A stretch of 64,000 bases of DNA from assembly GCF_004339085.1 (NCBI RefSeq), contig NZ_SMFX01000001.1, positions 2,832,573 through 2,896,572 on the forward strand, in the 5' to 3' direction. The first letter of the stretch is position 1; every line of letters begins with the position of its first letter. The notes below the pieces were generated by a model, which saw only the letters and a list, made by a program, of their open reading frames with translations, did not search any database and was not told where the DNA came from. Positions 1 through 64,000 of this stretch are shown here, one piece after another. The stretch is from Thiogranum longum (lineage in GTDB: Bacteria; Pseudomonadota; Gammaproteobacteria; DSM-19610). The position numbers and the translations under genes were made by a program.

Positions 1-1362
1 CACCGCTGTCGCCGTCAGCGCCGCCACCCCCTCGGTAATTTCACGACTGGCGCCACTGATTTCGATGAGTGAAACCGAGGCCCACCAGGTCAGGAAACCG
101 ACCACCAGTGCGCCGATCCAGCCAAAGTGCAGGTAACGCATGTTATTTTTGTGTTCTGTCTTGACCAGGAAGGCGGCCAGCGCTGCAACCACCAGCAAGG
201 CTTCCAGTCCCTCACGCAGCAGGATAAAGAAGGCGCTGGCAAAGGCCGCCGTACCGGACAGGCTGCGGCCGCTCAGACGCTGGGATGCAACGTCGAGTTT
301 ACCCTTGATCTCGATGACTGAACGCTCAAGTTGGTCGGCCGGCACACCCTCGCGAATCTGGTTGCGCAGCGCGGTCATGGCATGCTCGATGTCCAGCCTG
401 AGCTCGCTGTCGACGGCATTGAGCCCTCGCTCGACCAGCTCGAAACCTTCCAGGTAGGCCTCCACCGCCATGCGGTAGGCCTTGTCGCGATCGCCGGCCT
501 TGTAGGCTGTCACCACATCGTCGAGCCGGTGCAGTGAAAACTCCAGTGGCGAACGATTGGAAAACAGTGCTTCCGGGTTGGCCCGCAGGTAACCCATCAT
601 CTCGCTACCGGCAGGCCCGAATTCACGCTCGGCTTCGGCCGGCGTCAGCACGGTAAGCTTGCGAATATCCTGCAGGGGCGCCAGCTTCGGGTCAGAAAAA
701 TTGGCTACCGTGCCACTCCGCTGCTCATCGCTGATGGCGAGCTGACCCACATAAAAGGCCAGCGACCAGCGGTCATCGGCGGACATTTCATGGAAGGGCG
801 TCATGGCGGTGTCCGGCACACCCTGGGTAATGGTGTTGTAGAGACCATAGAGGTTGCGCTGGGCGTAACGTTTGCGATCGGTAAAGTCGATAGGGGGTGG
901 CTGCATACCGGCAGCCATGGGACCATCTCCCGCACCTGTCGCCCCGTGGCAACTGGCACAGCGCTCGCTGTAAAGCTGCGCGCCACGCACCAGGTCCGGC
1001 GTCTTGCGTGGCACAACCGTCACCTTGTAACCCTCGATAATGGCCTTGCGCATTTCACCGGTCAGGCTGCGTATCTCTGCCGGGTCCGCCTTCGCCAACA
1101 CGCGTTCGGCGAGCCGGGCGCCCTGCCCGGCCAGCTTGTCCCGCGTCGATCCCTCGGGTAAATCGGCTATCTGCCGGACGATTCCCTGGGAAAAATCCTG
1201 CATCTCCTCGAATTCACCGGGATGGGTCACCTTGCCACCACTGACAGCCTCTCCGTAATCGACACCTACATAGTCAATAAGCTGGAGAAGTTGCTGGATA
1301 TCACCCGCCCGGGACAGGGAAGAAAAAACCAGAAGTGACAGAACAAGAACAACGCGTTTCAT
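1..1362 (-). CDS. FTR1-family iron permease fused to N-terminal cytochrome c (partial, runs off window start)
   Basis: The reverse strand is open from an ATG at 1362 to base 1 in one frame (454 codons, no stop). It starts with a signal peptide (MKRVVLVLSLLVFSS), has a c-type haem site CASCH encoded near 950-965, a helical linker, and then the FTR1 permease motif REGLEALL encoded near 195-220 followed by membrane helices. FTR1 permeases move iron across the inner membrane, and the fused cytochrome c presumably handles electrons for ferrous iron oxidation before uptake; that role is inferred. An in-frame ATG at 1371 is an alternative start and neither has a strong ribosome site. A Fur-box-like sequence lies about 40 bases upstream. 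The rest of the permease domain lies outside the window. Confidence 0.85.
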   Translation of the reverse strand, partial: MKRVVLVLSLLVFSSLSRAGDIQQLLQLIDYVGVDYGEAVSGGKVTHPGEFEEMQDFSQGIVRQIADLPEGSTRDKLAGQGARLAERVLAKADPAEIRSLTGEMRKAIIEGYKVTVVPRKTPDLVRGAQLYSERCASCHGATGAGDGPMAAGMQPPPIDFTDRKRYAQRNLYGLYNTITQGVPDTAMTPFHEMSADDRWSLAFYVGQLAISDEQRSGTVANFSDPKLAPLQDIRKLTVLTPAEAEREFGPAGSEMMGYLRANPEALFSNRSPLEFSLHRLDDVVTAYKAGDRDKAYRMAVEAYLEGFELVERGLNAVDSELRLDIEHAMTALRNQIREGVPADQLERSVIEIKGKLDVASQRLSGRSLSGTAAFASAFFILLREGLEALLVVAALAAFLVKTEHKNNMRYLHFGWIGALVVGFLTWWASVSLIEISGASREITEGVAALTATAV

Positions 1363-1401
1363 AAGCAACATTAACTATGCGGGGAAATGAGGCCTCAAAT
1401 T

Positions 1402-1419
1402 ATAATGATTCGCATTTAG
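1402..1419 (-). promoter_or_regulatory. putative Fur box upstream of FTR1-cytochrome c gene
   Basis: The sequence ATAATGATTCGCATTTAG contains AATG and CATT arms around a 5-base centre and resembles the classical Fur operator (GATAATGATAATCATTATC) in an AT-rich stretch. It sits 40-57 bases upstream of the ATG at 1362, where a promoter would be. The call rests on similarity to the consensus and on the iron-transport gene it precedes. Confidence 0.5.
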
Positions 1420-1428
1420 ATTGCAAAC

Positions 1429-1449
1429 AGCCCTGAAATTTTCAGGGCT
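1429..1449 (-). terminator. inverted repeat, likely terminator of the aldehyde dehydrogenase gene
   Basis: AGCCCTGAAA and TTTCAGGGCT form a near-perfect palindrome 17 bases after the aldehyde dehydrogenase stop. On the minus strand the stem is followed by only a short T run, so termination may be weak. The palindrome lies beside the Fur-like site, between two genes on the same strand. Confidence 0.5.
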
Positions 1450-1465
1450 ATTACAGGGACCCTCA

Positions 1466-2842
1466 CTAATCGAGCTTGTTGACCCATACGGCATGGACGT
1501 TCACAAATTCCCGGATACCGTGGATGGACAGCTCGCGTCCGTAGCCGGAATTTCGGATGCCGCCGAACGGCATGCGCGGGTCCGACCTGGACATATCGTT
1601 GACAAAAGCAGCCCCGGACTGGATACCGTCCTCCGCAATCCGCTCGCCACGCGCCAGGTCCTCGGTCCAGACCGCACCCGCCAGGCCAAAGTCGGTGCAA
1701 TTGGCTACTTTTATGGCCTCCGCCTCGTCTTTCACCCGAATCAGCGTTGCCACCGGGCCGAACAGTTCTTCGGACCATGCCGCCATGCCTTCTTCAACGC
1801 CGGCCAGTACCGTCGCCGGGTAGTAAGCGCCCGGGCCATCGGGAATTTCGCCACCGGTGAGCAGTTTTGCGCCACCCTGCAAGGTGCGCTGGACCTGGTC
1901 GTGCAAGCCATCGCGTAAGTCCATACGCGCCTGGGGGCCGATATAGACGCCCTCTTCGGCCGGATCGCCCATTTTGAGGTTTTTCACCGCCTCGACAAAC
2001 TTCCGTTCGAACGCGTCATAAACCGCATCGACGACAATAAATCGCTTGGCGGCAATGCAACTCTGCCCGCTGTTCTGGTAGCGCCCGACAATGCCGACTT
2101 CCACGGCCTTGTCGATATTGGCATCCTCCAGCACGATAAACGGGTCCGATCCGCCCAGTTCCAGCACGCATTTTTTCAGCACCTTGCCCGCCTCGCTGGC
2201 CACCGCACGACCGGCCGCCACACTGGACGTAATCGTTACCGCGGCGATACGCGGGTCATGGATGACTTTTGTGGTTTGCGGGACATCGATAAGCAGGGAG
2301 CGGAACAGGTTTTCCGGCAGGCCGGCTTCGCGGAAAATATCTTCGATCATTAACGCGCAACCAAACACGTTTGGCGCATGTTTCAGCAAGGCGCCATTAC
2401 CGGCCATCAGCGACGGCGCTGCGAAACGGAACACCTGCCATAGCGGGAAGTTCCAGGGCATAACGGCCAGCACCACGCCCAGCGGCTTGTAGGTCACAAA
2501 ACTGTGGTGCGCCTCGGTTTCAACCTCTTCAGAGGCCAGGAAACGCTCGCCGTTCTCGGCGTAATAGTCGCAACCCCAGGCACACTTCTCGACCTCTGCA
2601 AGCCCTTGCGGCCAGATCTTGCCCATTTCGCGCATCATGACCCTGGCATAAGCTTCCTTGTTCTTGCGTAACACGGTCGCCACTGATTTCATCAACCGGG
2701 CCCGTTCAGCAAACGGGGTGTCTGCCCAGACCTGCTGGGCGCTATGACACTTCGTCAGTATGCCTCCCACTTCTTCGGGGGGCATCTCCGCGTAGCGCTC
2801 GACTGTCTCACCGGTTGCGGGATTAATGATATCGAAGGTCAT
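1466..2842 (-). CDS. NAD(P)-dependent aldehyde dehydrogenase, succinate-semialdehyde dehydrogenase-like
   Basis: A 458-residue aldehyde dehydrogenase of normal family length. The N-terminus INPATGE is typical of GabD-like enzymes. The oxyanion region MPWNFPLW, the glutamate motif LELGGSDPF and the catalytic cysteine motif NSGQSCIA are all present, and the C-terminus PFGGIRNSGYGREL is intact. The enzyme oxidises a short aldehyde, likely succinate semialdehyde, to the acid in the cytoplasm. Substrate cannot be fixed from sequence. An AAGGAG ribosome site precedes the ATG. It is divergent from the sigma-54 activator at 2974 with about 130 bases between, so the two might share regulation. Confidence 0.9.
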   Translation of the reverse strand: MTFDIINPATGETVERYAEMPPEEVGGILTKCHSAQQVWADTPFAERARLMKSVATVLRKNKEAYARVMMREMGKIWPQGLAEVEKCAWGCDYYAENGERFLASEEVETEAHHSFVTYKPLGVVLAVMPWNFPLWQVFRFAAPSLMAGNGALLKHAPNVFGCALMIEDIFREAGLPENLFRSLLIDVPQTTKVIHDPRIAAVTITSSVAAGRAVASEAGKVLKKCVLELGGSDPFIVLEDANIDKAVEVGIVGRYQNSGQSCIAAKRFIVVDAVYDAFERKFVEAVKNLKMGDPAEEGVYIGPQARMDLRDGLHDQVQRTLQGGAKLLTGGEIPDGPGAYYPATVLAGVEEGMAAWSEELFGPVATLIRVKDEAEAIKVANCTDFGLAGAVWTEDLARGERIAEDGIQSGAAFVNDMSRSDPRMPFGGIRNSGYGRELSIHGIREFVNVHAVWVNKLD

Positions 2843-2973
2843 TCGCGGCTCCTTTGCCTGTTATCCAGTTCTGTCAACTCTAACACCTGTACACAGCCTG
2901 TAAACCTTCGGGCCGCTGTCTCGACATTCCATGCTACCCGTCTACACTGTTACGCAGGGGACAGGAGTGGCTC

Positions 2974-3954
2974 ATGGAACATGCGGTCGAGTCCATCATT
3001 GCCAACTGCCGGGGCTTTGGTCAGGTTCTGCACCTTGCAAGGACAGCTGCGGCCTCTTCGTGCGCCATCCTCATCACAGGCGAGAGCGGCACGGGCAAGG
3101 AACTTGTCGCACGCACTATTCACGACCACTCACCGCACAAGGCGGGCCGTTACTACCCGGTCAATGTAGCGGCACTGCCCTGTGATCTTGTAGAGAGCCA
3201 TTTATTCGGGCACGTCAGTGGCGCATTTACCGGCGCCATACACAACCGTGCCGGGGCATTCCGCAAGGCGGACGGTGGCACATTGCTACTGGATGAAATC
3301 GGCGACCTGCCATCTGGGGCACAACCCAAATTACTGCGCGCACTTGAACAGAAAGAGATCCAGCCGGTGGGCTCTGACGAAACTATTGCCGTCGATACCC
3401 GTGTTATCGCCGCAACCTCACAAGATCTCGAGAAAATGGTCGAGTCCGGTCAGTTCCGCAAAGACCTGCTATACCGCCTGAATGTTGTGGAGATCCATAT
3501 CCCTCCACTGCGAGAGCGCCCGGAGGATATTCCTGCACTTGCCGAGTATTATTGCATACGTCATGCCAGGGCTAACGAAAAGCCCGTAAAACGACTGAAT
3601 GCAGACGCCTGCCTGCAGCTCCTGAACCACCCCTGGAATGGTAATGTCAGGGAGCTGTCCAACATGATCGAACGTGCGGTACTGTTCTGCCAGTCAGATA
3701 CCATTGGCCCCGAAGACCTTAACCTGAGCGGATGCCATGAAAGTATCTACTCCCCGACCACAACGTTGCAGGAGGCTGTCGATATCTTCAAAAAGCAGCA
3801 CATCATCTCGGTGCTTCAGCGTGCCAAGGGAAATCGTAACGGGGCAGCCGAGATCCTCGGCGTATCCCAGGCCACGTTATTTCGCTATATCGACAAATAT
3901 GACCTGAAAGGCTACGCGCTTCACAAGCGCAACGATTCTCCTTCTCAAACATGA
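2974..3954 (+). CDS. sigma-54-dependent transcriptional activator lacking a sensory domain
   Basis: A 326-residue enhancer-binding protein that is nearly all AAA+ domain plus a C-terminal Fis-type helix-turn-helix. Walker A GESGTGK is at about residues 36-42, the sigma-54 contact loop GAFTGA at 83-88, Walker B LLLDEIGD near 104-111, and the arginine finger region PLRERPEDI follows. The helix-turn-helix (NGAAEILGVSQATLFRYI) is near 289-306. Fewer than 15 residues precede the AAA+ domain, so there is no receiver, PAS or GAF input. That resembles PspF, which is controlled by a partner protein. The ATG has an AGGAG site. A sigma-54 promoter for the next two genes lies just downstream, making them the probable targets. 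Confidence 0.92.
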   Translation: MEHAVESIIANCRGFGQVLHLARTAAASSCAILITGESGTGKELVARTIHDHSPHKAGRYYPVNVAALPCDLVESHLFGHVSGAFTGAIHNRAGAFRKADGGTLLLDEIGDLPSGAQPKLLRALEQKEIQPVGSDETIAVDTRVIAATSQDLEKMVESGQFRKDLLYRLNVVEIHIPPLRERPEDIPALAEYYCIRHARANEKPVKRLNADACLQLLNHPWNGNVRELSNMIERAVLFCQSDTIGPEDLNLSGCHESIYSPTTTLQEAVDIFKKQHIISVLQRAKGNRNGAAEILGVSQATLFRYIDKYDLKGYALHKRNDSPSQT

Positions 3955-4004
3955 GAGCATCAACGCCCCCAGCACTCTCATTTGTGTAACCTGTCAGCCA
4001 CACA
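3951..4004. promoter_or_regulatory. two inverted repeats, candidate activator-binding sites
   Basis: ATGAGAG (3951-3957) and CTCTCAT (3975-3981) form one inverted repeat, the first arm overlapping the end of the activator gene. A second lies in the stretch with TGTGT at 3983-3987 and ACACA near 4000. They sit roughly 50-100 bases upstream of the sigma-54 promoter at 4053, the usual distance for enhancer sites. The first could instead be a transcript-end hairpin of the activator gene. Binding by the activator is inferred. Confidence 0.4.
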
Positions 4005-4052
4005 CTTTAATCAAATCGGTATAAACCCGCGGCTTTTCCAACATGGCCGCTA

Positions 4053-4068
4053 TGGCACAAAGCCTGCA
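4053..4068 (+). promoter_or_regulatory. sigma-54 (RpoN) promoter, -24/-12 type
   Basis: TGGCACAAAGCCTGCA matches the consensus TGGCACRNNNNTTGCW at every fixed position except one (C for T before TGCA). The GG and GC dinucleotides have the required spacing. The start codon of the DsrE2-like gene is at 4117, leaving a leader of about 38 bases. A sigma-54 activator gene ends about 100 bases upstream, which strongly supports the call. Confidence 0.8.
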
Positions 4069-4116
4069 TTCCCGTCCACTGCACCATCCTTTGACAATGA
4101 CTCAAGGGGAAACACC

Positions 4117-4719
4117 ATGGCTACACAGATTCATACTGACACGGGGATGAAACCGGCGGTGAATACACCGGGCATCCACACTTTTTCCAGTGAAGACCGT
4201 ATTTCACTGCTCGAACAGGAGGTGCAGGAACTACGCCGCAACACCCCTGACAGCAACAAGGTAACGCTGCTGATGTTTTCCGGTGACCAGGACAAGGCGC
4301 TTGCCGGACTGACCGTCGCTACAACGGCGGCGGCCATGGGTATGGATGTCACCCTTTTTTTCACCTTCTGGGGCATTAATGTCCTCAAACAGAAACGCCT
4401 CTACGCCGGCAAAAATATCAAGGAAAAGATGATCGACCTTATGACACCGGCCGGCGCAAACAGCATGGGTGTATCCAAACTCAATATGCTTGGTGCCGGC
4501 GCTGGCATGCTCAAGCAGATGATGCATGACAAACATGTTGCCTCGGCTGAAGAGCTTCTGGAGCTGGCCATCGACAACGGAGTCCACGTCATTGCCTGCA
4601 GCATGACCTTACAGGTAATGGGCATCAAGGAGGACGAACTGATTGGCGGTATTGATGTTGCGGGAGCCGCCAGCTACCTGGCCGAGGCAAGCCAGTCAGG
4701 ATGTACATTGTTTATCTGA
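4117..4719 (+). CDS. DsrE2-like protein (DsrE/DsrF/DrsH-like family)
   Basis: A 200-residue protein. Residues 25-41 form a short charged helix, possibly a coiled coil. The family domain starts at about 48 (VTLLMFSGDQDKAL) and carries the hallmark MGMDVTLFFTFWG at 74-86. Cysteines are at C161 (in VIACSMTLQVMGI, the conserved position in this family) and C196. DsrE2 proteins usually sit beside TusA and rhodanese genes and take part in persulfide transfer to sulfur oxidation enzymes. Here the partner is a small ferredoxin-fold protein 20 bases downstream. The start at 4117 has a GGGGA site and is preferred over upstream starts. The gene is expected to be transcribed from the sigma-54 promoter at 4053. 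Confidence 0.85.
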   Translation: MATQIHTDTGMKPAVNTPGIHTFSSEDRISLLEQEVQELRRNTPDSNKVTLLMFSGDQDKALAGLTVATTAAAMGMDVTLFFTFWGINVLKQKRLYAGKNIKEKMIDLMTPAGANSMGVSKLNMLGAGAGMLKQMMHDKHVASAEELLELAIDNGVHVIACSMTLQVMGIKEDELIGGIDVAGAASYLAEASQSGCTLFI

Positions 4720-4739
4720 TTGCACGAAGGAGAATTGTC

Positions 4740-4982
4740 ATGGCTACAGCAAACCAAAAAGTTGGACTGGTACTACATGTTGACGATACGCTGGGCGAAT
4801 CCCGGCGACTGGATATCGAACAGGCTATCGAGGGTGAACAGGGCGTTTCAGGTGCACACTTTGCAGATCGCCGGCCACATCTCATGGTCGTTGAATATGA
4901 CCCGCAGCTCACCAGTTCAATAAAAATCCTGGAACGCGTCAATCACCAGAGCGTTCATGCAGAGCTGATTGGCCCGATCTAG
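4740..4982 (+). CDS. small ferredoxin-fold (HMA-like) protein without metal-binding cysteines
   Basis: An 80-residue protein starting MATANQKVGLVLHVDD with an AGGAG site. The predicted beta-alpha-beta-beta-alpha-beta order and the SGAHFADRRPHLMVVEYDP segment resemble heavy-metal-associated domains. There is no CxxC, so metal binding in the usual way is unlikely. It follows the DsrE2-like gene by 20 bases and is almost certainly co-transcribed. Its role is unknown; a structural partner or sulfur-carrier accessory for the DsrE2 protein is a guess from position. Confidence 0.75.
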   Translation: MATANQKVGLVLHVDDTLGESRRLDIEQAIEGEQGVSGAHFADRRPHLMVVEYDPQLTSSIKILERVNHQSVHAELIGPI

Positions 4983-5052
4983 GGAACCTCTGAAAAATAG
5001 CCCGCTGACCGACCGGAGCGTGATGTCGGTACAACATTATGCAGAGGGAAAA

Positions 5053-5128
5053 TGGTGGCCGGGGACAGAATCGAACTGCCGACACGGGGATTTTCAATCC
5101 CCTGCTCTACCAACTGAGCTACCCGGCC
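5053..5128 (-). tRNA. tRNA-Phe (GAA)
   Basis: On the minus strand the 76-base gene begins GGCCGGGTAGCTCAG, has anticodon GAA in the loop TTGAAAA, the T-loop TTCGATT and an encoded CCA end. Acceptor arms GGCCGGG and CCCGGCC pair fully. Confidence 0.97.
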
Positions 5129-5250
5129 GGAGAAAGGAAGCGCGTATTAAACAGGTCGGCCTCGCGGGCGTCAAGCCCGAATGCCGGGAATCCGGCCAAT
5201 TGACGGATTATCGGGCGTTGCAGGTGCGGTTGCCCGCAATTTAGTCAGGC

Positions 5251-5526
5251 TTACTGGCTATCCGGCGGCACAAATCCATCCAGTGTGTCGGCGCCTTCAC
5301 CAAAAAAGAATTTTTCCATTTGCGCTTCGAGAAACTTGCGCGCCTTCGGGTCGACCGGCGACAGACGATACTCGTTGATCAACATGGTCTGCTGGCCCAT
5401 CCATTTCTGCCAGGCTTCCTTTGAAACGTTTTCGAAAATCCGCTTGCCGAGTTCACCGGGGTAGGTCTGACGATCCAGGCCTTCTGCTTCCTTGCCCAGT
5501 ACTACACACTTAACCATTCGGGCCAT
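5251..5526 (-). CDS. yggX: YggX-type Fe(II)-trafficking / oxidative damage protection protein
   Basis: A 91-residue protein starting [16 protein letters not shown], with the family block [19 protein letters not shown] and the conserved early cysteine (C7). YggX proteins limit oxidative damage to iron-sulfur clusters. The gene follows mutY by 13 bases on the same strand, the common mutY-yggX arrangement, and both proteins are tied to Fe-S chemistry. The ATG at 5526 matches the family N-terminus; the longer open frame upstream is out-of-frame mutY sequence. Confidence 0.95.
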
Positions 5527-5539
5527 GCCGGATGTCTCC

Positions 5540-6580
5540 TCAATCTGATGCCTGCAAACACTGCAGCAGGCGTTGAACGGGCGCTGGCAGTCCCAGCGCC
5601 CCGGGTTGCCCGGTGTTATACCAGAGTCCCCCATCGCCATCCATCACAGAAAAAACCGGGTTTTGCAGCTTTACGTGACACGGCGTGATTTCCAGATGGA
5701 AATGACTGAAGGTGTGACGCACTACGTCGCGTTCGTGGATTTCCGCCGGCAAACCCTTTTCAGCCAGCCAGCGGTGCACCGCAGCAGTTCCATCAAATTC
5801 GGGAAAACTCCACAAGCCACCCCAGATGCCGCTGGGTGGCCGTTGCTGTAACCAGACAGCCTGCTGCACGTCCTGCAATAACAGCATGTGTACCTTGCGT
5901 ACCGGCAAGGTCTTTCGTGGTCTGGGGGATGGCAGGTCGCGTTGAACACCCTGCTGACGCGCAAGGCAACCGGATGTCAGCGGGCAAGTGTCACAATCCG
6001 GCTGCCCGCGTCTGCAAAGCGTTGCGCCGAGATCCATCATGGCCTGGTTGTAGGCCGCAACATTCTCCGCTGGTGTGGCGGCCTCGGCCAGTGACCACAG
6101 TTCACGCAGCACACTGCTGCTGCCCGGCCAGCCGTGCACGGCGTGATAGCGCGCCAGTACCCGCTTTACGTTTCCGTCGAGGATGGCATGGCGCTGGCCA
6201 CAGGCCAGCGAAAGTATGGCCCCCGCTGTCGAGCGGCCGATACCGGGCAAGGCTTCAACCTGCTTAAACTGTTCCGGGAATATACCCTTGTAAGTGTCAC
6301 GCACCTGCTGTGCCGCCTTGTGCAGGTTGCGGGCGCGTGCGTAATAGCCAAGACCTGACCAGTAGTGAAGCACCTCGTCCTGCGGTGCATCGGCAAGACG
6401 GTGTATATCCGGGAAACGGGACATAAAGCGCTGGTAATAAGGGATGACGGTCTTTACCTGGGTCTGCTGCAGCATGATTTCCGAGACCCACACGCGATAG
6501 GGCAGCGGATGCTTCTGCCAGGGCAGATCCTTTCTGCCGTGGACTTCAAACCAGGCCAGTATGTTGTCTGAAAACGCCAT
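5540..6580 (-). CDS. mutY: A/G-specific adenine glycosylase MutY
   Basis: A 346-residue DNA repair glycosylase that removes adenine mispaired with 8-oxoguanine. It shows the N-terminal block EIMLQQTQV, the helix-hairpin-helix [14 protein letters not shown], the catalytic-region segment [13 protein letters not shown] and the [4Fe-4S] ligands in [23 protein letters not shown]-like recognition domain (about 230-345) follows. Length is normal. The start codon is 14 bases from the stop of the epimerase gene, and yggX follows, so a four-gene run from 7623 to 5251 is possible. Confidence 0.96.
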
Positions 6581-6594
6581 GCGCCTGCCGCTTG

Positions 6595-7623
6595 TTATTT
6601 TCCGCCGGCAGCGCCCTTGACTCTGTAGTACTCCCGGTACCAGTCAACAAAATTCGCGACACCCTGTTCGACCGACATGTCCGGCTTGTAACCGACGTCG
6701 CGAACCAGGTCCTGTACATCGGCGTAGGTATCGGGCACATCACCGGCCTGCAGGGGTAACATATTTTTCTCGGCCTTGATGCCCAGGCAATCCTCCAGCA
6801 CTTCAATGTAGTGCATCAACTCGACGGGTTCATTGTTACCGATGTTGTACAGCGCATAGGGTCCGGTGCTGCTGGCAGCATCGGGATGCTCGCCCGACCA
6901 TTCCGGGTTGGGCTGCGCGACGCGATCCAGGGTGCGAACCACGCCTTCCACAATGTCGTCGATGTAGGTGAAATCGCGACGGTGCTTGCCGTAGTTGAAT
7001 ACGTCTATGGGTTCACCGGCAAGTATCTTGCGCGTAAACAGGAACAGCGCCATGTCGGGACGCCCCCAGGGACCGTACACGGTAAAAAACCTGAGTCCCG
7101 TAGTCGGCAGCCGGTACAGGTGGCTGTAGGTATGCGCCATCAACTCATTGGCTTTTTTGGTAGCCGCATAAATACTGACCGGGTGGTCGACATTGTCGTG
7201 TACCGAGAATGGCATTTTGGTATTGGAACCATACACGGAACTGCTGGAGGCATAGACCAGATGCTCGACATCGTTATAGCGACAACCTTCGAGGATATTC
7301 ATGAATCCGACGACATTGGTATCGATATAGGAATTCGGATTTTCCAGCGAGTAGCGCACACCGGCCTGCGCGGCCAGATTGACGACACGATCTGGCTTGT
7401 ACTTTTTAAATACCTCGGCCACACCATCGCGATCCGCAATATCGAGGCGCACATCGGTAAAGCCCGGGTTACCGGTTACCCGTGCCAGCCTGGCCTCTTT
7501 TAGCGAAGGGTCGTAATAGTCATTCAGGTTATCGATACCGATAACTTCATCGCCTCTTTCCAGCAGGCGGATTGCCAGGTCATTTCCGATAAAGCCGGCT
7601 GCGCCGGTGATTAAAACTTTCAT
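6595..7623 (-). CDS. NAD-dependent epimerase, UDP-glucuronate 4-epimerase-like
   Basis: A 342-residue extended short-chain dehydrogenase. The NAD site GAAGFIG is at residues 7-13, the active-site tyrosine and lysine are in [11 protein letters not shown], and [13 protein letters not shown] is typical of UDP-glucuronate 4-epimerases in capsule and O-antigen synthesis. It converts one UDP-uronate into its 4-epimer. The UDP-sugar dehydrogenase that would supply the uronate lies 33 bases upstream on the same strand, so the two probably act in series in surface polysaccharide synthesis. Confidence 0.88.
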
Positions 7624-7655
7624 AGTGTTTTTCCCGCTTTGGATTTTTCCTGAAT

Positions 7656-8933
<1,278 letters not shown>

Positions 8934-8957
8934 GCCAGGACTCGTGACACGTCCTCT

Positions 8958-10943
8958 CTAGCGGAGCAGGCCCTTAAGGGTATCGCCAAACTGTTTCTCC
9001 AGTTTTTTCTCAAGTTTTTTCTTTACCTTCTTTTTGATTTCTTTTTTGGCGGCGTCTTTCACGACGGTATCCAGTTTTACCTGGTAGCGGGGCTCGGCAA
9101 AGGTACCACTGACCTGAACCGGGATAGCGACGCCCTTCAACTCTTCGAGATCCTTGCCACCCTGACCTTCGAGACTGCCCACCAGCTTGGTTGTCACAAG
9201 GTAGTCAATCGTCTCGGCCGGCAGGTTGACTGTGCCCTTGCCGTCGACACGCAACAACGGGCTCTTGATCAGCAGATCATCGTTACGTAAAACGCCGTTG
9301 GTAACGACCGCCGTACCTTGCATTTCGGAAAAGTCAGTCTGCTCCGGTGTATTGTCAGCCGGCACCGGCTTGCCCTTGAGTATGGCCTGCGCCTTGCGAA
9401 TGAGACGAATCAGGTTGACACCCTTCACGGCACCATTGGCGAACGTAAATGACAGGTTGCCATTGAGGGTGCGCTTGAATGCTTCCGGGGTCTGCCCTTT
9501 TGCCGTCAGTTTTGCACTGATGTCGGTCTTGCCCTGCAAGCGGTCCTGGTCAACCATGTCTTTCAACAAGGGGCCGATTTGTACGCCGGACAGAGATTCA
9601 TTCAGTGATATCACCGGTTTTTTACCCCGCACATCCAGCTTTACGTCACCGCTGTAGCTTCCCTCGTACAGAGATGCTTTTGCCGGGTAGATCCGCACTA
9701 CACCGTCTTTGGCTTTCAGCTCCATACTGACATCGCGGCTGCGTAACTGCGCCGCTTTCAGCTCCGCAATGGAAAGCTTGCCGGCAAGGTCGAGTGAGCG
9801 CAGTGTTTCAACCGGGATCATCCCGGCACCCGCCGCTGCCGCTGCAGTCGGTGTCGCCGGCGTAGTCTCCTGCTGTGGTGGCAGGTAACGATCGACATCG
9901 ATTGTATCGAGACTGATCCCGAAACGCATTGCCGGACGCGCAAAATTGGCAACAGAAAGACTGCCATCCACCGTCGAATCATCAAGGCGAATACGGATGT
10001 CGGAAAGTTTAAGGCTGTTCGGGGTGGCCGCCAGTGCAAGAACGGCGTCTGCACGGCTGAGCACGGCCGGATCTGAAGTCTCCGGTGGCGTCACGTCAAA
10101 CGCCGCCATCAGGTCGCGCGGAACAAATTCCCTGATCTTGAGCTTACCGTTGAAGCTGGCATCACTCATGATCTGTTTGCCTGAAAGATCGCCTTCCATG
10201 GTCATGCCGGCAACCTGAAAGACAAGATCAGACAGTTTCAGTGTCTGTGCATCGATATCAACTGCCACGTCGAAATCAAGCTCTGGCGCCAGTCCGCTTG
10301 CCGGCAGCCCGCTTCCCTTGACCCTCATTGACAACGATACCGGCACGCGCTCACCAGACCCGATTGCACCGGTCTTGAGGCTTAAATCGTCGACCTGGTA
10401 GCGGCTGCCGGCCTGACGGTCGTCCCATACAAGCTGTGCATCCTCTATTTCGACACCACCGATCGCCAGACCGGCCAGTGCCGGTGCTGCGCCAGGCTCC
10501 GGGGCAGTTTCCTTTTTCGCCGGCTTCTTTTCAGCCGCTGCACCTGCCAGATCCTGCCAGTTGGTCCGACCCGATTTGTCGGTCTCCAGCGACACCTTCA
10601 GTCCTTTCAGCACCACGGTATCCATGACCAGTTCCCGGGACAACAAGGGCAACAGTTTTACCCGGATCTGGACAGTTTCAACCTGCGCAAACGGCTGACT
10701 GGAAAAGCCTTTCGCATTGGACAGCGCGCTATCGCCGATACCCACCCCCAGCCAGGGGAATACCGACAGTTCCAGATCGCCCTTCATGGTCAGGGTTCGC
10801 CCGGTACTGGATTCCACCGCACTGGCAATCTCCGGCTTGAAGTCATTCGGGTCGATGATCATGGGCAAAACCACCACGGCCACAATAATCAGCACCAGCA
10901 ACGCCCCGACACCCAGACCCGCCCAGCGTATCAACTTACTCAT
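8958..10943 (-). CDS. AsmA-family protein
   Basis: A 661-residue protein with one N-terminal membrane helix (about 8-28) and a long beta-rich region typical of AsmA proteins, which span the periplasm and are linked to lipid transport and outer-membrane homeostasis. Early VVLPMIIDPNDFKPEI and late SGTFAEPRYQVKLD are family blocks. An alanine/proline/lysine-rich linker is near 135-155. The C-terminus is strongly lysine-rich (KKEIKKKVKKKLEKKLEKQ). The gene starts 54 bases from tRNA-Gly on the same strand. Confidence 0.9.
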   Translation of the reverse strand: MSKLIRWAGLGVGALLVLIIVAVVVLPMIIDPNDFKPEIASAVESSTGRTLTMKGDLELSVFPWLGVGIGDSALSNAKGFSSQPFAQVETVQIRVKLLPLLSRELVMDTVVLKGLKVSLETDKSGRTNWQDLAGAAAEKKPAKKETAPEPGAAPALAGLAIGGVEIEDAQLVWDDRQAGSRYQVDDLSLKTGAIGSGERVPVSLSMRVKGSGLPASGLAPELDFDVAVDIDAQTLKLSDLVFQVAGMTMEGDLSGKQIMSDASFNGKLKIREFVPRDLMAAFDVTPPETSDPAVLSRADAVLALAATPNSLKLSDIRIRLDDSTVDGSLSVANFARPAMRFGISLDTIDVDRYLPPQQETTPATPTAAAAAGAGMIPVETLRSLDLAGKLSIAELKAAQLRSRDVSMELKAKDGVVRIYPAKASLYEGSYSGDVKLDVRGKKPVISLNESLSGVQIGPLLKDMVDQDRLQGKTDISAKLTAKGQTPEAFKRTLNGNLSFTFANGAVKGVNLIRLIRKAQAILKGKPVPADNTPEQTDFSEMQGTAVVTNGVLRNDDLLIKSPLLRVDGKGTVNLPAETIDYLVTTKLVGSLEGQGGKDLEELKGVAIPVQVSGTFAEPRYQVKLDTVVKDAAKKEIKKKVKKKLEKKLEKQFGDTLKGLLR

Positions 10944-10996
10944 AGCAAACCCCTGTTAACTGAAAACCGGTGCAATCCTGCAGAGCAGGTTAATGA

Positions 10997-11070
10997 TGGA
11001 GCGGGTGATGGGAATCGAACCCACGTTTGAAGCTTGGGAAGCTCCAGTTCTACCATTGAACTACACCCGC
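10997..11070 (-). tRNA. tRNA-Gly (CCC)
   Basis: The minus strand reads GCGGGTGTAGTTCAATGG at the 5' end, with anticodon CCC in the loop TTCCCAA closed by GGAGC/GCTTC, T-loop TTCGATT and an encoded CCA. Acceptor arms pair. 74 bases. Confidence 0.96.
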
Positions 11071-11502
11071 AATATTCAATTATCACGGCAGTTTACAACT
11101 CATAGGGGGTAAGAGTCACCACCTGACGGTAGTGGAATGGTATCTGGACACAGGAACAGTCCCCACACCACCCACCAGTGTATTAGTAGACCCATTAGGG
11201 ACGCCTTCAGTGCACTACATCTGAGCGATTGGGTCGCACTTTAGCGATGGTGGTGTTCTTCGCCAAATTTCCGACATGTGTAAAGAACAACAGAAAAGAT
11301 GTCGATTTAACTTACAATTAAGCGTAGGCAATAATGCGTGGCCTTACCGCAACCAATTGGATTTCGACGTAATAATTTTTATGGTGCGAATTCTGCTTAA
11401 TAAGCGGGTTGATAGAAACGCGTTGGCGGGATTCAAAACAATTAACTGTCTATGTGCAAGTGTCCTGGCATGGAGCATTGAGTAATCTGGAGGAGAAACA
11501 GG
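11071..11502. other. 432-base intergenic region upstream of the PEP-CTERM gene
   Basis: No credible gene on either strand. Near 11143-11165 the sequence GGACACAGGAACAGTCCCC carries GGAC/GTCC arms and resembles debris often seen around REP elements and their transposases; this is a weak impression. The last 150 bases are AT-rich and should hold the promoter of the gene at 11503. A GGAGGAG site sits just before that ATG. Confidence 0.4.
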
Positions 11503-12237
11503 ATGGTATTGAAAGATTTTGCATGGGGCGCTTTGTCAGCCGCGGCCTTGGCAGCCGGTATTTTTTCGGGTACGGCGCAGGCATTCCTCATAACTAACAC
11601 GGGGATGCAGGCTGGAAACCCGCCTGGAGACCTGTACGAAGTAAAAATCTCTTCGACCGACGTAAACAGTTCCTTTGACATTTTCTGGAACGTGCCGTCC
11701 AGCGCGAGCTCGGCACTGACCCATGACCTTGCGGCGGAAATGACAGTATCAGTCGATGCATTTACCAGTACGACGCTGGATCTGAGCATCGCCATCAGCA
11801 ACACTACGTTACTCGATGGCGGCTTCAAGGCGAATATATTGTCGTTCGGATTTGGTGTGGATCCGGATGTGGTGCCCTCGTTCCTGACCTCTGGAACGAC
11901 CTTTGTAACTGTCGCTGATGGCCAGGGTGGTCAGCAGTCATTCCCGGGGGGGTTCAAGGGAATAGACGTTTGTGCGTTTGCCGCCAACAACTGTTCCGGT
12001 GGGAGTGTAAACGATGGACTGGCTATCGGTGCGTCAGACAGCATGCAGATACGCCTGACAGGTGCGTTCGGTTCGGATCCTATGGCGATACTCATGGGCT
12101 TTCCGCTCAAGTTCCAGACTGACGAAGGTTCGTATGAGCCCGCGGGCGCGGTGGTTCCGGTACCCGCAGCCGTTTGGTTGTTTGGCTCAGGATTGATCGG
12201 TTTGGTCGGATTGGCGCGGAGAAAGAAAGCCGCTTAA
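11503..12237 (+). CDS. PEP-CTERM-sorted exported protein, possibly of the cistern family
   Basis: A 244-residue secreted protein. The N-terminal signal peptide ends near GTAQA (24-28). The C-terminus has the tripartite sorting signal VPVPAAVWLFGSGLIGL followed by a membrane helix and ARRKKAA, a common VPxPAAVWLF variant of PEP-CTERM that exosortase EpsH/XrtA recognises. The middle is serine/threonine-rich and beta-rich (LDLSIAISNTTLLDGG), with two cysteines in the span DVCAFAANNCSGG. Such proteins are exported, cut by exosortase and displayed with exopolysaccharide. No exosortase gene is in this window. GGAGGAG precedes the ATG. Confidence 0.88.
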   Translation: MVLKDFAWGALSAAALAAGIFSGTAQAFLITNTGMQAGNPPGDLYEVKISSTDVNSSFDIFWNVPSSASSALTHDLAAEMTVSVDAFTSTTLDLSIAISNTTLLDGGFKANILSFGFGVDPDVVPSFLTSGTTFVTVADGQGGQQSFPGGFKGIDVCAFAANNCSGGSVNDGLAIGASDSMQIRLTGAFGSDPMAILMGFPLKFQTDEGSYEPAGAVVPVPAAVWLFGSGLIGLVGLARRKKAA

Positions 12238-12266
12238 AACCTTAATCATTTTCTTACGAGACTTCT

Positions 12267-12288
12267 AGCGGCGCCCTCGGGTGCCGTT
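12267..12288 (+). terminator. hairpin downstream of the PEP-CTERM gene
   Basis: CGGCGCCC and GGGTGCCG pair with one G-T wobble about 30 bases after the stop. The following bases are only weakly T-rich, so terminator function is uncertain. Confidence 0.4.
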
Positions 12289-12396
12289 ATGCTTTGCACG
12301 GTTCGCTATAACGGTCATTACGCCTGCCCGCTAGTGGCGCCCACCCCCACTCTTCTGTAAACTACTGTCTCTTAAGAGTATTGCGGGTGTAATTCA

Positions 12397-13437
12397 ATGG
12401 TGGAACTGGGCCATTTTGCCCGAAAACCCCTACCAGGGGTATTTGCCGGCAGCATCGTGCCGGCACTGATACTGGCAGCCGGCCTGACGGCTGATGCACA
12501 AGCACAAGCACAAGCACAAGCACAAGCACAGAGTGAAACACGAACCACCGCATCGCACATTGACCGTTTCCACGCCAGCATGACCGGATCTGCCAATGAT
12601 GCCGCACGCTGGTTCGACTCGTTTTTCGAAGACGAACGATTCATCGCCGAGGAAGCGACAAGCCGTATCCGGCTGCGTCCTTCGCTGCTGCTCGAAGAAG
12701 GGAAATCCTTCCGCGTCAAACTGTCTGTGGGGGCGCGACTGAATGTGCCACGATTTAACCGAAAACTGAAACTCGTTGTCAGCGACGAAGAAAGCGATGC
12801 AAAAGGAACTCTCGATTCGCAACGTTTCACAGATCCGGAAACCGATGAGACCAACGTCGGCCTGCAGTATGTCCTGCACGACAAGGACCGGTTAAATACC
12901 AACATTACCGCGGGCATTAAACTGGGTGGTGATCACGGCGTGGATCTGTTCATAGGCCCACGCCTGCGAAAAACCTGGCAACTTTCCCCCTGGCAACTGC
13001 GATTTACCGAGCGGATTCGCTGGTATACCGATATCGGCTGGGAGTCCAGAACACGACTGGATACCGAACGCATTGTGGGCACATCATGGTTCTTCCGTGG
13101 CACTTTTGATGTCCGTATCAGGGAAGAAGACCTGTCAGACAAAGGCCTGCGCTACAGTCTTGGACCCGCCCTGATACAAAAGATCCATCCGCGCGCCGCC
13201 ATTGAATACCAGTGGAGCACCAGTTTTGTCACACGACCCAATCATGCCGTCGACGAAACCGGGCTACGCATCAAATTTCGTCGACAAATCTGGCGAAAGT
13301 GGCTGTTCTATGAAATCAATCCACAACTGGTCTTCCGCAACGATGATGATTTTCGTGCCACCCCCGGGATCGAGTTCAGAGTGGAAGCCTCGTTCGGCGG
13401 GCTGGACAAGCCAGCAAACCAGGAGAAAGTGGATTGA
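12397..13437 (+). CDS. predicted outer-membrane beta-barrel protein of unknown function
   Basis: A 346-residue protein with a signal peptide ending in an alanine-glutamine repeat (residues 34-45). The mature part alternates polar and hydrophobic residues in amphipathic strands rich in Trp, Tyr and Arg (WQLRFTERIRWYTDIGW, KWLFYEINPQLVF), as in outer-membrane barrels. I recognise no named family. It stands alone: the PEP-CTERM gene precedes it by about 160 bases, and the next gene is convergent. A five-copy CACAAG repeat in the signal region is its odd feature. Confidence 0.65.
   Translation: MVELGHFARKPLPGVFAGSIVPALILAAGLTADAQAQAQAQAQAQSETRTTASHIDRFHASMTGSANDAARWFDSFFEDERFIAEEATSRIRLRPSLLLEEGKSFRVKLSVGARLNVPRFNRKLKLVVSDEESDAKGTLDSQRFTDPETDETNVGLQYVLHDKDRLNTNITAGIKLGGDHGVDLFIGPRLRKTWQLSPWQLRFTERIRWYTDIGWESRTRLDTERIVGTSWFFRGTFDVRIREEDLSDKGLRYSLGPALIQKIHPRAAIEYQWSTSFVTRPNHAVDETGLRIKFRRQIWRKWLFYEINPQLVFRNDDDFRATPGIEFRVEASFGGLDKPANQEKVD
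12497..12530 (+). repeat. hexanucleotide tandem repeat (CACAAG)5 inside the signal-peptide region
   Basis: Five perfect copies of CACAAG plus a partial sixth. Each unit encodes two residues (Ala-Gln), so gain or loss of units keeps the frame and changes the length of the segment next to the signal peptidase site. Confidence 0.9.
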
Positions 13438-13441
13438 TGAT

Positions 13442-15277
13442 TCAGCGCTGAACCTGCTGGTACATTTTATCTATCCGGGGCTGATAACGTTCAATGATCT
13501 TTGCCCGCTTTGTCTTCAGTGTTGGCGTAACCAACCCGTCTTCCACAGTCCATGGCTCAAGGCTCAGGCTTACACGCCGGATTCGCGCATAACCGGGAAA
13601 GTCATGTAACTGCGCCTGAATACGAGCCAGCACTTTTTTCTGTAACCGCTCATCATCAAGACTTTCCCTTTCAAAGGGATCCAGCCCAAGCTCCTTTGCA
13701 AAACCAAACCAGAGATCGGCATTCAGTACAACCAGTGCTGCAAGACAGGGCTGGCCCTCTCCCACCACCAGCGCCTGCTCAAACAGGGGGTCGAGGCAGA
13801 TAGCGGATTCCATATCCGCAGGCGGGATCTTTTCGCCATTGGAGAGCACCAGGATGTCTTTCAGACGCCCTGTAATACAAATGCGCCCCCTGTCATCGAT
13901 ACGCACCTGGTCGCCGGTATGCAGCCAGCCGTCTGCATCGATCATCTCGGCTGTTGCAGCGTGATTGTTCCAGTACCCCAGCATCACGCCGGGGCTTTTC
14001 ACCAGCAACTCATCGCTTTCGCCTACGCATACATCGATGCCGCGACACGGTTCACCCACAGTCGATGGATCATTACGCCCGGGAACATTAACGCTGATGA
14101 TGGGGCTGGTTTCGGTGAGCCCGTAGCCTTGCAATATTTCCAGTCCCAGGCCAATAAAGACTTTTGAAACGGTCAACGGCAAAGCCGCGCCACCACTGAC
14201 CGCATAGCGCATGCGGCCACCCAGTTTTTCAGTCACCTTGTCACCGACCAGCTTCTTCAACAGGGGGTTGAACAACAGTACCGGAGACCAGCTTGCTTCA
14301 CCTTGCTGGCGACGGAAATTTCGCCAGCCGATGTTGACTGCCGTATTGAACAACCAGCGTGCCAAAGGCGATTTTTTTTCCAGCTGCGCGCTGATACGTC
14401 CGTGAACGCGCTCAAAGATTCGCGGCACCGCAATCATGACGGTAGGCTGTATATGCAACAGATCCTCGGCCAGCTGCGGGACAGAACGGGCGTGCGCCAC
14501 GGCAGCGCCCGCCATCATCGGCAGGTAGTAACCGCCGGTTCGCTCCAGCGTATGTGATAACGGCAGGAAGGACAGGAACAGGTCCTGTTGGTAGCAGGAC
14601 ACTGATGTCACCGCCGTATGCGCAACCGACAACATATTATAGTGACTGAGCATCACACCCTTGGAACGCCCGGTTGTGCCGGAGGTGTAGACAATTGAAG
14701 CCAGCCCATGTGGGTCGCCTTCACGACGGGTAATGGCCGGTGCGGTGACCGGCAGCCAGTCGTCGACAAAACGCAATCTCTCATCCTCCGCAAGCGCCGA
14801 TTCACGCGCCTCGACACTCTCGGGGGGATCCACAATCAGGACACGCTGCAAAACGGTGTTATCCGCCAGTGAAGGCTCAAGTTTTTTCCACTGCGACAGA
14901 GTTTGCACCAGCATCAGCGACACGGCCGCATCATCGAGAATATAGGCTACGTTATCCGGACGGTCCTCGGTATACAGCGGCACGGTCACCAGCGCTTCAG
15001 CCATCGCTGCCTGGTCAAAGCAGACCCAGTCCAGGCTGTTACGCAGCCGGATTGCAACCCGCTCACCGACATCCAGACCTTCGTCAGCCAACGCCGCACG
15101 CCAGCGCGCAACACAACGTGCCACATCCCGCCAGGTGTAATCACGCCAGTCTTTCGTGGCCTTGTCGAAATTCCGGTATGCCAGGGTGTCGGGGCTGCGC
15201 CGCACGCGCTCGACAAACAGCCCGTCCAGCGTGGACGCCGTTTCTACCGTTATCAGATCTTCCTGCCAATCGACCAT
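13442..15277 (-). CDS. AMP-dependent long-chain acyl-CoA synthetase
   Basis: A 611-residue adenylate-forming ligase. The ATP motif YTSGTTGRSKGVMLSH is complete, GYGLTETSP gives the adenine-binding part, and DGWLHTGDQVRIDDRGRICITGR leads into the C-terminal domain with the expected lysine near LKDILVLSNGEKI. It activates a carboxylic acid, probably a long-chain fatty acid, as acyl-AMP and then acyl-CoA. It matches the cytoplasmic FAA1/FadD15 type. It is divergent from thiS with 59 bases between, and its stop is 5 bases from that of the barrel gene. Confidence 0.9.
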   Translation of the reverse strand: MVDWQEDLITVETASTLDGLFVERVRRSPDTLAYRNFDKATKDWRDYTWRDVARCVARWRAALADEGLDVGERVAIRLRNSLDWVCFDQAAMAEALVTVPLYTEDRPDNVAYILDDAAVSLMLVQTLSQWKKLEPSLADNTVLQRVLIVDPPESVEARESALAEDERLRFVDDWLPVTAPAITRREGDPHGLASIVYTSGTTGRSKGVMLSHYNMLSVAHTAVTSVSCYQQDLFLSFLPLSHTLERTGGYYLPMMAGAAVAHARSVPQLAEDLLHIQPTVMIAVPRIFERVHGRISAQLEKKSPLARWLFNTAVNIGWRNFRRQQGEASWSPVLLFNPLLKKLVGDKVTEKLGGRMRYAVSGGAALPLTVSKVFIGLGLEILQGYGLTETSPIISVNVPGRNDPSTVGEPCRGIDVCVGESDELLVKSPGVMLGYWNNHAATAEMIDADGWLHTGDQVRIDDRGRICITGRLKDILVLSNGEKIPPADMESAICLDPLFEQALVVGEGQPCLAALVVLNADLWFGFAKELGLDPFERESLDDERLQKKVLARIQAQLHDFPGYARIRRVSLSLEPWTVEDGLVTPTLKTKRAKIIERYQPRIDKMYQQVQR

Positions 15278-15336
15278 ACCCGCTATTTGTCCATGGAATC
15301 ACCGCCGATGCAACTTTTACGGTAGAATATGGTGAC

Positions 15337-15549
15337 ATGGAACTGGTCATCAATGGCGAAACCCAACAGGCCCCGGAAGGCACCACGGCGGCCGCCCTGC
15401 TCAACCGGCTTGGGCTGGAAAACGAGCGGCTGGCGATAGAGGTCAACCAGGAAATCGTGCCACGCAGCCAGTTTGAGACCTATACCTTCGTGCCGGGCGA
15501 CCGGATCGAAATCGTGCGTGCCATCGGTGGTGGCAGTGCAAAACCCTAA
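15337..15549 (+). CDS. thiS: thiamine biosynthesis sulfur carrier ThiS
   Basis: A 70-residue ubiquitin-like protein beginning MELVINGETQQ, with EVNQEIVPRSQFETY and GDRIEIVRAIGGG typical of ThiS. The carrier is adenylated and thiocarboxylated on a C-terminal glycine, then donates sulfur to ThiG for the thiazole ring. Here the glycines are followed by four residues (SAKP) that normal chemistry would need removed or tolerated. The ATG at 15337 fits the family N-terminus; the longer open frame upstream runs through fadD. thiG follows 24 bases downstream. Confidence 0.93.
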   Translation: MELVINGETQQAPEGTTAAALLNRLGLENERLAIEVNQEIVPRSQFETYTFVPGDRIEIVRAIGGGSAKP

Positions 15550-15573
15550 CGACCCCGCTTTCAGGAGCACCTC

Positions 15574-16419
15574 ATGTCCAGCGTGATGAAATCAGCCAGT
15601 CCGACAACCGCAGACCCGTTAATGATCGACGGCGTTGAATACCCGTCCCGGCTGCTGGTCGGTACGGGCAAATACAAGGACATGGAAGAAACCCGGCTGG
15701 CCATCGAGGCCAGTGGTGCAGAAATCATCACTGTCGCCATTCGCCGCACCAATATCGGTCAGAATGCCGACGAACCCAACCTGCTCGAAGTACTGCCGCC
15801 GGATCGCTATACCTACCTGCCCAACACGGCAGGTTGTTACAGCGCCGAAGACGCCGTGCGCACCTGCCGGCTGGCGCGTGAACTGCTGGACGGGCACAAC
15901 CTTGTCAAACTCGAAGTGCTGGGTGATGAGAAAACCCTGTTTCCGGACATCATCCAGACGCTGGAAGCCGCCGAAACGCTGGTTGCCGAGGGCTTCAGAA
16001 TCATGGTGTACACCAATGATGACCCTATAATCGCCAAACGCTTCGAGGACATGGGTTGCGTGGCCGTCATGCCGCTGGCCGCGCCGATCGGCTCGGGGCT
16101 GGGTATTCGCAACCCGGGCAACATCCGGACTATTGTGGAAAATGCCGGCGTGCCGATCCTGGTCGATGCCGGCGTCGGCTGTGCGTCGGACTCCGCCATT
16201 GCCATGGAGCTTGGCTGTGACGGCGTGCTGATGAACACCGCGATTGCCGGTGCAAATAACCCTGTATTGATGGCGTCAGCCATGAAAAAAGCCATCGAGG
16301 CAGGACGCGAGTCCTACCTGGCCGGACGCATTCCCCGCAAACGCTTTGCCAGCGCCTCCTCACCGGTGGACGGGTTATTTTTCCAGGGAACGACGGATCA
16401 ATCAGGGATTCCCTTATGA
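15574..16419 (+). CDS. thiG: thiazole synthase ThiG
   Basis: A 281-residue TIM-barrel enzyme that makes the thiazole phosphate of thiamine from DXP, a glycine-derived imine and ThiS thiocarboxylate. Family blocks include [20 protein letters not shown], the segment LVKLEVLGD with the Schiff-base lysine, and [30 protein letters not shown]. An AGGAG site precedes the ATG. The family usually begins near residue 17, so a start a few residues downstream is possible. The 3' end overlaps the convergent MscS gene by 6 bases. Confidence 0.97.
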
Positions 16420-17700
16420 CGGCATTTCCTTGATATACAGGTCCTGCTGCGGGTAGGGGATCGTGATCCCTGCCTCCTTGAAACCTTTCCAGATCGCCAC
16501 ATTCACATCAGAACGCACATTCGCCACACCCTGCTGCGGATCGTGAATCCACACCCGTAACTCCAGATCAATACCGCTGTCGCCGAAGCCCATTAAGCGG
16601 GCTGCAGGCGGCGGATCAGTCAGTACGCGCGGCGACGCTTTCGCCGCCTGTAACAAAATTTCCATCGCCTGCTCAGGATCATCCTGGTAACTGATCTGCA
16701 CCTGCAACTTGACGCGTATCTGGCGGTCGCTGTAACTCCAGTTGATCACTTCGGTTGTAATCAGGTTTTCATTCGGTATCAGTGTCTCGACACCATCGCG
16801 GTCGCGTACCACGATATAGCGCGCCCGCAATTCCTCGACCCAGCCAAATTTATCGTTGATGCTGATGACATCGCCGGGACGGATGGATCGGTCAAAGACC
16901 AGAATAAAACCACTGATGAAATTGCTGGCGATGCGCTGCAGGCCAAAACCAAGCCCTACGCCCAGCGCGCCACTAAACACGGCAAGCGCGCCAAGATCGA
17001 TGCCGACCGCTTTCAGCGACAGCAGGGCTGCCAGGGTATACAGACCGAACTTGCTGGTTTTGACCAGACCGATTCGCACACCGGGACTGATAAACTCCGA
17101 GCGTGACAATCCCTGCTCAATAACAGTGGAAAGCCAGGTAGCCATCACCAGCAGGGCGCCGACAGCCACCGCCAGCTGCAGCAGGGTGTAGAGCGATACG
17201 CGGATATCACCGAAAGAATAGCCAAAAGCGTCCAGCGCACGCACCACTTCCGGCAACCAGCCAACCAGATGCATGGCGACCAGTATCCAGATCGCCGTAC
17301 TGATAAAATTCTCCCAGGCCTTGACTGCAGGACCGGGGCGTAGCGCCTTGCGCAGCACATAGACAATGAAACGCACCAGTGCCAGCGACAGCATCAGTGG
17401 CACGGCAAAATTCAGTAGCGTGACGTCGACTTTCATCGACTCCAGGATCGCCCGGCCAACCAGCGCACCCAGCAACAGGCTCAGCGGAAAGACAACACGC
17501 TGCAGGCTGCGCAGCGTGATATGTTTGAAAGTACGCTCCCCGGCACTGGACGTAGACGCCAGCAGGTAACGCCCGAGCGTGCGGTGCACCATGAGGGCGC
17601 CAATACCGGCCAGAACCAGAATCACCAGCTCCCAGCCCATAGCCATGTAATCGATATGGCTGACCCAGCTTTTGACTTTATTCAGATACGTCTCAAACAA
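16414..17700 (-). CDS. MscS-family mechanosensitive ion channel
   Basis: A 428-residue protein, longer than E. coli MscS (286) because of extra N-terminal helices. About five or six membrane helices precede the pore helix and beta domain, with the signature [21 protein letters not shown], then [13 protein letters not shown] and [20 protein letters not shown]. Such channels open under membrane tension to release solutes on osmotic downshift. The ATG faces trmB across 32 bases, a short shared promoter region. Confidence 0.92.
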
Positions 17701-17732
17701 GACCGTATAATCCCCTCACGCAGACCGACATC

Positions 17733-18446
17733 ATGAATGACAGCAAACATAACACAGACCCGCAGTTACGGCGTATCCGTTCCTTTGTGCGTCGCGAAGG
17801 GCGGCTGACGCCCGGCCAGCAGCGCGCACTCGACGAATTGTGGCCCCGCTATGGCCTCGATTTCGAGGTCACGCCGGACTGGCTCGACCGGGCCGATCAG
17901 TCAGTTCCGCTGACGCTGGAGATCGGTTTCGGTAATGGCGAGAGTCTGGCGCAGATGGCTGCGGCAGACCCGGACAGTCGTTACATTGGCATCGAGGTGC
18001 ACCGCCCGGGCGTTGGCCACCTGCTGAAAACACTCGATACACAAGGCAGCCATAACGTGCGCGTTTTTTGCCATGATGCCGTCGAGGTGCTTGAACAGAA
18101 GATAGCGGATGCCACACTGGATCGCGTACTGCTGTTCTTTCCGGATCCCTGGCACAAAACCAAACATCACAAGCGACGTATCGTTCAACCTGATTTTGCC
18201 GCGCTCATTGCGCGCAAGCTGCGTCCCGGCGGTTATTTCCACCTGGCTACCGACTGGGAGCCCTACGCCACACATATGTTGCACACCCTGCAGGCCTGTG
18301 CAGACTTCCGTAACACCAGCCCGGGCGGCGATGTTGTCGAACGGCCCGGCTACCGGCCTGTCACCAAATTTGAACGCCGCGGCCAGCGTCTTGGACACGC
18401 CGTATTTGACCTGATTTTTCAGCGAATCAAGACTGAGAATCAATAA
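17733..18446 (+). CDS. trmB: tRNA (guanine-N7-)-methyltransferase TrmB
   Basis: A 237-residue SAM-dependent enzyme that makes m7G46 in tRNA. The SAM site LEIGFGNGESLAQMA is near 67-81, and VLLFFPDPWHKTKHHKRRIV is the diagnostic TrmB block. Length is normal. Phosphoribulokinase follows about 180 bases downstream, which leaves room for its own promoter. Confidence 0.97.
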   Translation: MNDSKHNTDPQLRRIRSFVRREGRLTPGQQRALDELWPRYGLDFEVTPDWLDRADQSVPLTLEIGFGNGESLAQMAAADPDSRYIGIEVHRPGVGHLLKTLDTQGSHNVRVFCHDAVEVLEQKIADATLDRVLLFFPDPWHKTKHHKRRIVQPDFAALIARKLRPGGYFHLATDWEPYATHMLHTLQACADFRNTSPGGDVVERPGYRPVTKFERRGQRLGHAVFDLIFQRIKTENQ

Positions 18447-18625
18447 GTTACCTGCGAATTGGCGCCCATGTCGCAAAAGTGGTTCAATACGCCGTTCCGA
18501 CTCGCCCCCGGAGGTCGCGGAAGGTCCTGTTTGCCGAGTACGCGACGACAACAGAATTCACGCAGTTCGCCCCTGCAACGGCGGATTGTCTACGTTTTAT
18601 CAGTAACAGGTTTGAGGAGAGTTGT

Positions 18626-19504
18626 ATGTCCAAGAAGCATCCCGTGATTGCAGTTACCGGTTCCTCCGGTGCCGGCACCACGACCGTCAAGGTCGCCTTC
18701 GAGCATATTTTTCGCCGCGAAGGCGTCAACCCGGCCGTCATCGAGGGTGACAGCTATCACCGCTATGACCGTGTCGCCATGAAAACCGCGATGGAAGAAG
18801 CGGAAAAAACGGGCAACACCAACTTCAGTCATTTTGGCCCTGAAGCCAACCTGTTCGACAAGCTTGGTGAAACTTTCAAGAAGTATGGTGATACCGGGAG
18901 CTGTGAGCGCCGCTATTACCTGCACAGCGATGAGGAAGCCGAGCCGTTTGGTCAGAAGCCCGGCGAATTTACACCCTGGGAGACTATCCCGCCCGGTACC
19001 GACCTGCTGTTTTATGAAGGTCTGCACGGCGGTGTTGTGGACGGTACTACCAACGTAGCGCAATTTGTCGACCTGCTGATTGGTGTTGTGCCGATCGTCA
19101 ACCTGGAGTGGATCCAGAAAATCCACCGCGACTGCGCCCAGCGCGGCTATTCCGCCGAAGTCGTTACCGACACTATCCTGCGCCGTATGCACGACTATGT
19201 GCACTACATCACGCCGCAGTTCTCGCGCACGGATATCAACTTCCAGCGGGTGCCCACGGTCGATACCTCAAACCCGTTCATCGCCCGTGACATCCCGACA
19301 CCGGATGAAAGTTTCGTGGTGATCCGCTTCCGCGATCCTGCCAAACTGGACGTGGATTTCCCGTACCTGCTGAACATGGTCGATGGCTCGTTTATGTCAC
19401 GCCGCAACTCTATCGTTGTTCCGGGCGGAAAAATGGGCTTTGCCATGGAAATCGTACTCGCACCGATCATCGAACAGATGATGTCGCAGAAAAAGTCAGC
19501 CTGA
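18626..19504 (+). CDS. cbbP: phosphoribulokinase
   Basis: A 292-residue proteobacterial-type kinase that phosphorylates ribulose 5-phosphate to ribulose 1,5-bisphosphate, the RuBisCO substrate. The P-loop GSSGAGTTTV is at residues 12-21, and EGDSYHRYDR and LLFYEGLHGG are family blocks. The start at 18626, with GAGGAGA upstream, gives the normal length; the open frame extends to 18479 but that part has no homologous character. It lies about 14 kb from cbbLSQO on the opposite strand and is followed by a strong terminator, so it is a separate unit. Confidence 0.97.
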   Translation: MSKKHPVIAVTGSSGAGTTTVKVAFEHIFRREGVNPAVIEGDSYHRYDRVAMKTAMEEAEKTGNTNFSHFGPEANLFDKLGETFKKYGDTGSCERRYYLHSDEEAEPFGQKPGEFTPWETIPPGTDLLFYEGLHGGVVDGTTNVAQFVDLLIGVVPIVNLEWIQKIHRDCAQRGYSAEVVTDTILRRMHDYVHYITPQFSRTDINFQRVPTVDTSNPFIARDIPTPDESFVVIRFRDPAKLDVDFPYLLNMVDGSFMSRRNSIVVPGGKMGFAMEIVLAPIIEQMMSQKKSA

Positions 19505-19528
19505 CAGGCTGACCCTGTTAATCATCCG

Positions 19529-19565
19529 GGGGGGCGTGCGGCCACAGGCTGACGCCCCCTTTTTT
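19529..19565 (+). terminator. rho-independent terminator after cbbP
   Basis: GGGGGCGT and ACGCCCCC form a GC-rich stem with a 14-base loop, followed directly by six Ts. Confidence 0.9.
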
Positions 19566-19578
19566 GTCAGGTCATAGC

Positions 19579-20706
19579 ATGTCTGAGTCTGGTAAATTTT
19601 TGCTTGGCCACGCCCGCTCTGCGGACTGGAACGAGGCACTGGAACAATGCCTGCAGCAGATCGGCGCTGTACCGACGCAAGCGAATATCGGTTTTCTCTA
19701 CATGACTGACCTGTACGCGGATCTGGCCGCATCGATCCTGGAGCAGTTACGTCGTAAAACCGGTGTGACGCATTGGGTCGGCACAGTAGGCATCGGCATT
19801 TGCGCTACAGGTAAGGAATATTCCCAAACATCGGCGATGGCTGTCATGATCGGCCGCTTTCCAGACGACAGTTTCAGGATACTGCCGTTCTATAATCGCG
19901 CCGCGGACAACCTGCCCGGCAGCTGGGACACCTGGCTAAGCCAGTCTGACTCACACGTTGCCTTACTGCACGGTGACCCTGGCAATGGCAGCCTGCCGCA
20001 ACTGTTGCAGCAACTGGACGCCTCACTGCCCGGCGGCTTTCTGGTTGGCGGACTGAGCTCATCACACGGCGAGCATCCGCAGATTGCCGATGATGTTCTG
20101 GACGGCGGTCTGTCCGGTATCGTGTTCAACCCGCAACAACCGATACTGACCGGCCTCACACAGGGCTGCACACCCATTGCCGACAAGCGCGTTATTTCAA
20201 GCTGTGACAACAATGTCATCAATCGCATTGACGACCGGCCTGCGCTGGACGTGCTCAAGGAAGACATCGGTGAAATTCTCGCCCGCGACCTGAACCGTGC
20301 AGCCGGCTATATTTTTGCCGGACTGCCGATCCGCGGATCCGATACAGGTGACTACCTGGTACGCAATCTGGTTGGCGTGGACAGCGAGGGTGGACGTATT
20401 GCCATTGGTGATATTGTCATGCCCGGCCAACCTGTCCAGTTTTGCCGTCGTGACGGCAAAACAGCCACGGAAGACATGCAGCGCATGCTCGACGAACTCA
20501 AACAGCGCCTCTCTTCAGCGCCCAAGGGAGGCGTGTATGTGTCCTGCCTTGGCCGCGGCAAGGCGTTGTTCGGTGAGGACTCGGTAGAGCTGGAGATGAT
20601 TCGCAGCACACTGGGCGACTTCCCGCTGGTCGGCTTCTTTGCCAACGGGGAAATCTCCAACCAGCGCCTCTATGGCTACACCGGTGTTCTGACGCTCTTT
20701 CTGTAA
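19579..20706 (+). CDS. FIST-domain signal-sensing protein
   Basis: A 375-residue protein with the FIST N domain (about 10-215, GVTHWVGTVGIGICATG) and FIST C domain (ending FPLVGFFANGEISNQRLYGYTGVLTLFL). FIST proteins are thought to bind small ligands such as amino acids and often partner signalling proteins. The ATG at 19579 is preferred over a TTG at 19564 that lies in the terminator. No kinase or chemotaxis gene is adjacent; two small genes follow behind their own promoter-like sequence. Confidence 0.9.
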   Translation: MSESGKFLLGHARSADWNEALEQCLQQIGAVPTQANIGFLYMTDLYADLAASILEQLRRKTGVTHWVGTVGIGICATGKEYSQTSAMAVMIGRFPDDSFRILPFYNRAADNLPGSWDTWLSQSDSHVALLHGDPGNGSLPQLLQQLDASLPGGFLVGGLSSSHGEHPQIADDVLDGGLSGIVFNPQQPILTGLTQGCTPIADKRVISSCDNNVINRIDDRPALDVLKEDIGEILARDLNRAAGYIFAGLPIRGSDTGDYLVRNLVGVDSEGGRIAIGDIVMPGQPVQFCRRDGKTATEDMQRMLDELKQRLSSAPKGGVYVSCLGRGKALFGEDSVELEMIRSTLGDFPLVGFFANGEISNQRLYGYTGVLTLFL

Positions 20707-20743
20707 TACACACCTCGCCCGTAAAACGACCATTTTTTGACGC

Positions 20744-20771
20744 TTGTCGGCCCACAAATCCCATCTATACT
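20744..20771 (+). promoter_or_regulatory. sigma-70-like promoter for the two small genes
   Basis: TTGTCG (20744-20749) and TATACT (20766-20771) are separated by 16 bases. They sit about 65 bases upstream of the start codon at 20835, after the FIST stop at 20706. Confidence 0.5.
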
Positions 20772-20834
20772 TTTAGACAGGTCACCGGATCCGGATCGGA
20801 GGATTGTAATCGCGGTCTGGAAGGAGGTTGGATC

Positions 20835-21032
20835 ATGATTGTGACCACTATCGACCCTGTAACCGGCAACCGCGTACAGGATCTGGAGCATCATCCCTTT
20901 GTTGTTGAAGGCGGAGGAGCTGCGCAAACCAAGATTTACTTTGAATCGGAGGCGACCCGGCAAGCCTACCTTGCAGCCCAACCCGATGATCCCAGTCGCT
21001 ATACCGATAACAACACGGAGTTCCATTCGTAA
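20835..21032 (+). CDS. small protein of unknown function (65 aa)
   Basis: A 65-residue acidic soluble protein starting MIVTTIDPVTGNRV. It has no signal peptide, helix-turn-helix or cysteine. The ribosome site is very strong (AAGGAGG, 9 bases before ATG), which argues for a real and well-translated gene. Another small gene starts 6 bases after its stop. I recognise no family. Residues FVVEGGGAAQTKIYFESEATRQAYL suggest a mixed alpha/beta fold. Confidence 0.65.
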   Translation: MIVTTIDPVTGNRVQDLEHHPFVVEGGGAAQTKIYFESEATRQAYLAAQPDDPSRYTDNNTEFHS

Positions 21033-21038
21033 CCAGTT

Positions 21039-21305
21039 ATGCACCGTCTGATGGAAAATATCGAGCGCTACCTGATGTCGTGTCGGGAGTTAACCGCCTT
21101 CTGCTCTCAGAACGGGTGGATTGACAACAAGTCGCTCTATTATGAAATTATCGAACAGAACGACCATCACGTGATTGCACTGGTACAGTTCGAGGAAATT
21201 CTCATGGAAGGCTCTGGAAGCCTGGCGGGCCGTGTGCCCTGCCAGGGGCGGCTGCGGCTGACCCTGGACCGGTATGGTGAAGTCCGCGCTGCTGAACTGC
21301 TGTAG
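21039..21305 (+). CDS. small protein of unknown function (88 aa)
   Basis: An 88-residue soluble protein beginning MHRLMENIERYLMSCREL, so an N-terminal helix is followed by beta strands (YYEIIEQNDHHVIALVQFEEILM). Two cysteines are near the N-terminus and one later. It is 6 bases downstream of the 65-residue gene and probably co-translated with it. An ATG at 21051 is an alternative start. No family recognised. Confidence 0.6.
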   Translation: MHRLMENIERYLMSCRELTAFCSQNGWIDNKSLYYEIIEQNDHHVIALVQFEEILMEGSGSLAGRVPCQGRLRLTLDRYGEVRAAELL

Positions 21306-21358
21306 GCACACGGGTGGTGTATCTTCCTGGTCACACCAGACCCTCTGCTTGAGACAGA

Positions 21359-21877
21359 TTACATGGCGATATAACCCTGCTTGCGCAGGCGTTCCACCTC
21401 AGCAGGGCCGAACGGCACCTGGCGCAGAAAGGAAGGCACCTCGTCCTTGCCAATACCCCGCCGGCGCATTTGTGTCTGACAGATACTGATGTCTATAGCA
21501 CCAAATGCGGCCAGCCTGGCGGCCCGGTCAACAAGGTTCTTGTAACGCGGGTAGTTCTTCAGCGCAAAGAACTCGACTTCCGGACCATGCAGCACCAGTG
21601 AAATTATCGGCGCCTCACCTTCGCTTCGCGGTCGATCCAGCAACGCCTCTACACGATCAAACAACAGCTCAAGCTGCTCTGTAGTATGTACACTAATATC
21701 TGCGTACCGTCGGGCGCCACTATTACCTGACGGAGGGACAATCGACTCAAGTTCAGAGGATGGGGACCTCGCAGCAGTATCACGCCCGGCATTATCTGCC
21801 TGCTGACCGGTCAGCAGGTCTGCGCCAAACCAGAACACCAGCACGGCTACCGCAAAGATCAAAAGATTTCGTGCCAT
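21359..21877 (-). CDS. membrane-anchored DsrE-like protein
   Basis: A 172-residue protein starting MARNLLIFAVAVLVFWFG, one N-terminal membrane anchor, then a linker rich in small and charged residues, then a DsrE/YchN-type domain (ISLVLHGPEVEFFALKNYPRY). A single conserved cysteine lies in AIDISICQTQMRRRGI, matching the putative sulfur-carrying position in DsrE-like proteins. The anchor suggests a domain facing the periplasm, unlike soluble DsrE. It lies divergent from ctaA. A longer frame to 21943 has no better start. Confidence 0.75.
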   Translation of the reverse strand: MARNLLIFAVAVLVFWFGADLLTGQQADNAGRDTAARSPSSELESIVPPSGNSGARRYADISVHTTEQLELLFDRVEALLDRPRSEGEAPIISLVLHGPEVEFFALKNYPRYKNLVDRAARLAAFGAIDISICQTQMRRRGIGKDEVPSFLRQVPFGPAEVERLRKQGYIAM

Positions 21878-21998
21878 CGGGTTTAATCCATCACTTTCGG
21901 CTGTCTGCGCAGGGAATCTCCATGTTGTAACAGCCTGCGGCACGACGCAACAACATCCGTTACAATTATGCTGTTTTACAACCTGCTGGTACCACTAC

Positions 21999-23054
21999 AT
22001 GCTCCGATTTCCCGACCGGATGACAGATATGGCGCGCAAGCAAGTCGCCGGCTGGTTGCTGCTGTGCTCCATTATGATCTTTGCCATGGTAATTCTCGGT
22101 GGCGTCACGCGTCTGACCGGCTCCGGGCTGTCGATGGTCGAGTGGGACCCGATATTCGGTTTTGTCCCTCCACTCGATCAACAACAATGGGAAGAGGCCT
22201 TTACCCAATACCGTGAATCACCGGAATACCTGAAGATCAATACCAATATGGATCTGCACGGGTTTAAATCTATTTACTGGTTTGAATTCTCGCACCGGGT
22301 TCTGGGGCGTTCGATAGGTACGGTATTCCTGATTCCTTTCCTGTACTTTCTCTGGCGCGGCATGTTGCCGCGCAAATGGATACCACGCCTGTTGTTTGCT
22401 TTTGTGCTGGGCGGCCTTCAGGGCTTGCTGGGCTGGTACATGGTTAAAAGCGGGTTGGTCGACCGACCCCATGTCAGCCAGTATCGGCTGACAGCCCACC
22501 TGGGGCTGGCGCTGGTGATTTATTGTTACCTGCTGTGGCTGATGTTCGACCTGTTATTTCCGGAGCGTGAACCAGGAAACAGCCATCAACGTTCTGGCAA
22601 GGCCGCGAAATGGCTGCTTGCCCTGGCCGGTACAACCGTGCTCTCCGGCGGTTTCGTAGCGGGGCTCAAGGCCGGGCACGCCTATAATACTTTTCCGAAA
22701 ATGGGTGACCAGTGGCTTCCTCCGGCCGGCTGGACACTGCAACCCGGCTGGCGCAACCTGTTCGAAAACATTGCCACGGTACAGTTTGACCACCGGGTGC
22801 TTGCCACGCTGACATTCGTCACTGTCATCTTGTTCTGGTTCCGCACGCGGCACCGTGTGACCACGCGTGCAACGCGCACTGGACTCAACCTGTTAGCACT
22901 GGTTGTTGTGGGACAGGTCAGCCTTGGAATATCCACATTGCTGCTCCATGTCCCCGTGGCCCTGGCGTCCCTGCACCAGGCTGGCGCTCTGACACTGTTA
23001 ACGGTTCTGTTGTTTGTCAATCATCGCCTGCACAAACCGGCAAGGCTCTTTTAG
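21999..23054 (+). CDS. ctaA: heme A synthase (COX15/CtaA)
   Basis: A 351-residue membrane protein with about eight helices. Haem-ligand histidines sit in FEFSHRVLGR and QFDHRVLA, and ILGGVTRLTGSGLSMVEWDP is the family N-terminal block. It converts haem O to haem A for cytochrome c oxidase in the inner membrane. The open start at 21999 may be 7 or 10 residues too long (ATG codons follow at 22020 and 22029). A cytochrome c gene is convergent downstream across a shared terminator. Confidence 0.95.
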   Translation: MLRFPDRMTDMARKQVAGWLLLCSIMIFAMVILGGVTRLTGSGLSMVEWDPIFGFVPPLDQQQWEEAFTQYRESPEYLKINTNMDLHGFKSIYWFEFSHRVLGRSIGTVFLIPFLYFLWRGMLPRKWIPRLLFAFVLGGLQGLLGWYMVKSGLVDRPHVSQYRLTAHLGLALVIYCYLLWLMFDLLFPEREPGNSHQRSGKAAKWLLALAGTTVLSGGFVAGLKAGHAYNTFPKMGDQWLPPAGWTLQPGWRNLFENIATVQFDHRVLATLTFVTVILFWFRTRHRVTTRATRTGLNLLALVVVGQVSLGISTLLLHVPVALASLHQAGALTLLTVLLFVNHRLHKPARLF

Positions 23055-23063
23055 CCCGCCCAC

Positions 23064-23094
23064 AAAAAAGCCCGGCAAATACCGGGCCTTGTTG
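23064..23094. terminator. bidirectional terminator between ctaA and the cytochrome c gene
   Basis: GCCCGG and CCGGGC form a stem with a six-base loop, with an A run on one side and a T-rich run on the other, so it can end transcripts from both convergent genes. Confidence 0.75.
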
Positions 23095-23143
23095 TGCGCG
23101 TATTCTGCCTGCACCGGAGCGTTAACCGGTCACAGCAAGAATA

Positions 23144-23449
23144 CTATTTAAGTCCAGAGAAGTACGTCGCCAGGTTATCGATGTCCGCATCCGTCAGCGG
23201 CTTCGCCATTGCCGACATGGTCGGATCGGTACGGCTGCCATCGCGGAACGCCTTCAGCTGCTTGGCAAGGTAGGCATCCTTCTGACCTGCCAGGTTCGGC
23301 CACAATGGATTGGCACTGACACCATTGGCGCCGTGACAACCGGCACATGTGGCTGCCTTGGCCTTTCCGGCTGCTGCATCGCCTGCCATGCTGATGCTGG
23401 CGCTTAACAACAAAACACTTCCTGTAACTGCTACAAACACCTTTTTCAT
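23144..23449 (-). CDS. periplasmic monohaem cytochrome c (c553/c4-like)
   Basis: A 101-residue precursor. A signal peptide ends at SISMA-GD (about residue 22), the haem site CAGCH is at 35-39, and the distal methionine is in DPTMSAMAKPLTD. The fold matches small class I cytochromes of the c553/c4 type (NPLWPNLAGQKDAYLAKQLKAF). It is a soluble periplasmic electron carrier and could link sulfur oxidation or bc1 to an oxidase. GGAGAGA precedes the ATG. Confidence 0.94.
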   Translation of the reverse strand: MKKVFVAVTGSVLLLSASISMAGDAAAGKAKAATCAGCHGANGVSANPLWPNLAGQKDAYLAKQLKAFRDGSRTDPTMSAMAKPLTDADIDNLATYFSGLK

Positions 23450-23692
23450 GATTTCTCTCCAAATACTACCGTGGTTAAAAACTGGCGCCTATTTTCGCAG
23501 ACCGGCCGCGCGCTGTAAAACCTGTTTGATCTATCTGTTAATTTCTGTAAGATCAGTCTCTTATGTAAACACAAGATCTTGTTCAGTGCTTCTATAACCC
23601 TCTGCAGGGAATGCCACAACATGCATTTCCGTCATAATCCGGGCAAACTGGCCTGGACGTTTGTTCATCAAATGAACAGGGAATCGACATCC

Positions 23693-24553
23693 ATGACCCT
23701 CGATGCAAAAGACCTGATCACCGATACACTTGAACTCGCCTCCCTGCCCTCTGTTGTCACCACGGCCATGGGTCTGCTGAATAATCCGAACACCTCTGCA
23801 TCCGATATCGGTGAGGTCATCAGCCAGGACCCTGCGCTCACCATTAAACTCCTGAGAATCGTCAACAGCGCCTTCTATGGCTTTCCGTCACAAATTGACA
23901 CCATCTCACGCGCTATCACCATTATTGGTACGCGTGAACTGACTGATCTGATTCTGGGGTCCAGCGCCATCCAGGTTTTTACCCGTCTGCCCAACCAGCT
24001 TGTCAGTATGCAACAGTTCTGGAGCCACAGCCTGTACGCAGGCGTGGTGGCGAGGATCCTCGCACGTCACCTGCGCGCACCTAACACTGAACGTTGTTTT
24101 GTCATGGGGCTATTACACGACGTAGGTGCGTTGATCCTGTTTCGGCAAAAACCCGTAGAGGCCAGACAGGCGCTGGAAATGGCCCGCGCCAACGACCTGC
24201 CGCTGCACGTGGCAGAGCGCGAAATACTGGGCTTTGACCACGGCGCGGTCGGCGCCGAATTAATGCGCAGCTGGAACCTGCCGGAAAGTTTTGCCACCGT
24301 GGCACGCTACCACCATCAACCATCGGCGGCCGAAAACCACCGCCTGGAAACTGCAACCATTCATCTTGCCGACGTTATCACCGGAATGGTGCATGTCACC
24401 GCTGCCGGCACATCCTGCCCGGCCCCGCTGGAACCCGGCGCCTGGGAACTCACCGGCCTGTCAGTTGACATCATTGAAGACGTATCAGCCGAAGCAGATA
24501 TCCTGTTCGAGGAAGCCAGCACGGTGATCCTGCCGCACGGCGAAGCGGCATAA
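23693..24553 (+). CDS. HDOD-domain signalling protein
   Basis: A 286-residue protein that is almost entirely an HDOD domain: LPSVVTTAMGLLNNPNTSASDIGEVI, then DPALTIKLLRIVNSAFYGF, SRAITIIGTRELTDLILG, and MGLLHDVGALILF. HDOD proteins are regulatory relatives of HD phosphohydrolases; no catalytic output domain is attached. The start is uncertain: the frame is open from 23579, with further ATG codons at 23621 and 23672. I chose 23693 because the conserved domain begins soon after and an AGGGA site precedes it. Confidence 0.85.
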   Translation: MTLDAKDLITDTLELASLPSVVTTAMGLLNNPNTSASDIGEVISQDPALTIKLLRIVNSAFYGFPSQIDTISRAITIIGTRELTDLILGSSAIQVFTRLPNQLVSMQQFWSHSLYAGVVARILARHLRAPNTERCFVMGLLHDVGALILFRQKPVEARQALEMARANDLPLHVAEREILGFDHGAVGAELMRSWNLPESFATVARYHHQPSAAENHRLETATIHLADVITGMVHVTAAGTSCPAPLEPGAWELTGLSVDIIEDVSAEADILFEEASTVILPHGEAA

Positions 24554-24569
24554 GCTTGCAAGCTCCGTC

Positions 24570-24956
24570 TTAACCCAGCTGGTCACGCACCTTTTCCAGC
24601 TTGCTGCGGACCTGGCCTGCGATCTCCCTGACATCTTGTTGCTCGACCAGACCCAGCACTGCGGATGGATCCATAAAGGCGACCGTAACAGCGCCATCGT
24701 CTTCTTCACGCACCAGAACATTACAGGGTAATAGCAGACCGATATCGGGGTCTGCATTAATCGCCTGGTTGGCCAGTTTCGGATTACAGGCCCCCAGTAT
24801 CGTGTAGGGCTTGCGATCCACATCAATTTTCTTCTTGAGTGTCGCCTTGACATCAATCTCGGTCAGCACACCGAAGCCTTCCGATTTCAGTGCTTCGGTG
24901 ACTTTCCCGATTGCCTCATCAAAACTGCACGACATCTGAACACTGAACCCATACAT
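24570..24956 (-). CDS. DUF302-family protein
   Basis: A 128-residue soluble protein starting MYGFSVQMSCSFDEAIGKVTEALKSEGFG. It matches the DUF302 pattern, including ATLKKKIDVDRKPYTILGACNPKLA and the motif IGLLLPCNVLVRE. The function of the family is not established; members are common in sulfur oxidisers and near redox genes. The start has an AAGGAG site 7 bases upstream. It is divergent from the CPBP protease gene with 69 bases between. Confidence 0.9.
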   Translation of the reverse strand: MYGFSVQMSCSFDEAIGKVTEALKSEGFGVLTEIDVKATLKKKIDVDRKPYTILGACNPKLANQAINADPDIGLLLPCNVLVREEDDGAVTVAFMDPSAVLGLVEQQDVREIAGQVRSKLEKVRDQLG

Positions 24957-25025
24957 GACTGCACTCCTTATTCCTGGCTGGAAAGCGATTGTACCGGATG
25001 CTGCCCGGCAAGGTAGACTCCCTGC

Positions 25026-25469
25026 ATGAGTCAAGCATACAGGGCATTCTGGCGCGACCCGGTATTCCTTGCTGCCACAGGGGCAGCACTGCTTTACTGG
25101 GGGTTGTTATGGGTTATTTCAACACCTGCAACAGATCTTGCCTGGCCACTACGGGAACCGCTGCGATTTATTTACCCTGCAGTGTTATACCCGGTCATCG
25201 AGGAAATCGTCTTTCGCGGCTGGATGCAGGAATTTATCCAGCTACGCCTTCGCCCCTGGCGACTGGGCCCACTGACCCATGCGAACCTGCTCACCAGCCT
25301 GGTCTTTAGCGCGCTGCACTTTATCAACCATCCGCCCATCTGGGCCGCCGCTGTATTTCTCCCGTCTCTGCTGTTCGGGTTGTCCAGGGAACGCAGTGGC
25401 GGTCTTACCGCCCCGATCCTGCTGCATGTCTTTTACAACAGCGGGTATTTCTGGCTTTTCACACAGTAA
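25026..25469 (+). CDS. mrtJ: CPBP intramembrane glutamic protease, MrtJ-like
   Basis: A 147-residue membrane protein, short for the CPBP/CAAX family. The active-site motifs are the paired glutamates and arginine in YPVIEEIVFRGWMQ, the histidine in FSALHFINHPP, and the C-terminal histidine/asparagine in LLHVFYNSGYFWLF. The length and the blocks LAWPLREPLRF, HANLLTSLVFSALH and FLPSLLFG closely resemble MrtJ, the protease paired with JDVT-CTERM sorting tails. That assignment is from memory of the family. No matching target is evident in this window. Confidence 0.75.
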   Translation: MSQAYRAFWRDPVFLAATGAALLYWGLLWVISTPATDLAWPLREPLRFIYPAVLYPVIEEIVFRGWMQEFIQLRLRPWRLGPLTHANLLTSLVFSALHFINHPPIWAAAVFLPSLLFGLSRERSGGLTAPILLHVFYNSGYFWLFTQ

Positions 25470-25494
25470 AAAAAAACGGGGCCCGAAGACCCCG
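25468..25494 (-). terminator. terminator of the small exported-protein gene
   Basis: On the minus strand CGGGG, an 8-base loop and CCCCG are followed by nine Ts. It lies 28 bases beyond the stop of the gene at 25522-25839 and starts at the stop of the convergent protease gene. Confidence 0.85.
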
Positions 25495-25521
25495 TCATTC
25501 CACAATCCTTACCGGCTATTC

Positions 25522-25839
25522 TTACAGATCTCCGAGCGGCCGGGCAAACGTATATTTCGCTGGCTCGGCAACCAGTTTATTGGCCGCCTCGCCTACATTA
25601 CCGCCAATCGCACTGAACGGCAGTGTCACAATAAATGTTGCCGTGGTAACCACGGTGCTCACCAGCATGAAAGGCCGAACCATGAAGGCATCAGCCAACA
25701 TTTCACCACCGGTCGGCGCCGCCTTGGGATTATTAAAGGCATAGTCACTGGCACTGGCCATTGTCGGCACACCAAGCGTAGCTACTGTCAGCACACTTGC
25801 CATCACATAACTTGTCAGTTTTCTCGGGATCATTCGCAT
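25522..25839 (-). CDS. small exported protein of unknown function
   Basis: A 105-residue protein. The signal peptide runs to about TMASASD (residue 32). The mature part has a hydrophobic stretch FMLVSTVVTTATFIVTLPFSAIGG and a short conserved-looking end KYTFARPLGDL. It has the look of small periplasmic or membrane proteins common in gammaproteobacteria, with no assigned role that I recognise. The ATG at 25839 has an AGGGAAAGG site; an ATG two codons on is also possible. Confidence 0.75.
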   Translation of the reverse strand: MRMIPRKLTSYVMASVLTVATLGVPTMASASDYAFNNPKAAPTGGEMLADAFMVRPFMLVSTVVTTATFIVTLPFSAIGGNVGEAANKLVAEPAKYTFARPLGDL

Positions 25840-26021
25840 GACCTTTCCCTCTTCAATAATTGAACACCGCCAGGGTGCTGAAAAAATATCATTCCCGGGC
25901 AAGCGCCCGCGTTATTGTTGCATCTTCCCGCAATAGCGGCATTCTGGCAAAAAATTTTAGCCGATCAATAAGCAACTTCTGAATTACCCAGGCTTCCCGT
26001 GCATTGCGAAGCCACCGCCTG

Positions 26022-26927
26022 TCATAGCGGGGTCTGCAGGGAATGGCCGGTAAGCCGCCGTAATGCCTCATTATATTTTTCCGAAGTGCGGCGAATGATG
26101 TCCTCTGGCAACTTAGGTCCAGGTGCTGTCTTGTCCCAGTCCAGCGTTTCCAGGTAATCACGCACGAACTGTTTGTCGAAACTGGGCGGGCTGATGCCGA
26201 CCCGGTATTCGTCCTGCGGCCAGAAGCGCGAGGAATCCGGCGTCAGGACTTCGTCGATCAGTACCAGCGTTCCGGCTTCATCGACGCCGAATTCGAACTT
26301 TGTATCAGCGATGATTATCCCCTTGTCGAGCGCATAGTCGGCTGCCTGCCGGTAAATGGCGAGGCTGACGTCACGTACCCTGACAGCCAGATCAGCACCC
26401 AGCAGACGCTCAGTGGCTGCAAAATCGATATTTTCATCGTGCTCGCCAACCTCAGCCTTGCTGGAGGGTGTGTAGATCGCCTCGGGCAGGCGATCAGCCA
26501 TCCGCAGTCCCTCCGGCAACCGAATCCCGCACACCGTGCCGTTGGCCTGGTAGTCTTTCCAGCCGGATCCGATCAGGTAACCGCGCACAATCGCCTCGAC
26601 CGGCAAAGCCTTCAGCTTGCGTACTACAATCGCGCGGCCTTCGACCTGTTCACGCTCGGCGGCATCCGGCAATACGCTTTCCAGGGACAAGCCGGACAAA
26701 TGGTTCGGCAGCAGCGCGCGGGTACCCTCAAACCAGAAATTCGATACCGCTGTCAGCACTGCGCCCTTGCCCGGGATCGGGTCGGGCAACACAACATCGA
26801 AGGCCGACAGACGGTCCGTGGTGACAATCAGCAGGTGGTCATCACCCACCGCGTAGATATCCCGCACCTTGCCGCGCGCCACACGGGGCAGGCTGGAAAT
26901 CGTGGATTCATATAATACGTCGAGCAT
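26022..26927 (-). CDS. purC: SAICAR synthetase PurC
   Basis: A 301-residue ligase of purine synthesis that joins CAIR and aspartate. [26 protein letters not shown] is the family N-terminus, and [27 protein letters not shown] and [15 protein letters not shown] are diagnostic. This is the longer form similar to the yeast ADE1 type, found in many proteobacteria. The start at 26927 is chosen from the family N-terminus; the open frame upstream is not coding. It is divergent from purE, 118 bases away. Confidence 0.97.
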
Positions 26928-27045
26928 AGTGGATTCCGTCAAAATACTGAAAATCGCCGAATAACCCCGGCAATACGGCATTGTACCGGTGGCGGCCGGT
27001 GGTGGCGATGGTACAATGCGCGCTTTCTCATTTTCGGGGCATGCT

Positions 27046-27540
27046 ATGGCAGCCACAAAAATCGGCCTGGTGATGGGCAGCAACAGCGACTGGGACATCA
27101 TGCAGTCGGCAGCCGAGCAACTGGAGCAGTTCGGTGTTGAATTCGAGTCGCGCGTGGTTTCTGCGCACCGCACACCGGATTTACTGTTTGACTACGCCTC
27201 GACCGCACGCGAGCGTGGGCTGGCCTGTATTATTGCCGGCGCCGGTGGCGCGGCGCATTTGCCCGGTATGCTGGCTGCCAAGACCACCCTGCCCGTGCTT
27301 GGCGTGCCGGTTCCTTCCCGCCACCTGAAAGGCATGGATTCACTGCTGTCGATTGTACAGATGCCAAAGGGCGTGCCCGTGGCAACCTTTGCCATAGGTG
27401 AAGCCGGTGCGGCCAACGCTGCACTGTATGCCATCAGCCTGCTGGCCCTGAACGACGCTGCGCTGGCAGCAAAACTTGATGATTTCCGCGCCGCACAGAC
27501 AGAGATGGCGCTGAACATGACCCTGCCACCCGAATTATGA
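27046..27540 (+). CDS. purE: N5-carboxyaminoimidazole ribonucleotide mutase PurE
   Basis: A 164-residue enzyme with the diagnostic blocks [27 protein letters not shown] and [16 protein letters not shown]. It shifts the carboxyl group of N5-CAIR to give CAIR, the PurC substrate. Its stop overlaps the start of purK by 4 bases (ATGA), so the two are translationally coupled. The start at 27046 is set by the family N-terminus. Confidence 0.97.
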
Positions 27541-28682
27541 TACTTCCGGGTGCGACACTCGGCGTGCTCGGCGGCGGGCAGCTCGGACGTATGTTTACCC
27601 TTGCAGCGCACAGTATGGGTTACAAGGTGTGGGTGCTGGACCCGGACCCTGACAGCCCGACGGGCAGTATGGCCGACCGGCACCTGCAAGCCGCATATAA
27701 CGACACCGCCGCACTCGATGAAATGGCCAGCGGCTGCGCTGCTGTTACAACCGAATTTGAGAATGTCCCGGCCGAGACACTGGAATTCCTGGAAGCCCGG
27801 ATACCGGTGCGCCCGGGTTCAAAAGCCGTTGCTATAGCCCGTGACCGCATTCGCGAAAAGTCTTTTATCCGTGATCTGGGCCTGCCCACTGCGGACTTCT
27901 TCGCCATCAACTCGGCGGCTGACCTGGAACAGGCCTGCGCCGGACTTACTATGCCCGCGTTACTCAAAACCGCGCAGTTCGGCTACGATGGCAAAGGGCA
28001 GATCGGCGTCAATGACCTTGCGCAAGCCAGGCTGGCTTTTGATGACCTGAACGAGGCGCCATGTGTACTGGAAGAATGCGTTCAGCTGGAGCAGGAGCTG
28101 TCTGTGATACTGGCACGCGGTACGGACGGACAAACGGCTGTCTATCCCCCCGGAGAAAACCTGCACGTCAAGGGCATTCTCGATACCACCTGCGTACCGG
28201 GACGGTTCGATGATGACGTGGCTGCCAGCGCCCGGTACATGGCGCTGAAACTGGCGAATGCCATGGATTATCGTGGTGTGCTGGCCGTCGAATTTTTCAT
28301 CACCACAGACGGTCGTCTGCTGATCAATGAAATGGCACCACGGCCACATAACAGTGGCCACTACACCATCGATGCCTGCCTGACTTCACAGTTTGAACAA
28401 CAAGTGCGGACTGTCTGCGGGTTACCCCCGGGATCGACGCGGCTGTTATCGGCTGCTGTTATGGTCAATGTTCTTGGCGACCTGTGGAGCAAGGGCCCGC
28501 CGCGCTGGCAACACCTGTTTGCAGAGACACATACCAATCTGCACCTGTATGGCAAGGAAGAAGCGCGGCCGGGACGCAAGATGGGACACTTTACCTCACT
28601 GGCGGATGACCCCACCGAGGCGATGCGTATTGCAGAACGTGTTCGCGTGGCCATCGATCCTGCGGCACCCGACGAAGCCTGA
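27537..28682 (+). CDS. purK: N5-carboxyaminoimidazole ribonucleotide synthetase PurK
   Basis: A 381-residue ATP-grasp ligase. It begins [17 protein letters not shown], has [17 protein letters not shown] and [15 protein letters not shown] for the ATP-grasp fold, and [18 protein letters not shown] as the signature. It adds bicarbonate to AIR to give N5-CAIR for PurE. It ends 14 bases before the stop of the convergent cbbR gene. Confidence 0.97.
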
Positions 28683-28696
28683 TCCCGGCTACACCA

Positions 28697-29611
28697 CTAC
28701 GCCAGGGTCGGCAGATTCAGGACCTCACTGACCTCGTCTTTCACAAAGTCGTGAAAGCTCCGCGCAACCGCAGACAGGCGCTTGCCGGAGCGATGCATAA
28801 CATACCAGTTACGAATGATCGGCAATTCCTGCACATCCAGAATTGTCAGCCGCTTCAAAGTCAGCTCCATCTCCAGCGTGTGCAGAGATAACAAACCCAG
28901 CCCCAATCCGGCCTGAACACCCTGCTTGATCGCCTCCGAACTGCTCATCTCCATCGTCGACGACAGGGACAGGCCCTGGTCGATAAAAAACCGCTCGGTC
29001 GCCGATCGTGTTCCGGAACCCTTCTCCCGAATGAGAAAAGTTTCTTCCTGAAGGCGCGACAGGGGTATCGCCTTTTCCCCGGCCAGCGGGTGTGTGGGCG
29101 GCGCGATTGCCACTAAGGGATTTTCCATAAGTACCTCGGATTCCACCTCGATTCGTCCGGGTGGCTTGCCCATGATAATGAGGTCGGTGGTGTTATCGCC
29201 CAGCGCTTCCAGCAATCCCTCGCGGTTGGTGACATCGAGGCTGACCTTTACCCCGGGAAAACGCCGGCAAAACTTGGCCAGCAACTGCGGGACAAAATAG
29301 TTTGCGGTACTGGCCACGGCGATTTTCAGATGCCCGCGCTTCAGGCCACGCAATTCATCGAACACCAGTTTTGCTTCCTCGAGCGTCGCCAGGATGGAGC
29401 GCGAATACCGCTCCATCTCATGACCCGCTTCGGTGAGGAAAATTCGCTTGCCGACCTGTTCAAACAAGGGCAGCCCGGTGACGCCCTCAAGCTGCTTGAT
29501 CTGCATGGAGACAGCCGGTTGCGTGAGGTGCAAGTCCTCGGCTGCGCGGGTAAAGCTGAGGTGACGGGCTACAGCCTCGAAGATTCTTAACTGTCGCAGG
29601 GTAATATTCAC
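28697..29611 (-). CDS. cbbR: LysR-type regulator CbbR
   Basis: A 304-residue LysR regulator. The helix-turn-helix is near the N-terminus (LRIFEAVARHLSFTRAAEDLHLTQPAVSMQIKQLE, residues about 8-42), followed by an effector domain with KIAVASTANYFVPQLLAKFC, typical of CbbR. CbbR activates Calvin-cycle genes in response to metabolites such as RuBP or NADPH. The GTG at 29611 (AAGGGC site upstream) fits the family N-terminus. It is the last gene of the minus-strand cbb run, about 110 bases after the 132-residue ORF. CbbR is more often divergent from cbbL. Confidence 0.9.
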   Translation of the reverse strand: MNITLRQLRIFEAVARHLSFTRAAEDLHLTQPAVSMQIKQLEGVTGLPLFEQVGKRIFLTEAGHEMERYSRSILATLEEAKLVFDELRGLKRGHLKIAVASTANYFVPQLLAKFCRRFPGVKVSLDVTNREGLLEALGDNTTDLIIMGKPPGRIEVESEVLMENPLVAIAPPTHPLAGEKAIPLSRLQEETFLIREKGSGTRSATERFFIDQGLSLSSTMEMSSSEAIKQGVQAGLGLGLLSLHTLEMELTLKRLTILDVQELPIIRNWYVMHRSGKRLSAVARSFHDFVKDEVSEVLNLPTLA

Positions 29612-29723
29612 AATAGCGCCCTTATGAACTCGATCCAATACATAACTGGTGCTTATTGTATCATCGCAGGGTATCAATACCACTCTGCGATTAATCGATC
29701 AGCGTATCTTCCAAGGGATGTCG

Positions 29724-30122
29724 TCAGGTGCGATCCAGCGGTGTCACGGTAGCGCTGCCGGTTCTCGGTTCCCGCGCTTCCGCCACTGCCAGCGCCTTGA
29801 GAAATTCTCCCTGAAGGCGTACCAGTACGTTTGCACCTTTTTCTTCGAAGATAATGCTGTCATAGCTGACCGGGTCATCGAGCACTTCTGTTTCATGGCG
29901 AAAGTTGCGCCACGCAAGCTCGATGCGACGCGCACCCAGCCCGTCGATAAAGACAATTTCGTCATTGGCTATAACGGCAAGGTACTGCATGTTTCGGATG
30001 GGGATAAAAAGATTTTCACTCTGGCTACGCGAGAAAAGCAGCAAGATCTTTTTATAATAGTCAGCAGGCAGCTGCCGGACGTCCCGGCTTATTTCATCAC
30101 CGCACTCGAAGCTGAGTTTCAT
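29724..30122 (-). CDS. unknown protein between cbbO and cbbR
   Basis: A 132-residue soluble protein beginning MKLSFECGDEISRDVRQL with a GGGAG site. Alternating strands such as LAVIANDEIVFIDGLGARRIELAW, followed by VLVRLQGEFLKALAVAEAR, suggest an alpha/beta fold. No signal peptide, haem or nucleotide motif is seen and no family is recognised. It starts 73 bases after cbbO on the same strand and precedes cbbR, so a role connected with RuBisCO expression or activation is plausible but rests on position only. Confidence 0.7.
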   Translation of the reverse strand: MKLSFECGDEISRDVRQLPADYYKKILLLFSRSQSENLFIPIRNMQYLAVIANDEIVFIDGLGARRIELAWRNFRHETEVLDDPVSYDSIIFEEKGANVLVRLQGEFLKALAVAEAREPRTGSATVTPLDRT

Positions 30123-30195
30123 AAATCGCTCCCCGTACTACTCGCGCATAGCACACACTTTGCAGTCACTTGCCAAACCGACTATTCCGCACTCG

Positions 30196-32526
30196 CTAAC
30201 TTGTCAGGGTAGCGAACAACACCGGGAGTTTTTCCGGCAACTTCTCGACGTTATCGATAATCGTATAGTTGTTCATGCCAAAAATCCGTTTTACATAACT
30301 GTCTGCATTGGGATCCAGCGTCAGGCAATAGCTCATAACTCCCCTGGAATACAGTTCTTCCACGGCCTTCCTGGTGTCGTGTCGCAGGTGCTGCGGATCG
30401 CGCTCGTCAATATCGGCCGGCTCTCCGTCGGTAATGATAAGCAACAGCTTTCTGCGTTCTGGCTGCTTGAGCAGATGCTGCCCTGCATGCCGCATGGCGG
30501 CACCCATACGCGTCGACAACCCGCCCTGCATACCGGCCAGCCTTGCTTTCACTTCATCATCGAAGTGCTGATTAAAGTCCTTGAAGCGATAGTACTGTAC
30601 GTCGTGGCGTCCGTCCGAGGCAAAGCCATGCAAGGCAAACGGGTCACCAATGCCGTCGATCGCGGTAGCAACCAGTGTTGAGGCTTCCTTCGTGAGTTGC
30701 AGGATAGTCTTGTCGGAACCTTCAACGGTTTCGTTGGTGGATTCCGACAGGTCCATCAGTACCACAACAGACAGATCACGGGTCTTGAGGACATTACGCA
30801 TGGTGATGCGAGGATTGGGTTGCTCGCCCATGCGGATAGCCACCATGGCATCAATAGCTGCATTGATGTCAATCTCATCACCATCTTCCATGTTACGCAC
30901 ACGTTGCACACCTTCCGGGGTCAACAGATCGATGATCTGCTTGATACGGTGCGCCACCGGCTTGTATTCGGTAATGATGTCGTTGATGGTTTCAGGATCA
31001 CCCCTGGGCTGACGCTTCTCGTAAAGCGTTACCCAGTCCGGGCGGTGCAACTGAATCTGGTAGTCCCATTCCTGGTAATGGAACGGTTCGGAGATGGGTT
31101 CCTTGCCCCACATTTCGTTAAAACTGACGCCCTGGTCTTCGTAGGGGAACAGTTCGGTCTGGCAGGTCCATATTTCCTGCGCGTCGTCACCTGCGAGCTC
31201 GCAATCCAGCTCGTTAATCATTTCCATGACACTGACCGTGCGCCGCACCTGGCGCTGACTGGCTGGCAGATATTCCGTCCCCTGGTCCCAGTCGAACTCC
31301 TCGAACTCCCAGACAAAACGATTGTCGTCGCGGTAAGGTATGCGAATACGGTCAAGAATACGCAAACTGGGTACTTCGCGGCGCGCCATAAACAGGTTGA
31401 ACAGATCAACACCCAGGTTCCAGCTGAACCGGTTGTCATCCTGGCGTTCTTCGATCTCTTCGTGGAAACGATCTGCCAGGGCATTCAATTCTTCGTCGCC
31501 AGAACGCTCCGAAGCATCCAGCAGCATCAACGCAAAATGTTCCAGTATCGGGATCGTCTTATGTTCCGGCTCATCCTCATACTCAAGTACCAGCAACGAA
31601 CGCCACAGCTTCTTCAGACCGGGAAATTCCCTGATCGCCTTGTATTCGACACGTGCGTCTTCAACCAGGGCGATAAAAAACATCTGCGCCGGACCAAGCT
31701 CTTCGGCCGAAATTCGCGAGGAGGTATAACAGATATGCGCCGCCATATGGGCACAGGTCGCACGGTACAGCTCGAGGCCGGAGATATCCCCTATCGCATC
31801 GACCGCGTCGGGCATATGCACAATGTGCTTTTCAATATACGGTTTGAAATCGGTGTAATCGGCACCCGTGGGGCGCAGGAAGAAATCACGACCCCATAGT
31901 GCACGCAAATAAAAATTGAGCTTGCGCTGGGTATCAATGAACAGCGTACCGCGGCGCTCTTTTTGCAACACCGCCAGACTGTCCTGCGACTCAAGGTTGA
32001 AATAGGCCGTCAGATTCTGGAAATCACGACGGTAAGCCTGCACACCGAAGTTGGCCCAGCGTCGCAAACCGCTTAACGTCAGCTTCGACAGCAGCTCATC
32101 GACATGGCTTAGCATTGGACGCAAGCCACGCGCTGCCGTCGCAGAAAGCTGGTGTATCAATGTCAGGTAACCGCGCAGCAGCTCAGCGTCACCCAGGCGA
32201 CGAGATGCGGTTGGAAGGCTGCTAAACAGCAGGGCTATCACCTCCCCGGAAGTCATCGAGGAAAGCTTTAATGCCGCGGCAATACAGTCGGCAATGACAT
32301 CCTCACCACATTCCTTCACGACCAGCGGCATCTCCTGGAGATAAGAGATAACCAGGTCGCTACCGCGCCCCAGATTGGCAAGCGCCTTGGCGCCCTCCAG
32401 GTAAGTCTGGAGACCGGTAGGCGACATGACGTGCGTCGCTTCGGAAAAAGTGCCTTCCAGCACATTACGGATTTCCGGAGCGATATCTTCCAGAAATTCT
32501 TCGTAGTTTTCGAGCTTGATGGCCAT
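30196..32526 (-). CDS. cbbO: RuBisCO activase subunit CbbO (VWA domain)
   Basis: A 776-residue protein with a long helical N-terminal region and a C-terminal von Willebrand A domain. The MIDAS metal site is VVLMDLSESTNE at about residues 586-597 (DxSxS), with ITDGEPADIDERD further on. CbbO binds RuBisCO through the VWA domain and is remodelled with the CbbQ hexamer to remove inhibitory sugar phosphates from the active site. Length and order match cbbQO of form IA operons. The start has a GGAAG site, 51 bases after cbbQ. Confidence 0.95.
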   Translation of the reverse strand: MAIKLENYEEFLEDIAPEIRNVLEGTFSEATHVMSPTGLQTYLEGAKALANLGRGSDLVISYLQEMPLVVKECGEDVIADCIAAALKLSSMTSGEVIALLFSSLPTASRRLGDAELLRGYLTLIHQLSATAARGLRPMLSHVDELLSKLTLSGLRRWANFGVQAYRRDFQNLTAYFNLESQDSLAVLQKERRGTLFIDTQRKLNFYLRALWGRDFFLRPTGADYTDFKPYIEKHIVHMPDAVDAIGDISGLELYRATCAHMAAHICYTSSRISAEELGPAQMFFIALVEDARVEYKAIREFPGLKKLWRSLLVLEYEDEPEHKTIPILEHFALMLLDASERSGDEELNALADRFHEEIEERQDDNRFSWNLGVDLFNLFMARREVPSLRILDRIRIPYRDDNRFVWEFEEFDWDQGTEYLPASQRQVRRTVSVMEMINELDCELAGDDAQEIWTCQTELFPYEDQGVSFNEMWGKEPISEPFHYQEWDYQIQLHRPDWVTLYEKRQPRGDPETINDIITEYKPVAHRIKQIIDLLTPEGVQRVRNMEDGDEIDINAAIDAMVAIRMGEQPNPRITMRNVLKTRDLSVVVLMDLSESTNETVEGSDKTILQLTKEASTLVATAIDGIGDPFALHGFASDGRHDVQYYRFKDFNQHFDDEVKARLAGMQGGLSTRMGAAMRHAGQHLLKQPERRKLLLIITDGEPADIDERDPQHLRHDTRKAVEELYSRGVMSYCLTLDPNADSYVKRIFGMNNYTIIDNVEKLPEKLPVLFATLTS

Positions 32527-32577
32527 TACGCGCTTCCACCCACTGCCACTAGTACCCGCTGCCGGGTAACCAGAGGT

Positions 32578-33387
32578 TTAACCAAAGAACGTTTGTACTG
32601 CTGCGTTCAACGTATCGCGCATATCCGGATCATCGGTCAGCGGCGTTACCATGGTCATACTGCAGGCAGCTGTCGGCTCAACACCCTTATTGATCAACTG
32701 GCCGGAGTACACCAGCAGACGGGTTGATATCCCTTCATCGAGGCCGTGGCCCTTGAGGTTGCGGGCACGGTGAGCAATCTGCACCAGCTTGTGCGCGATG
32801 TCCTTGTCAACACCCGACTCACGGGAAACAATATCCGTTTCCGTATCTTCTTCCGGGTAGTCGAAATCCAGCCCGCCAAAACGCTGCTTGGTGGATTGTT
32901 TGAGATCCTTCATCAAACTCTGGTAGCCGGGGTTGTAAGAAATAACCAGCTGAAAATCCGCATGGGCTTCAATCAACTCACCCTTCTTGTCCAGCGGCAA
33001 GGTACGACGATGGTCAGTCAGCGGGTGAATCACAACCGTCGTATCCTGGCGTGCTTCCACGACTTCATCGAGGTAACAGATCGCACCCATACGCGCCGCC
33101 GTTGTCAGCGGACCGTCCTGCCATTTGGTGCCTTCCTTATCCAGCAGGAAGCGACCCACGAGATCAGACGCTGTCATGTCTTCGTTACAGGCCACCGTAA
33201 TCAACGGACGGCCGAGCTTCCAGGCCATGTACTCGACAAAGCGGGACTTGCCGCAACCGGTCGGTCCCTTGAGCATCATCGGCATACGCGCATTGTAAGC
33301 TGCCTCGTAGAGCTCAACTTCATCGCTAACGGATTTATAAAATGGTTCCTGTTTGATTTTGTATTGATCAATATCTACAGCGGACAT
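32578..33387 (-). CDS. cbbQ: RuBisCO activase AAA+ subunit CbbQ
   Basis: A 269-residue MoxR-type AAA+ ATPase. Walker A GPTGCGKS is at residues 41-48, Walker B is in [15 protein letters not shown], and sensor and arginine residues follow ([10 protein letters not shown]). It forms a ring that works with CbbO on inhibited RuBisCO. Its ribosome site GAAGGGTGA overlaps the stop codon of the 103-residue ORF, only 3 bases upstream, so the two are translationally coupled. Confidence 0.96.
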
Positions 33388-33390
33388 GTT

Positions 33391-33702
33391 TCACCCTTCA
33401 TCGTCTGTTTCCATTTCGCCACTCCAGCCTGCAGCACGTGCACGCTTTATGGCTTCACCGTGGATCCTTTCGTGGCGTTCGCGCAGGTCGTCAGGCAGGT
33501 TACTGACCAGGCAGCCATACTTGTCCCATTCGTGATTGACCTTGTCCAGCAAGTTATCAATCCCGCCGAAATTCCAGCCTTCGCAAGTCTCGGTTTCAGG
33601 AATAACCCCGAACACCCAGGCATCACGAATCACCTTGCCGATGGCGGTCATGCCCCCATCTATTTCTTTATCGATTCCAACGTAAGTCTGTGGCTTTGCC
33701 AT
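33391..33702 (-). CDS. unknown protein between cbbS and cbbQ
   Basis: A 103-residue soluble acidic protein starting MAKPQTYVGIDKEIDGGMTAIGKV. It carries WNFGGIDNLLDKVNHEWDKYG in the middle and an arginine-rich helix (DDLRERHERIHGEAIKRARAAGW) near the end. No known domain is recognised. It is coupled to cbbQ by a 3-base gap and follows the hairpin after cbbS, so it belongs to the activase part of the operon. A role in activase assembly or RuBisCO binding is inferred from position. Confidence 0.8.
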   Translation of the reverse strand: MAKPQTYVGIDKEIDGGMTAIGKVIRDAWVFGVIPETETCEGWNFGGIDNLLDKVNHEWDKYGCLVSNLPDDLRERHERIHGEAIKRARAAGWSGEMETDDEG

Positions 33703-33718
33703 AATTTCCAGTTCTGAT

Positions 33719-33756
33719 AAAAAAAGCCCCTGACCGAAGTCGTCCGGGCAGAGGCT
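33719..33756 (-). terminator. terminator-like attenuator between cbbS and the activase genes
   Basis: On the minus strand AGCCTCTG and CAGGGGCT pair over 8 bases with one wobble, across a 16-base loop, followed by seven Ts. It stands 29 bases after the cbbS stop with co-directional genes beyond it. It should end a share of transcripts and so keep the activase below RuBisCO itself. Confidence 0.85.
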
Positions 33757-33784
33757 TGATCTTTATGGTCTTGCCCGGCCGTGA

Positions 33785-34144
33785 TTAAACAGATTGACCG
33801 CGGTAGATAACCATTGCCGTCCCTGCAGATTGCGCAAAGTTGTCAAGGCCCAGCAGACGAACGTGGTTGTTCGGATGTGCTTTGTGGCAAGCCTCGACTT
33901 CAGCCAGGATAGCGTCTACATCAGTCTCACCAAACATCGGCAGCTTCCACATGTACCAGTAGTTGCTACGCGCATTTTCCGGCTCGGTATGCTCGATAAC
34001 CGGGTTCCAGCCGTTATCCACAATGTACTGGATCTGGGCACGGATGGCATCCTTGCTCAAGGGCGGCAGGTAGGAAAACGTTTCAAATTTACGGCTCTGG
34101 GCGGCATCGCTCAGGCTTGAATTGTAATCTTGTACGTCACTCAT
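33785..34144 (-). CDS. cbbS: RuBisCO small subunit, form IA
   Basis: A 119-residue small subunit. [33 protein letters not shown] is the standard N-terminal part, then [39 protein letters not shown]. It pairs with CbbL as an L8S8 holoenzyme. A GGAG site precedes the ATG. It follows cbbL by 93 bases that contain a long hairpin. Confidence 0.98.
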
Positions 34145-34177
34145 TGTGATTTACTCCAAATATTTATTTGATCAGGC

Positions 34178-34212
34178 GGCAAGGTGCCCGGCATTAAAAC
34201 AGGCACCTTGCC
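34178..34212 (-). other. stable hairpin between cbbL and cbbS
   Basis: GGCAAGGTGCC (34178-34188) and GGCACCTTGCC (34202-34212) form a perfect 11-base stem with a 13-base loop. No T run follows on the minus strand, so it is more likely an RNA-stability or processing element that protects the cbbL message than a terminator. Confidence 0.75.
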
Positions 34213-34237
34213 ACTGTTGGCCAGTTACGCGGGTCGC

Positions 34238-35659
34238 TTATTTATGCGCGACGTCGATCTTGTCAACGGTATCAAATTCGAACTTGATCTCTTTCCAGGT
34301 TTCCATGGCGATCTTGAGTTCCGGGCTATGCTTCGCCGCGGCAGTAAGGATTTCCTTACCTTCTTTCTCAAGCTCGCGACCCGAGTTACGCGCTTCAACA
34401 CAGGCTTCAACCGCGACACGGTTGGCAGCAGCGCCGGCGGCGTTGCCCCAGGGGTGACCCAGCGTACCGCCACCGAACTGCAGGCAGGAATCGTCGCCGA
34501 AGATCGCAACCAGTGCCGGCATATGCCATACATGGATACCACCGGAAGCAACCGGGATAACACCCGGCATGGAACCCCAGTCCTGATCGAAGAACAGACC
34601 ACGCGAACGGTCTTCCTTGATGAAGGAATCACGCATGGTGTCGATCCAGCCCAGGGTTGCATCGCGGTCGCCTTCCAGCTTGCCGACAACGGTACCGGAG
34701 TGAAGGTGATCACCACCAGACAGACGCAGGATCTTGGTCAATACGCGGAAGTGGATACCGTGATGGGGGTTGCGATCAAGCACGGCGTGCATGGCGCGGT
34801 GAATGTGCAACAACATGCCGTTGTCCTGACACCACTGGGCCAGCTGGGTATTAGCGGACAGACCACCGGTCAGGTAGTCGTGCATGATGATTGGCGCGCC
34901 AATTTCTTTCGCGTATTCAGCACGCTTCATCATTTCATCAGAAGTCGGAGCGGTAACGTTCAGGTAGTGACCCTTACGCTCGCCGGTTTCGGTTTCGGCT
35001 TTATGGATCGCTTCCATAACGAAGTCGAAACGGTGACGCCAGCGCATGAACGGCTGTGAATTGACGTTCTCGTCATCCTTGGTGAAGTCGAGACCACCAC
35101 GCAGACCTTCGTAACAGGCGCGGCCGTAATTCTTGGCGGACAGACCCAGTTTAGGCTTGATGGTACAACCCAGCAGCGGACGACCGTACTTGTTGAGAAT
35201 GTCGCGCTCGACCTGGATACCCTGAGGGGGTCCATTACAAGTCATGACATAGGCGACCGGGAAGCGGATATCTTCCAGGCGCAGGGCACGCAGGGCCTTG
35301 AAGCCGAATACGTTACCGACCAAAGAGGTCAGCACGTTAACGACAGAACCCTCTTCGAACAGGTCGATCGGGTAGGCGACAAAGGCATAGAAACAAGTAT
35401 CGTCACCCGGCACATCTTCGATGGCATAGGCACGACCCTTGTAGTAGTCCAGGTCGGTCAGCAAGTCGGTCCACACTGTGGTCCAGGTACCGGTGGATGA
35501 TTCGGCAGCAACCGCAGCAGCTACTTCTTCACGTGGCACACCTGCCTGAGGGGTGATCTTGAAGCACGCCAGGATGTCAGTATCCTTGGGCGTGTAATCG
35601 GGCATCCAGTAAGTTTCGCGGTACTCTTTAACGCCCGCGTTGTAGCTCTTTACTGCCAT
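34238..35659 (-). CDS. cbbL: RuBisCO large subunit, form IA
   Basis: A 473-residue large subunit that fixes CO2 on ribulose bisphosphate. The catalytic lysine region TIKPKLG is at 167-173, the carbamylated lysine is K194 in DFTKDDE, and loop 6 is [19 protein letters not shown]. The N-terminus [18 protein letters not shown] is of the form IA type; the neighbours cbbQ and cbbO, with no carboxysome genes, point to the free cytoplasmic IAq branch. An AGGAGG site precedes the ATG at 35659; 33 extra codons upstream in frame are not coding. Confidence 0.98.
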
Positions 35660-36036
35660 GGTAAACCTCCTAATACAATCGAAATTGGTCGTGCCGTTCC
35701 CGACCTCACCTGCGCGGCTTTGCCACCGGGAAATCAGCTCATCCGTCTTCGGGGACACTGCCCTGCCAAACGGGAAGTCGCATGCTAGACGCTCAGAACC
35801 ATTAATGAAAGTAAATAATTATAATATGATCCATAAGCAATACTGATCGTAAGTTTGGCAAATCCGGCAAGTAATTAACATTTAATCTACTGATATTATT
35901 ATAGAATATTGTCATTAGCTTGGCGCTATCGAGGTGCCCGGGGTGTTTTCGGTTTACCCCAACGCCGGAATATTATCCCGGCTAATCTTCTCATTAAGGT
36001 AATGACACCCTCATCCAGGTATGGAGGTTCGTAACC
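35660..36036. promoter_or_regulatory. divergent control region between cbbL and the TPR gene
   Basis: 377 bases with no gene. The centre (about 35805-35910) is strongly AT-rich, unlike its surroundings. On the minus strand a TATAAT hexamer (within 35817-35826) sits about 160 bases from the cbbL ATG and could be part of its promoter. The cbbL promoter, CbbR operator and the promoter of the TPR gene should all lie here, but I cannot place a CbbR site with confidence. Confidence 0.5.
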
Positions 36037-36828
36037 ATGTCACTAAAAGATGCACCCCCCTTTAGCGGGCGTAGGCTTTTACTCGGCACAACTCTGATGT
36101 GCAGCCTTCTCCTCCCGCTACCGGCTAACGCCCAGGCAGAAATTTCAGTTGAATCAATAACAAAACAGATAAACAGTAATGCTGATAATGCACAGCTCTA
36201 CATCAAACGCGGCGACCTATATTTTGGAAAAAGGGAATTCTTCGATGCAGTTGAGGACTACACCATTGCCATAGAACTGGATCCTGGTGCAGACCAGGCG
36301 TATTTCGGCAGAGGTATGGCGCTGGCACGACAAGGGATGATTCGTGAGGGGATTGCCGATCTCACGGTATACCTCGATCGCAACCCTGACAGCTCGCTGG
36401 CCTACACCAAACGCGGTGTACGCTATATGTGGTTACAGGATTACGCGAATGCTGAAAAAGACCTGGATAAAGCGCTTGAACTAAACCCCGAAAATGCCGA
36501 GGCACACGATGATATCGGGATAATCTACGCTAAAAAACGTGACTATGAAAAAGCGATAGAGCACTTTACCGACACGATCAGAATTGAGCCGGGTTACCAG
36601 AAAGGCTATCACAACCTGGCCATGTCGCTATTTTTAACCGGACAGGATGAACAGGCACTCGGCAGGGTCAATCAGGCACTGACGCTAAACCCGAACCACA
36701 AGGAGGCCACCTTGCTCAAGAGCCATATCCTTGCCGCACTGGGTCGTCAGGAAGAAGCCGACGCAGTCAAAGAGGAGGCAGAATTTTTGCCGGAAACCAA
36801 CTGGACCGAAAGCGTTCCTCTTGAATAG
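36037..36828 (+). CDS. exported tetratricopeptide-repeat protein
   Basis: A 263-residue protein with a signal peptide (LLLPLPANAQAE, cleavage near 33) followed by about six TPR units, for example AQLYIKRGDLYFGKREFFDAVEDYTIAIELDP, SSLAYTKRGVRYMWLQDYANAEKDLDKALELNP and AEAHDDIGIIYAKKRDYEKAIEHF. TPR arrays mediate protein contacts, here in the periplasm. It is divergent from cbbL, in the place where cbbR often stands. An obvious link to CO2 fixation is lacking. Confidence 0.9.
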   Translation: MSLKDAPPFSGRRLLLGTTLMCSLLLPLPANAQAEISVESITKQINSNADNAQLYIKRGDLYFGKREFFDAVEDYTIAIELDPGADQAYFGRGMALARQGMIREGIADLTVYLDRNPDSSLAYTKRGVRYMWLQDYANAEKDLDKALELNPENAEAHDDIGIIYAKKRDYEKAIEHFTDTIRIEPGYQKGYHNLAMSLFLTGQDEQALGRVNQALTLNPNHKEATLLKSHILAALGRQEEADAVKEEAEFLPETNWTESVPLE

Positions 36829-36925
36829 GCACCACAGGCAAAAACGACTGCTCCGGCGGGTGCTCTGCTTCGGCTTCTTTTCTCACCCCCGGGGCTTAGC
36901 CACGGGAAGCGTGGCAATAGACCCT

Positions 36926-37183
36926 TCAGGCCGAACGACGTCGAGACACCAGCGCCAGCCCAAGCAGACCACCCGCCAGTACATGGTACACGCTGAAGGC
37001 ATCTGCACCACTTTCGGCAGAAGCGGCACTAACAGACTTCTGGCCATTCAATACCACTCCTGCCAGTAATATCGGTTCCCCGGTCTTCGCTTCTTCGGCC
37101 TGAATTATTGACGGTATTGCCGACATCCCCAGTGACAGCGTCAGATATACCGCGGCTGTCCGTAAAAAATCCCTGTTTTTCAT
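36926..37183 (-). CDS. small exported protein with C-terminal membrane helix and arginine tail (sorting-signal-like)
   Basis: An 85-residue protein. It has an N-terminal signal peptide (LTLSLGMSAIPSIIQA-EE, cleavage near 29), a short mature segment of about 30 residues rich in Ala, Ser and Gly, then a C-terminal helix VYHVLAGGLLGLALV and RRRSA. The helix plus arginine tail resembles the C-terminal half of PEP-CTERM or GlyGly-CTERM signals, but no Pro-Glu-Pro or Gly-Gly motif precedes it. A strong sigma-54 promoter lies 37 bases upstream. No family recognised. Confidence 0.7.
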   Translation of the reverse strand: MKNRDFLRTAAVYLTLSLGMSAIPSIIQAEEAKTGEPILLAGVVLNGQKSVSAASAESGADAFSVYHVLAGGLLGLALVSRRRSA

Positions 37184-37219
37184 TCTTTTTCCCGTATTTG
37201 TTATGCGTCCGCGCTAACT

Positions 37220-37235
37220 AGCAATACCGGTGCCA
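37220..37235 (-). promoter_or_regulatory. sigma-54 promoter of the small sorted protein gene
   Basis: The minus strand reads TGGCACCGGTATTGCT, matching the consensus TGGCACRNNNNTTGCW at all fixed positions but the purine after CAC, with exact -24/-12 spacing. The start codon is 37 bases downstream of the -12 element. In several PEP-CTERM genomes the sorted proteins are reported to be driven from sigma-54 promoters, which fits the look of the gene. Confidence 0.75.
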
Positions 37236-37276
37236 CGTTAAGGAATTCCGTTACTACAATTTTTTTATCCGGGCAT

Positions 37277-37315
37277 AAAAAAAGCCCGCGCATTTACATG
37301 CGCGGGCTTTTTTTT
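37277..37315. terminator. strong terminator after sat
   Basis: Seven As, GCCCGCGCAT, a short loop, ATGCGCGGGC and eight Ts. The stem is perfect and the flanks make it functional in both directions. It ends sat transcription 22 bases after its stop and insulates the small gene at 36926. Confidence 0.95.
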
Positions 37316-37336
37316 AACTATTAACTGCTCAGTAAC

Positions 37337-38554
37337 TTACTTGGCTGAATGGCCAGACATTTTAATCTCGACTTTTTCGTCGTCCTTCAGACCTGCATAG
37401 TAGGCGCGCAGAATTTCCAGCACCTCGGGACGTGAGAACTTGTCGGACACCTCTTCACCCTCCGACAGCGCCTTGCGCAGTTTGGTACCCGACAACAGGA
37501 TGCGATCAGAACCTTCGTGCGGACAGGTCTTCATGGAGGCCATGCCGTCGCACTTGTTGCACCAGAAGGTCCAGTCGATCTTGAGCGGCTCGGTGACCAG
37601 CGCGTCTTCATCGATCTCGTCGAATATGTGGTGCGCATCGAACGGACCATAGTAGTCGCCGACACCGGCATGGTCACGACCGACGATCTGGTGGGAACAA
37701 CCGTAGTTCTGACGGAACAGCGCATGCAGCAGCGCTTCACGCGGACCGGCGTAGCGCATATCCAGCGGATAACCGGCCTGGATGACGGTGTTGTCAGAGA
37801 AGTATTTTTCAATCAGCGTCCCGATCGCTTTGCTGCGCACGTCGGCCGGGATATCGCCGGGCTTCAGCTTGCCGAGCAGCGAATGGATAAGAACACCGTC
37901 GAGTGTTTCGATAGCGATCTTGGCCAGGTATTCGTGGGAACGGTGCATCGGATTGCGAGTCTGGAAGGCCGCAATGGTCTTCCAGCCGCGTTTTTCGAAC
38001 TCGGCGCGGGTCTGCGCAGGGGTCATGAACTGGTCACCATAGGCCTCCGGGAAGCCGCCCTGCGACAGCACCTTGATCGGGCCAGCCAGGTTTACGTCGG
38101 CCTGCTCCATGACCATCTTCACGCCCGGGTGTTCCATATCGGTGGTCTTGTAGACCATCATGCACTCGTGCTTCTTGTCGATGGTGTATTTATCAGTGAC
38201 CGTCATTGTTGCGAGAATTTCGTCACGCTCCGGGTCGTACAAGGCAACGTCATCGCCTTCACTGATCACGTCAGCTGTTGCCGTGTCAGCAGACAGGGTG
38301 ACCGGAATCGGCCAGAACAGGCCATTGGCCATCTTCATGCCATCGCATACGCCCTGCCAGTCGGCCCTGGTCATAAAGCCTTCGAGCGGGGTAAAGCCAC
38401 CAATGCCCATCATAATGATGTCACCGGCTTCGCGTGATGAGATATTAACCTTCGGAAGCGAAGCAGCACGCTCCTTTTCCGCGGCGAGTGCATCGCCTTC
38501 GAGCAACAGTGGCTTCAGATCTCCACCACCATGAGGCTTCACTAAACTGGACAT
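37337..38554 (-). CDS. sat: ATP sulfurylase, dissimilatory type
   Basis: A 405-residue homo-oligomeric ATP sulfurylase. Active-site blocks are [32 protein letters not shown] and [10 protein letters not shown] cysteine cluster ([17 protein letters not shown]) matches the metal-binding site of the dissimilatory and thermophilic enzymes. In sulfur oxidisers Sat works in reverse, making ATP and sulfate from APS and pyrophosphate. No aprAB is seen nearby. It is divergent from soeA across a 323-base AT-rich region. Confidence 0.96.
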
Positions 38555-38877
38555 GAGACTCCTTCCGAAACAGGTCTATATTCTGGTTATCTGCGCAAAA
38601 AAGGCACAGCTTCCCCTATGAGCAGGGGGTGTAACCTTAATGATGCCAGAGGGGAATGCCAACAGTTTTAATTTACTACACCATAAAGTCACCTTATTGT
38701 TTAATTGCGCAACAAGGGATATTATAACTAACTGTTTTAAATATAATTATATTTTGTATATTAGTATATTATGATATTTAATGGCGGGTTCAGAAACGCT
38801 TATTGGCAGTAATCGGCAATAGTCTAGTAAATTGCTCGGTCTTTTGGCCATGACCAGGCATAACAGGGATAACACCT
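38555..38877. promoter_or_regulatory. divergent control region between sat and soeABC
   Basis: 323 bases without a gene. The middle (about 38700-38785) is very AT-rich and contains TATA-type hexamers on both strands. It should carry the promoters of sat and of soeA. No regulator gene is adjacent and I cannot name an operator. Confidence 0.5.
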
Positions 38878-41790
38878 ATGTCCAACCCGATACATGATCC
38901 GCTTTCGAAAGCGCTCGACGAACAGAGCCGCATCGAGGTCAAGAATACGACCTGCTACATGTGCGCCTGTCGCTGCGGTATCCGTGTGACACTACGCGAC
39001 GGTGAAGTCCGCTATATCCAGGGCAACCCGGATCACCCGCTCAACAAGGGCGTCATCTGTGCCAAGGGCTCCTCCGGCATTATGAAACAGTACTCGCCGG
39101 CACGCCTGACCAAACCGTTGCTGCGCAAGGCCGGCAGCGATCGTGGCGACAACGAATTCGAGGAGATTTCCTGGGACAAGGCGTTCGAAATCATGGAAGA
39201 ACGCCTCGGCGGGCTGCGCGAAACCGACCCGAAAAAATTTGCCCTGTTCACCGGCCGCGACCAGATGCAGGCACTGACCGGTATGTTCGCCAAACAGTTC
39301 GGCACCCCGAACTACGCCGCACACGGCGGATTCTGTTCCGTGAATATGGCCGCGGGCATGATCTACACCATCGGCGGTTCATTCTGGGAGTTCGGCGGGC
39401 CGGACCTGGATCGCGCCAAGCTGTTCGTGATGATCGGCACTGCGGAAGACCACCACTCCAATCCGCTGAAAATGGCACTGTCCAAGTTCAAACGCCAGGG
39501 CGGCAAATTCATTTCCATCAACCCGGTGCGTACCGGTTATTCGGCCATTGCCGACGAATGGATTCCTATCAAGCCCGGCACCGACGGCGCGCTGTTCCTG
39601 GCCCTGACCAATGAAATTATCAAGCAGGGTCTGTATGACCGCGACTTCCTGGTCAACTATTCCAATGCTGCGGAACTGGTCAATATGGACCGGGAATCCA
39701 GCGAGTACGGCATGTTCGTACGCTTCGAGGTCCCACCGGAAGAAGGCTGCTTCGACCCGCAAAACAAATTATGGTGGGACCGCGAGCTGAACAAGCCGAT
39801 TTCCACCCACACCCCCGGTGCCGATCCCTACTTCCTCGGCGAGTTCAAACTCGACGACGGTACACCGGTGAAGCCTTCATTCCAGTTGCTGGTGGATCGC
39901 GTCAAGGACTACACCGCTGAATGGGCATCCAGCATTACCGGCATTCCCGAGGAGACCATCAAGCGCCTGGCCCATGAGATGGGTATTACGGCTCGTGATG
40001 AAAAAATCGAACTCCCGATCCCCTGGACGGACACCTGGGGTAACGAACATGAGTCAGTGACCGGCAACCCGGTCGCTTTCCATGCCATGCGCGGACTTGC
40101 GGCGCACTCCAATGGCTTCCAGACCATCCGGGCGATGTCTATATTAATGAGTATCCTCGGAACCATTGACCGGCCCGGTGGCTTCCGTCACAAGGCACCG
40201 TTCCCGCGTCCAATCCCGCCTTGCGCCAAGACACCCAACGATCCGCGCGCGGTGAAACCCAACACACCCCTGGACGGCATGCCGCTCGGCTGGCCTGCCG
40301 ACCCGGACGACCTGTTCGTCAACGACGATGGAAGCCCGGTGCGTATCGACAAGGCCTTCTCCTGGGAATACCCACTGTCGGTTCACGGCCTGATGCACAA
40401 TGCCATTACCAACGCCTGGCGCGGCGACCCCTACAGGATCGACACACTGCTGATCTTCATGGCCAACATGGCGTGGAACTCTGCCATGAATACCAGCGAA
40501 GTGCGCGAGATGCTCAACGACAAGGATGAGGACGGCCAGTACAAAATCCCGTTCCTGATTGTTGCAGATGCCTTCCAGTCGGAGATGGTGGCTTATGCCG
40601 ACCTGGTGTTGCCCGACACCACCTATCTGGAACGACACGACTGTATGTCCATGCTCGACCGCCCCATTTCCGAATTCGATGGCCCGGTCGACTCGGTACG
40701 CATCCCCGTGCTGCCGCCGACCGGCGAGTGCAAGCCGTTCCAGGAAGTCATTATCGAGTTGGGCTCACGCCTCAAGCTGCCGGCCTTCACCAATGCTGAC
40801 GGCAGCCGCAAGTTTCGTGACTACCCGGACTTCGTGGTCAACTACGAAACGGCTCCCGGTTCCGGCATCGGTTTCCTGGCCGGCTGGCGCGGCAAGGGCG
40901 GCGAGAAATTCATGAAGGGCGAGCCCAATCCCAAACAGTGGGAGATGTACGAAAAGAACAACTGCGTATTCCAGTACGAGTTACCCAAGTCCTACCAGTA
41001 CATGCGTAACTGGAACCAGGGTTATCTTGAATGGTCGAAGCGTCATGCACTGACACGTTACGTTGAACCCATCAACATCCATATCTACTCCGAAGTCCTG
41101 CAGAAGTTCCGCCTTGCCGCCCAGGGCAAATCGGACGGCAAGCAGCCACCGGATCACCTGCGTAAACGCGTCGAAACACACTTCGATCCGCTACCGTTCT
41201 ATTCGCAGCCGCTGGAATCGCAAGCTACGGACATGCGCAAATTCCCGCTAAATGCCATAACCCAGCGTCCGATGGCGATGTACCATTCATGGGATTCGCA
41301 GAATGCCTGGCTGCGCCAGATTCACACCTACAACTATTTATATGTAAATTCAAAAACAGCGAGTGAAGCCGGGATCGATGACGGCGGCTGGATGTGGATC
41401 GAATCCATGCACGGAAAGGTACGTTGCCTGTGTCGTTATTCCGAAGCGGTGGAACCCGGCACGGTCTGGACCTGGAACGCGATCGGCAAGGGCCCCGGCG
41501 CCTGGGGTCTGGATCCCGATGCCAATGAATCGAAGCAGGGATTTCTGCTCAACCATGTGATCAGTGAAGAACTGCCGCCATCGGAAGATGGCGAACATCT
41601 CTCCAACTCGGACCCGATTACCGGCCAGGCGGGCTGGTACGACGTGCATGTTCGCATCTACCCGGCGGAACCCGGCGAACCGAAAGTCACTTCACCGCAG
41701 TTCGACCCGGTGCAACCGGTACCCGGGCAGGCCATGGAGAAAAAACGTGGCCGCTGGTTAACCTACTTCGCCGGCAGGAAAAAATCCTGA
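38878..41790 (+). CDS. soeA: sulfite dehydrogenase molybdopterin subunit SoeA
   Basis: A 970-residue molybdopterin-guanine dinucleotide oxidoreductase of the DMSO reductase family. The N-terminal [4Fe-4S] ligands are C26, C29, C33 and C61 (CYMCACRC, GVICAKG). There is no Tat signal, so the enzyme is cytoplasmic, as known for SoeABC of purple sulfur bacteria. It oxidises sulfite directly to sulfate and passes electrons to SoeB. Order with a four-cluster ferredoxin and a DmsC-like anchor, and the neighbouring sat gene, support SoeA over other family members such as polysulfide reductase. Confidence 0.88.
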   Translation: MSNPIHDPLSKALDEQSRIEVKNTTCYMCACRCGIRVTLRDGEVRYIQGNPDHPLNKGVICAKGSSGIMKQYSPARLTKPLLRKAGSDRGDNEFEEISWDKAFEIMEERLGGLRETDPKKFALFTGRDQMQALTGMFAKQFGTPNYAAHGGFCSVNMAAGMIYTIGGSFWEFGGPDLDRAKLFVMIGTAEDHHSNPLKMALSKFKRQGGKFISINPVRTGYSAIADEWIPIKPGTDGALFLALTNEIIKQGLYDRDFLVNYSNAAELVNMDRESSEYGMFVRFEVPPEEGCFDPQNKLWWDRELNKPISTHTPGADPYFLGEFKLDDGTPVKPSFQLLVDRVKDYTAEWASSITGIPEETIKRLAHEMGITARDEKIELPIPWTDTWGNEHESVTGNPVAFHAMRGLAAHSNGFQTIRAMSILMSILGTIDRPGGFRHKAPFPRPIPPCAKTPNDPRAVKPNTPLDGMPLGWPADPDDLFVNDDGSPVRIDKAFSWEYPLSVHGLMHNAITNAWRGDPYRIDTLLIFMANMAWNSAMNTSEVREMLNDKDEDGQYKIPFLIVADAFQSEMVAYADLVLPDTTYLERHDCMSMLDRPISEFDGPVDSVRIPVLPPTGECKPFQEVIIELGSRLKLPAFTNADGSRKFRDYPDFVVNYETAPGSGIGFLAGWRGKGGEKFMKGEPNPKQWEMYEKNNCVFQYELPKSYQYMRNWNQGYLEWSKRHALTRYVEPINIHIYSEVLQKFRLAAQGKSDGKQPPDHLRKRVETHFDPLPFYSQPLESQATDMRKFPLNAITQRPMAMYHSWDSQNAWLRQIHTYNYLYVNSKTASEAGIDDGGWMWIESMHGKVRCLCRYSEAVEPGTVWTWNAIGKGPGAWGLDPDANESKQGFLLNHVISEELPPSEDGEHLSNSDPITGQAGWYDVHVRIYPAEPGEPKVTSPQFDPVQPVPGQAMEKKRGRWLTYFAGRKKS

Positions 41791-41875
41791 ACCATACCGC
41801 AGGAGCAGGCCTGATCGCCAAAGGTGTAAACCTTCATCGAGGCCAGTCCCGCTCCTGCACAGGGGAACATACAGA

Positions 41876-42607
41876 ATGTCACAATTAGCTTTAGTCATCG
41901 ATCTGAACGTTTGCGTGGGTTGCCATGCCTGTGTCACCAGTTGCAAGGAGTGGAATACCTCCGGCACTGCCGGCTACATGGCCGACATGAACCCGTTCAG
42001 TAAAGATCCGACCGGCACTTTTTTCAACCGTGTGCAGACGTTCGAGGTGGGTAATTTCCCCAACACCGAAACCGTACACTTCCCGAAGAGCTGCCTGCAC
42101 TGCGAGGACCCGCCCTGCGTACCCGTTTGCCCGACCGGCGCCAGCTACAAGCGCGACGAGGACGGCATTGTGCTGGTTGACTACGACAAGTGTATCGGCT
42201 GCAAGTACTGCTCATGGGCCTGCCCGTACGGCGTACGGGAACTCGACGAACACCAGAAGGTGATGAAAAAATGCACCTTGTGCGTAGATCGTATCTATGA
42301 CGAGTCACTGCCGGAGAACGAACGCAAACCGGCCTGTGTATTGGCCTGTCCGACCAGTGCGCGCCTGTTCGGTGACGTCAATGATCCGGATTCGGAAGCC
42401 GCCCAGGCCATACGCGAACGTGGTGGTTACCAGCTTATGCCCGAATGGGGTACCCGCCCGGCCAACCATTACCTGCCACGGCGCAAGACCAGCATCACCA
42501 TCCACGAAGATGAGCTGATCCGCGCCGACAACCCGCTCTACAAGGAACGTCAGTTGCCCATGCCGGATGCCGACGACCCGACACTGGACGAAACCACGAG
42601 CTGGTAA
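41876..42607 (+). CDS. soeB: sulfite dehydrogenase iron-sulfur subunit SoeB
   Basis: A 243-residue ferredoxin-like protein with four cysteine groups for [4Fe-4S] clusters: CVGCHACVTSCKEWN, CLHCEDPPCVPVCPTGA, CIGCKYCSWACPYG, and CTLC with CVLACPTSA. This is the DmsB/PsrB type of electron-transfer subunit. It links SoeA with the membrane anchor SoeC. The gene is 85 bases after soeA and 23 bases before soeC. Confidence 0.92.
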   Translation: MSQLALVIDLNVCVGCHACVTSCKEWNTSGTAGYMADMNPFSKDPTGTFFNRVQTFEVGNFPNTETVHFPKSCLHCEDPPCVPVCPTGASYKRDEDGIVLVDYDKCIGCKYCSWACPYGVRELDEHQKVMKKCTLCVDRIYDESLPENERKPACVLACPTSARLFGDVNDPDSEAAQAIRERGGYQLMPEWGTRPANHYLPRRKTSITIHEDELIRADNPLYKERQLPMPDADDPTLDETTSW

Positions 42608-42630
42608 ACGATTTACACTGGAGCACACTT

Positions 42631-43611
42631 ATGCACCCCGCATTTTCTGTTATTTTTTTGACCACCTTGATAGGAGCAGGCCAGGGGCTGTTCCTGGCGC
42701 TTTACACCGGGCAGCTGTACTCGGTATTCAAGGTGCTGCCGGTCCAGGACTCGGCGCATTTCTACGCCCTCGGCAGCCTGCTGGCAGTACTGCTGCTGCT
42801 GGCCGGCCTGCTCAGCTCCTTCTTCCACCTGGGACACCCGGAACGCGCCTGGCGCTCCGCAGCCTGCTGGCGGACCTCATGGCTGTCGCGTGAGGTAATC
42901 GTGCTACCTGCCTTCACGGGCGCGGTTGCAGTCTATGGACTGATTCACTACCTCGGCTGGAATCCGGTGCTGTATACCTTCCGCGAAACGTTTGAAATCG
43001 ACCTGTCACTGATCATTGGAGCCGGCGCATCATTGCTGGGCTTCACCCTGTTCCTGTGTACCGGCATGATCTACGCTTGCATCAAACAGTTACAGGAATG
43101 GGCCACTCCGCTGACGGTTGTAAACTACACCCTGCTCGGTAGTGCCTCCGGTTTCCTGCTGGCCACTGCTTTCGCCGCCTGGGAGGGGTCGGAACTGACC
43201 GATTTCTTCGGCGGCTGGGCCATCCTGATGACAGTGGTTGCTTTCATTACACGTACCGCCAGCCTGATACGCAATGCGCGCATCAAGCATAAAACCTCAC
43301 TGGAAACAGCTATTGGTATCCGTCACGCACGCATCGAGCAGAAGGCCCAGGGGTTTATGTGCGGGTCTTTCAATACCCGCGAGTATTTTCATGGCGCACC
43401 ACAACACATTTTCAGCCTGATAAAGTGGTCATTCCTGGTACTGGTATTTCCTGTACCATTAGTGCTGGTGTCGGTTGGCCTCAGCACCCATGCCCTCAGC
43501 CTGTTGATTGCGGCCTTTCTGGTCCAGTATTCCGGATTATTACTGGAGCGCTGGTTTTTCTTCGCCCAGTCCAACCATCCGCAAAACCTGTATTACCAGA
43601 CCGTTGGCTGA
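42631..43611 (+). CDS. soeC: sulfite dehydrogenase membrane anchor SoeC
   Basis: A 326-residue DmsC-family membrane protein with about eight helices, starting MHPAFSVIFLTTLIGAGQGLFLALYTGQL, then LSSFFHLGHPERAWRS and later helices up to LLLERWFFFAQSNHPQNLYYQ. It anchors SoeAB on the cytoplasmic side of the inner membrane and passes electrons to the quinone pool. It closes the soe operon; moaA follows 96 bases later. Confidence 0.9.
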   Translation: MHPAFSVIFLTTLIGAGQGLFLALYTGQLYSVFKVLPVQDSAHFYALGSLLAVLLLLAGLLSSFFHLGHPERAWRSAACWRTSWLSREVIVLPAFTGAVAVYGLIHYLGWNPVLYTFRETFEIDLSLIIGAGASLLGFTLFLCTGMIYACIKQLQEWATPLTVVNYTLLGSASGFLLATAFAAWEGSELTDFFGGWAILMTVVAFITRTASLIRNARIKHKTSLETAIGIRHARIEQKAQGFMCGSFNTREYFHGAPQHIFSLIKWSFLVLVFPVPLVLVSVGLSTHALSLLIAAFLVQYSGLLLERWFFFAQSNHPQNLYYQTVG

Positions 43612-43707
43612 ATCAAACCCCGGACCTTGATACAGGTCAAAGCAACCTGCACTGCAAGCGCGCTACGGTCGGACTATACTGACCTGAACTGATCAGGATC
43701 CTGATTT

Positions 43708-44685
43708 ATGCAACTTGTCGATCCCTTCAATCGACCGATCGAGTACGTTCGCCTCTCGGTGACAGATCGCTGTGATCTGCGCTGCGGCTACTGCATGCCA
43801 AAAGGTTTCCACGATTTCGAGGAACCGGAAGACTGGCTGACCTTCGATGAAATCGAACGTGTCATGGCGGCCTTTGGGCGACTGGGTGTTACGCGCATAC
43901 GCCTGACCGGTGGCGAACCCCTGGTGCGAAAAGATCTTCCCCGACTGGCGGCCCGCCTGTCGGCGCTGCCGGGAATCGAAGACCTGTCACTGAGCACCAA
44001 TGCAACACGTCTCGCCAAACACGCAAAAGCACTTGAGTCGGCCGGTATTTCCCGCATCAATGTCAGCCTCGACAGCCTGCGTGCCAACCGCTTCAGGGAT
44101 ATCACCCAGGGCAAACTGGAAAAGGTACTGAACGGGTTGATGGCAGCACGCGATGCCGGCTTTCACCCCATCAAGATCAACATGGTGGTCATGGCCGATG
44201 TCAATGATGATGAAGTAGAAGACATGGTCAATTTCTGCATCGAGCATGATTTCACATTGCGCTTTATCGAAACCATGCCAATGGGTGAAACCGGGCTTTC
44301 TGCTTCGCAGCACTACGTCGATCTGCAAACTGTGCGTAAACGGCTCGAACAACGGTTTGAACTGGTACCCGGTGTCATGCCAGGTGGTGGTCCGGCGCGT
44401 TATGTACGTGTCGCCGGCACTGAACTGCGCATCGGTTTTATCACTCCCATTTCGCAACACTTCTGTGAAACCTGTAACCGTGTACGCCTGTCTGTCGATG
44501 GCACGCTGTATCTTTGCCTTGGACAGAACGACAAGGTTGAACTGCGCCCGCTCCTCCGTGGAGGCGCGAGCGACAGTGAACTGGAAGACACCCTGCGCCA
44601 TGCCATCACACTGAAACCGGAACGCCATGAGTTCCGCGACAAGCCTGAGCAGGTTGTGCGCTTCATGTCGATGACAGGTGGTTAA
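43708..44685 (+). CDS. moaA: GTP 3',8-cyclase MoaA
   Basis: A 325-residue radical SAM enzyme for the first step of molybdenum cofactor synthesis. The SAM cluster is C22, C26, C29 (RCDLRCGYC), a second cluster lies in CETCNRVRLSVDGTLYLCLG, and the protein ends in the required Gly-Gly. LTGGEPLVRKDLPRL and FIETMPMGE are family blocks. It follows soeABC, whose SoeA depends on this cofactor, so its location makes metabolic sense. Confidence 0.96.
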   Translation: MQLVDPFNRPIEYVRLSVTDRCDLRCGYCMPKGFHDFEEPEDWLTFDEIERVMAAFGRLGVTRIRLTGGEPLVRKDLPRLAARLSALPGIEDLSLSTNATRLAKHAKALESAGISRINVSLDSLRANRFRDITQGKLEKVLNGLMAARDAGFHPIKINMVVMADVNDDEVEDMVNFCIEHDFTLRFIETMPMGETGLSASQHYVDLQTVRKRLEQRFELVPGVMPGGGPARYVRVAGTELRIGFITPISQHFCETCNRVRLSVDGTLYLCLGQNDKVELRPLLRGGASDSELEDTLRHAITLKPERHEFRDKPEQVVRFMSMTGG

Positions 44686-44741
44686 GAACTTTTTCTGAAC
44701 TCCGGGCACAGGTCAGGATTTTTCCTGTTTACGCGGCAGGT

Positions 44742-45572
44742 TTATGGAGGGCTACCCAAGGGTTTTTGCAGTACGTCTTTTGCAAGATAGTCATTCAGCC
44801 TGGATATAAGCTTTCTTTCAACTTTATGCAGGCTTGCCTCCAGCTGCCTTGTCTTGTCTGCTTTTTCTTCCTTGCCCAGCTTCCTCAATTCGTCATTGTT
44901 TTTTGCTACAAAATAACTGTCTTCCCAGACTACCTTCCGGGTTTTTATAGTTATCATCCGACCTTCCAGTGTTACGGGCGCAAACGTTTCGCCTAACACC
45001 CAGTCAACACCATTCCAGGTTAAATACTCTGAAGTCATTTCCTCGGCAGCAACACCCAGACCAAGCCATACATTTTGCGTGGCAGATCCTACCACTACCC
45101 CTTGCACGACTGCCTCAATAGCCCCGGTACCAATAAGCACCTTTTTCCATTTTTCCTTAATACTGCCATAACCAGAAAGCTCAAGTGTCAGAAATAGCGA
45201 TGCATCAGGTGTGACTGATTGCAGCGCCAGGTTACATGTTGGTAATTCACTGAACTTGAAAAACGGGAGCTCAAGTGCATTTGAATCAACATAGTCATGA
45301 ATGTCTTCAACAGCGGCTTCAATATTTCTTTCAAATAACCTCCTGTTTTCTTCACTCGATAACGTTTTATCAATGATATTCATGCGGGCAGATGACTTTA
45401 TGCAGTAATTAATGACAACCTTGTTATCGTTCCCGGACATTTTTACCGGGTTGCGCACTGCAACTGACGAGCACCCTGCCAGCAATAAAACCAGTAAGCT
45501 TATTATATTCAGAATCACCGGGGCTCTCTCTAATAAACCGAGACCACGTGCAGGCAAGCTCTCCCTGGTCAT
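44742..45572 (-). CDS. predicted lipoprotein of unknown function
   Basis: A 276-residue protein whose N-terminal hydrophobic stretch ends in the lipobox LLLAGC (near residue 34). A glycine/valine-rich segment, GTGAIEAVVQGVVVGSATQNVWLGLGVAAEE, may associate with membrane. The C-terminus is lysine-rich and helical (KEEKADKTRQLEASLHKVERKL). Base composition is more AT-rich than that of the neighbours, suggesting transfer. No family is recognised. The start is uncertain; ATG 45572 is used, and an in-frame ATG at 45680 is also open. Confidence 0.6.
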   Translation of the reverse strand: MTRESLPARGLGLLERAPVILNIISLLVLLLAGCSSVAVRNPVKMSGNDNKVVINYCIKSSARMNIIDKTLSSEENRRLFERNIEAAVEDIHDYVDSNALELPFFKFSELPTCNLALQSVTPDASLFLTLELSGYGSIKEKWKKVLIGTGAIEAVVQGVVVGSATQNVWLGLGVAAEEMTSEYLTWNGVDWVLGETFAPVTLEGRMITIKTRKVVWEDSYFVAKNNDELRKLGKEEKADKTRQLEASLHKVERKLISRLNDYLAKDVLQKPLGSPP

Positions 45573-45609
45573 GGATAACCTGGAGAAGCAGATCTCAACC
45601 ACCACCCTC

Positions 45610-45756
45610 TCAATACCATCCAGACACCATGCTGATAACAGCACTGGCCGGCACCGGCACAATAACCAGACCACCTCCAATACCGAGCAGACCGGCCGCT
45701 AAACCGGCAAATACACCTAACGCCGCATAACTTACCCAAAAGGAGGAAACATTCAT
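45610..45756 (-). pseudogene. remnant of a TauE/SafE (TSUP) sulfite-exporter-family gene
   Basis: The minus strand from ATG 45756 encodes MNVSSFWVSYAALGVFAG and continues LAAGLLGIGGGLVIVPV before a stop at 45610, only 48 codons. The segment FAGLAAGLLGIGGGLVIVPV is the typical start of TSUP transporters, which are normally about 250 residues and move sulfite, sulfoacetate or similar anions. The rest of the gene is not found in the following frames, so the copy is truncated. It lies between moaA and slt, close to the sulfite dehydrogenase operon. Confidence 0.75.
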
Positions 45757-45833
45757 ACCGCCATTGTACCTTTGGAAAGAGTCTTTTATTGTGGCGCTGT
45801 GACAATGCCACTCAACATGGAACGTAGTACCCG

Positions 45834-47762
45834 GTGAAGTACCGAATTATCAAAGTTTGTCTGATACTGCTGGGCCTGTCCCTGGCACAGTACAGTATTG
45901 CCGACTCACTGGACCGGCAGCGCGATGATTTCCTGCGAGCAGAAAAGGCGCTGCAGACCGGCGATAAGAAAACCTTCAAACGGCTAAAACAAAAGCTTAT
46001 CACCTACCCCTTGTACGGTTACCTGGACTACTGGGCGCTGAAGCGCCACCTCAGCCAGGCAAAGCCCGACGAGGTTCGGGAGTTCTTTCAGCTCTATAAT
46101 GACCAGCCGATTGCCACGCGCCTGCGCATCAACTGGCTTTTCATGCTGGCAAAACGTGGTGACTGGGAAAATTACCTGGCTTTCTACTGGCCACAGTCCT
46201 CGATCACCCTGCAATGCAATGAAATCCGCGCAAGACTGGAACTGGGGCAAGACCGGGACACTGCGCTGAATGACGCGCTAAAACTGTGGCTGGTCGGTCA
46301 CTCACAACCCGACGCCTGTGATCCCGTCTTCAAGCAACTTTCCGCCAGCTCCCGGCTGACCAGCGCACACATCTGGGAGCGTGTTCGACTGGCATTTGCC
46401 AACCAGAAGTCGAGCCTTGCGGCCTACCTTGCCAAACAACTGTCTGCCGAGGATCGTGAGTGGGTCACTCGCTGGTACCACGCCCATCGCCGCCCGACAG
46501 CCGCCATGTCCAGCCCATGGGCAAGTGAAGACACGCCCCTGGTTCGCGAGATACTGGTGCACGCCATACAACGCCTGGCACGGCATAAACCTGGTCAGGC
46601 CTACATGCACTGGCAGACGCTTCGCACCAGCCACAGGTTCAGTGTCTCACAGAATGCAAAAATACTGCACGATATCGCCCTGACCGCAGCACTGGGCAAC
46701 AAGCCGGACGCCAAACGCTGGCTGGAAGAAGTTCCGGAGTCAGCTGCCGACCGTGACCTTCGCCAGTGGCGCGTACGAAATGCACTGATGCGCCAGGATG
46801 CAGCGGACGTCAAGCGATGGACTGAAAAACTTCCCGCCGAAGAGCGCAAAAAACCGGAATGGCGTTACTGGCACGCCTGGGCCCAGGAACAACTGGGCTC
46901 GAAGGGCGATGCCCTGACAACTTATACCCGGCTCAGCACTGAACGTGATTACTACGGTTTTCTTGCGGCTGACAAACTCGGCCGAACCTACCAGATGAAT
47001 GACTCCCGCCTGAAGATCGGTAAAAAACAACTCGATGCACTGGCAGGTCAGCCCGGTGTCAGACGTGCGCAGGAGCTCTACCGGGTCGGCAAACGGACAG
47101 ATGCGCGCCGCGAATGGTTCTACAGCACAGCCAGCATGAACAAGGAACAACTCAGGCAAGCTGCCGTACTGGCGCATCGCTGGGGCTGGCACGACCGCGC
47201 AATCGTAACCGCAGCCCAGGCACGGAACTGGGACGACCTGGCACTACGCTTCCCGTTACCACACCGCGAATCGATTTTTGCCACCGCTTCGCAATACAAC
47301 CTTGACCCGGCACTGATCTATGGCGTTATCCGCCAGGAAAGCGCCTTTATGGAAGACGCCCACTCAGCCGTCGGCGCACTTGGGCTGATGCAATTGATGC
47401 CAGCCACCGGCAAGCAAACAGCACGCAGCCTGAACATTCGCTATGGAGGCAACCGCGCACTGTTGAAGTCAGACCAGAATATTCGCCTCGGCAGCGCTTA
47501 TCTCAACCACTTGATGACGCGCTACAACGGCTCACCGGTACTGGCAGCCGCCGCCTACAATGCCGGGCCACACCGGGTCAGCCGCTGGCTGCCCACAAAC
47601 CGCTCTCTGCCAGCGCCATTGTGGATGGAGAACATTCCATTCCGCGAAACCCGCCACTATGTCAAGCAGGTACTGGCCTATGCAACCATATTTGACTGGC
47701 GCCTTTCACAGCCCCTCACACGCCTGTCACAACGGCTGCCCGATGTGCATGGGCGCTACTGA
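45834..47762 (+). CDS. slt: soluble lytic murein transglycosylase Slt
   Basis: A 642-residue periplasmic enzyme with a signal peptide (cleavage near SIADS, residue 24). A long helical solenoid (about 30-470) precedes the C-terminal SLT domain, with the catalytic glutamate in YGVIRQESAFMEDAHSAVGALGLMQLMPATG. It cleaves peptidoglycan glycan strands to 1,6-anhydro products. The GTG at 45834 is used because it gives the complete signal peptide. Confidence 0.95.
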   Translation: MKYRIIKVCLILLGLSLAQYSIADSLDRQRDDFLRAEKALQTGDKKTFKRLKQKLITYPLYGYLDYWALKRHLSQAKPDEVREFFQLYNDQPIATRLRINWLFMLAKRGDWENYLAFYWPQSSITLQCNEIRARLELGQDRDTALNDALKLWLVGHSQPDACDPVFKQLSASSRLTSAHIWERVRLAFANQKSSLAAYLAKQLSAEDREWVTRWYHAHRRPTAAMSSPWASEDTPLVREILVHAIQRLARHKPGQAYMHWQTLRTSHRFSVSQNAKILHDIALTAALGNKPDAKRWLEEVPESAADRDLRQWRVRNALMRQDAADVKRWTEKLPAEERKKPEWRYWHAWAQEQLGSKGDALTTYTRLSTERDYYGFLAADKLGRTYQMNDSRLKIGKKQLDALAGQPGVRRAQELYRVGKRTDARREWFYSTASMNKEQLRQAAVLAHRWGWHDRAIVTAAQARNWDDLALRFPLPHRESIFATASQYNLDPALIYGVIRQESAFMEDAHSAVGALGLMQLMPATGKQTARSLNIRYGGNRALLKSDQNIRLGSAYLNHLMTRYNGSPVLAAAAYNAGPHRVSRWLPTNRSLPAPLWMENIPFRETRHYVKQVLAYATIFDWRLSQPLTRLSQRLPDVHGRY

Positions 47763-47845
47763 CACGCCTTGTCCGGCTAGACATAATCTCAAACCACCGT
47801 AAACTCTGTGCCCGGTCATTTAATCCAAAACACCAAGGGCATGAC

Positions 47846-48802
47846 ATGAAAGCATTGCGTATTTGCGTACTCGGCGGCACGGGCTTCGTTGGCTCGCACC
47901 TGGTTTTCCGGCTGGCGGATCTGGGCCATAGCATCACTATACCGACCCGGCGCCCGGCCAGGCACCGCGAATTTCGTGTGCACCCCGGAGTACAGCTTGT
48001 TGAAGCCAACCCTTACGACCATGACCGCCTGAGCGCCCTGCTGCAGAATACCGATGTGGTAATCAACCTCGTTGGCATCCTTAATGAAACCGGCAACAGC
48101 CGTTTCCAGACAGCACACGTTGAACTGCCCGGTGCCATCGTCAAGTCCATGCGCGCGGCCGGTGTAACACGTCTGCTTCACATGAGCGCCCTCAACGCCA
48201 ATGTCAATGAATCACACAGCCGCTACCTGAAAACCAAGGGTGCCGGTGAAGACCTGGTACACCAGACGCCGGGCATCAAAACCACCAGCTTTAGGCCATC
48301 GGTCATCTTCGGCCCCGGCGACAGCTTCTTCAACCGCTTTGCCTCACTGCTGGCATTGTCACCACTGGTATTCCCGCTGGCCTGCGCAAAGGCGCGCTTC
48401 GCTCCGGTATATATCGGTAATGTCGTTGACGCCTTCATCGAGGCGCTGGGCAATGAACGAACCATAGGGCAGCGACTGGAGTTGTGCGGCCCGGGGGAGT
48501 ATAGCCTCGGCGAACTGGTGCGTTATACAGCGCGACTCACCGGCCGTAAAACATTTGTCATCGAACTGCCGGATATTCTGTCGCGTCTGCAAGCTATGCT
48601 TCTCGGCCTGCTACCGGGAAAACCGTTCAGCCTGGATAACTACTACTCTCTCAGGATCGACAGTGTATGCAAGAACAACGCACTGCCCGAACTCGGTATC
48701 CAGCCACGTTCTGTCGAATCCGTTGTACCCACCTACCTGGGTGATGCCAGCATGCGCGCACGCTACTTCCGGTTTCGTGCCACGGCACGCCGCCAGGGAT
48801 GA
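47846..48802 (+). CDS. complex I NDUFA9-subunit-like NAD(P)-binding protein
   Basis: A 318-residue atypical short-chain dehydrogenase with an N-terminal Rossmann motif, VLGGTGFVGSHLVFRLADLG. TDVVINLVGILNETG and LLHMSALNAN follow the NDUFA9/YbjT-like subgroup, which often lacks the YxxxK active site and may be regulatory. The ATGA overlap with cca (4 bases) shows the two are co-translated. Bacterial members are not proven complex I subunits; the name follows the family. Confidence 0.85.
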   Translation: MKALRICVLGGTGFVGSHLVFRLADLGHSITIPTRRPARHREFRVHPGVQLVEANPYDHDRLSALLQNTDVVINLVGILNETGNSRFQTAHVELPGAIVKSMRAAGVTRLLHMSALNANVNESHSRYLKTKGAGEDLVHQTPGIKTTSFRPSVIFGPGDSFFNRFASLLALSPLVFPLACAKARFAPVYIGNVVDAFIEALGNERTIGQRLELCGPGEYSLGELVRYTARLTGRKTFVIELPDILSRLQAMLLGLLPGKPFSLDNYYSLRIDSVCKNNALPELGIQPRSVESVVPTYLGDASMRARYFRFRATARRQG

Positions 48803-49950
48803 AGATCTACCTGGTCGGGGGCGCGGTACGTGACAAGCTGCTTGGACTGCCTGTCCATGAACGCGACTGGGTAGTGGTGGGCGCCACTCCGCAGCAAATG
48901 CTGGACCTCGGTTACAAACAGGTGGGCAAGGATTTCCCTGTCTTTCTTCATCCCGAAACCGGGGAAGAGTATGCACTGGCCAGGACAGAACGAAAAACCG
49001 CACCTGGGTACAAGGGCTTTTCCTTTCATGCTTCCCCGGATGTCACGCTGGAGGAAGATCTCAAACGCCGCGACCTGACGATAAACGCCATGGCAGAAAG
49101 TCCCGAGGGCGAGCTGATTGACCCTTACGGCGGGCAGGAAGATCTGCGACTTGGAAAGCTACGCCATGTCAGCCCGGCGTTTGCCGAAGACCCAGTACGG
49201 ATACTGCGCGTGGCCCGCTTCGCCGCCCGCTTCGCCAAAATGGGCTTCAGTGTCACGCATGGTACGAACACACTGATGCGAAACATGGTGGAGAAAGGTG
49301 AAGTCGATCACCTGGTTCCCGAGCGGGTATGGGCAGAACTGAACAAGGCACTGGCAACTGATGCGCCGGAAAAATTTTTTACGGTACTGCACGGTTGCGG
49401 GGTGCTGGCGATACTGTTTCCTGAAATCGAGTCAACCTACGCAGATGATCCGGGCACACACACAGGTTCGGACAAACTGCCCCGCGCACTCAGCGCACTC
49501 AGACATAGCGCCGAACAGACCGATGACACCCGCGTACGCTTCGCTGCACTCCTGCTATCCCTGCATACCGACAAAACAGTCGAACAACGCATCGCCGATG
49601 CAGAAGCCATTTGCAAGCGCTACCGCGTACCGGGTGAATACCAGGCGCTGGCCGTTAGCGCTATCCGGCATGAAACGGATATTGCCAGCAATGACCCCTG
49701 CGTATTACTGGGCATTATGGAGTCCACCCGCGCATTACACGATGCCTCGCGCTGGCACCGGTTACTGGACACCTATGTACTCTCCGAACGCATTACCCGC
49801 GAGCGGGCGCAACAACTTGACGACGCCAGGCAGAAAGCCGTCGCCATCAATGCAAACTTTCTGGATGAACCTTCCCTGAGTGGCCCGGCGATTGGTGCTG
49901 CCATAAACAAAAAACGCTGCCAGGCGATCTCCGACGCGCTGCCGAAATAA
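48799..49950 (+). CDS. cca: CCA-adding tRNA nucleotidyltransferase (degenerate HD domain)
   Basis: A 383-residue class II nucleotidyltransferase. The N-terminus KIYLVGGAVRDKLLGL, the RDWVVVGAT active-site block with acidic residues, and RRDLTINAMA are intact, so CCA addition and repair is expected. In the bifunctional E. coli enzyme a metal-dependent HD domain follows. Here the region starting near residue 240 (RVRFAALLLSLHTDK) lacks the HD pair, so phosphohydrolase activity looks lost. The protein is about 30 residues shorter than E. coli Cca. Confidence 0.92.
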   Translation: MKIYLVGGAVRDKLLGLPVHERDWVVVGATPQQMLDLGYKQVGKDFPVFLHPETGEEYALARTERKTAPGYKGFSFHASPDVTLEEDLKRRDLTINAMAESPEGELIDPYGGQEDLRLGKLRHVSPAFAEDPVRILRVARFAARFAKMGFSVTHGTNTLMRNMVEKGEVDHLVPERVWAELNKALATDAPEKFFTVLHGCGVLAILFPEIESTYADDPGTHTGSDKLPRALSALRHSAEQTDDTRVRFAALLLSLHTDKTVEQRIADAEAICKRYRVPGEYQALAVSAIRHETDIASNDPCVLLGIMESTRALHDASRWHRLLDTYVLSERITRERAQQLDDARQKAVAINANFLDEPSLSGPAIGAAINKKRCQAISDALPK

Positions 49951-49965
49951 CGACAGGCACCCGAC

Positions 49966-50763
49966 CTACCAGAACAATACAAGCAGTACGGCACCAAGTA
50001 ATAACCGGTAAATAACGAACGGTAGCATACCTACCCGGTCAAGCAGTTTGAGAAAGTAATGGATGCACAGGTAGGCGCTTAGCCCCGATAGCACAATACC
50101 GGTAGACATGGCGGCCCAATCCACCGGCTCCGTGGTCTCAAGCAGATTCCCGGTTTCGTAAAGCGCAGCCATGGCAATGGCCGGCACGGACAACAGAAAA
50201 GAAAACCGCGCGGCCGCCTTGCGATCCAGCCCCACCAGCAGGCCCGCTGTAATCGTCGCACCTGACCTGGAGGTTCCGGGAATCAATGCCAGCGCCTGCG
50301 CAAACGCAACAGCCGCAACACGCCAGGCACCCATCCGGTATTCGCAGCGCGTCTGCGCACCCTTGACGTCGGCATACCAGAGCGCCAGACCGAACAGAAT
50401 TGTTGTACTGGCAATCACCAATGGTGAACGAAGCAATGTTGATACCTGTTCGTGAAACAGCAACCCCCCCACACCCAACGGGATTGTACCCAGCAACACA
50501 GCCCAGGCCAGTCTGGCTTCCTCGTCGGGATTGCGTGTACGCAAGGAATCCAGCCAGGAAACGGACATCCCGCGCAGCTCACGACGGAAATACACCACCA
50601 CGGCTGTCAAGGTACCGAAATGTACGGCGACATCGAAGGCAAGCCCCTGGTCTTCCCAGCCCAGCAGAACCGGCACCAGGATCAGGTGCGCAGAGCTGGA
50701 GATCGGCAGGAATTCGGTCAGCCCCTGAACCAGCGCAAGGACAACGGCGTGCAGCATATCCAT
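49966..50763 (-). CDS. uppP: undecaprenyl-diphosphatase UppP (BacA)
   Basis: A 265-residue inner-membrane enzyme with about eight helices. Active-site motifs are GLTEFLPISSSAHLIL near 14-29 and IPGTSRSGATITAGLL near 165-180. It dephosphorylates undecaprenyl diphosphate to recycle the peptidoglycan lipid carrier. It is convergent with cca. Confidence 0.96.
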   Translation of the reverse strand: MDMLHAVVLALVQGLTEFLPISSSAHLILVPVLLGWEDQGLAFDVAVHFGTLTAVVVYFRRELRGMSVSWLDSLRTRNPDEEARLAWAVLLGTIPLGVGGLLFHEQVSTLLRSPLVIASTTILFGLALWYADVKGAQTRCEYRMGAWRVAAVAFAQALALIPGTSRSGATITAGLLVGLDRKAAARFSFLLSVPAIAMAALYETGNLLETTEPVDWAAMSTGIVLSGLSAYLCIHYFLKLLDRVGMLPFVIYRLLLGAVLLVLFW

Positions 50764-50792
50764 AAGTTTATTTCTTTAATTGTGAATGCGCT

Positions 50793-51956
50793 TTATAACC
50801 GACTGCGCAGGTCCTGTGAATCAAATCCGGGGACAACCCCGCCAAGGTTTCGTGAAAAGCCAATAACCTTGAAGCGGTCACCCATTTCGCCTGGCAACAT
50901 CAGGCGTTTGGCATCACCGGTCATTTCCAGGAAACGCGGCAGGTCATCTGGATCGGCTTCTGACATAACCCGGTCAATCCCGGCGCCAACCAGAAAGCGC
51001 GCCTGACTGGTATACCCGGCAAAGTCCAGACCGGCTTCAGTGGCAGCTTCAGCCACGGAGGTAAAATCAACGAAAGCCGTGATGTCCTGAAGACCGGGGC
51101 ACCAGAGCGCGTTGTCATGCGCCTGGTGACGATAGTGGCACATCAGTGTACCGGCGTTACGTTGCGGATGGTAATACTCGGCTCGCCCGTAGCCGTAATC
51201 AATCAGTAACAACAGACCCTGTTTAAGACAGTCTGCCAGACGGCCCACCCATTCTTTCAGTGGCGGACAATATTCGGTCTGGTAGTCACCCTCCCAGCCG
51301 TACTGCCGTGCCAGTGAAGTAATATACTCCACGCTTTCAGGGTCAGCCCCGGTTTCCTGCAACCGCAGATCATTACCCGACACTTCAATACCGGCCTCGG
51401 ACACGCCATGCTCGTGGTAGTGAAAACGTTTTACCGGCAAGGCATCGGCTACCTCGTTTCCAAAAATGACACCCGTCCAGTCATGGGGCAACTCCTCTAC
51501 CCACTCAACGCGACCCTGCAACACTTTCGGCAACTGCGCTATACGTGATTGCTGCATGGCACGCATGGCAGGGCTGCGCTCCAGGATGGCATAGCGCTCC
51601 GGTAATGCGTCGAGGTCTTGCAGGCCAGTGAGCAGATCTGCAGCAAGCCTGCCGCTGCCTGCACCAAGCTCCAGCACGGATGCCTTGTGTTGCTGCAATA
51701 CAGGTACGAAACTGCGTGCCAGACATCGCGCAAACAGACCCCCTGATTCCGGGGCCGTCACAAAATCGCCCTGCGCCCCGAACGGCGTCAGGCCATTGCT
51801 GTAATAACCCAGCCCGGGTGTATACAACGCCGCATCCATGAAAACATCAAAAGGAAGAAAACCACCTGACTGATTGACCAGTCCCGAGATATGCTCAACC
51901 AGCTGCGCACTGAGCGCGAGCGCCCCGGCATCCGGTGACATTGATTCATTCGGCAT
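50793..51956 (-). CDS. SAM-dependent methyltransferase of the MidA/NDUFAF7 family
   Basis: A 387-residue protein with the DUF185 pattern: PFDVFMDAALYTPGLGYYSNG, FVTAPESGGLFARCLA, SAM site VLELGAGSGRLAADLL, and VIFGNEVADALPVKRF. The mitochondrial homologue methylates a complex I subunit arginine; the bacterial substrate is unknown. The ATG at 51956 is used because it starts 8 bases after the folK stop; a GTG at 51983 would overlap folK by 19 bases. Confidence 0.88.
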   Translation of the reverse strand: MPNESMSPDAGALALSAQLVEHISGLVNQSGGFLPFDVFMDAALYTPGLGYYSNGLTPFGAQGDFVTAPESGGLFARCLARSFVPVLQQHKASVLELGAGSGRLAADLLTGLQDLDALPERYAILERSPAMRAMQQSRIAQLPKVLQGRVEWVEELPHDWTGVIFGNEVADALPVKRFHYHEHGVSEAGIEVSGNDLRLQETGADPESVEYITSLARQYGWEGDYQTEYCPPLKEWVGRLADCLKQGLLLLIDYGYGRAEYYHPQRNAGTLMCHYRHQAHDNALWCPGLQDITAFVDFTSVAEAATEAGLDFAGYTSQARFLVGAGIDRVMSEADPDDLPRFLEMTGDAKRLMLPGEMGDRFKVIGFSRNLGGVVPGFDSQDLRSRL

Positions 51957-51964
51957 GGTCCGCG

Positions 51965-52447
51965 CTAGTGATCTACCGGCCACATGGGCTGAGCCGTCGG
52001 ATCAAAGTGTCTCCAGAGCATGGCAAAGGTAAACCCGGTCAACGGGTGTTTCATATCACCGGCAATCTCGGCCAGTGGACATAACACAAAAGCATATTCA
52101 AGAATTTCCGGGCGCGGCAATGTCAGCCCCTCTTCGTCAAGGACAAGGTCATCATAGAGCAACAGATCCAGGTCGATGCTACGACTGCTGAATTTCCCGC
52201 CACTTCGCTCCCGGCCCAGCTCATCCTCAATACGATGCAGCAACTGCGCCAGATCCCGGGGTTCCATATCTGTCTCAAACGCCACCACAAGATTGTAAAA
52301 CCGGTCACCCTCGAAACCCACAGCAGCAGTCTCCCATGTGCGGGAACTCTGCAGCTCACCAAACTCTGACTGCATTCGCTCAAGCGATGCCGCAACATTT
52401 TTTTCCCGATCGACATTACTTCCCACACTTACGTAAGCTTTTGACAT
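51965..52447 (-). CDS. folK: HPPK, 6-hydroxymethyl-dihydropterin pyrophosphokinase FolK
   Basis: A 160-residue folate enzyme starting MSKAYVSVGSNVDREKN. It shows YNLVVAFETD, then RSIDLDLLLYDDLVLDEEGLTLPRPEILEYAFVL, the signature ATP/pterin-binding block. It transfers pyrophosphate to the pterin alcohol. It starts 4 bases after the folB stop, so the two successive folate steps are coupled. Confidence 0.95.
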   Translation of the reverse strand: MSKAYVSVGSNVDREKNVAASLERMQSEFGELQSSRTWETAAVGFEGDRFYNLVVAFETDMEPRDLAQLLHRIEDELGRERSGGKFSSRSIDLDLLLYDDLVLDEEGLTLPRPEILEYAFVLCPLAEIAGDMKHPLTGFTFAMLWRHFDPTAQPMWPVDH

Positions 52448-52451
52448 GCGC

Positions 52452-52808
52452 TCAACTCTCTTTGCTGCGTTCAATAATAACACCCACGCCCTGGGCGCCT
52501 CTTACCGCACCACCCTTGTTCAGGGTCAATCGCATCCACGGCACATCAAACTCGGACAGGACCAGCTCCACAATACGCTCTGCCAGTGTCTCGACCAGCT
52601 GAAACCGGCTTTCCCGTACAAATGCAATGACACGCTTTGAGACCGCCTTGTAGTTCAGGGTGTCATTGATATGGTCGCTGGCAGCAGCCCGGGCGATATC
52701 TGTTGCCATTTCCAGGTCGAGATGTATGGTTTGCTTGATGGCACGCTCCCAGTCATATATACCGATCACGGTATCGATACGCAGGTCGCGGATGAAGATG
52801 ATATCCAT
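52452..52808 (-). CDS. folB: dihydroneopterin aldolase FolB
   Basis: A 118-residue enzyme starting MDIIFIRDLRIDTVIGIYDWERAIKQ, with LNYKAVSKRVIAFVRES and LVETLAERIVELVL, all typical of bacterial FolB. It cleaves dihydroneopterin to the FolK substrate. The downstream order folB-folK-methyltransferase is tight and probably one transcript. It is divergent from plsY. Confidence 0.95.
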   Translation of the reverse strand: MDIIFIRDLRIDTVIGIYDWERAIKQTIHLDLEMATDIARAAASDHINDTLNYKAVSKRVIAFVRESRFQLVETLAERIVELVLSEFDVPWMRLTLNKGGAVRGAQGVGVIIERSKES

Positions 52809-52927
52809 AGCTGAAACTTTCAGGTACTTCAGAAGCTGTTAACTATATACAGGTTGCCGGCCCTGAACCAGCCAGGGATTCTGTCAGACAGCTTGACCAC
52901 GACCGGCTAAAGCCTTCCAATAGTCAT

Positions 52928-53545
52928 ATGATGATCAACCTGGTTTACATACTGGCCGGCTACCTGCTGGGCTCCCTTTCTTCAGCCATTATCACTTGCC
53001 GCCTGATGGGTCTGCCCGACCCGCGCAGCGGTGGTTCCGGCAACCCGGGCGCAACCAATGTACTGCGCATCGGCGGCAAGAAAGCCGCTGCTATCACCCT
53101 CGCCGGCGACATGCTCAAGGGTTTGCTGCCAGTGCTGGCGGTTAAAGCACTGGGGGCAGACGTCACGATCCAGTCCGCTGTCGCAGTGGCCGCCTTCCTT
53201 GGTCACCTGTACCCGGTATTTTTTGGCTTTCGCGGTGGCAAGGGTGTTGCCACGGTGCTGGGCGTGTTGCTGGGGCTGTACTGGCCAGTAGGTCTGCTGA
53301 CCATTGCCAGCTGGCTGGTCATTGCCAAGGGGTTCAAAATCTCCTCGTTGGCAGCACTGATCGCCATTCTGCTCACACCACTGTACGTCCTGTGGCTGAA
53401 GCCCGAGGAACCGGTCCTGCTGGTGGCAGTCATTTTCATGGGCACGCTGTTGTTCTGGCGCCATCGCTCGAATATTCGCAACCTGCTGCGTGGTGAAGAG
53501 AGTGGTATCAACAAGGACGGGAATGATCTGCAAGATCAGGACTAA
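52928..53545 (+). CDS. plsY: glycerol-3-phosphate acyltransferase PlsY
   Basis: A 205-residue inner-membrane protein with about five helices. The substrate loop [15 protein letters not shown] and the later [12 protein letters not shown] motif are intact. It acylates glycerol 3-phosphate with acyl-phosphate at the start of phospholipid synthesis. Its stop overlaps that of the convergent tsaD gene by 4 bases. Confidence 0.96.
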
Positions 53546-54567
53546 GCGGACATGCCAAGTGCAGGTAATTCCTCCAGCGACCAGCGTGGCCGGACACTGA
53601 TTTCAAGGCCCTGGCGCTCACCGGCCTGCAGGCGACAGGCGCCCGCGTAGGCGATCATCGCACCGTTATCCGTACAAAACTCCAGGCGCGGAAAAAACAG
53701 TTCAGCTCCCAGCGCTTTGGTCATGTGTGTCAGTCCGTCGCGTAACGCCTGGTTGGCACCGACACCGCCTGCGATGACAAGCCGCATGACACCTGTCTGC
53801 TGTAATGCGCGACGACATTTAATCAGCAGTGTATCCACCACGGCATCCTGAAACGCCCGCGCAATATCGGCACGCGTCTGATCACACTTATTGCTTTCCT
53901 GGAAGGTTGTCAGCGCAAAGGTCTTCAGCCCACTGAAACTGAAATCGAGTCCCGGACGGTTGGTCATCGGGCGAGGAAATCTGAAACGCCCTGGATCACC
54001 TTTCAAGGCCAGCTTCGCCAATACCGGTCCTCCGGGATATTCCAGGCCAAGCAACTTTGCGGTCTTGTCGAAAGCTTCGCCGGCCGCATCGTCCAGCGTA
54101 TCACCCAGGATCTTGTACTGGCCGATGCCCAGCACCTCCACCAACAGGGTATGCCCACCAGATACCAGCAGTGCAACGAAAGGAAACGCCGGCGCAGGAC
54201 GTTCCAGCATCGGCGCCAACAGGTGCCCTTCCATATGGTGCACACCGATGGCCGGCACACCCCAGGCAAACGCCAGGCTGCGGCCAATAGAAGCGCCGAC
54301 CAGCAGCGCACCTACCAGGCCGGGGCCGGCGGTATAGGCAACGCCATCAATCGCCTGCGGCTCGATATCGGCCTTCTCCAGCAAGCTACGGAGTAATGGC
54401 AGGGCTTTTCGCACATGGTCTCGCGAAGCCAGTTCCGGCACTACGCCGCCATATTCCGCGTGTAGCGCAACCTGGCTGTGCAGGGCATGTGCCAGCAGGC
54501 CCTGTTCGGTATCGAACAGGGCCAGGCCGGTTTCATCACAGGAAGATTCAATACCGAGTATGCGCAT
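53542..54567 (-). CDS. tsaD: tRNA threonylcarbamoyladenosine transferase TsaD
   Basis: A 341-residue protein starting [19 protein letters not shown]. The metal-binding histidines are in [13 protein letters not shown], and [12 protein letters not shown] and [13 protein letters not shown] are conserved. With TsaB, TsaE and TsaC it makes t6A37 in tRNAs reading ANN codons, which include the intron-bearing tRNA-Ile at 59695. The neighbourhood of plsY and rpsU is the usual one. Confidence 0.97.
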
Positions 54568-54588
54568 GGGCGTCAGGGTGCCGTTTAA

Positions 54589-54957
54589 TTACTTCTTCAA
54601 CAGGGATTCGAGGCCGGCAAATGGCTTGTGAGTACTGCCGGGGGAAGAACCGGTCCCGGCGGCGTGAGTCGACTTGCCGGTGCCCTGCTGCTCAGCTTCC
54701 AGCAGGCGCTGGTGCTCATTATCATGACAGTACAGGCAGAGTAATTCCCAGTTACTACCGTCACTCGGATTGTAGTCATGGTTGTGGTCCCGGTGGTGCA
54801 CCGTCAGCTCATGGAGGTTTTCGCGCCCAAACTCACGCTCGCAACGCCCGCAGATCCACGGATATAACTTCAACGCCTGCTCCCGGTAACCCAGTTCACG
54901 GGCATCACGGGACTTGTGCGTAGCCGCAACCAGTTCGTCCATCTTGCTCTTGCTCAT
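54589..54957 (-). CDS. HNH-endonuclease-fold protein, YajD-like
   Basis: A 122-residue protein. Zinc-binding cysteines lie in YPWICGRCEREFG and LLCLYCHDNEH, and the HNH core is LTVHHRDHNHDYNPSDG. It matches the small YajD group, whose biological role is not known. A poorly ordered, serine/glycine-rich segment precedes the C-terminus. It is divergent from rpsU across about 185 bases. Confidence 0.9.
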   Translation of the reverse strand: MSKSKMDELVAATHKSRDARELGYREQALKLYPWICGRCEREFGRENLHELTVHHRDHNHDYNPSDGSNWELLCLYCHDNEHQRLLEAEQQGTGKSTHAAGTGSSPGSTHKPFAGLESLLKK

Positions 54958-55143
54958 AGGTATTCTCGTCTTATACAGGGTGAATTCCGGCGACCGTTAG
55001 TGTACTGCACACTGAAAGCAGCGCGAAATAGCCTGGCAACCCACCCTGACACATTGATTATATTAAAAAAACTAAATTTTACCTTTTCTTCTGGCGCTGA
55101 TACACTACGCGACCCTTGAAATGTCCCTGTAGAGGAATAGGCT

Positions 55144-55359
55144 TTGCCACAAGTAAAAGTACGCGAAAACGAGCCCTTCGAAGTTGCCCTGCGTCGCTTC
55201 AAGCGCTCCTGTGAAAAGGCCGGTGTCCTGTCGGAAGTCCGCCGCCGTGAGTTCTACGAAAAACCTACCCAGGAACGCAAGCGCAAGCAAGCCGCCGCTG
55301 TAAAGCGTCACGCGAAAAAGATGTTTCGCGAAAACGCACGTCGCACCCGTCTGTACTAA
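55144..55359 (+). CDS. rpsU: 30S ribosomal protein bS21
   Basis: A 71-residue basic protein, [26 protein letters not shown] followed by a lysine/arginine-rich helix and ending RRTRLY. It is needed for initiation on the 30S subunit. The only suitable start is a TTG at 55144 with a GAGGAA site upstream, a rare start for such a conserved gene. It heads the macromolecular synthesis operon. Confidence 0.96.
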
Positions 55360-55379
55360 TTCATACCTGTCTGTCTGAC

Positions 55380-55826
55380 ATGGCCCTCAAGGATACTCTC
55401 CAACAGGACATGAAGACTGCCATGCGTGGCGGCGACAAACCAAAGCTGGGCGTCATCCGCCTGATTCTGGCCGCCATCAAGCAACGCGAGGTTGACGAGC
55501 GCATCGAGCTGGATGATGCGCAAGTCACCGTGGTACTGGACAAAATGTCCAAACAACGCCGCGATTCGCTGGAACAGTACGAAAAAGCCGGTCGCGAAGA
55601 TCTCGCCGCACAAGAGCGTTTCGAACTGGAAGTCATCCAGACCTATCTGCCCAAACAGCTCGAAGACGCGGAAATCGATGCGCTTATCAACACCGCAGTT
55701 GAAGCAACCGGTGCCAGCAGCATGAAAGACATGGGCAAGGTCATGGGGCAACTCAAGGACAAGCTGCAGGGTCGTGCTGACATGGGCGCCGTCAGCGGTA
55801 AAATCAAGGCACGACTCTCCGCCTGA
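55380..55826 (+). CDS. yqeY: GatB/YqeY-domain protein
   Basis: A 148-residue protein of the YqeY family: LKDTLQQDMKTAMRGGDKPKLGVIRLILAAIKQREVDER, and MKDMGKVMGQLKDKLQGRADMGAVSGKIKARL at the end. The fold resembles the tRNA-binding tail of GatB. It may help tRNA amidation, but the function is not proven. It sits 20 bases after rpsU, as in many gammaproteobacteria. Confidence 0.95.
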   Translation: MALKDTLQQDMKTAMRGGDKPKLGVIRLILAAIKQREVDERIELDDAQVTVVLDKMSKQRRDSLEQYEKAGREDLAAQERFELEVIQTYLPKQLEDAEIDALINTAVEATGASSMKDMGKVMGQLKDKLQGRADMGAVSGKIKARLSA

Positions 55827-55892
55827 TTTACCTCACCAAAGTCCCGTCATTGCGCCTATACCCCACCACGCGCATCCCCTAACATACAGCAC

Positions 55893-57650
55893 ATGCCTGG
55901 CCGTATTCCGCAAAGTTTTATCGATGACCTGCTCAACCGCGTCGACATTGTCGAAGTTATCGATACCCGGGTGCCACTGAAAAAAGCCGGCCGTGAATAC
56001 CAGGCCTGCTGCCCGTTCCACAACGAAAAGACGCCGTCGTTTACGGTCAGCCCGGGCAAGCAGTTCTACCATTGCTTTGGCTGCGGCGCGCACGGCAGCG
56101 CTGTGGGCTTTCTGATGGAATACGACCACCTGGAATTTCCCGAAGCCATCGAGGAGCTGGCGCGAAGCATCGGTGTAGAGGTTCCACGCGAAGACGGGCA
56201 TGCCCCTCGCCAGGACCCGCGTCGCGACGACCACTATTCGCTACTGGAACGTGTAGACCATTTTTACCGCAGCCAGCTACGCGAACACTCGCAGGCTGAA
56301 CGCGCCATCGACTACCTGAAGGAGCGTGGCCTGAGCGGGGAGATTGCTGCCACCTTCGGCCTCGGCTACGCGCCACCTGGCTGGGACAGTTTGCTTAAAT
56401 TTCTCGACAAGGATAGCCACAGCCAGCAACTTGCCGTCGAGCTGGGACTGCTGGTGAAACGTGATGAAGGCGGCCTCTATGACCGCTTCCGTGACCGCAT
56501 TATGTTTCCCATACGCGACCGTCGCGGACGTACCATCGGTTTTGGCGGCAGGGTCATGGGCGACGAGAAACCCAAGTACATGAACAGCCCGGAAAGCCCG
56601 GTATTCCACAAAGGACAGGAACTTTACGGCCTGTTCGAAGCCCGCAAGGCAAGCCAGAAACTGGAACGCCTGCTGGTGGTAGAAGGCTACATGGACGTGG
56701 TGGCGCTGGCGCAGTTCGGCCTGACCAACGCGGTCGCCACACTGGGTACAGCAACTACACCTGACCACCTCGAGCGCCTGTACCGCACGGTGCGCGAAGT
56801 GGTGTTCTGTTTCGACGGGGATGCCGCCGGCAGCCGTGCGGCCTGGCGTGCCCTGGAAAATGCCTTGCCGGTGATGCGCGATGGTCGTGAGGCACGCTTC
56901 CTGTTCCTGCCTGAGGGAGAAGACCCCGATAGCCTGGTGCGTGACATCGGCAAACAGGCTTTTCAGAAAAAAACTGTCGAGTCGGTTCCACTTTCACAGT
57001 TTTTCTTTGAACACCTGCAACAACAGGTCGATATGGGAAGTGTGGATGGACGTGCAAGACTGGTTGAACTGGCCCGCCCCCTGCTGCAGACCATGCCGGA
57101 CACGGTATTCAGGGATTTGATGCTGAACCAACTGGCAGATCGCAGCGGCATGAATGCCGCAAGGCTGCAAGACCGTGTATTCGGTAGTGAAATTACTCAA
57201 CAGGAGGAACCACCGAAGCCACATATTGGTCATACCGGACGCAGCCCGGTGCGCACAGCCATACACCTGCTGCTGGAACGGCCACAACTGGCCGAAACGG
57301 TAGAAATACCATGCGGTTTTGAAGATCTCGATGTGCCGGGCATAGCCCTGTTGAGCAGGTTGCTTGAAATTCTTCACACAAGCCCCAACCTTTCAGCAGG
57401 AGGGATACTAGAACACTGGCGTGGTTTGCCCGAAGAAAAACACCTCGCCACGCTGGCGGGCACAGCGCTGGATTTACCCCCTGAAGGGCTGGGTGAGGAA
57501 TTCCGGGACGCCATACAGCGTCTGATAGAGCAGCGGAATCGCTACCGCATTGAATTATTACTCTTTCAGAGTCGCCGACAGGCGCTCAGCGACAATGAAA
57601 AAGATGAATTAAAAGCGTTGCTTGCATCATCACAGGCTGCAAACAGATGA
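55893..57650 (+). CDS. dnaG: DNA primase DnaG
   Basis: A 585-residue primase. The N-terminal zinc finger is CPFHNEKTPSF with CFGCGAHG, and the polymerase/TOPRIM core includes RFRDRIMFPIRDRRGRTIGFGGR, VVEGYMDVVALAQFG and FCFDGDAAGSRAAWRA. The C-terminal helicase-binding domain is present but divergent. It makes RNA primers for replication. It follows yqeY by 66 bases. Confidence 0.97.
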   Translation: MPGRIPQSFIDDLLNRVDIVEVIDTRVPLKKAGREYQACCPFHNEKTPSFTVSPGKQFYHCFGCGAHGSAVGFLMEYDHLEFPEAIEELARSIGVEVPREDGHAPRQDPRRDDHYSLLERVDHFYRSQLREHSQAERAIDYLKERGLSGEIAATFGLGYAPPGWDSLLKFLDKDSHSQQLAVELGLLVKRDEGGLYDRFRDRIMFPIRDRRGRTIGFGGRVMGDEKPKYMNSPESPVFHKGQELYGLFEARKASQKLERLLVVEGYMDVVALAQFGLTNAVATLGTATTPDHLERLYRTVREVVFCFDGDAAGSRAAWRALENALPVMRDGREARFLFLPEGEDPDSLVRDIGKQAFQKKTVESVPLSQFFFEHLQQQVDMGSVDGRARLVELARPLLQTMPDTVFRDLMLNQLADRSGMNAARLQDRVFGSEITQQEEPPKPHIGHTGRSPVRTAIHLLLERPQLAETVEIPCGFEDLDVPGIALLSRLLEILHTSPNLSAGGILEHWRGLPEEKHLATLAGTALDLPPEGLGEEFRDAIQRLIEQRNRYRIELLLFQSRRQALSDNEKDELKALLASSQAANR

Positions 57651-57694
57651 TGCAATCAATACTAACAGATATGGCTAATACACGCCCTATCAGC

Positions 57695-57700
57695 TATAAT
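57695..57700 (+). promoter_or_regulatory. candidate -10 element of an internal rpoD promoter
   Basis: TATAAT occurs in the 102-base gap between dnaG and rpoD, about 55 bases before the rpoD start. No good -35 is seen at the right distance. Internal promoters at this point are known in the E. coli operon. Confidence 0.3.
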
Positions 57701-57752
57701 GGTCGTTTGACTTTTTGTCGCGACGATATCCGAGAGACGGGGAACAATTCAG

Positions 57753-59585
57753 GTGATAAACCAGGATCAACAATCACAGCTTAAGCTGTTAATTGCCAAG
57801 GGCAAGGAACAGGGCTTCCTGACGTATGCAGAAGTCAATGACCACCTGCCCAACGACATTGTCGATCCCGAGCAGATCGAGGACATCATCGGCATGATCA
57901 ACGACATGGGCATCCAGGTGCATGAGACCGCACCGGACGCCGATGCCCTGATACTGTCCAGCGAAACCACTACCACTGACGAAGATGCCGTCGAGGAAGC
58001 CGCCGCCGCACTGGCCACGGTTGACAGTGAATTTGGTCGCACCACCGACCCTGTGCGCATGTACATGCGTGAAATGGGCACCGTCGAGCTGCTGACCCGC
58101 GAAGGCGAAATCGAGATTGCCAAGCGTATCGAAGACGGCCTTGCGCAGGTCTACTCCGCTCTGGCCAGTTACCCGGCATCGTCAGCCCTGTTGCTGACCG
58201 AATACAATCGCGTAACAGCCGGTGAAGCACGCCTCGCTGATCTGTTCAGTACTTTTGTTGACCCCAATGCCGTCGAAGAACCTATCCCGACACCTGCTTC
58301 GCGACAGGCTGAAGCCGAAAAGAAAGCGGATAGCGGTGACGAGGAAGAAGACGAAACACCCGTTGATACCGGACCCGACCCGGAAGAGACTCGCGCGTTC
58401 TTTGCCAAACTGAAAGACCTGCACGAAAATATCCAGGCAGGTCTGACCGGCAAGAGCAAGAACCAGGCAAAACTGAAAAAGCTGCGCGAACAGCTGGTCG
58501 ATCACCTCATGCATATCAAGCTTTCTCCGCGCATGGTGGAAACGCTGACCCAGAACCTGCGCAGGACGGTGAGTCGCATCCGTTCGCACGAGCGCATTAT
58601 CATGAACATCTGTGTGCATGACGCGCACATGCCGCGCCGTGACTTTATAACTTCGTTCCCGGATAACGAAACGGATCTCAAATGGCTGGATTCCCAGATC
58701 AAGGGCGGCCACAAGTACTCAACCGTGCTCGAACAGCACAAGGACGAGATCCTGCGCGCACAGAACAGACTGGTTGCGATTCAGAAAGAAGCCGGCCTGA
58801 ACGTTAGTGAAATAAAGGATATCAATCGCCGCATGTCGATTGGCGAGGCCAAGGCACGTCGCGCCAAAAAGGAAATGGTGGAGGCCAACCTGCGCCTGGT
58901 CATTTCCATTGCCAAGAAATACACCAACCGCGGCCTGCAGTTCCTCGACCTGATCCAGGAAGGCAACATCGGCCTGATGAAGGCAGTCGACAAGTTCGAA
59001 TACCGTCGCGGTTACAAGTTCTCAACCTATGCCACCTGGTGGATTCGCCAGGCCATCACGCGTTCGATAGCTGACCAGGCGCGCACCATTCGTATCCCGG
59101 TGCACATGATCGAGACCATCAACAAGCTGAACCGTATCTCCCGCCAGATGCTGCAGGAAATGGGCCGCGAGCCCACGCCGGAAGAACTGGCCGAACGCAT
59201 GGACATGCCGGAAGACAAGGTTCGCAAGGTGCTCAAGATTGCCAAGGAACCGATCTCCATGGAAACCCCGATCGGTGATGATGAAGACTCACATCTTGGT
59301 GATTTCATCGAGGACTCCACGATCGACTCCCCGGTTGATTCTGCGTCCGGCGCCGGCCTGAAGGAAGCCACACAGGGCGTGCTGTCGGGACTGACGCCGC
59401 GTGAGGCGAAAGTGTTGCGTATGCGCTTCGGTATCGACATGAATACTGATCACACGCTGGAAGAAGTTGGCAAGCAGTTTGATGTTACCCGTGAACGCAT
59501 CCGCCAGATCGAAGCCAAGGCATTGCGTAAACTGCGCCACCCGAGTCGTTCGGAACAACTGCGCAGCTTCCTGGAAATCGAGTAA
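57753..59585 (+). CDS. rpoD: RNA polymerase primary sigma factor RpoD (sigma-70)
   Basis: A 610-residue sigma factor. Region 1.1 is present ([22 protein letters not shown]), region 1.2 has [24 protein letters not shown], an acidic non-conserved stretch is near 185-215, regions 2.1-2.4 are in [44 protein letters not shown], and region 4.2 in [20 protein letters not shown]. The start is a GTG at 57753. It ends the rpsU-yqeY-dnaG-rpoD operon in front of a strong terminator. Confidence 0.98.
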
Positions 59586-59593
59586 GCTCCTGC

Positions 59594-59627
59594 GGGGCGT
59601 CACCACCCCGGGTGACGCCCCTTTTTT
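59594..59627 (+). terminator. rho-independent terminator after rpoD
   Basis: GGGGCGTCACC and GGTGACGCCCC form an 11-base perfect stem with a six-base loop, followed by six Ts. Confidence 0.97.
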
Positions 59628-59694
59628 GCCCGCATACAGCCTTACTCCCGTCTCCCCTTTGGGGTATAAAACCTGATAGAATCCAGCCTGTTTT

Positions 59695-60023
59695 GGGCCT
59701 GTAGCTCAGTTGGTTAGAGCAGGGGACTCATCGAAATGGTGCGTTCGTACAGAAATGTGCGAAATGAACGGGATGAATTCAGGGAAACCTCATCAGTCAG
59801 GCTGGTGGCAACCCTGAGCCAAGCCGGGGGTACACCTTCGGAAGGTGCAGAGACTACCTGAGGACTGGAAGCCGCAAGGCTGCCGAAGCGTCCTTAATGA
59901 CAGGCAAGAGCGTCCCGCACCCTAACAACCCGGTTGAGGGTGATGAGATAGTCCACTCCTGATGGAAATATCAGGGTACAGTGAATCCCTTGGTCCCAGG
60001 TTCGAGTCCTGGCGGGCCCACCA
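59695..60023 (+). tRNA. tRNA-Ile (CAU anticodon) split by a group I intron
   Basis: The 5' exon (59695-59731, 37 bases, GGGCCTGTAGCTCAG to GACTCAT) and 3' exon (59984-60023, AATCCCTTGG to encoded CCA) join into a 77-base tRNA with every helix paired: acceptor GGGCCTG/CGGGCCC, anticodon stem GGGGA/TCCCT, T stem CCAGG/CCTGG. The joined loop is CTCATAA with anticodon CAT. The pattern, including CTTGGTC in the variable region, resembles tRNA-Ile2 (whose C34 becomes lysidine) rather than tRNA-Met; a program could report tRNA-Met or miss the gene. The break lies directly after anticodon base 36. Confidence 0.85.
59732..59983 (+). ncRNA. group I self-splicing intron (IC3-like) in tRNA-Ile(CAU)
   Basis: 252 bases between exons ending in U and beginning AA, with the intron ending in G, as group I chemistry needs. 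The guide GTG at 59739-59741 can pair with the exon CAU, giving the G-U splice pair. Core helices are visible: P2 CGTTC/GAACG (59742-59746, 59766-59770), P4 TCAGGG/CCCTGA starting at 59779, P5 CATCAG/CTGGTG, P7 GACTA (59852-59856) with TAGTC (59949-59953), a P8-like stem CACCCT/AGGGTG (59918-59942), and a 3' hairpin CCTGAT/ATCAGG (59958-59975). The core phrase GGTGCAGAGACTA is typical. It resembles the Azoarcus tRNA-Ile(CAU) intron, known to splice at this site. No ORF inside. Confidence 0.88.
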
Positions 60024-60060
60024 ATTCATAGCCAAGACAAGTATCTTTGTGCATGCAGGC

Positions 60061-60087
60061 ATAAGTTGGCCGTTTCGGCCAACTTAT
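60061..60087. repeat. perfect inverted repeat downstream of tRNA-Ile
   Basis: ATAAGTTGGCC and GGCCAACTTAT form an 11-base perfect stem with a 5-base loop, 37 bases after the tRNA. Without a T run it could be the tRNA transcript end or a leftover of a mobile sequence. Confidence 0.7.
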
Positions 60088-60140
60088 AGTTACAGGAAAG
60101 CTTAGTTGGTTCGGCTTGCATTTGCTGCACATCCTATTAG

Positions 60141-60617
60141 CTTATTTTTAACACGAAATGGAACCACGGGCGAATCCGGTCGAGCATAGGGAAGGAGTAC
60201 AAAGGCTACCTGATAATGGCGCTCGCCTGGAATGTAATTGCGCAACCCCTGTTCTGGCTGACGGCCTTTAATAATCCTGAAGCCGGTGGCTGGAAGATGG
60301 TGCTGACAGGACTGTTCCCATTTATAGGCCTGCTTCTGGCGTGGGTTGCTGCCGTAAAATGGCTGCAGTGGAAACGTTTCGGGAAGGCCGAACTCACGAT
60401 GGATCCGTTTCCTGCATCACCCGGTGGTGATGCTGGCGGTACGATTGAACTTCCCCTGAACTATCGTCCAGATGAAACCATGGATATTACAATTTGCTGC
60501 ATTAAAGTCACAATACGTCACAGCAGTAAAGGAAACACTCGTCATGAAAGCGTGTTGTGGCGTGAGCGTGCAACTGTTTCACCGGACGCAGCCGTGGCCT
60601 GCGCTCCCGGTAATTGA
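60141..60617 (+). pseudogene. fragment of a DUF3592-family membrane protein gene
   Basis: After a stop at 60138 one frame stays open to 60617. From ATG 60216 it encodes MALAWNVIAQPLFWLTAF with two membrane helices, then KWLQWKRFGKAELTMDPFP, GGTIELPLNYRP and ITICCIKVTIRHSSKGNTRHESVLWRE. This is the centre of a DUF3592-type protein, where the stretch to LLW is conserved. The normal N-terminal half and the C-terminal domain are missing and the tail after VLWRE looks random. No good start is present. It is a decayed gene beside a tRNA. Confidence 0.65.
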
Positions 60618-60652
60618 GCTCGTGACTCACCCGTGGATCAATCTGTTCTGTG

Positions 60653-61471
60653 TTACTGGCCTCCAATGCCAGTCGTTACATCAATCTCGACCCTCGTCGC
60701 CCTGCTGCCTCTCTTTCGATATGCCGTTGGGGTAACGCCCATGTGGCGTCGGAACAGGCGCGAGAATTGCGAAGGATCATTCACACCAACGGAACAAGCA
60801 ACATCCAGCACCGATGAATTCGTATTACGAAGTATCGTGGCTGCTGCCTCGACGCGAAGACGGACCAGGTAATCACGGAAAGTCATTCCCTGCTCACGCC
60901 TGAAGGTTCGGCTGAATTCGCAAGTCCCCATATGACAAATGTGCGCGACATCGGACAATACAACTTTTTCATGAAAATGTGCTGCCAGATAAGGGAGCAC
61001 TTTACAGGTTTTGTCTTTAGGAGATGTTCCGCTATCGATACTGGGTTTTAGCGTACCTCTACCCGGCATAAATACATTACGTGGGCATTGGCTGTTGTTT
61101 CCATCAAGCACCGGCAACATAAGATTCAGCCTTCTGCCAATCTCCCCTCCACTGACTGGTTTTAACAAACAATCCCATACTCTTGAACGCAAGGCCCATA
61201 TAACCAGTTCTGTGGAATGATTTTCGGTCAGCATCAGAATAGGCACCGAAGGGTGCAGCAGTTTTATTTTTTGCAGCAATGCAAGCTCGGATGGCCCCGG
61301 ATAATCAAAATCGAAACAGATAATATCGGGCGATAGCTCTCCTACTGCATGCGGCAAAACTGTCATGTCATGTATACGGTGTACTCTGTAGTGTCCAGAC
61401 AGACCCGATCGAAAACCGGAGCGTCTATCTTTATCCACAAAATCCAGCCAGAGAATAAGTGGAGAAAACAT
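60653..61471 (-). CDS. AraC-family regulator with N-terminal receiver-like domain
   Basis: A 272-residue protein. The first 115 residues resemble a response-regulator receiver: acidic residues near 9-14, a candidate phosphoacceptor in IICFDFDYPGPSE, threonine in ILMLTENHS and lysine in LLKPV. The C-terminus has two AraC helix-turn-helix units (VVLSDVAHICHMGTCEFSRTFRREQGMTF and VLDVACSVGVNDPSQFSRLFRRHMG). It is divergent from the metallophosphatase gene across 331 bases, so it probably controls it. No partner histidine kinase is in the window. Confidence 0.88.
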   Translation of the reverse strand: MFSPLILWLDFVDKDRRSGFRSGLSGHYRVHRIHDMTVLPHAVGELSPDIICFDFDYPGPSELALLQKIKLLHPSVPILMLTENHSTELVIWALRSRVWDCLLKPVSGGEIGRRLNLMLPVLDGNNSQCPRNVFMPGRGTLKPSIDSGTSPKDKTCKVLPYLAAHFHEKVVLSDVAHICHMGTCEFSRTFRREQGMTFRDYLVRLRVEAAATILRNTNSSVLDVACSVGVNDPSQFSRLFRRHMGVTPTAYRKRGSRATRVEIDVTTGIGGQ

Positions 61472-61802
61472 TTAGCGGTTCCTTGCACATTTACCGAAAT
61501 TCAAACTTTCTTGATGCGGCGGACATTCTTGTCCACGTAATTATTCATTCTTTGTAGCAGATGCCAGAGTGATTGATAATATTCCCGGCCATCAAGCATT
61601 GCGCAAAAAAACTCTATCCACGCAAATAACACCTAGACCGGCCAATGGCCCTCCCGTATCTATTCCCCTGCGCTATATAAATATCAAAGGCGTAATCCCA
61701 TCTGCGACTCGTAACATTACCTGCGTATTGCATGATGGATTTCAACAGCACAAGACCCTGATTTAACTTTTGGTCTATGGAAAAGGAATGGAGAAGACAC
61801 AC
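61472..61802. promoter_or_regulatory. divergent control region between the AraC-type regulator and metallophosphatase genes
   Basis: 331 bases with no convincing gene; a 65-codon frame at 61569-61766 has no homologous character. GGACA (61521-61525) and TGTCC (61530-61534) form an inverted repeat. The stretch near the metallophosphatase start has a GGAGA ribosome site at about 61790. Promoters of both genes should lie here. Confidence 0.45.
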
Positions 61803-63965
61803 ATGAACAAGAAACGCTACTTAATAGCAACACTACTCGCCAGCAGTATTGCTGCACTCTCGGTGGCCAGCACGAACGCCATCGCCGGGAAAGGGAAAAA
61901 GCCGCCGAAAGGCGGTGGGGGCACCATCACACTTATGCAACTTCAGGATGTGCACGGTCATATTGCGCCCCACTCGTCAATTCTGAAAGATGATGTCATG
62001 GATACCAATGCAGGCGGTGTAGCCAAACTGGCCACGCTCATCAAGCAGGTACGCGCGGACAATCCGAACAACCTGCTGCTTGCAGTTGGCGACACCACTC
62101 ATGGCAGCGCTGAAATGCTGTTTACAATGGGCGACGCCATTATGCCCATGATAAACGCACTGGACATAGATGCCTTTCTTCCCGGCAACTGGGATTTCGG
62201 TTGGGGACCACGCGTATACCGTCAACGTTTCACCCCCAACACCAGCCTGCCACTGTCACCGAATAACCGTACCACTATTGCATGGCAATACCCGGCTGGT
62301 ACCGGTTGCAATGTACCCGGCGGGCTGAATGCAACAACCTATGAAGATTGTCACGTCACCAAGGCAACTTTTCCGACGGTTGCCATCAATCTCTATAACT
62401 ACAACGAAGTTGCAGGCGCGACAACTCCGGGAACACCACTGGGGCCGCGCGTTCATGCTCCCTACATCATCAAGGAGGTCGATGGCAAAAAAGTTGCCAT
62501 TATAGGAATTACCAGTGACGTCGTGCCGCAGCAGGCCCAGGCCTTCAATACCGGTTTCCGTTTCACTATGGGATACAAGGAACTGCCACAGGATATTGCA
62601 GCAGCCAGGGCTGAAGGCGCTGACCTGATTGTCGTACTGTCAGAGCTGGGCCTTGCCAAGAACGTACAACTGGTCAAGGAGTTTCCGGAAATTAACGTAA
62701 TGTTCAGCGGTCATACCCATGAGCGCACCCCGGAAGCTATTGTGATCAACCGCCCTGACGAGAATGGCGATAACTTCGGTATTGTTACCGAAGCCGGCGA
62801 AGATGAATTTCTTGGGCGCCTTGATGTAAAAGTCTCCGGCGGTCGCCTTACATCATGGGAATGGGATCTGATCGAGGCCAGCAGCTCCGTGGTGGAGGAC
62901 CCGGCAATCAAAGCCATGGTCGACGAGCAACGCAAGACTTTTGTCTCCGGACCGGATTTCGAATGTCACACATTCGGCGTGAATGCGTTCCCGTTCGGCA
63001 AAGGACATACCTTGTGTGAACCACTGGATGCCATCGCAGGTTACACCGATCCGACTATCGAGCGGTTTGACGTCCTGGAGGAAGTTGCCAACAACGTTAT
63101 GGTTGATGCTTTCGTAGACCTGGCGCGGGATGTAGACCCGAACCTGAACGCAGACAATTCCCTGTCCACCACCAACGGTTTCCGCTTCGATGTCACCATT
63201 CTGGGACGGGATGATGGCTTTTCAGGCGCTATCACCATCGGTGACCTCTATGCCTACTATCCGATCGGTGCTGCGGTTGCGCTTGCAGAGTTTACCGGGG
63301 GCCGTTTACTGGACCACTGGGAAGGCATCCTGAACAATGTGTTCGACCCCAACCCCTACCGTCAGCGAGGCGGCTGGTTCCTGGGTTTCCCTGCCAACAT
63401 GCACTTCGACCTGGAGCTTAACGATGACTTTCCGCGCACTATCAGTGATGGAAAACGCATAGATCTTGCAACAATCAATGGCAAACGCCTTGACCGTAGC
63501 AAGACTTACACGTTGGCCTCCTGCTATCCACACGGCAACCCCATCGATGAGGTTTGCCGTACATCGGGTGCCACCAACGTACGCTTCATAAACGGAACAC
63601 GGGAAACTACCGGACCTACCGATGTGTTTGGCAACCGCCAACTTGATGTAAACGGGTCTTATGCCATCGTAGCACCTGCCAATTCGGAAAATATATTTGA
63701 CCCGGTACGCTTTAACAATGGCGTCAATCCCACCGGGCCGCTTTTCCTGAAAGTTGCACCGGATAATTTCGTCCATCCGGTGGATGCGCTTCGCCGTTAT
63801 CTGGCTAACAACGACGTCACCACAGTGCAACATGGTCCGGGTCGTGTGAATGCGGTAACCGGTGTACCTGTATCCGAGTTCGGCGGGCCTGGCATTGTTC
63901 AACCGACCCAGGGTGCGGGACCTGCGTGGATGAAACGCGAGTTAGTGGTACCGAAGGAGTACTGA
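61803..63965 (+). CDS. exported metallophosphatase of the 5'-nucleotidase/SoxB superfamily
   Basis: A 720-residue protein with a signal peptide (cleavage near NAIAG, residue 29). The binuclear metal site is visible: LQDVHGH (D49, H51), GDTTHGSAEM (96-105), PGNWDFGWG (127-135) and FSGHTHERTP. The third motif has Trp where 5'-nucleotidases have His (GNHD/E); SoxB thiosulfohydrolases also have Trp there (GHWEF). A 5'-nucleotidase C-terminal domain follows, with insertions making it longer than SoxB (about 570). It may be a nucleotidase or a SoxB-like hydrolase; there are no sox genes here. ATG 61803 is chosen for its signal peptide. Confidence 0.85.
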   Translation: MNKKRYLIATLLASSIAALSVASTNAIAGKGKKPPKGGGGTITLMQLQDVHGHIAPHSSILKDDVMDTNAGGVAKLATLIKQVRADNPNNLLLAVGDTTHGSAEMLFTMGDAIMPMINALDIDAFLPGNWDFGWGPRVYRQRFTPNTSLPLSPNNRTTIAWQYPAGTGCNVPGGLNATTYEDCHVTKATFPTVAINLYNYNEVAGATTPGTPLGPRVHAPYIIKEVDGKKVAIIGITSDVVPQQAQAFNTGFRFTMGYKELPQDIAAARAEGADLIVVLSELGLAKNVQLVKEFPEINVMFSGHTHERTPEAIVINRPDENGDNFGIVTEAGEDEFLGRLDVKVSGGRLTSWEWDLIEASSSVVEDPAIKAMVDEQRKTFVSGPDFECHTFGVNAFPFGKGHTLCEPLDAIAGYTDPTIERFDVLEEVANNVMVDAFVDLARDVDPNLNADNSLSTTNGFRFDVTILGRDDGFSGAITIGDLYAYYPIGAAVALAEFTGGRLLDHWEGILNNVFDPNPYRQRGGWFLGFPANMHFDLELNDDFPRTISDGKRIDLATINGKRLDRSKTYTLASCYPHGNPIDEVCRTSGATNVRFINGTRETTGPTDVFGNRQLDVNGSYAIVAPANSENIFDPVRFNNGVNPTGPLFLKVAPDNFVHPVDALRRYLANNDVTTVQHGPGRVNAVTGVPVSEFGGPGIVQPTQGAGPAWMKRELVVPKEY

Positions 63966-64000
63966 GCAGAACCGGAGTAAAATGATATTTGCCGAATGGA

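Follow-up and report, generated by a model that had tools for sequence, protein, structure and literature searches.

A group I intron with an IC3-like core and a P7-P3 extension in the tRNA-Ile(CAU) gene of the gammaproteobacterium Thiogranum longum

Within a 64,000-nucleotide stretch of the genome of the sulfur bacterium Thiogranum longum (the window), the gene for tRNA-Ile(CAU) is cut in two: 252 nt stand between the 5' half (59695-59731) and the 3' half (59984-60023). This gene, the parts of its intron, rpoD and the possible -10 element described below are on the forward strand. The 5' half, supported by the sequence and by the ARAGORN cloverleaf of the joined exons, comprises the acceptor strand, D arm, 5' anticodon stem and anticodon, with C34-A35-U36 (59729-59731) ending the exon; an identical 37-nt 5' half occurs in intact genes of sister genomes. 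The 3' half encodes its CCA end and has an intact counterpart in genome G012. When joined, the exons form a standard 77-nt tRNA cloverleaf that has CAU as its anticodon and includes the encoded CCA (ARAGORN). The intervening group I intron (59732-59983) directly follows exon U36, and its last base is G (omega-G, 59983); its boundaries are shared by 122 distinct introns at the same site. An earlier note on this DNA, made from the letters alone, had placed such an intron after the anticodon, and its exon and intron coordinates, exon-terminal U, intron-terminal G and gammaproteobacterial host all proved right.

The conserved neighbour on the upstream side, for the split gene as for its intact counterparts, is rpoD (57753-59585; RpoD, NF004208), and rpoD DNA precedes the tRNA gene in 15 family loci. 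A terminator-like site follows rpoD at 59594-59621. A TAGAAT hexamer (59677-59682) may serve as the -10 element of the tRNA gene and is found at the equivalent position in relatives (e.g. G004, G012, G013, G017 and G019); a scan for consensus promoters found none for this gene. Also near the split gene, at 61770-63965 of the window, a protein with a SoxB/5'-nucleotidase-type domain is encoded, its TIGR04486 score of 164 bits being well under the cut-off of 550.

The Rfam group I model RF00028 (Intron_gpI) matches positions 59719-59975 over its full length (model 1-253) at 83.7 bits (E 8.1e-20; gathering score 50), and the covariance check proposed with the earlier note thus bears out its central claim. 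The fold was assessed on 122 distinct same-site introns of 228-362 nt, drawn from genomes of the class and from the matches listed in named genomes. In a first count on 33 introns of less than 80% mutual identity, 95.8% of cells held standard pairs, compared with 80.0% after shuffling and 33-46% when the fold was slid by one to three columns; changes on both sides were present in 38 of 62 pairs, a number reached in none of 500 shuffles. A second count on 109 non-redundant introns agrees with the first, with helices 90-100% paired, compensatory changes in the variable ones, and P5, P6 and P7 nearly invariant. Chance resemblance to a group I intron was rejected on account of the E value of 8e-20 and this covariation.

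Individual elements of the fold are supported to the same end. The internal guide GUG of P1 (59739-59741) pairs with the anticodon through C34-G, A35-U and a U36-G wobble, and by pattern GGUG is present near the 5' end of all tRNA-Ile introns but one (L193, which reads GGUGU). P2 (59744-59763) consists of 8 bp closed by a GAAA loop (L2, 59752-59755), with compensatory changes in all eight pairs and a GNRA L2 in 109 of 109 non-redundant introns. The 5' strand of P3 (59769-59775) pairs with 59911-59917 (99% paired; compensatory changes in four of seven pairs), while P4 (59779-59784 with 59812-59817) and P5 (59788-59789 with 59807-59808) are 99.5-100% paired; P5a, the register of which is provisional, is 60% paired in the 109 introns. 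P6 and P6a occupy 59818-59846, with P6 100% paired and P6a 96.9% paired vs 77% shuffled. The 5' strand of P7, GACUA (59852-59856), forms the G-binding site with UAGUC (59949-59953) and is invariant in the compared introns. Since neither P5 nor P7 varies, they add no covariation evidence, and P7 is supported by its identity to the family's sequence. In P8 (59918-59942), the five basal pairs are 100% paired and three show compensatory changes. The 5' strand of P9.0 (59955-59957) pairs with 59980-59982, directly before omega-G; in 127 introns, P9.0 is 98.6% paired in register vs 22.8% one base out, in a count that also includes the preceding C with omega-G, and this in-register pairing beside omega-G fixes the 3' splice site. 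P9 (59958-59975) carries a GAAA loop (L9, 59965-59968), is 95.3% paired with compensatory changes in all seven pairs, and its L9 is GAAA in 109 of 109 introns. The GUG guide matching CAU and the helices P2, P4, P5, P7 and P8 had been recognized in the earlier note and are indeed present; P3, P6, P6a, P9, P9.0 and a hairpin between P7 and P3 had gone unlisted there. The intron's lack of a homing endonuclease was also correctly called: its longest stop-to-stop stretch is 61 aa, and no homing endonuclease frame was found in it or in its 122 relatives (longest stretch 120 aa).

The earlier note had attributed the extra length of this intron to a longer P2. It instead lies in an insert of about 50 nt, including a short linker, between P7 and P3. 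This P7.1-like extension (59857-59904), an insertion relative to the Rfam consensus, is composed of a CCUG/CAGG outer stem, an AGGAC/GUCCU inner stem, a conserved UAAUGA bulge and an apical GCAA hairpin. Across 109 introns, the outer stem is 92.9% paired (86.7% shuffled) and the inner stem 97.7% paired (87.0% shuffled), with compensatory changes in six of the nine extension pairs; the bulge, on the 3' side between the two stems, is strongly conserved with consensus UURAUNA. The extension is present in the aligned tRNA-Ile members, and a direct GACUA-GACGG join was found in none of the 122. It also occurs in introns after U36 of tRNA-Thr(UGU) (L213, L215, L218 and L220) and of tRNA-Lys(CUU) (L223), in which the guide follows the anticodon, being GCA(A) and GAG respectively. 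In contrast, P7 runs straight into P3 in the tRNA-Leu(UAA) and tRNA-Arg(CCU) introns of the class and in tRNA-Ile introns inserted at U33. These form a separate branch (support 100/99) of an intron tree that is built on few columns and was used for this separation and for placing the tRNA-Thr introns together and the Planctomycetota introns together.

Introns of subgroup IC3 are recognized by a tRNA host, a compact core, GNRA loops in L2 and L9 and the absence of P5abc. All of these traits are found here. However, the conserved P7-P3 extension is absent from reference IC3 introns (PMC4498298), and the intron is therefore classed by sequence as a group I intron with an IC3-like core rather than a plain IC3 member. 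The extension matches the P7.1/P7.2 trait of subgroup IA in position, and the rest of the core resembles that of tRNA introns. In the phage T4 td intron (IA2), which has a P7.1/P7.2 extension at this position, the host is a phage protein gene, and the Azoarcus and Synechococcus introns have been described as resembling td except for its P7-P3 extension (PMC4498298).

The closest precedent named in the earlier note, the IC3 intron of Azoarcus sp. BH72, interrupts the same tRNA, is likewise small and has a similar core. In vivo it recognizes the triplet CAU, the isoleucine anticodon (PMC6274277), and from this follow an identical insertion site and a guide of the GUG type. By description, not alignment, it is set apart from the present intron by the lack of a P7-P3 extension, where a conserved two-stem hairpin is found here. 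The tRNAscan-SE 2.0 survey reported group I introns from Acidovorax and Burkholderia that share the host tRNA, tRNA-Ile2, and are also missed by tRNA finders (PMC8450103); they belong to other hosts and were compared by description only. The earlier note was right that the intron is of a known kind, but it overstated its rarity, given the Acidovorax and Burkholderia (PMC8450103) and Azoarcus (PMC6274277) precedents and the wide spread of such introns. In a 2014 review, the bacteria given as having group I introns in tRNA genes are cyanobacteria and alpha- and betaproteobacteria only (PMC4033280). As far as the literature searched shows, what is new is this member, the gammaproteobacterial scale, the occurrence in Planctomycetota, the patchiness with clean empty sites, the lack of a homing endonuclease and the conserved P7-P3 hairpin. 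No earlier description of such an extension in tRNA introns was found in that literature; papers outside it may already describe it.

By sequence, the tRNA is tRNA-Ile2, the lysidine-type isoleucine tRNA, and is distinct from the two other CAU tRNAs of the genome, elongator and initiator tRNA-Met. C4:G69 and C5:G68, identity pairs of Escherichia coli TilS (PMC12514573) that neither tRNA-Met has, are both present once the exons are joined. The genome is a single contig of 2,916,906 bases, estimated to be 100% complete. Its tRNA census, combining an RF00005 search (42 matches above cut-off) with inspection of loci, may miss a few genes, as tRNA-Ile(GAU) and tRNA-Ala(UGC) are absent from the typed matches. 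Neither the RF00005 scan nor a search with the 5' half, which hit a single place in the genome with three mismatches allowed, found a second intact tRNA-Ile(CAU) gene, the observation that the earlier note had named as pointing to an inactive split gene. A TilS gene is present (175 bits), in keeping with the earlier expectation of lysidine modification. With no other tRNA-Ile(CAU) found and TilS present, splicing is presumably essential. AUA accounts for 24 of 143 isoleucine codons in six genes of the window. As had been foreseen, tRNA prediction handles the gene poorly: the only tRNAs that ARAGORN finds in the window are tRNA-Phe and tRNA-Gly, so that the split gene is missed, and it names the joined exons tRNA-Met(cat).

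From established group I chemistry, we infer a two-step splicing reaction initiated by guanosine. In the pre-tRNA, pairing of the guide GUG with the anticodon CAU would mark the 5' splice site by a U-G wobble. Guanosine, bound as cofactor in P7, would attack after U36, and the freed 3'-OH of U36 would then attack after omega-G, positioned by P9.0, so that U36 is joined to A37 and the 252-nt intron released. The GNRA loops probably make docking contacts, L2 with P8 and L9 with P5, and the P7-P3 extension probably packs against the P7-P3-P8 domain. The spliced tRNA would be a substrate of TilS, which would form lysidine at C34 and enable it to read AUA. That splicing precedes lysidine formation, as the earlier note had argued, is plausible, because C34 is paired with the guide in the precursor. 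Overall, we put the probability that this is a self-splicing group I intron of 252 nt, removed from tRNA-Ile(CAU) to give an AUA-reading tRNA, at about 95%.

Three other accounts of the locus were weighed. The intron could be a decayed remnant that no longer splices, the split gene being dead and AUA read by another tRNA. Such remnants do occur in relatives, as in L135, where an intact CAU tRNA accompanies a truncated intron. In T. longum, however, every core helix is intact and under compensatory constraint in the family, searches of the genome yielded no second tRNA-Ile(CAU), TilS is kept and AUA is in use in the six window genes, making decay very improbable. It is harder still to credit that the insert is excised by a protein, a tRNA-splicing endonuclease like those of Archaea and Eukarya, instead of by its own catalysis. 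Its place in the anticodon loop does adjoin the canonical archaeal and eukaryotic position 37/38 (PMC4033280), yet a full group I core, invariant P7, guide, P9.0 and omega-G are all present. We know of no protein-spliced tRNA intron that has a group I core, guide, P9.0 and omega-G.

An intron that is catalytic but depends in the cell on a host protein, such as a synthetase- or chaperone-type factor, is a more serious candidate, though we consider it unlikely. Compact tRNA introns with GNRA L2 and L9 loops splice unaided, and both loops are kept here. Against this, protein helpers are known for some other group I introns, among them CYT-18 (PMC3984707), and the conserved bulge of the P7-P3 extension could be either a protein site or a tertiary contact.

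Same-site introns are widespread in the class. Of 369 genomes of the class, 19 contain a match to a pattern for the 3' exon lacking the anticodon U ahead of it, and in every one the exon is preceded by G; Rfam adds four with a variant exon (G202, G062, G055 and G348), giving 23 of 369 in all, about 6% or approximately one in sixteen. In named genomes, at least 119 stretches match the same-site pattern; hosts among the matches listed include Lysobacter, Dyella, Rhodanobacter, Luteimonas, Pseudoxanthomonas, Steroidobacter, Dokdonella, Woeseiaceae, Acidiferrobacterales (Sulfuricaulis) and Granulosicoccaceae and, outside the class, Planctomycetota (Singulisphaera, Tautonia and Paludisphaera). Among the 142 pattern matches, 141 show G ahead of the 3' exon. 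L144, the one that does not, is an unrelated intact tRNA; it was set aside as a same-site intron, and so was L174, a match without a 5' half. Records titled as an archaeon (L186) and an Actinomycetes bin (L112) fall inside gammaproteobacterial branches and were taken as misbinned; a Verrucomicrobia record (L172) sits on a long, unsure branch. A BLAST search of the tRNA plus intron against plasmids returned two matches only, both to the 5' tRNA half.

The survey of related genomes suggested with the earlier note was carried out on a family sample of 20 genomes, which is the whole order sampled. The gene is split in four (G000, G013, G019 and G002) and intact in nine, comprising eight same-genus genomes and G001. 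G009 has an odd, incomplete copy (L200:1501-1760), where the 5' half gives way to unrelated sequence and, some 100 bp further downstream, there is a different CAU tRNA. In an rpoD tree with modest support at several nodes, and with most genomes being drafts, each split lineage stands beside an intact one: G012 by G000/G013, G017 by G019 and G001 by G002. The empty site is clean, the intact locus of G012 being 99.2% identical to the split locus of G013 over 126 bp across the junction when the intron is left out. On these sequences, the patchy pattern fits repeated gain or repeated precise loss.

Other group I introns and intron fragments were encountered in the same material. Introns in tRNA-Leu(UAA) that lack the extension (L038, L039, L243, L245-L247, L249-L251, L253, L256, L257, L229, L235 and L237) include ones from same-genus G013 and same-family G002, and tRNA-Arg(CCU) introns occur in genomes of the class (L241, L242 and L248). 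These share core motifs and tRNA hosts with the T. longum intron, L038 being in a same-genus genome, but differ in their GACUU-GACGG direct join, host tRNAs and separate branch. Two further tRNA-Ile(CAU) introns without the extension (L258 and L240) lie after U33, before the anticodon, in the layout exon GACU, intron ending in G, then CAUAAU. Introns in the tmRNA T-loop (L037, L040, L041, L252, L254 and L255), the first three of them from same-genus G004, G019 and G013 respectively, are also group I introns of tRNA-like genes, but differ in host gene and site (PMC11915505). At L135:1-616, an intact CAU tRNA gene is followed by a truncated intron (P6a onward) and a 3' exon, which looks like a split gene displaced by an intact one. 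In L075, L138 and L087, the 3' part of the intron and the 3' exon stand with no 5' half nearby, possibly as remnants of recombination or island integration.

Taken jointly, these features might define a group I subgroup not previously described, a tentative proposal that we hold at slightly under even odds. Its members would combine an IC3-like core with a two-stem P7-P3 extension bearing the UURAUNA bulge, be inserted after U36 of tRNAs Ile(CAU), Thr(UGU) and Lys(CUU) with the guide changed to the anticodon, lack homing endonucleases, and be patchily distributed in Gammaproteobacteria and Planctomycetota, perhaps because of reverse splicing or because entire tRNA genes were transferred. The conserved hairpin offers structural work a natural variant of the Azoarcus ribozyme. 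Annotation built on tRNA finders such as ARAGORN would show genomes of this kind as without tRNA-Ile2. The spread of endonuclease-free introns becomes testable in sister genomes that either carry or lack the intron at the same rpoD-linked locus. In T. longum, a presumably essential AUA-reading gene of a free-living gammaproteobacterium would hang on a ribozyme.
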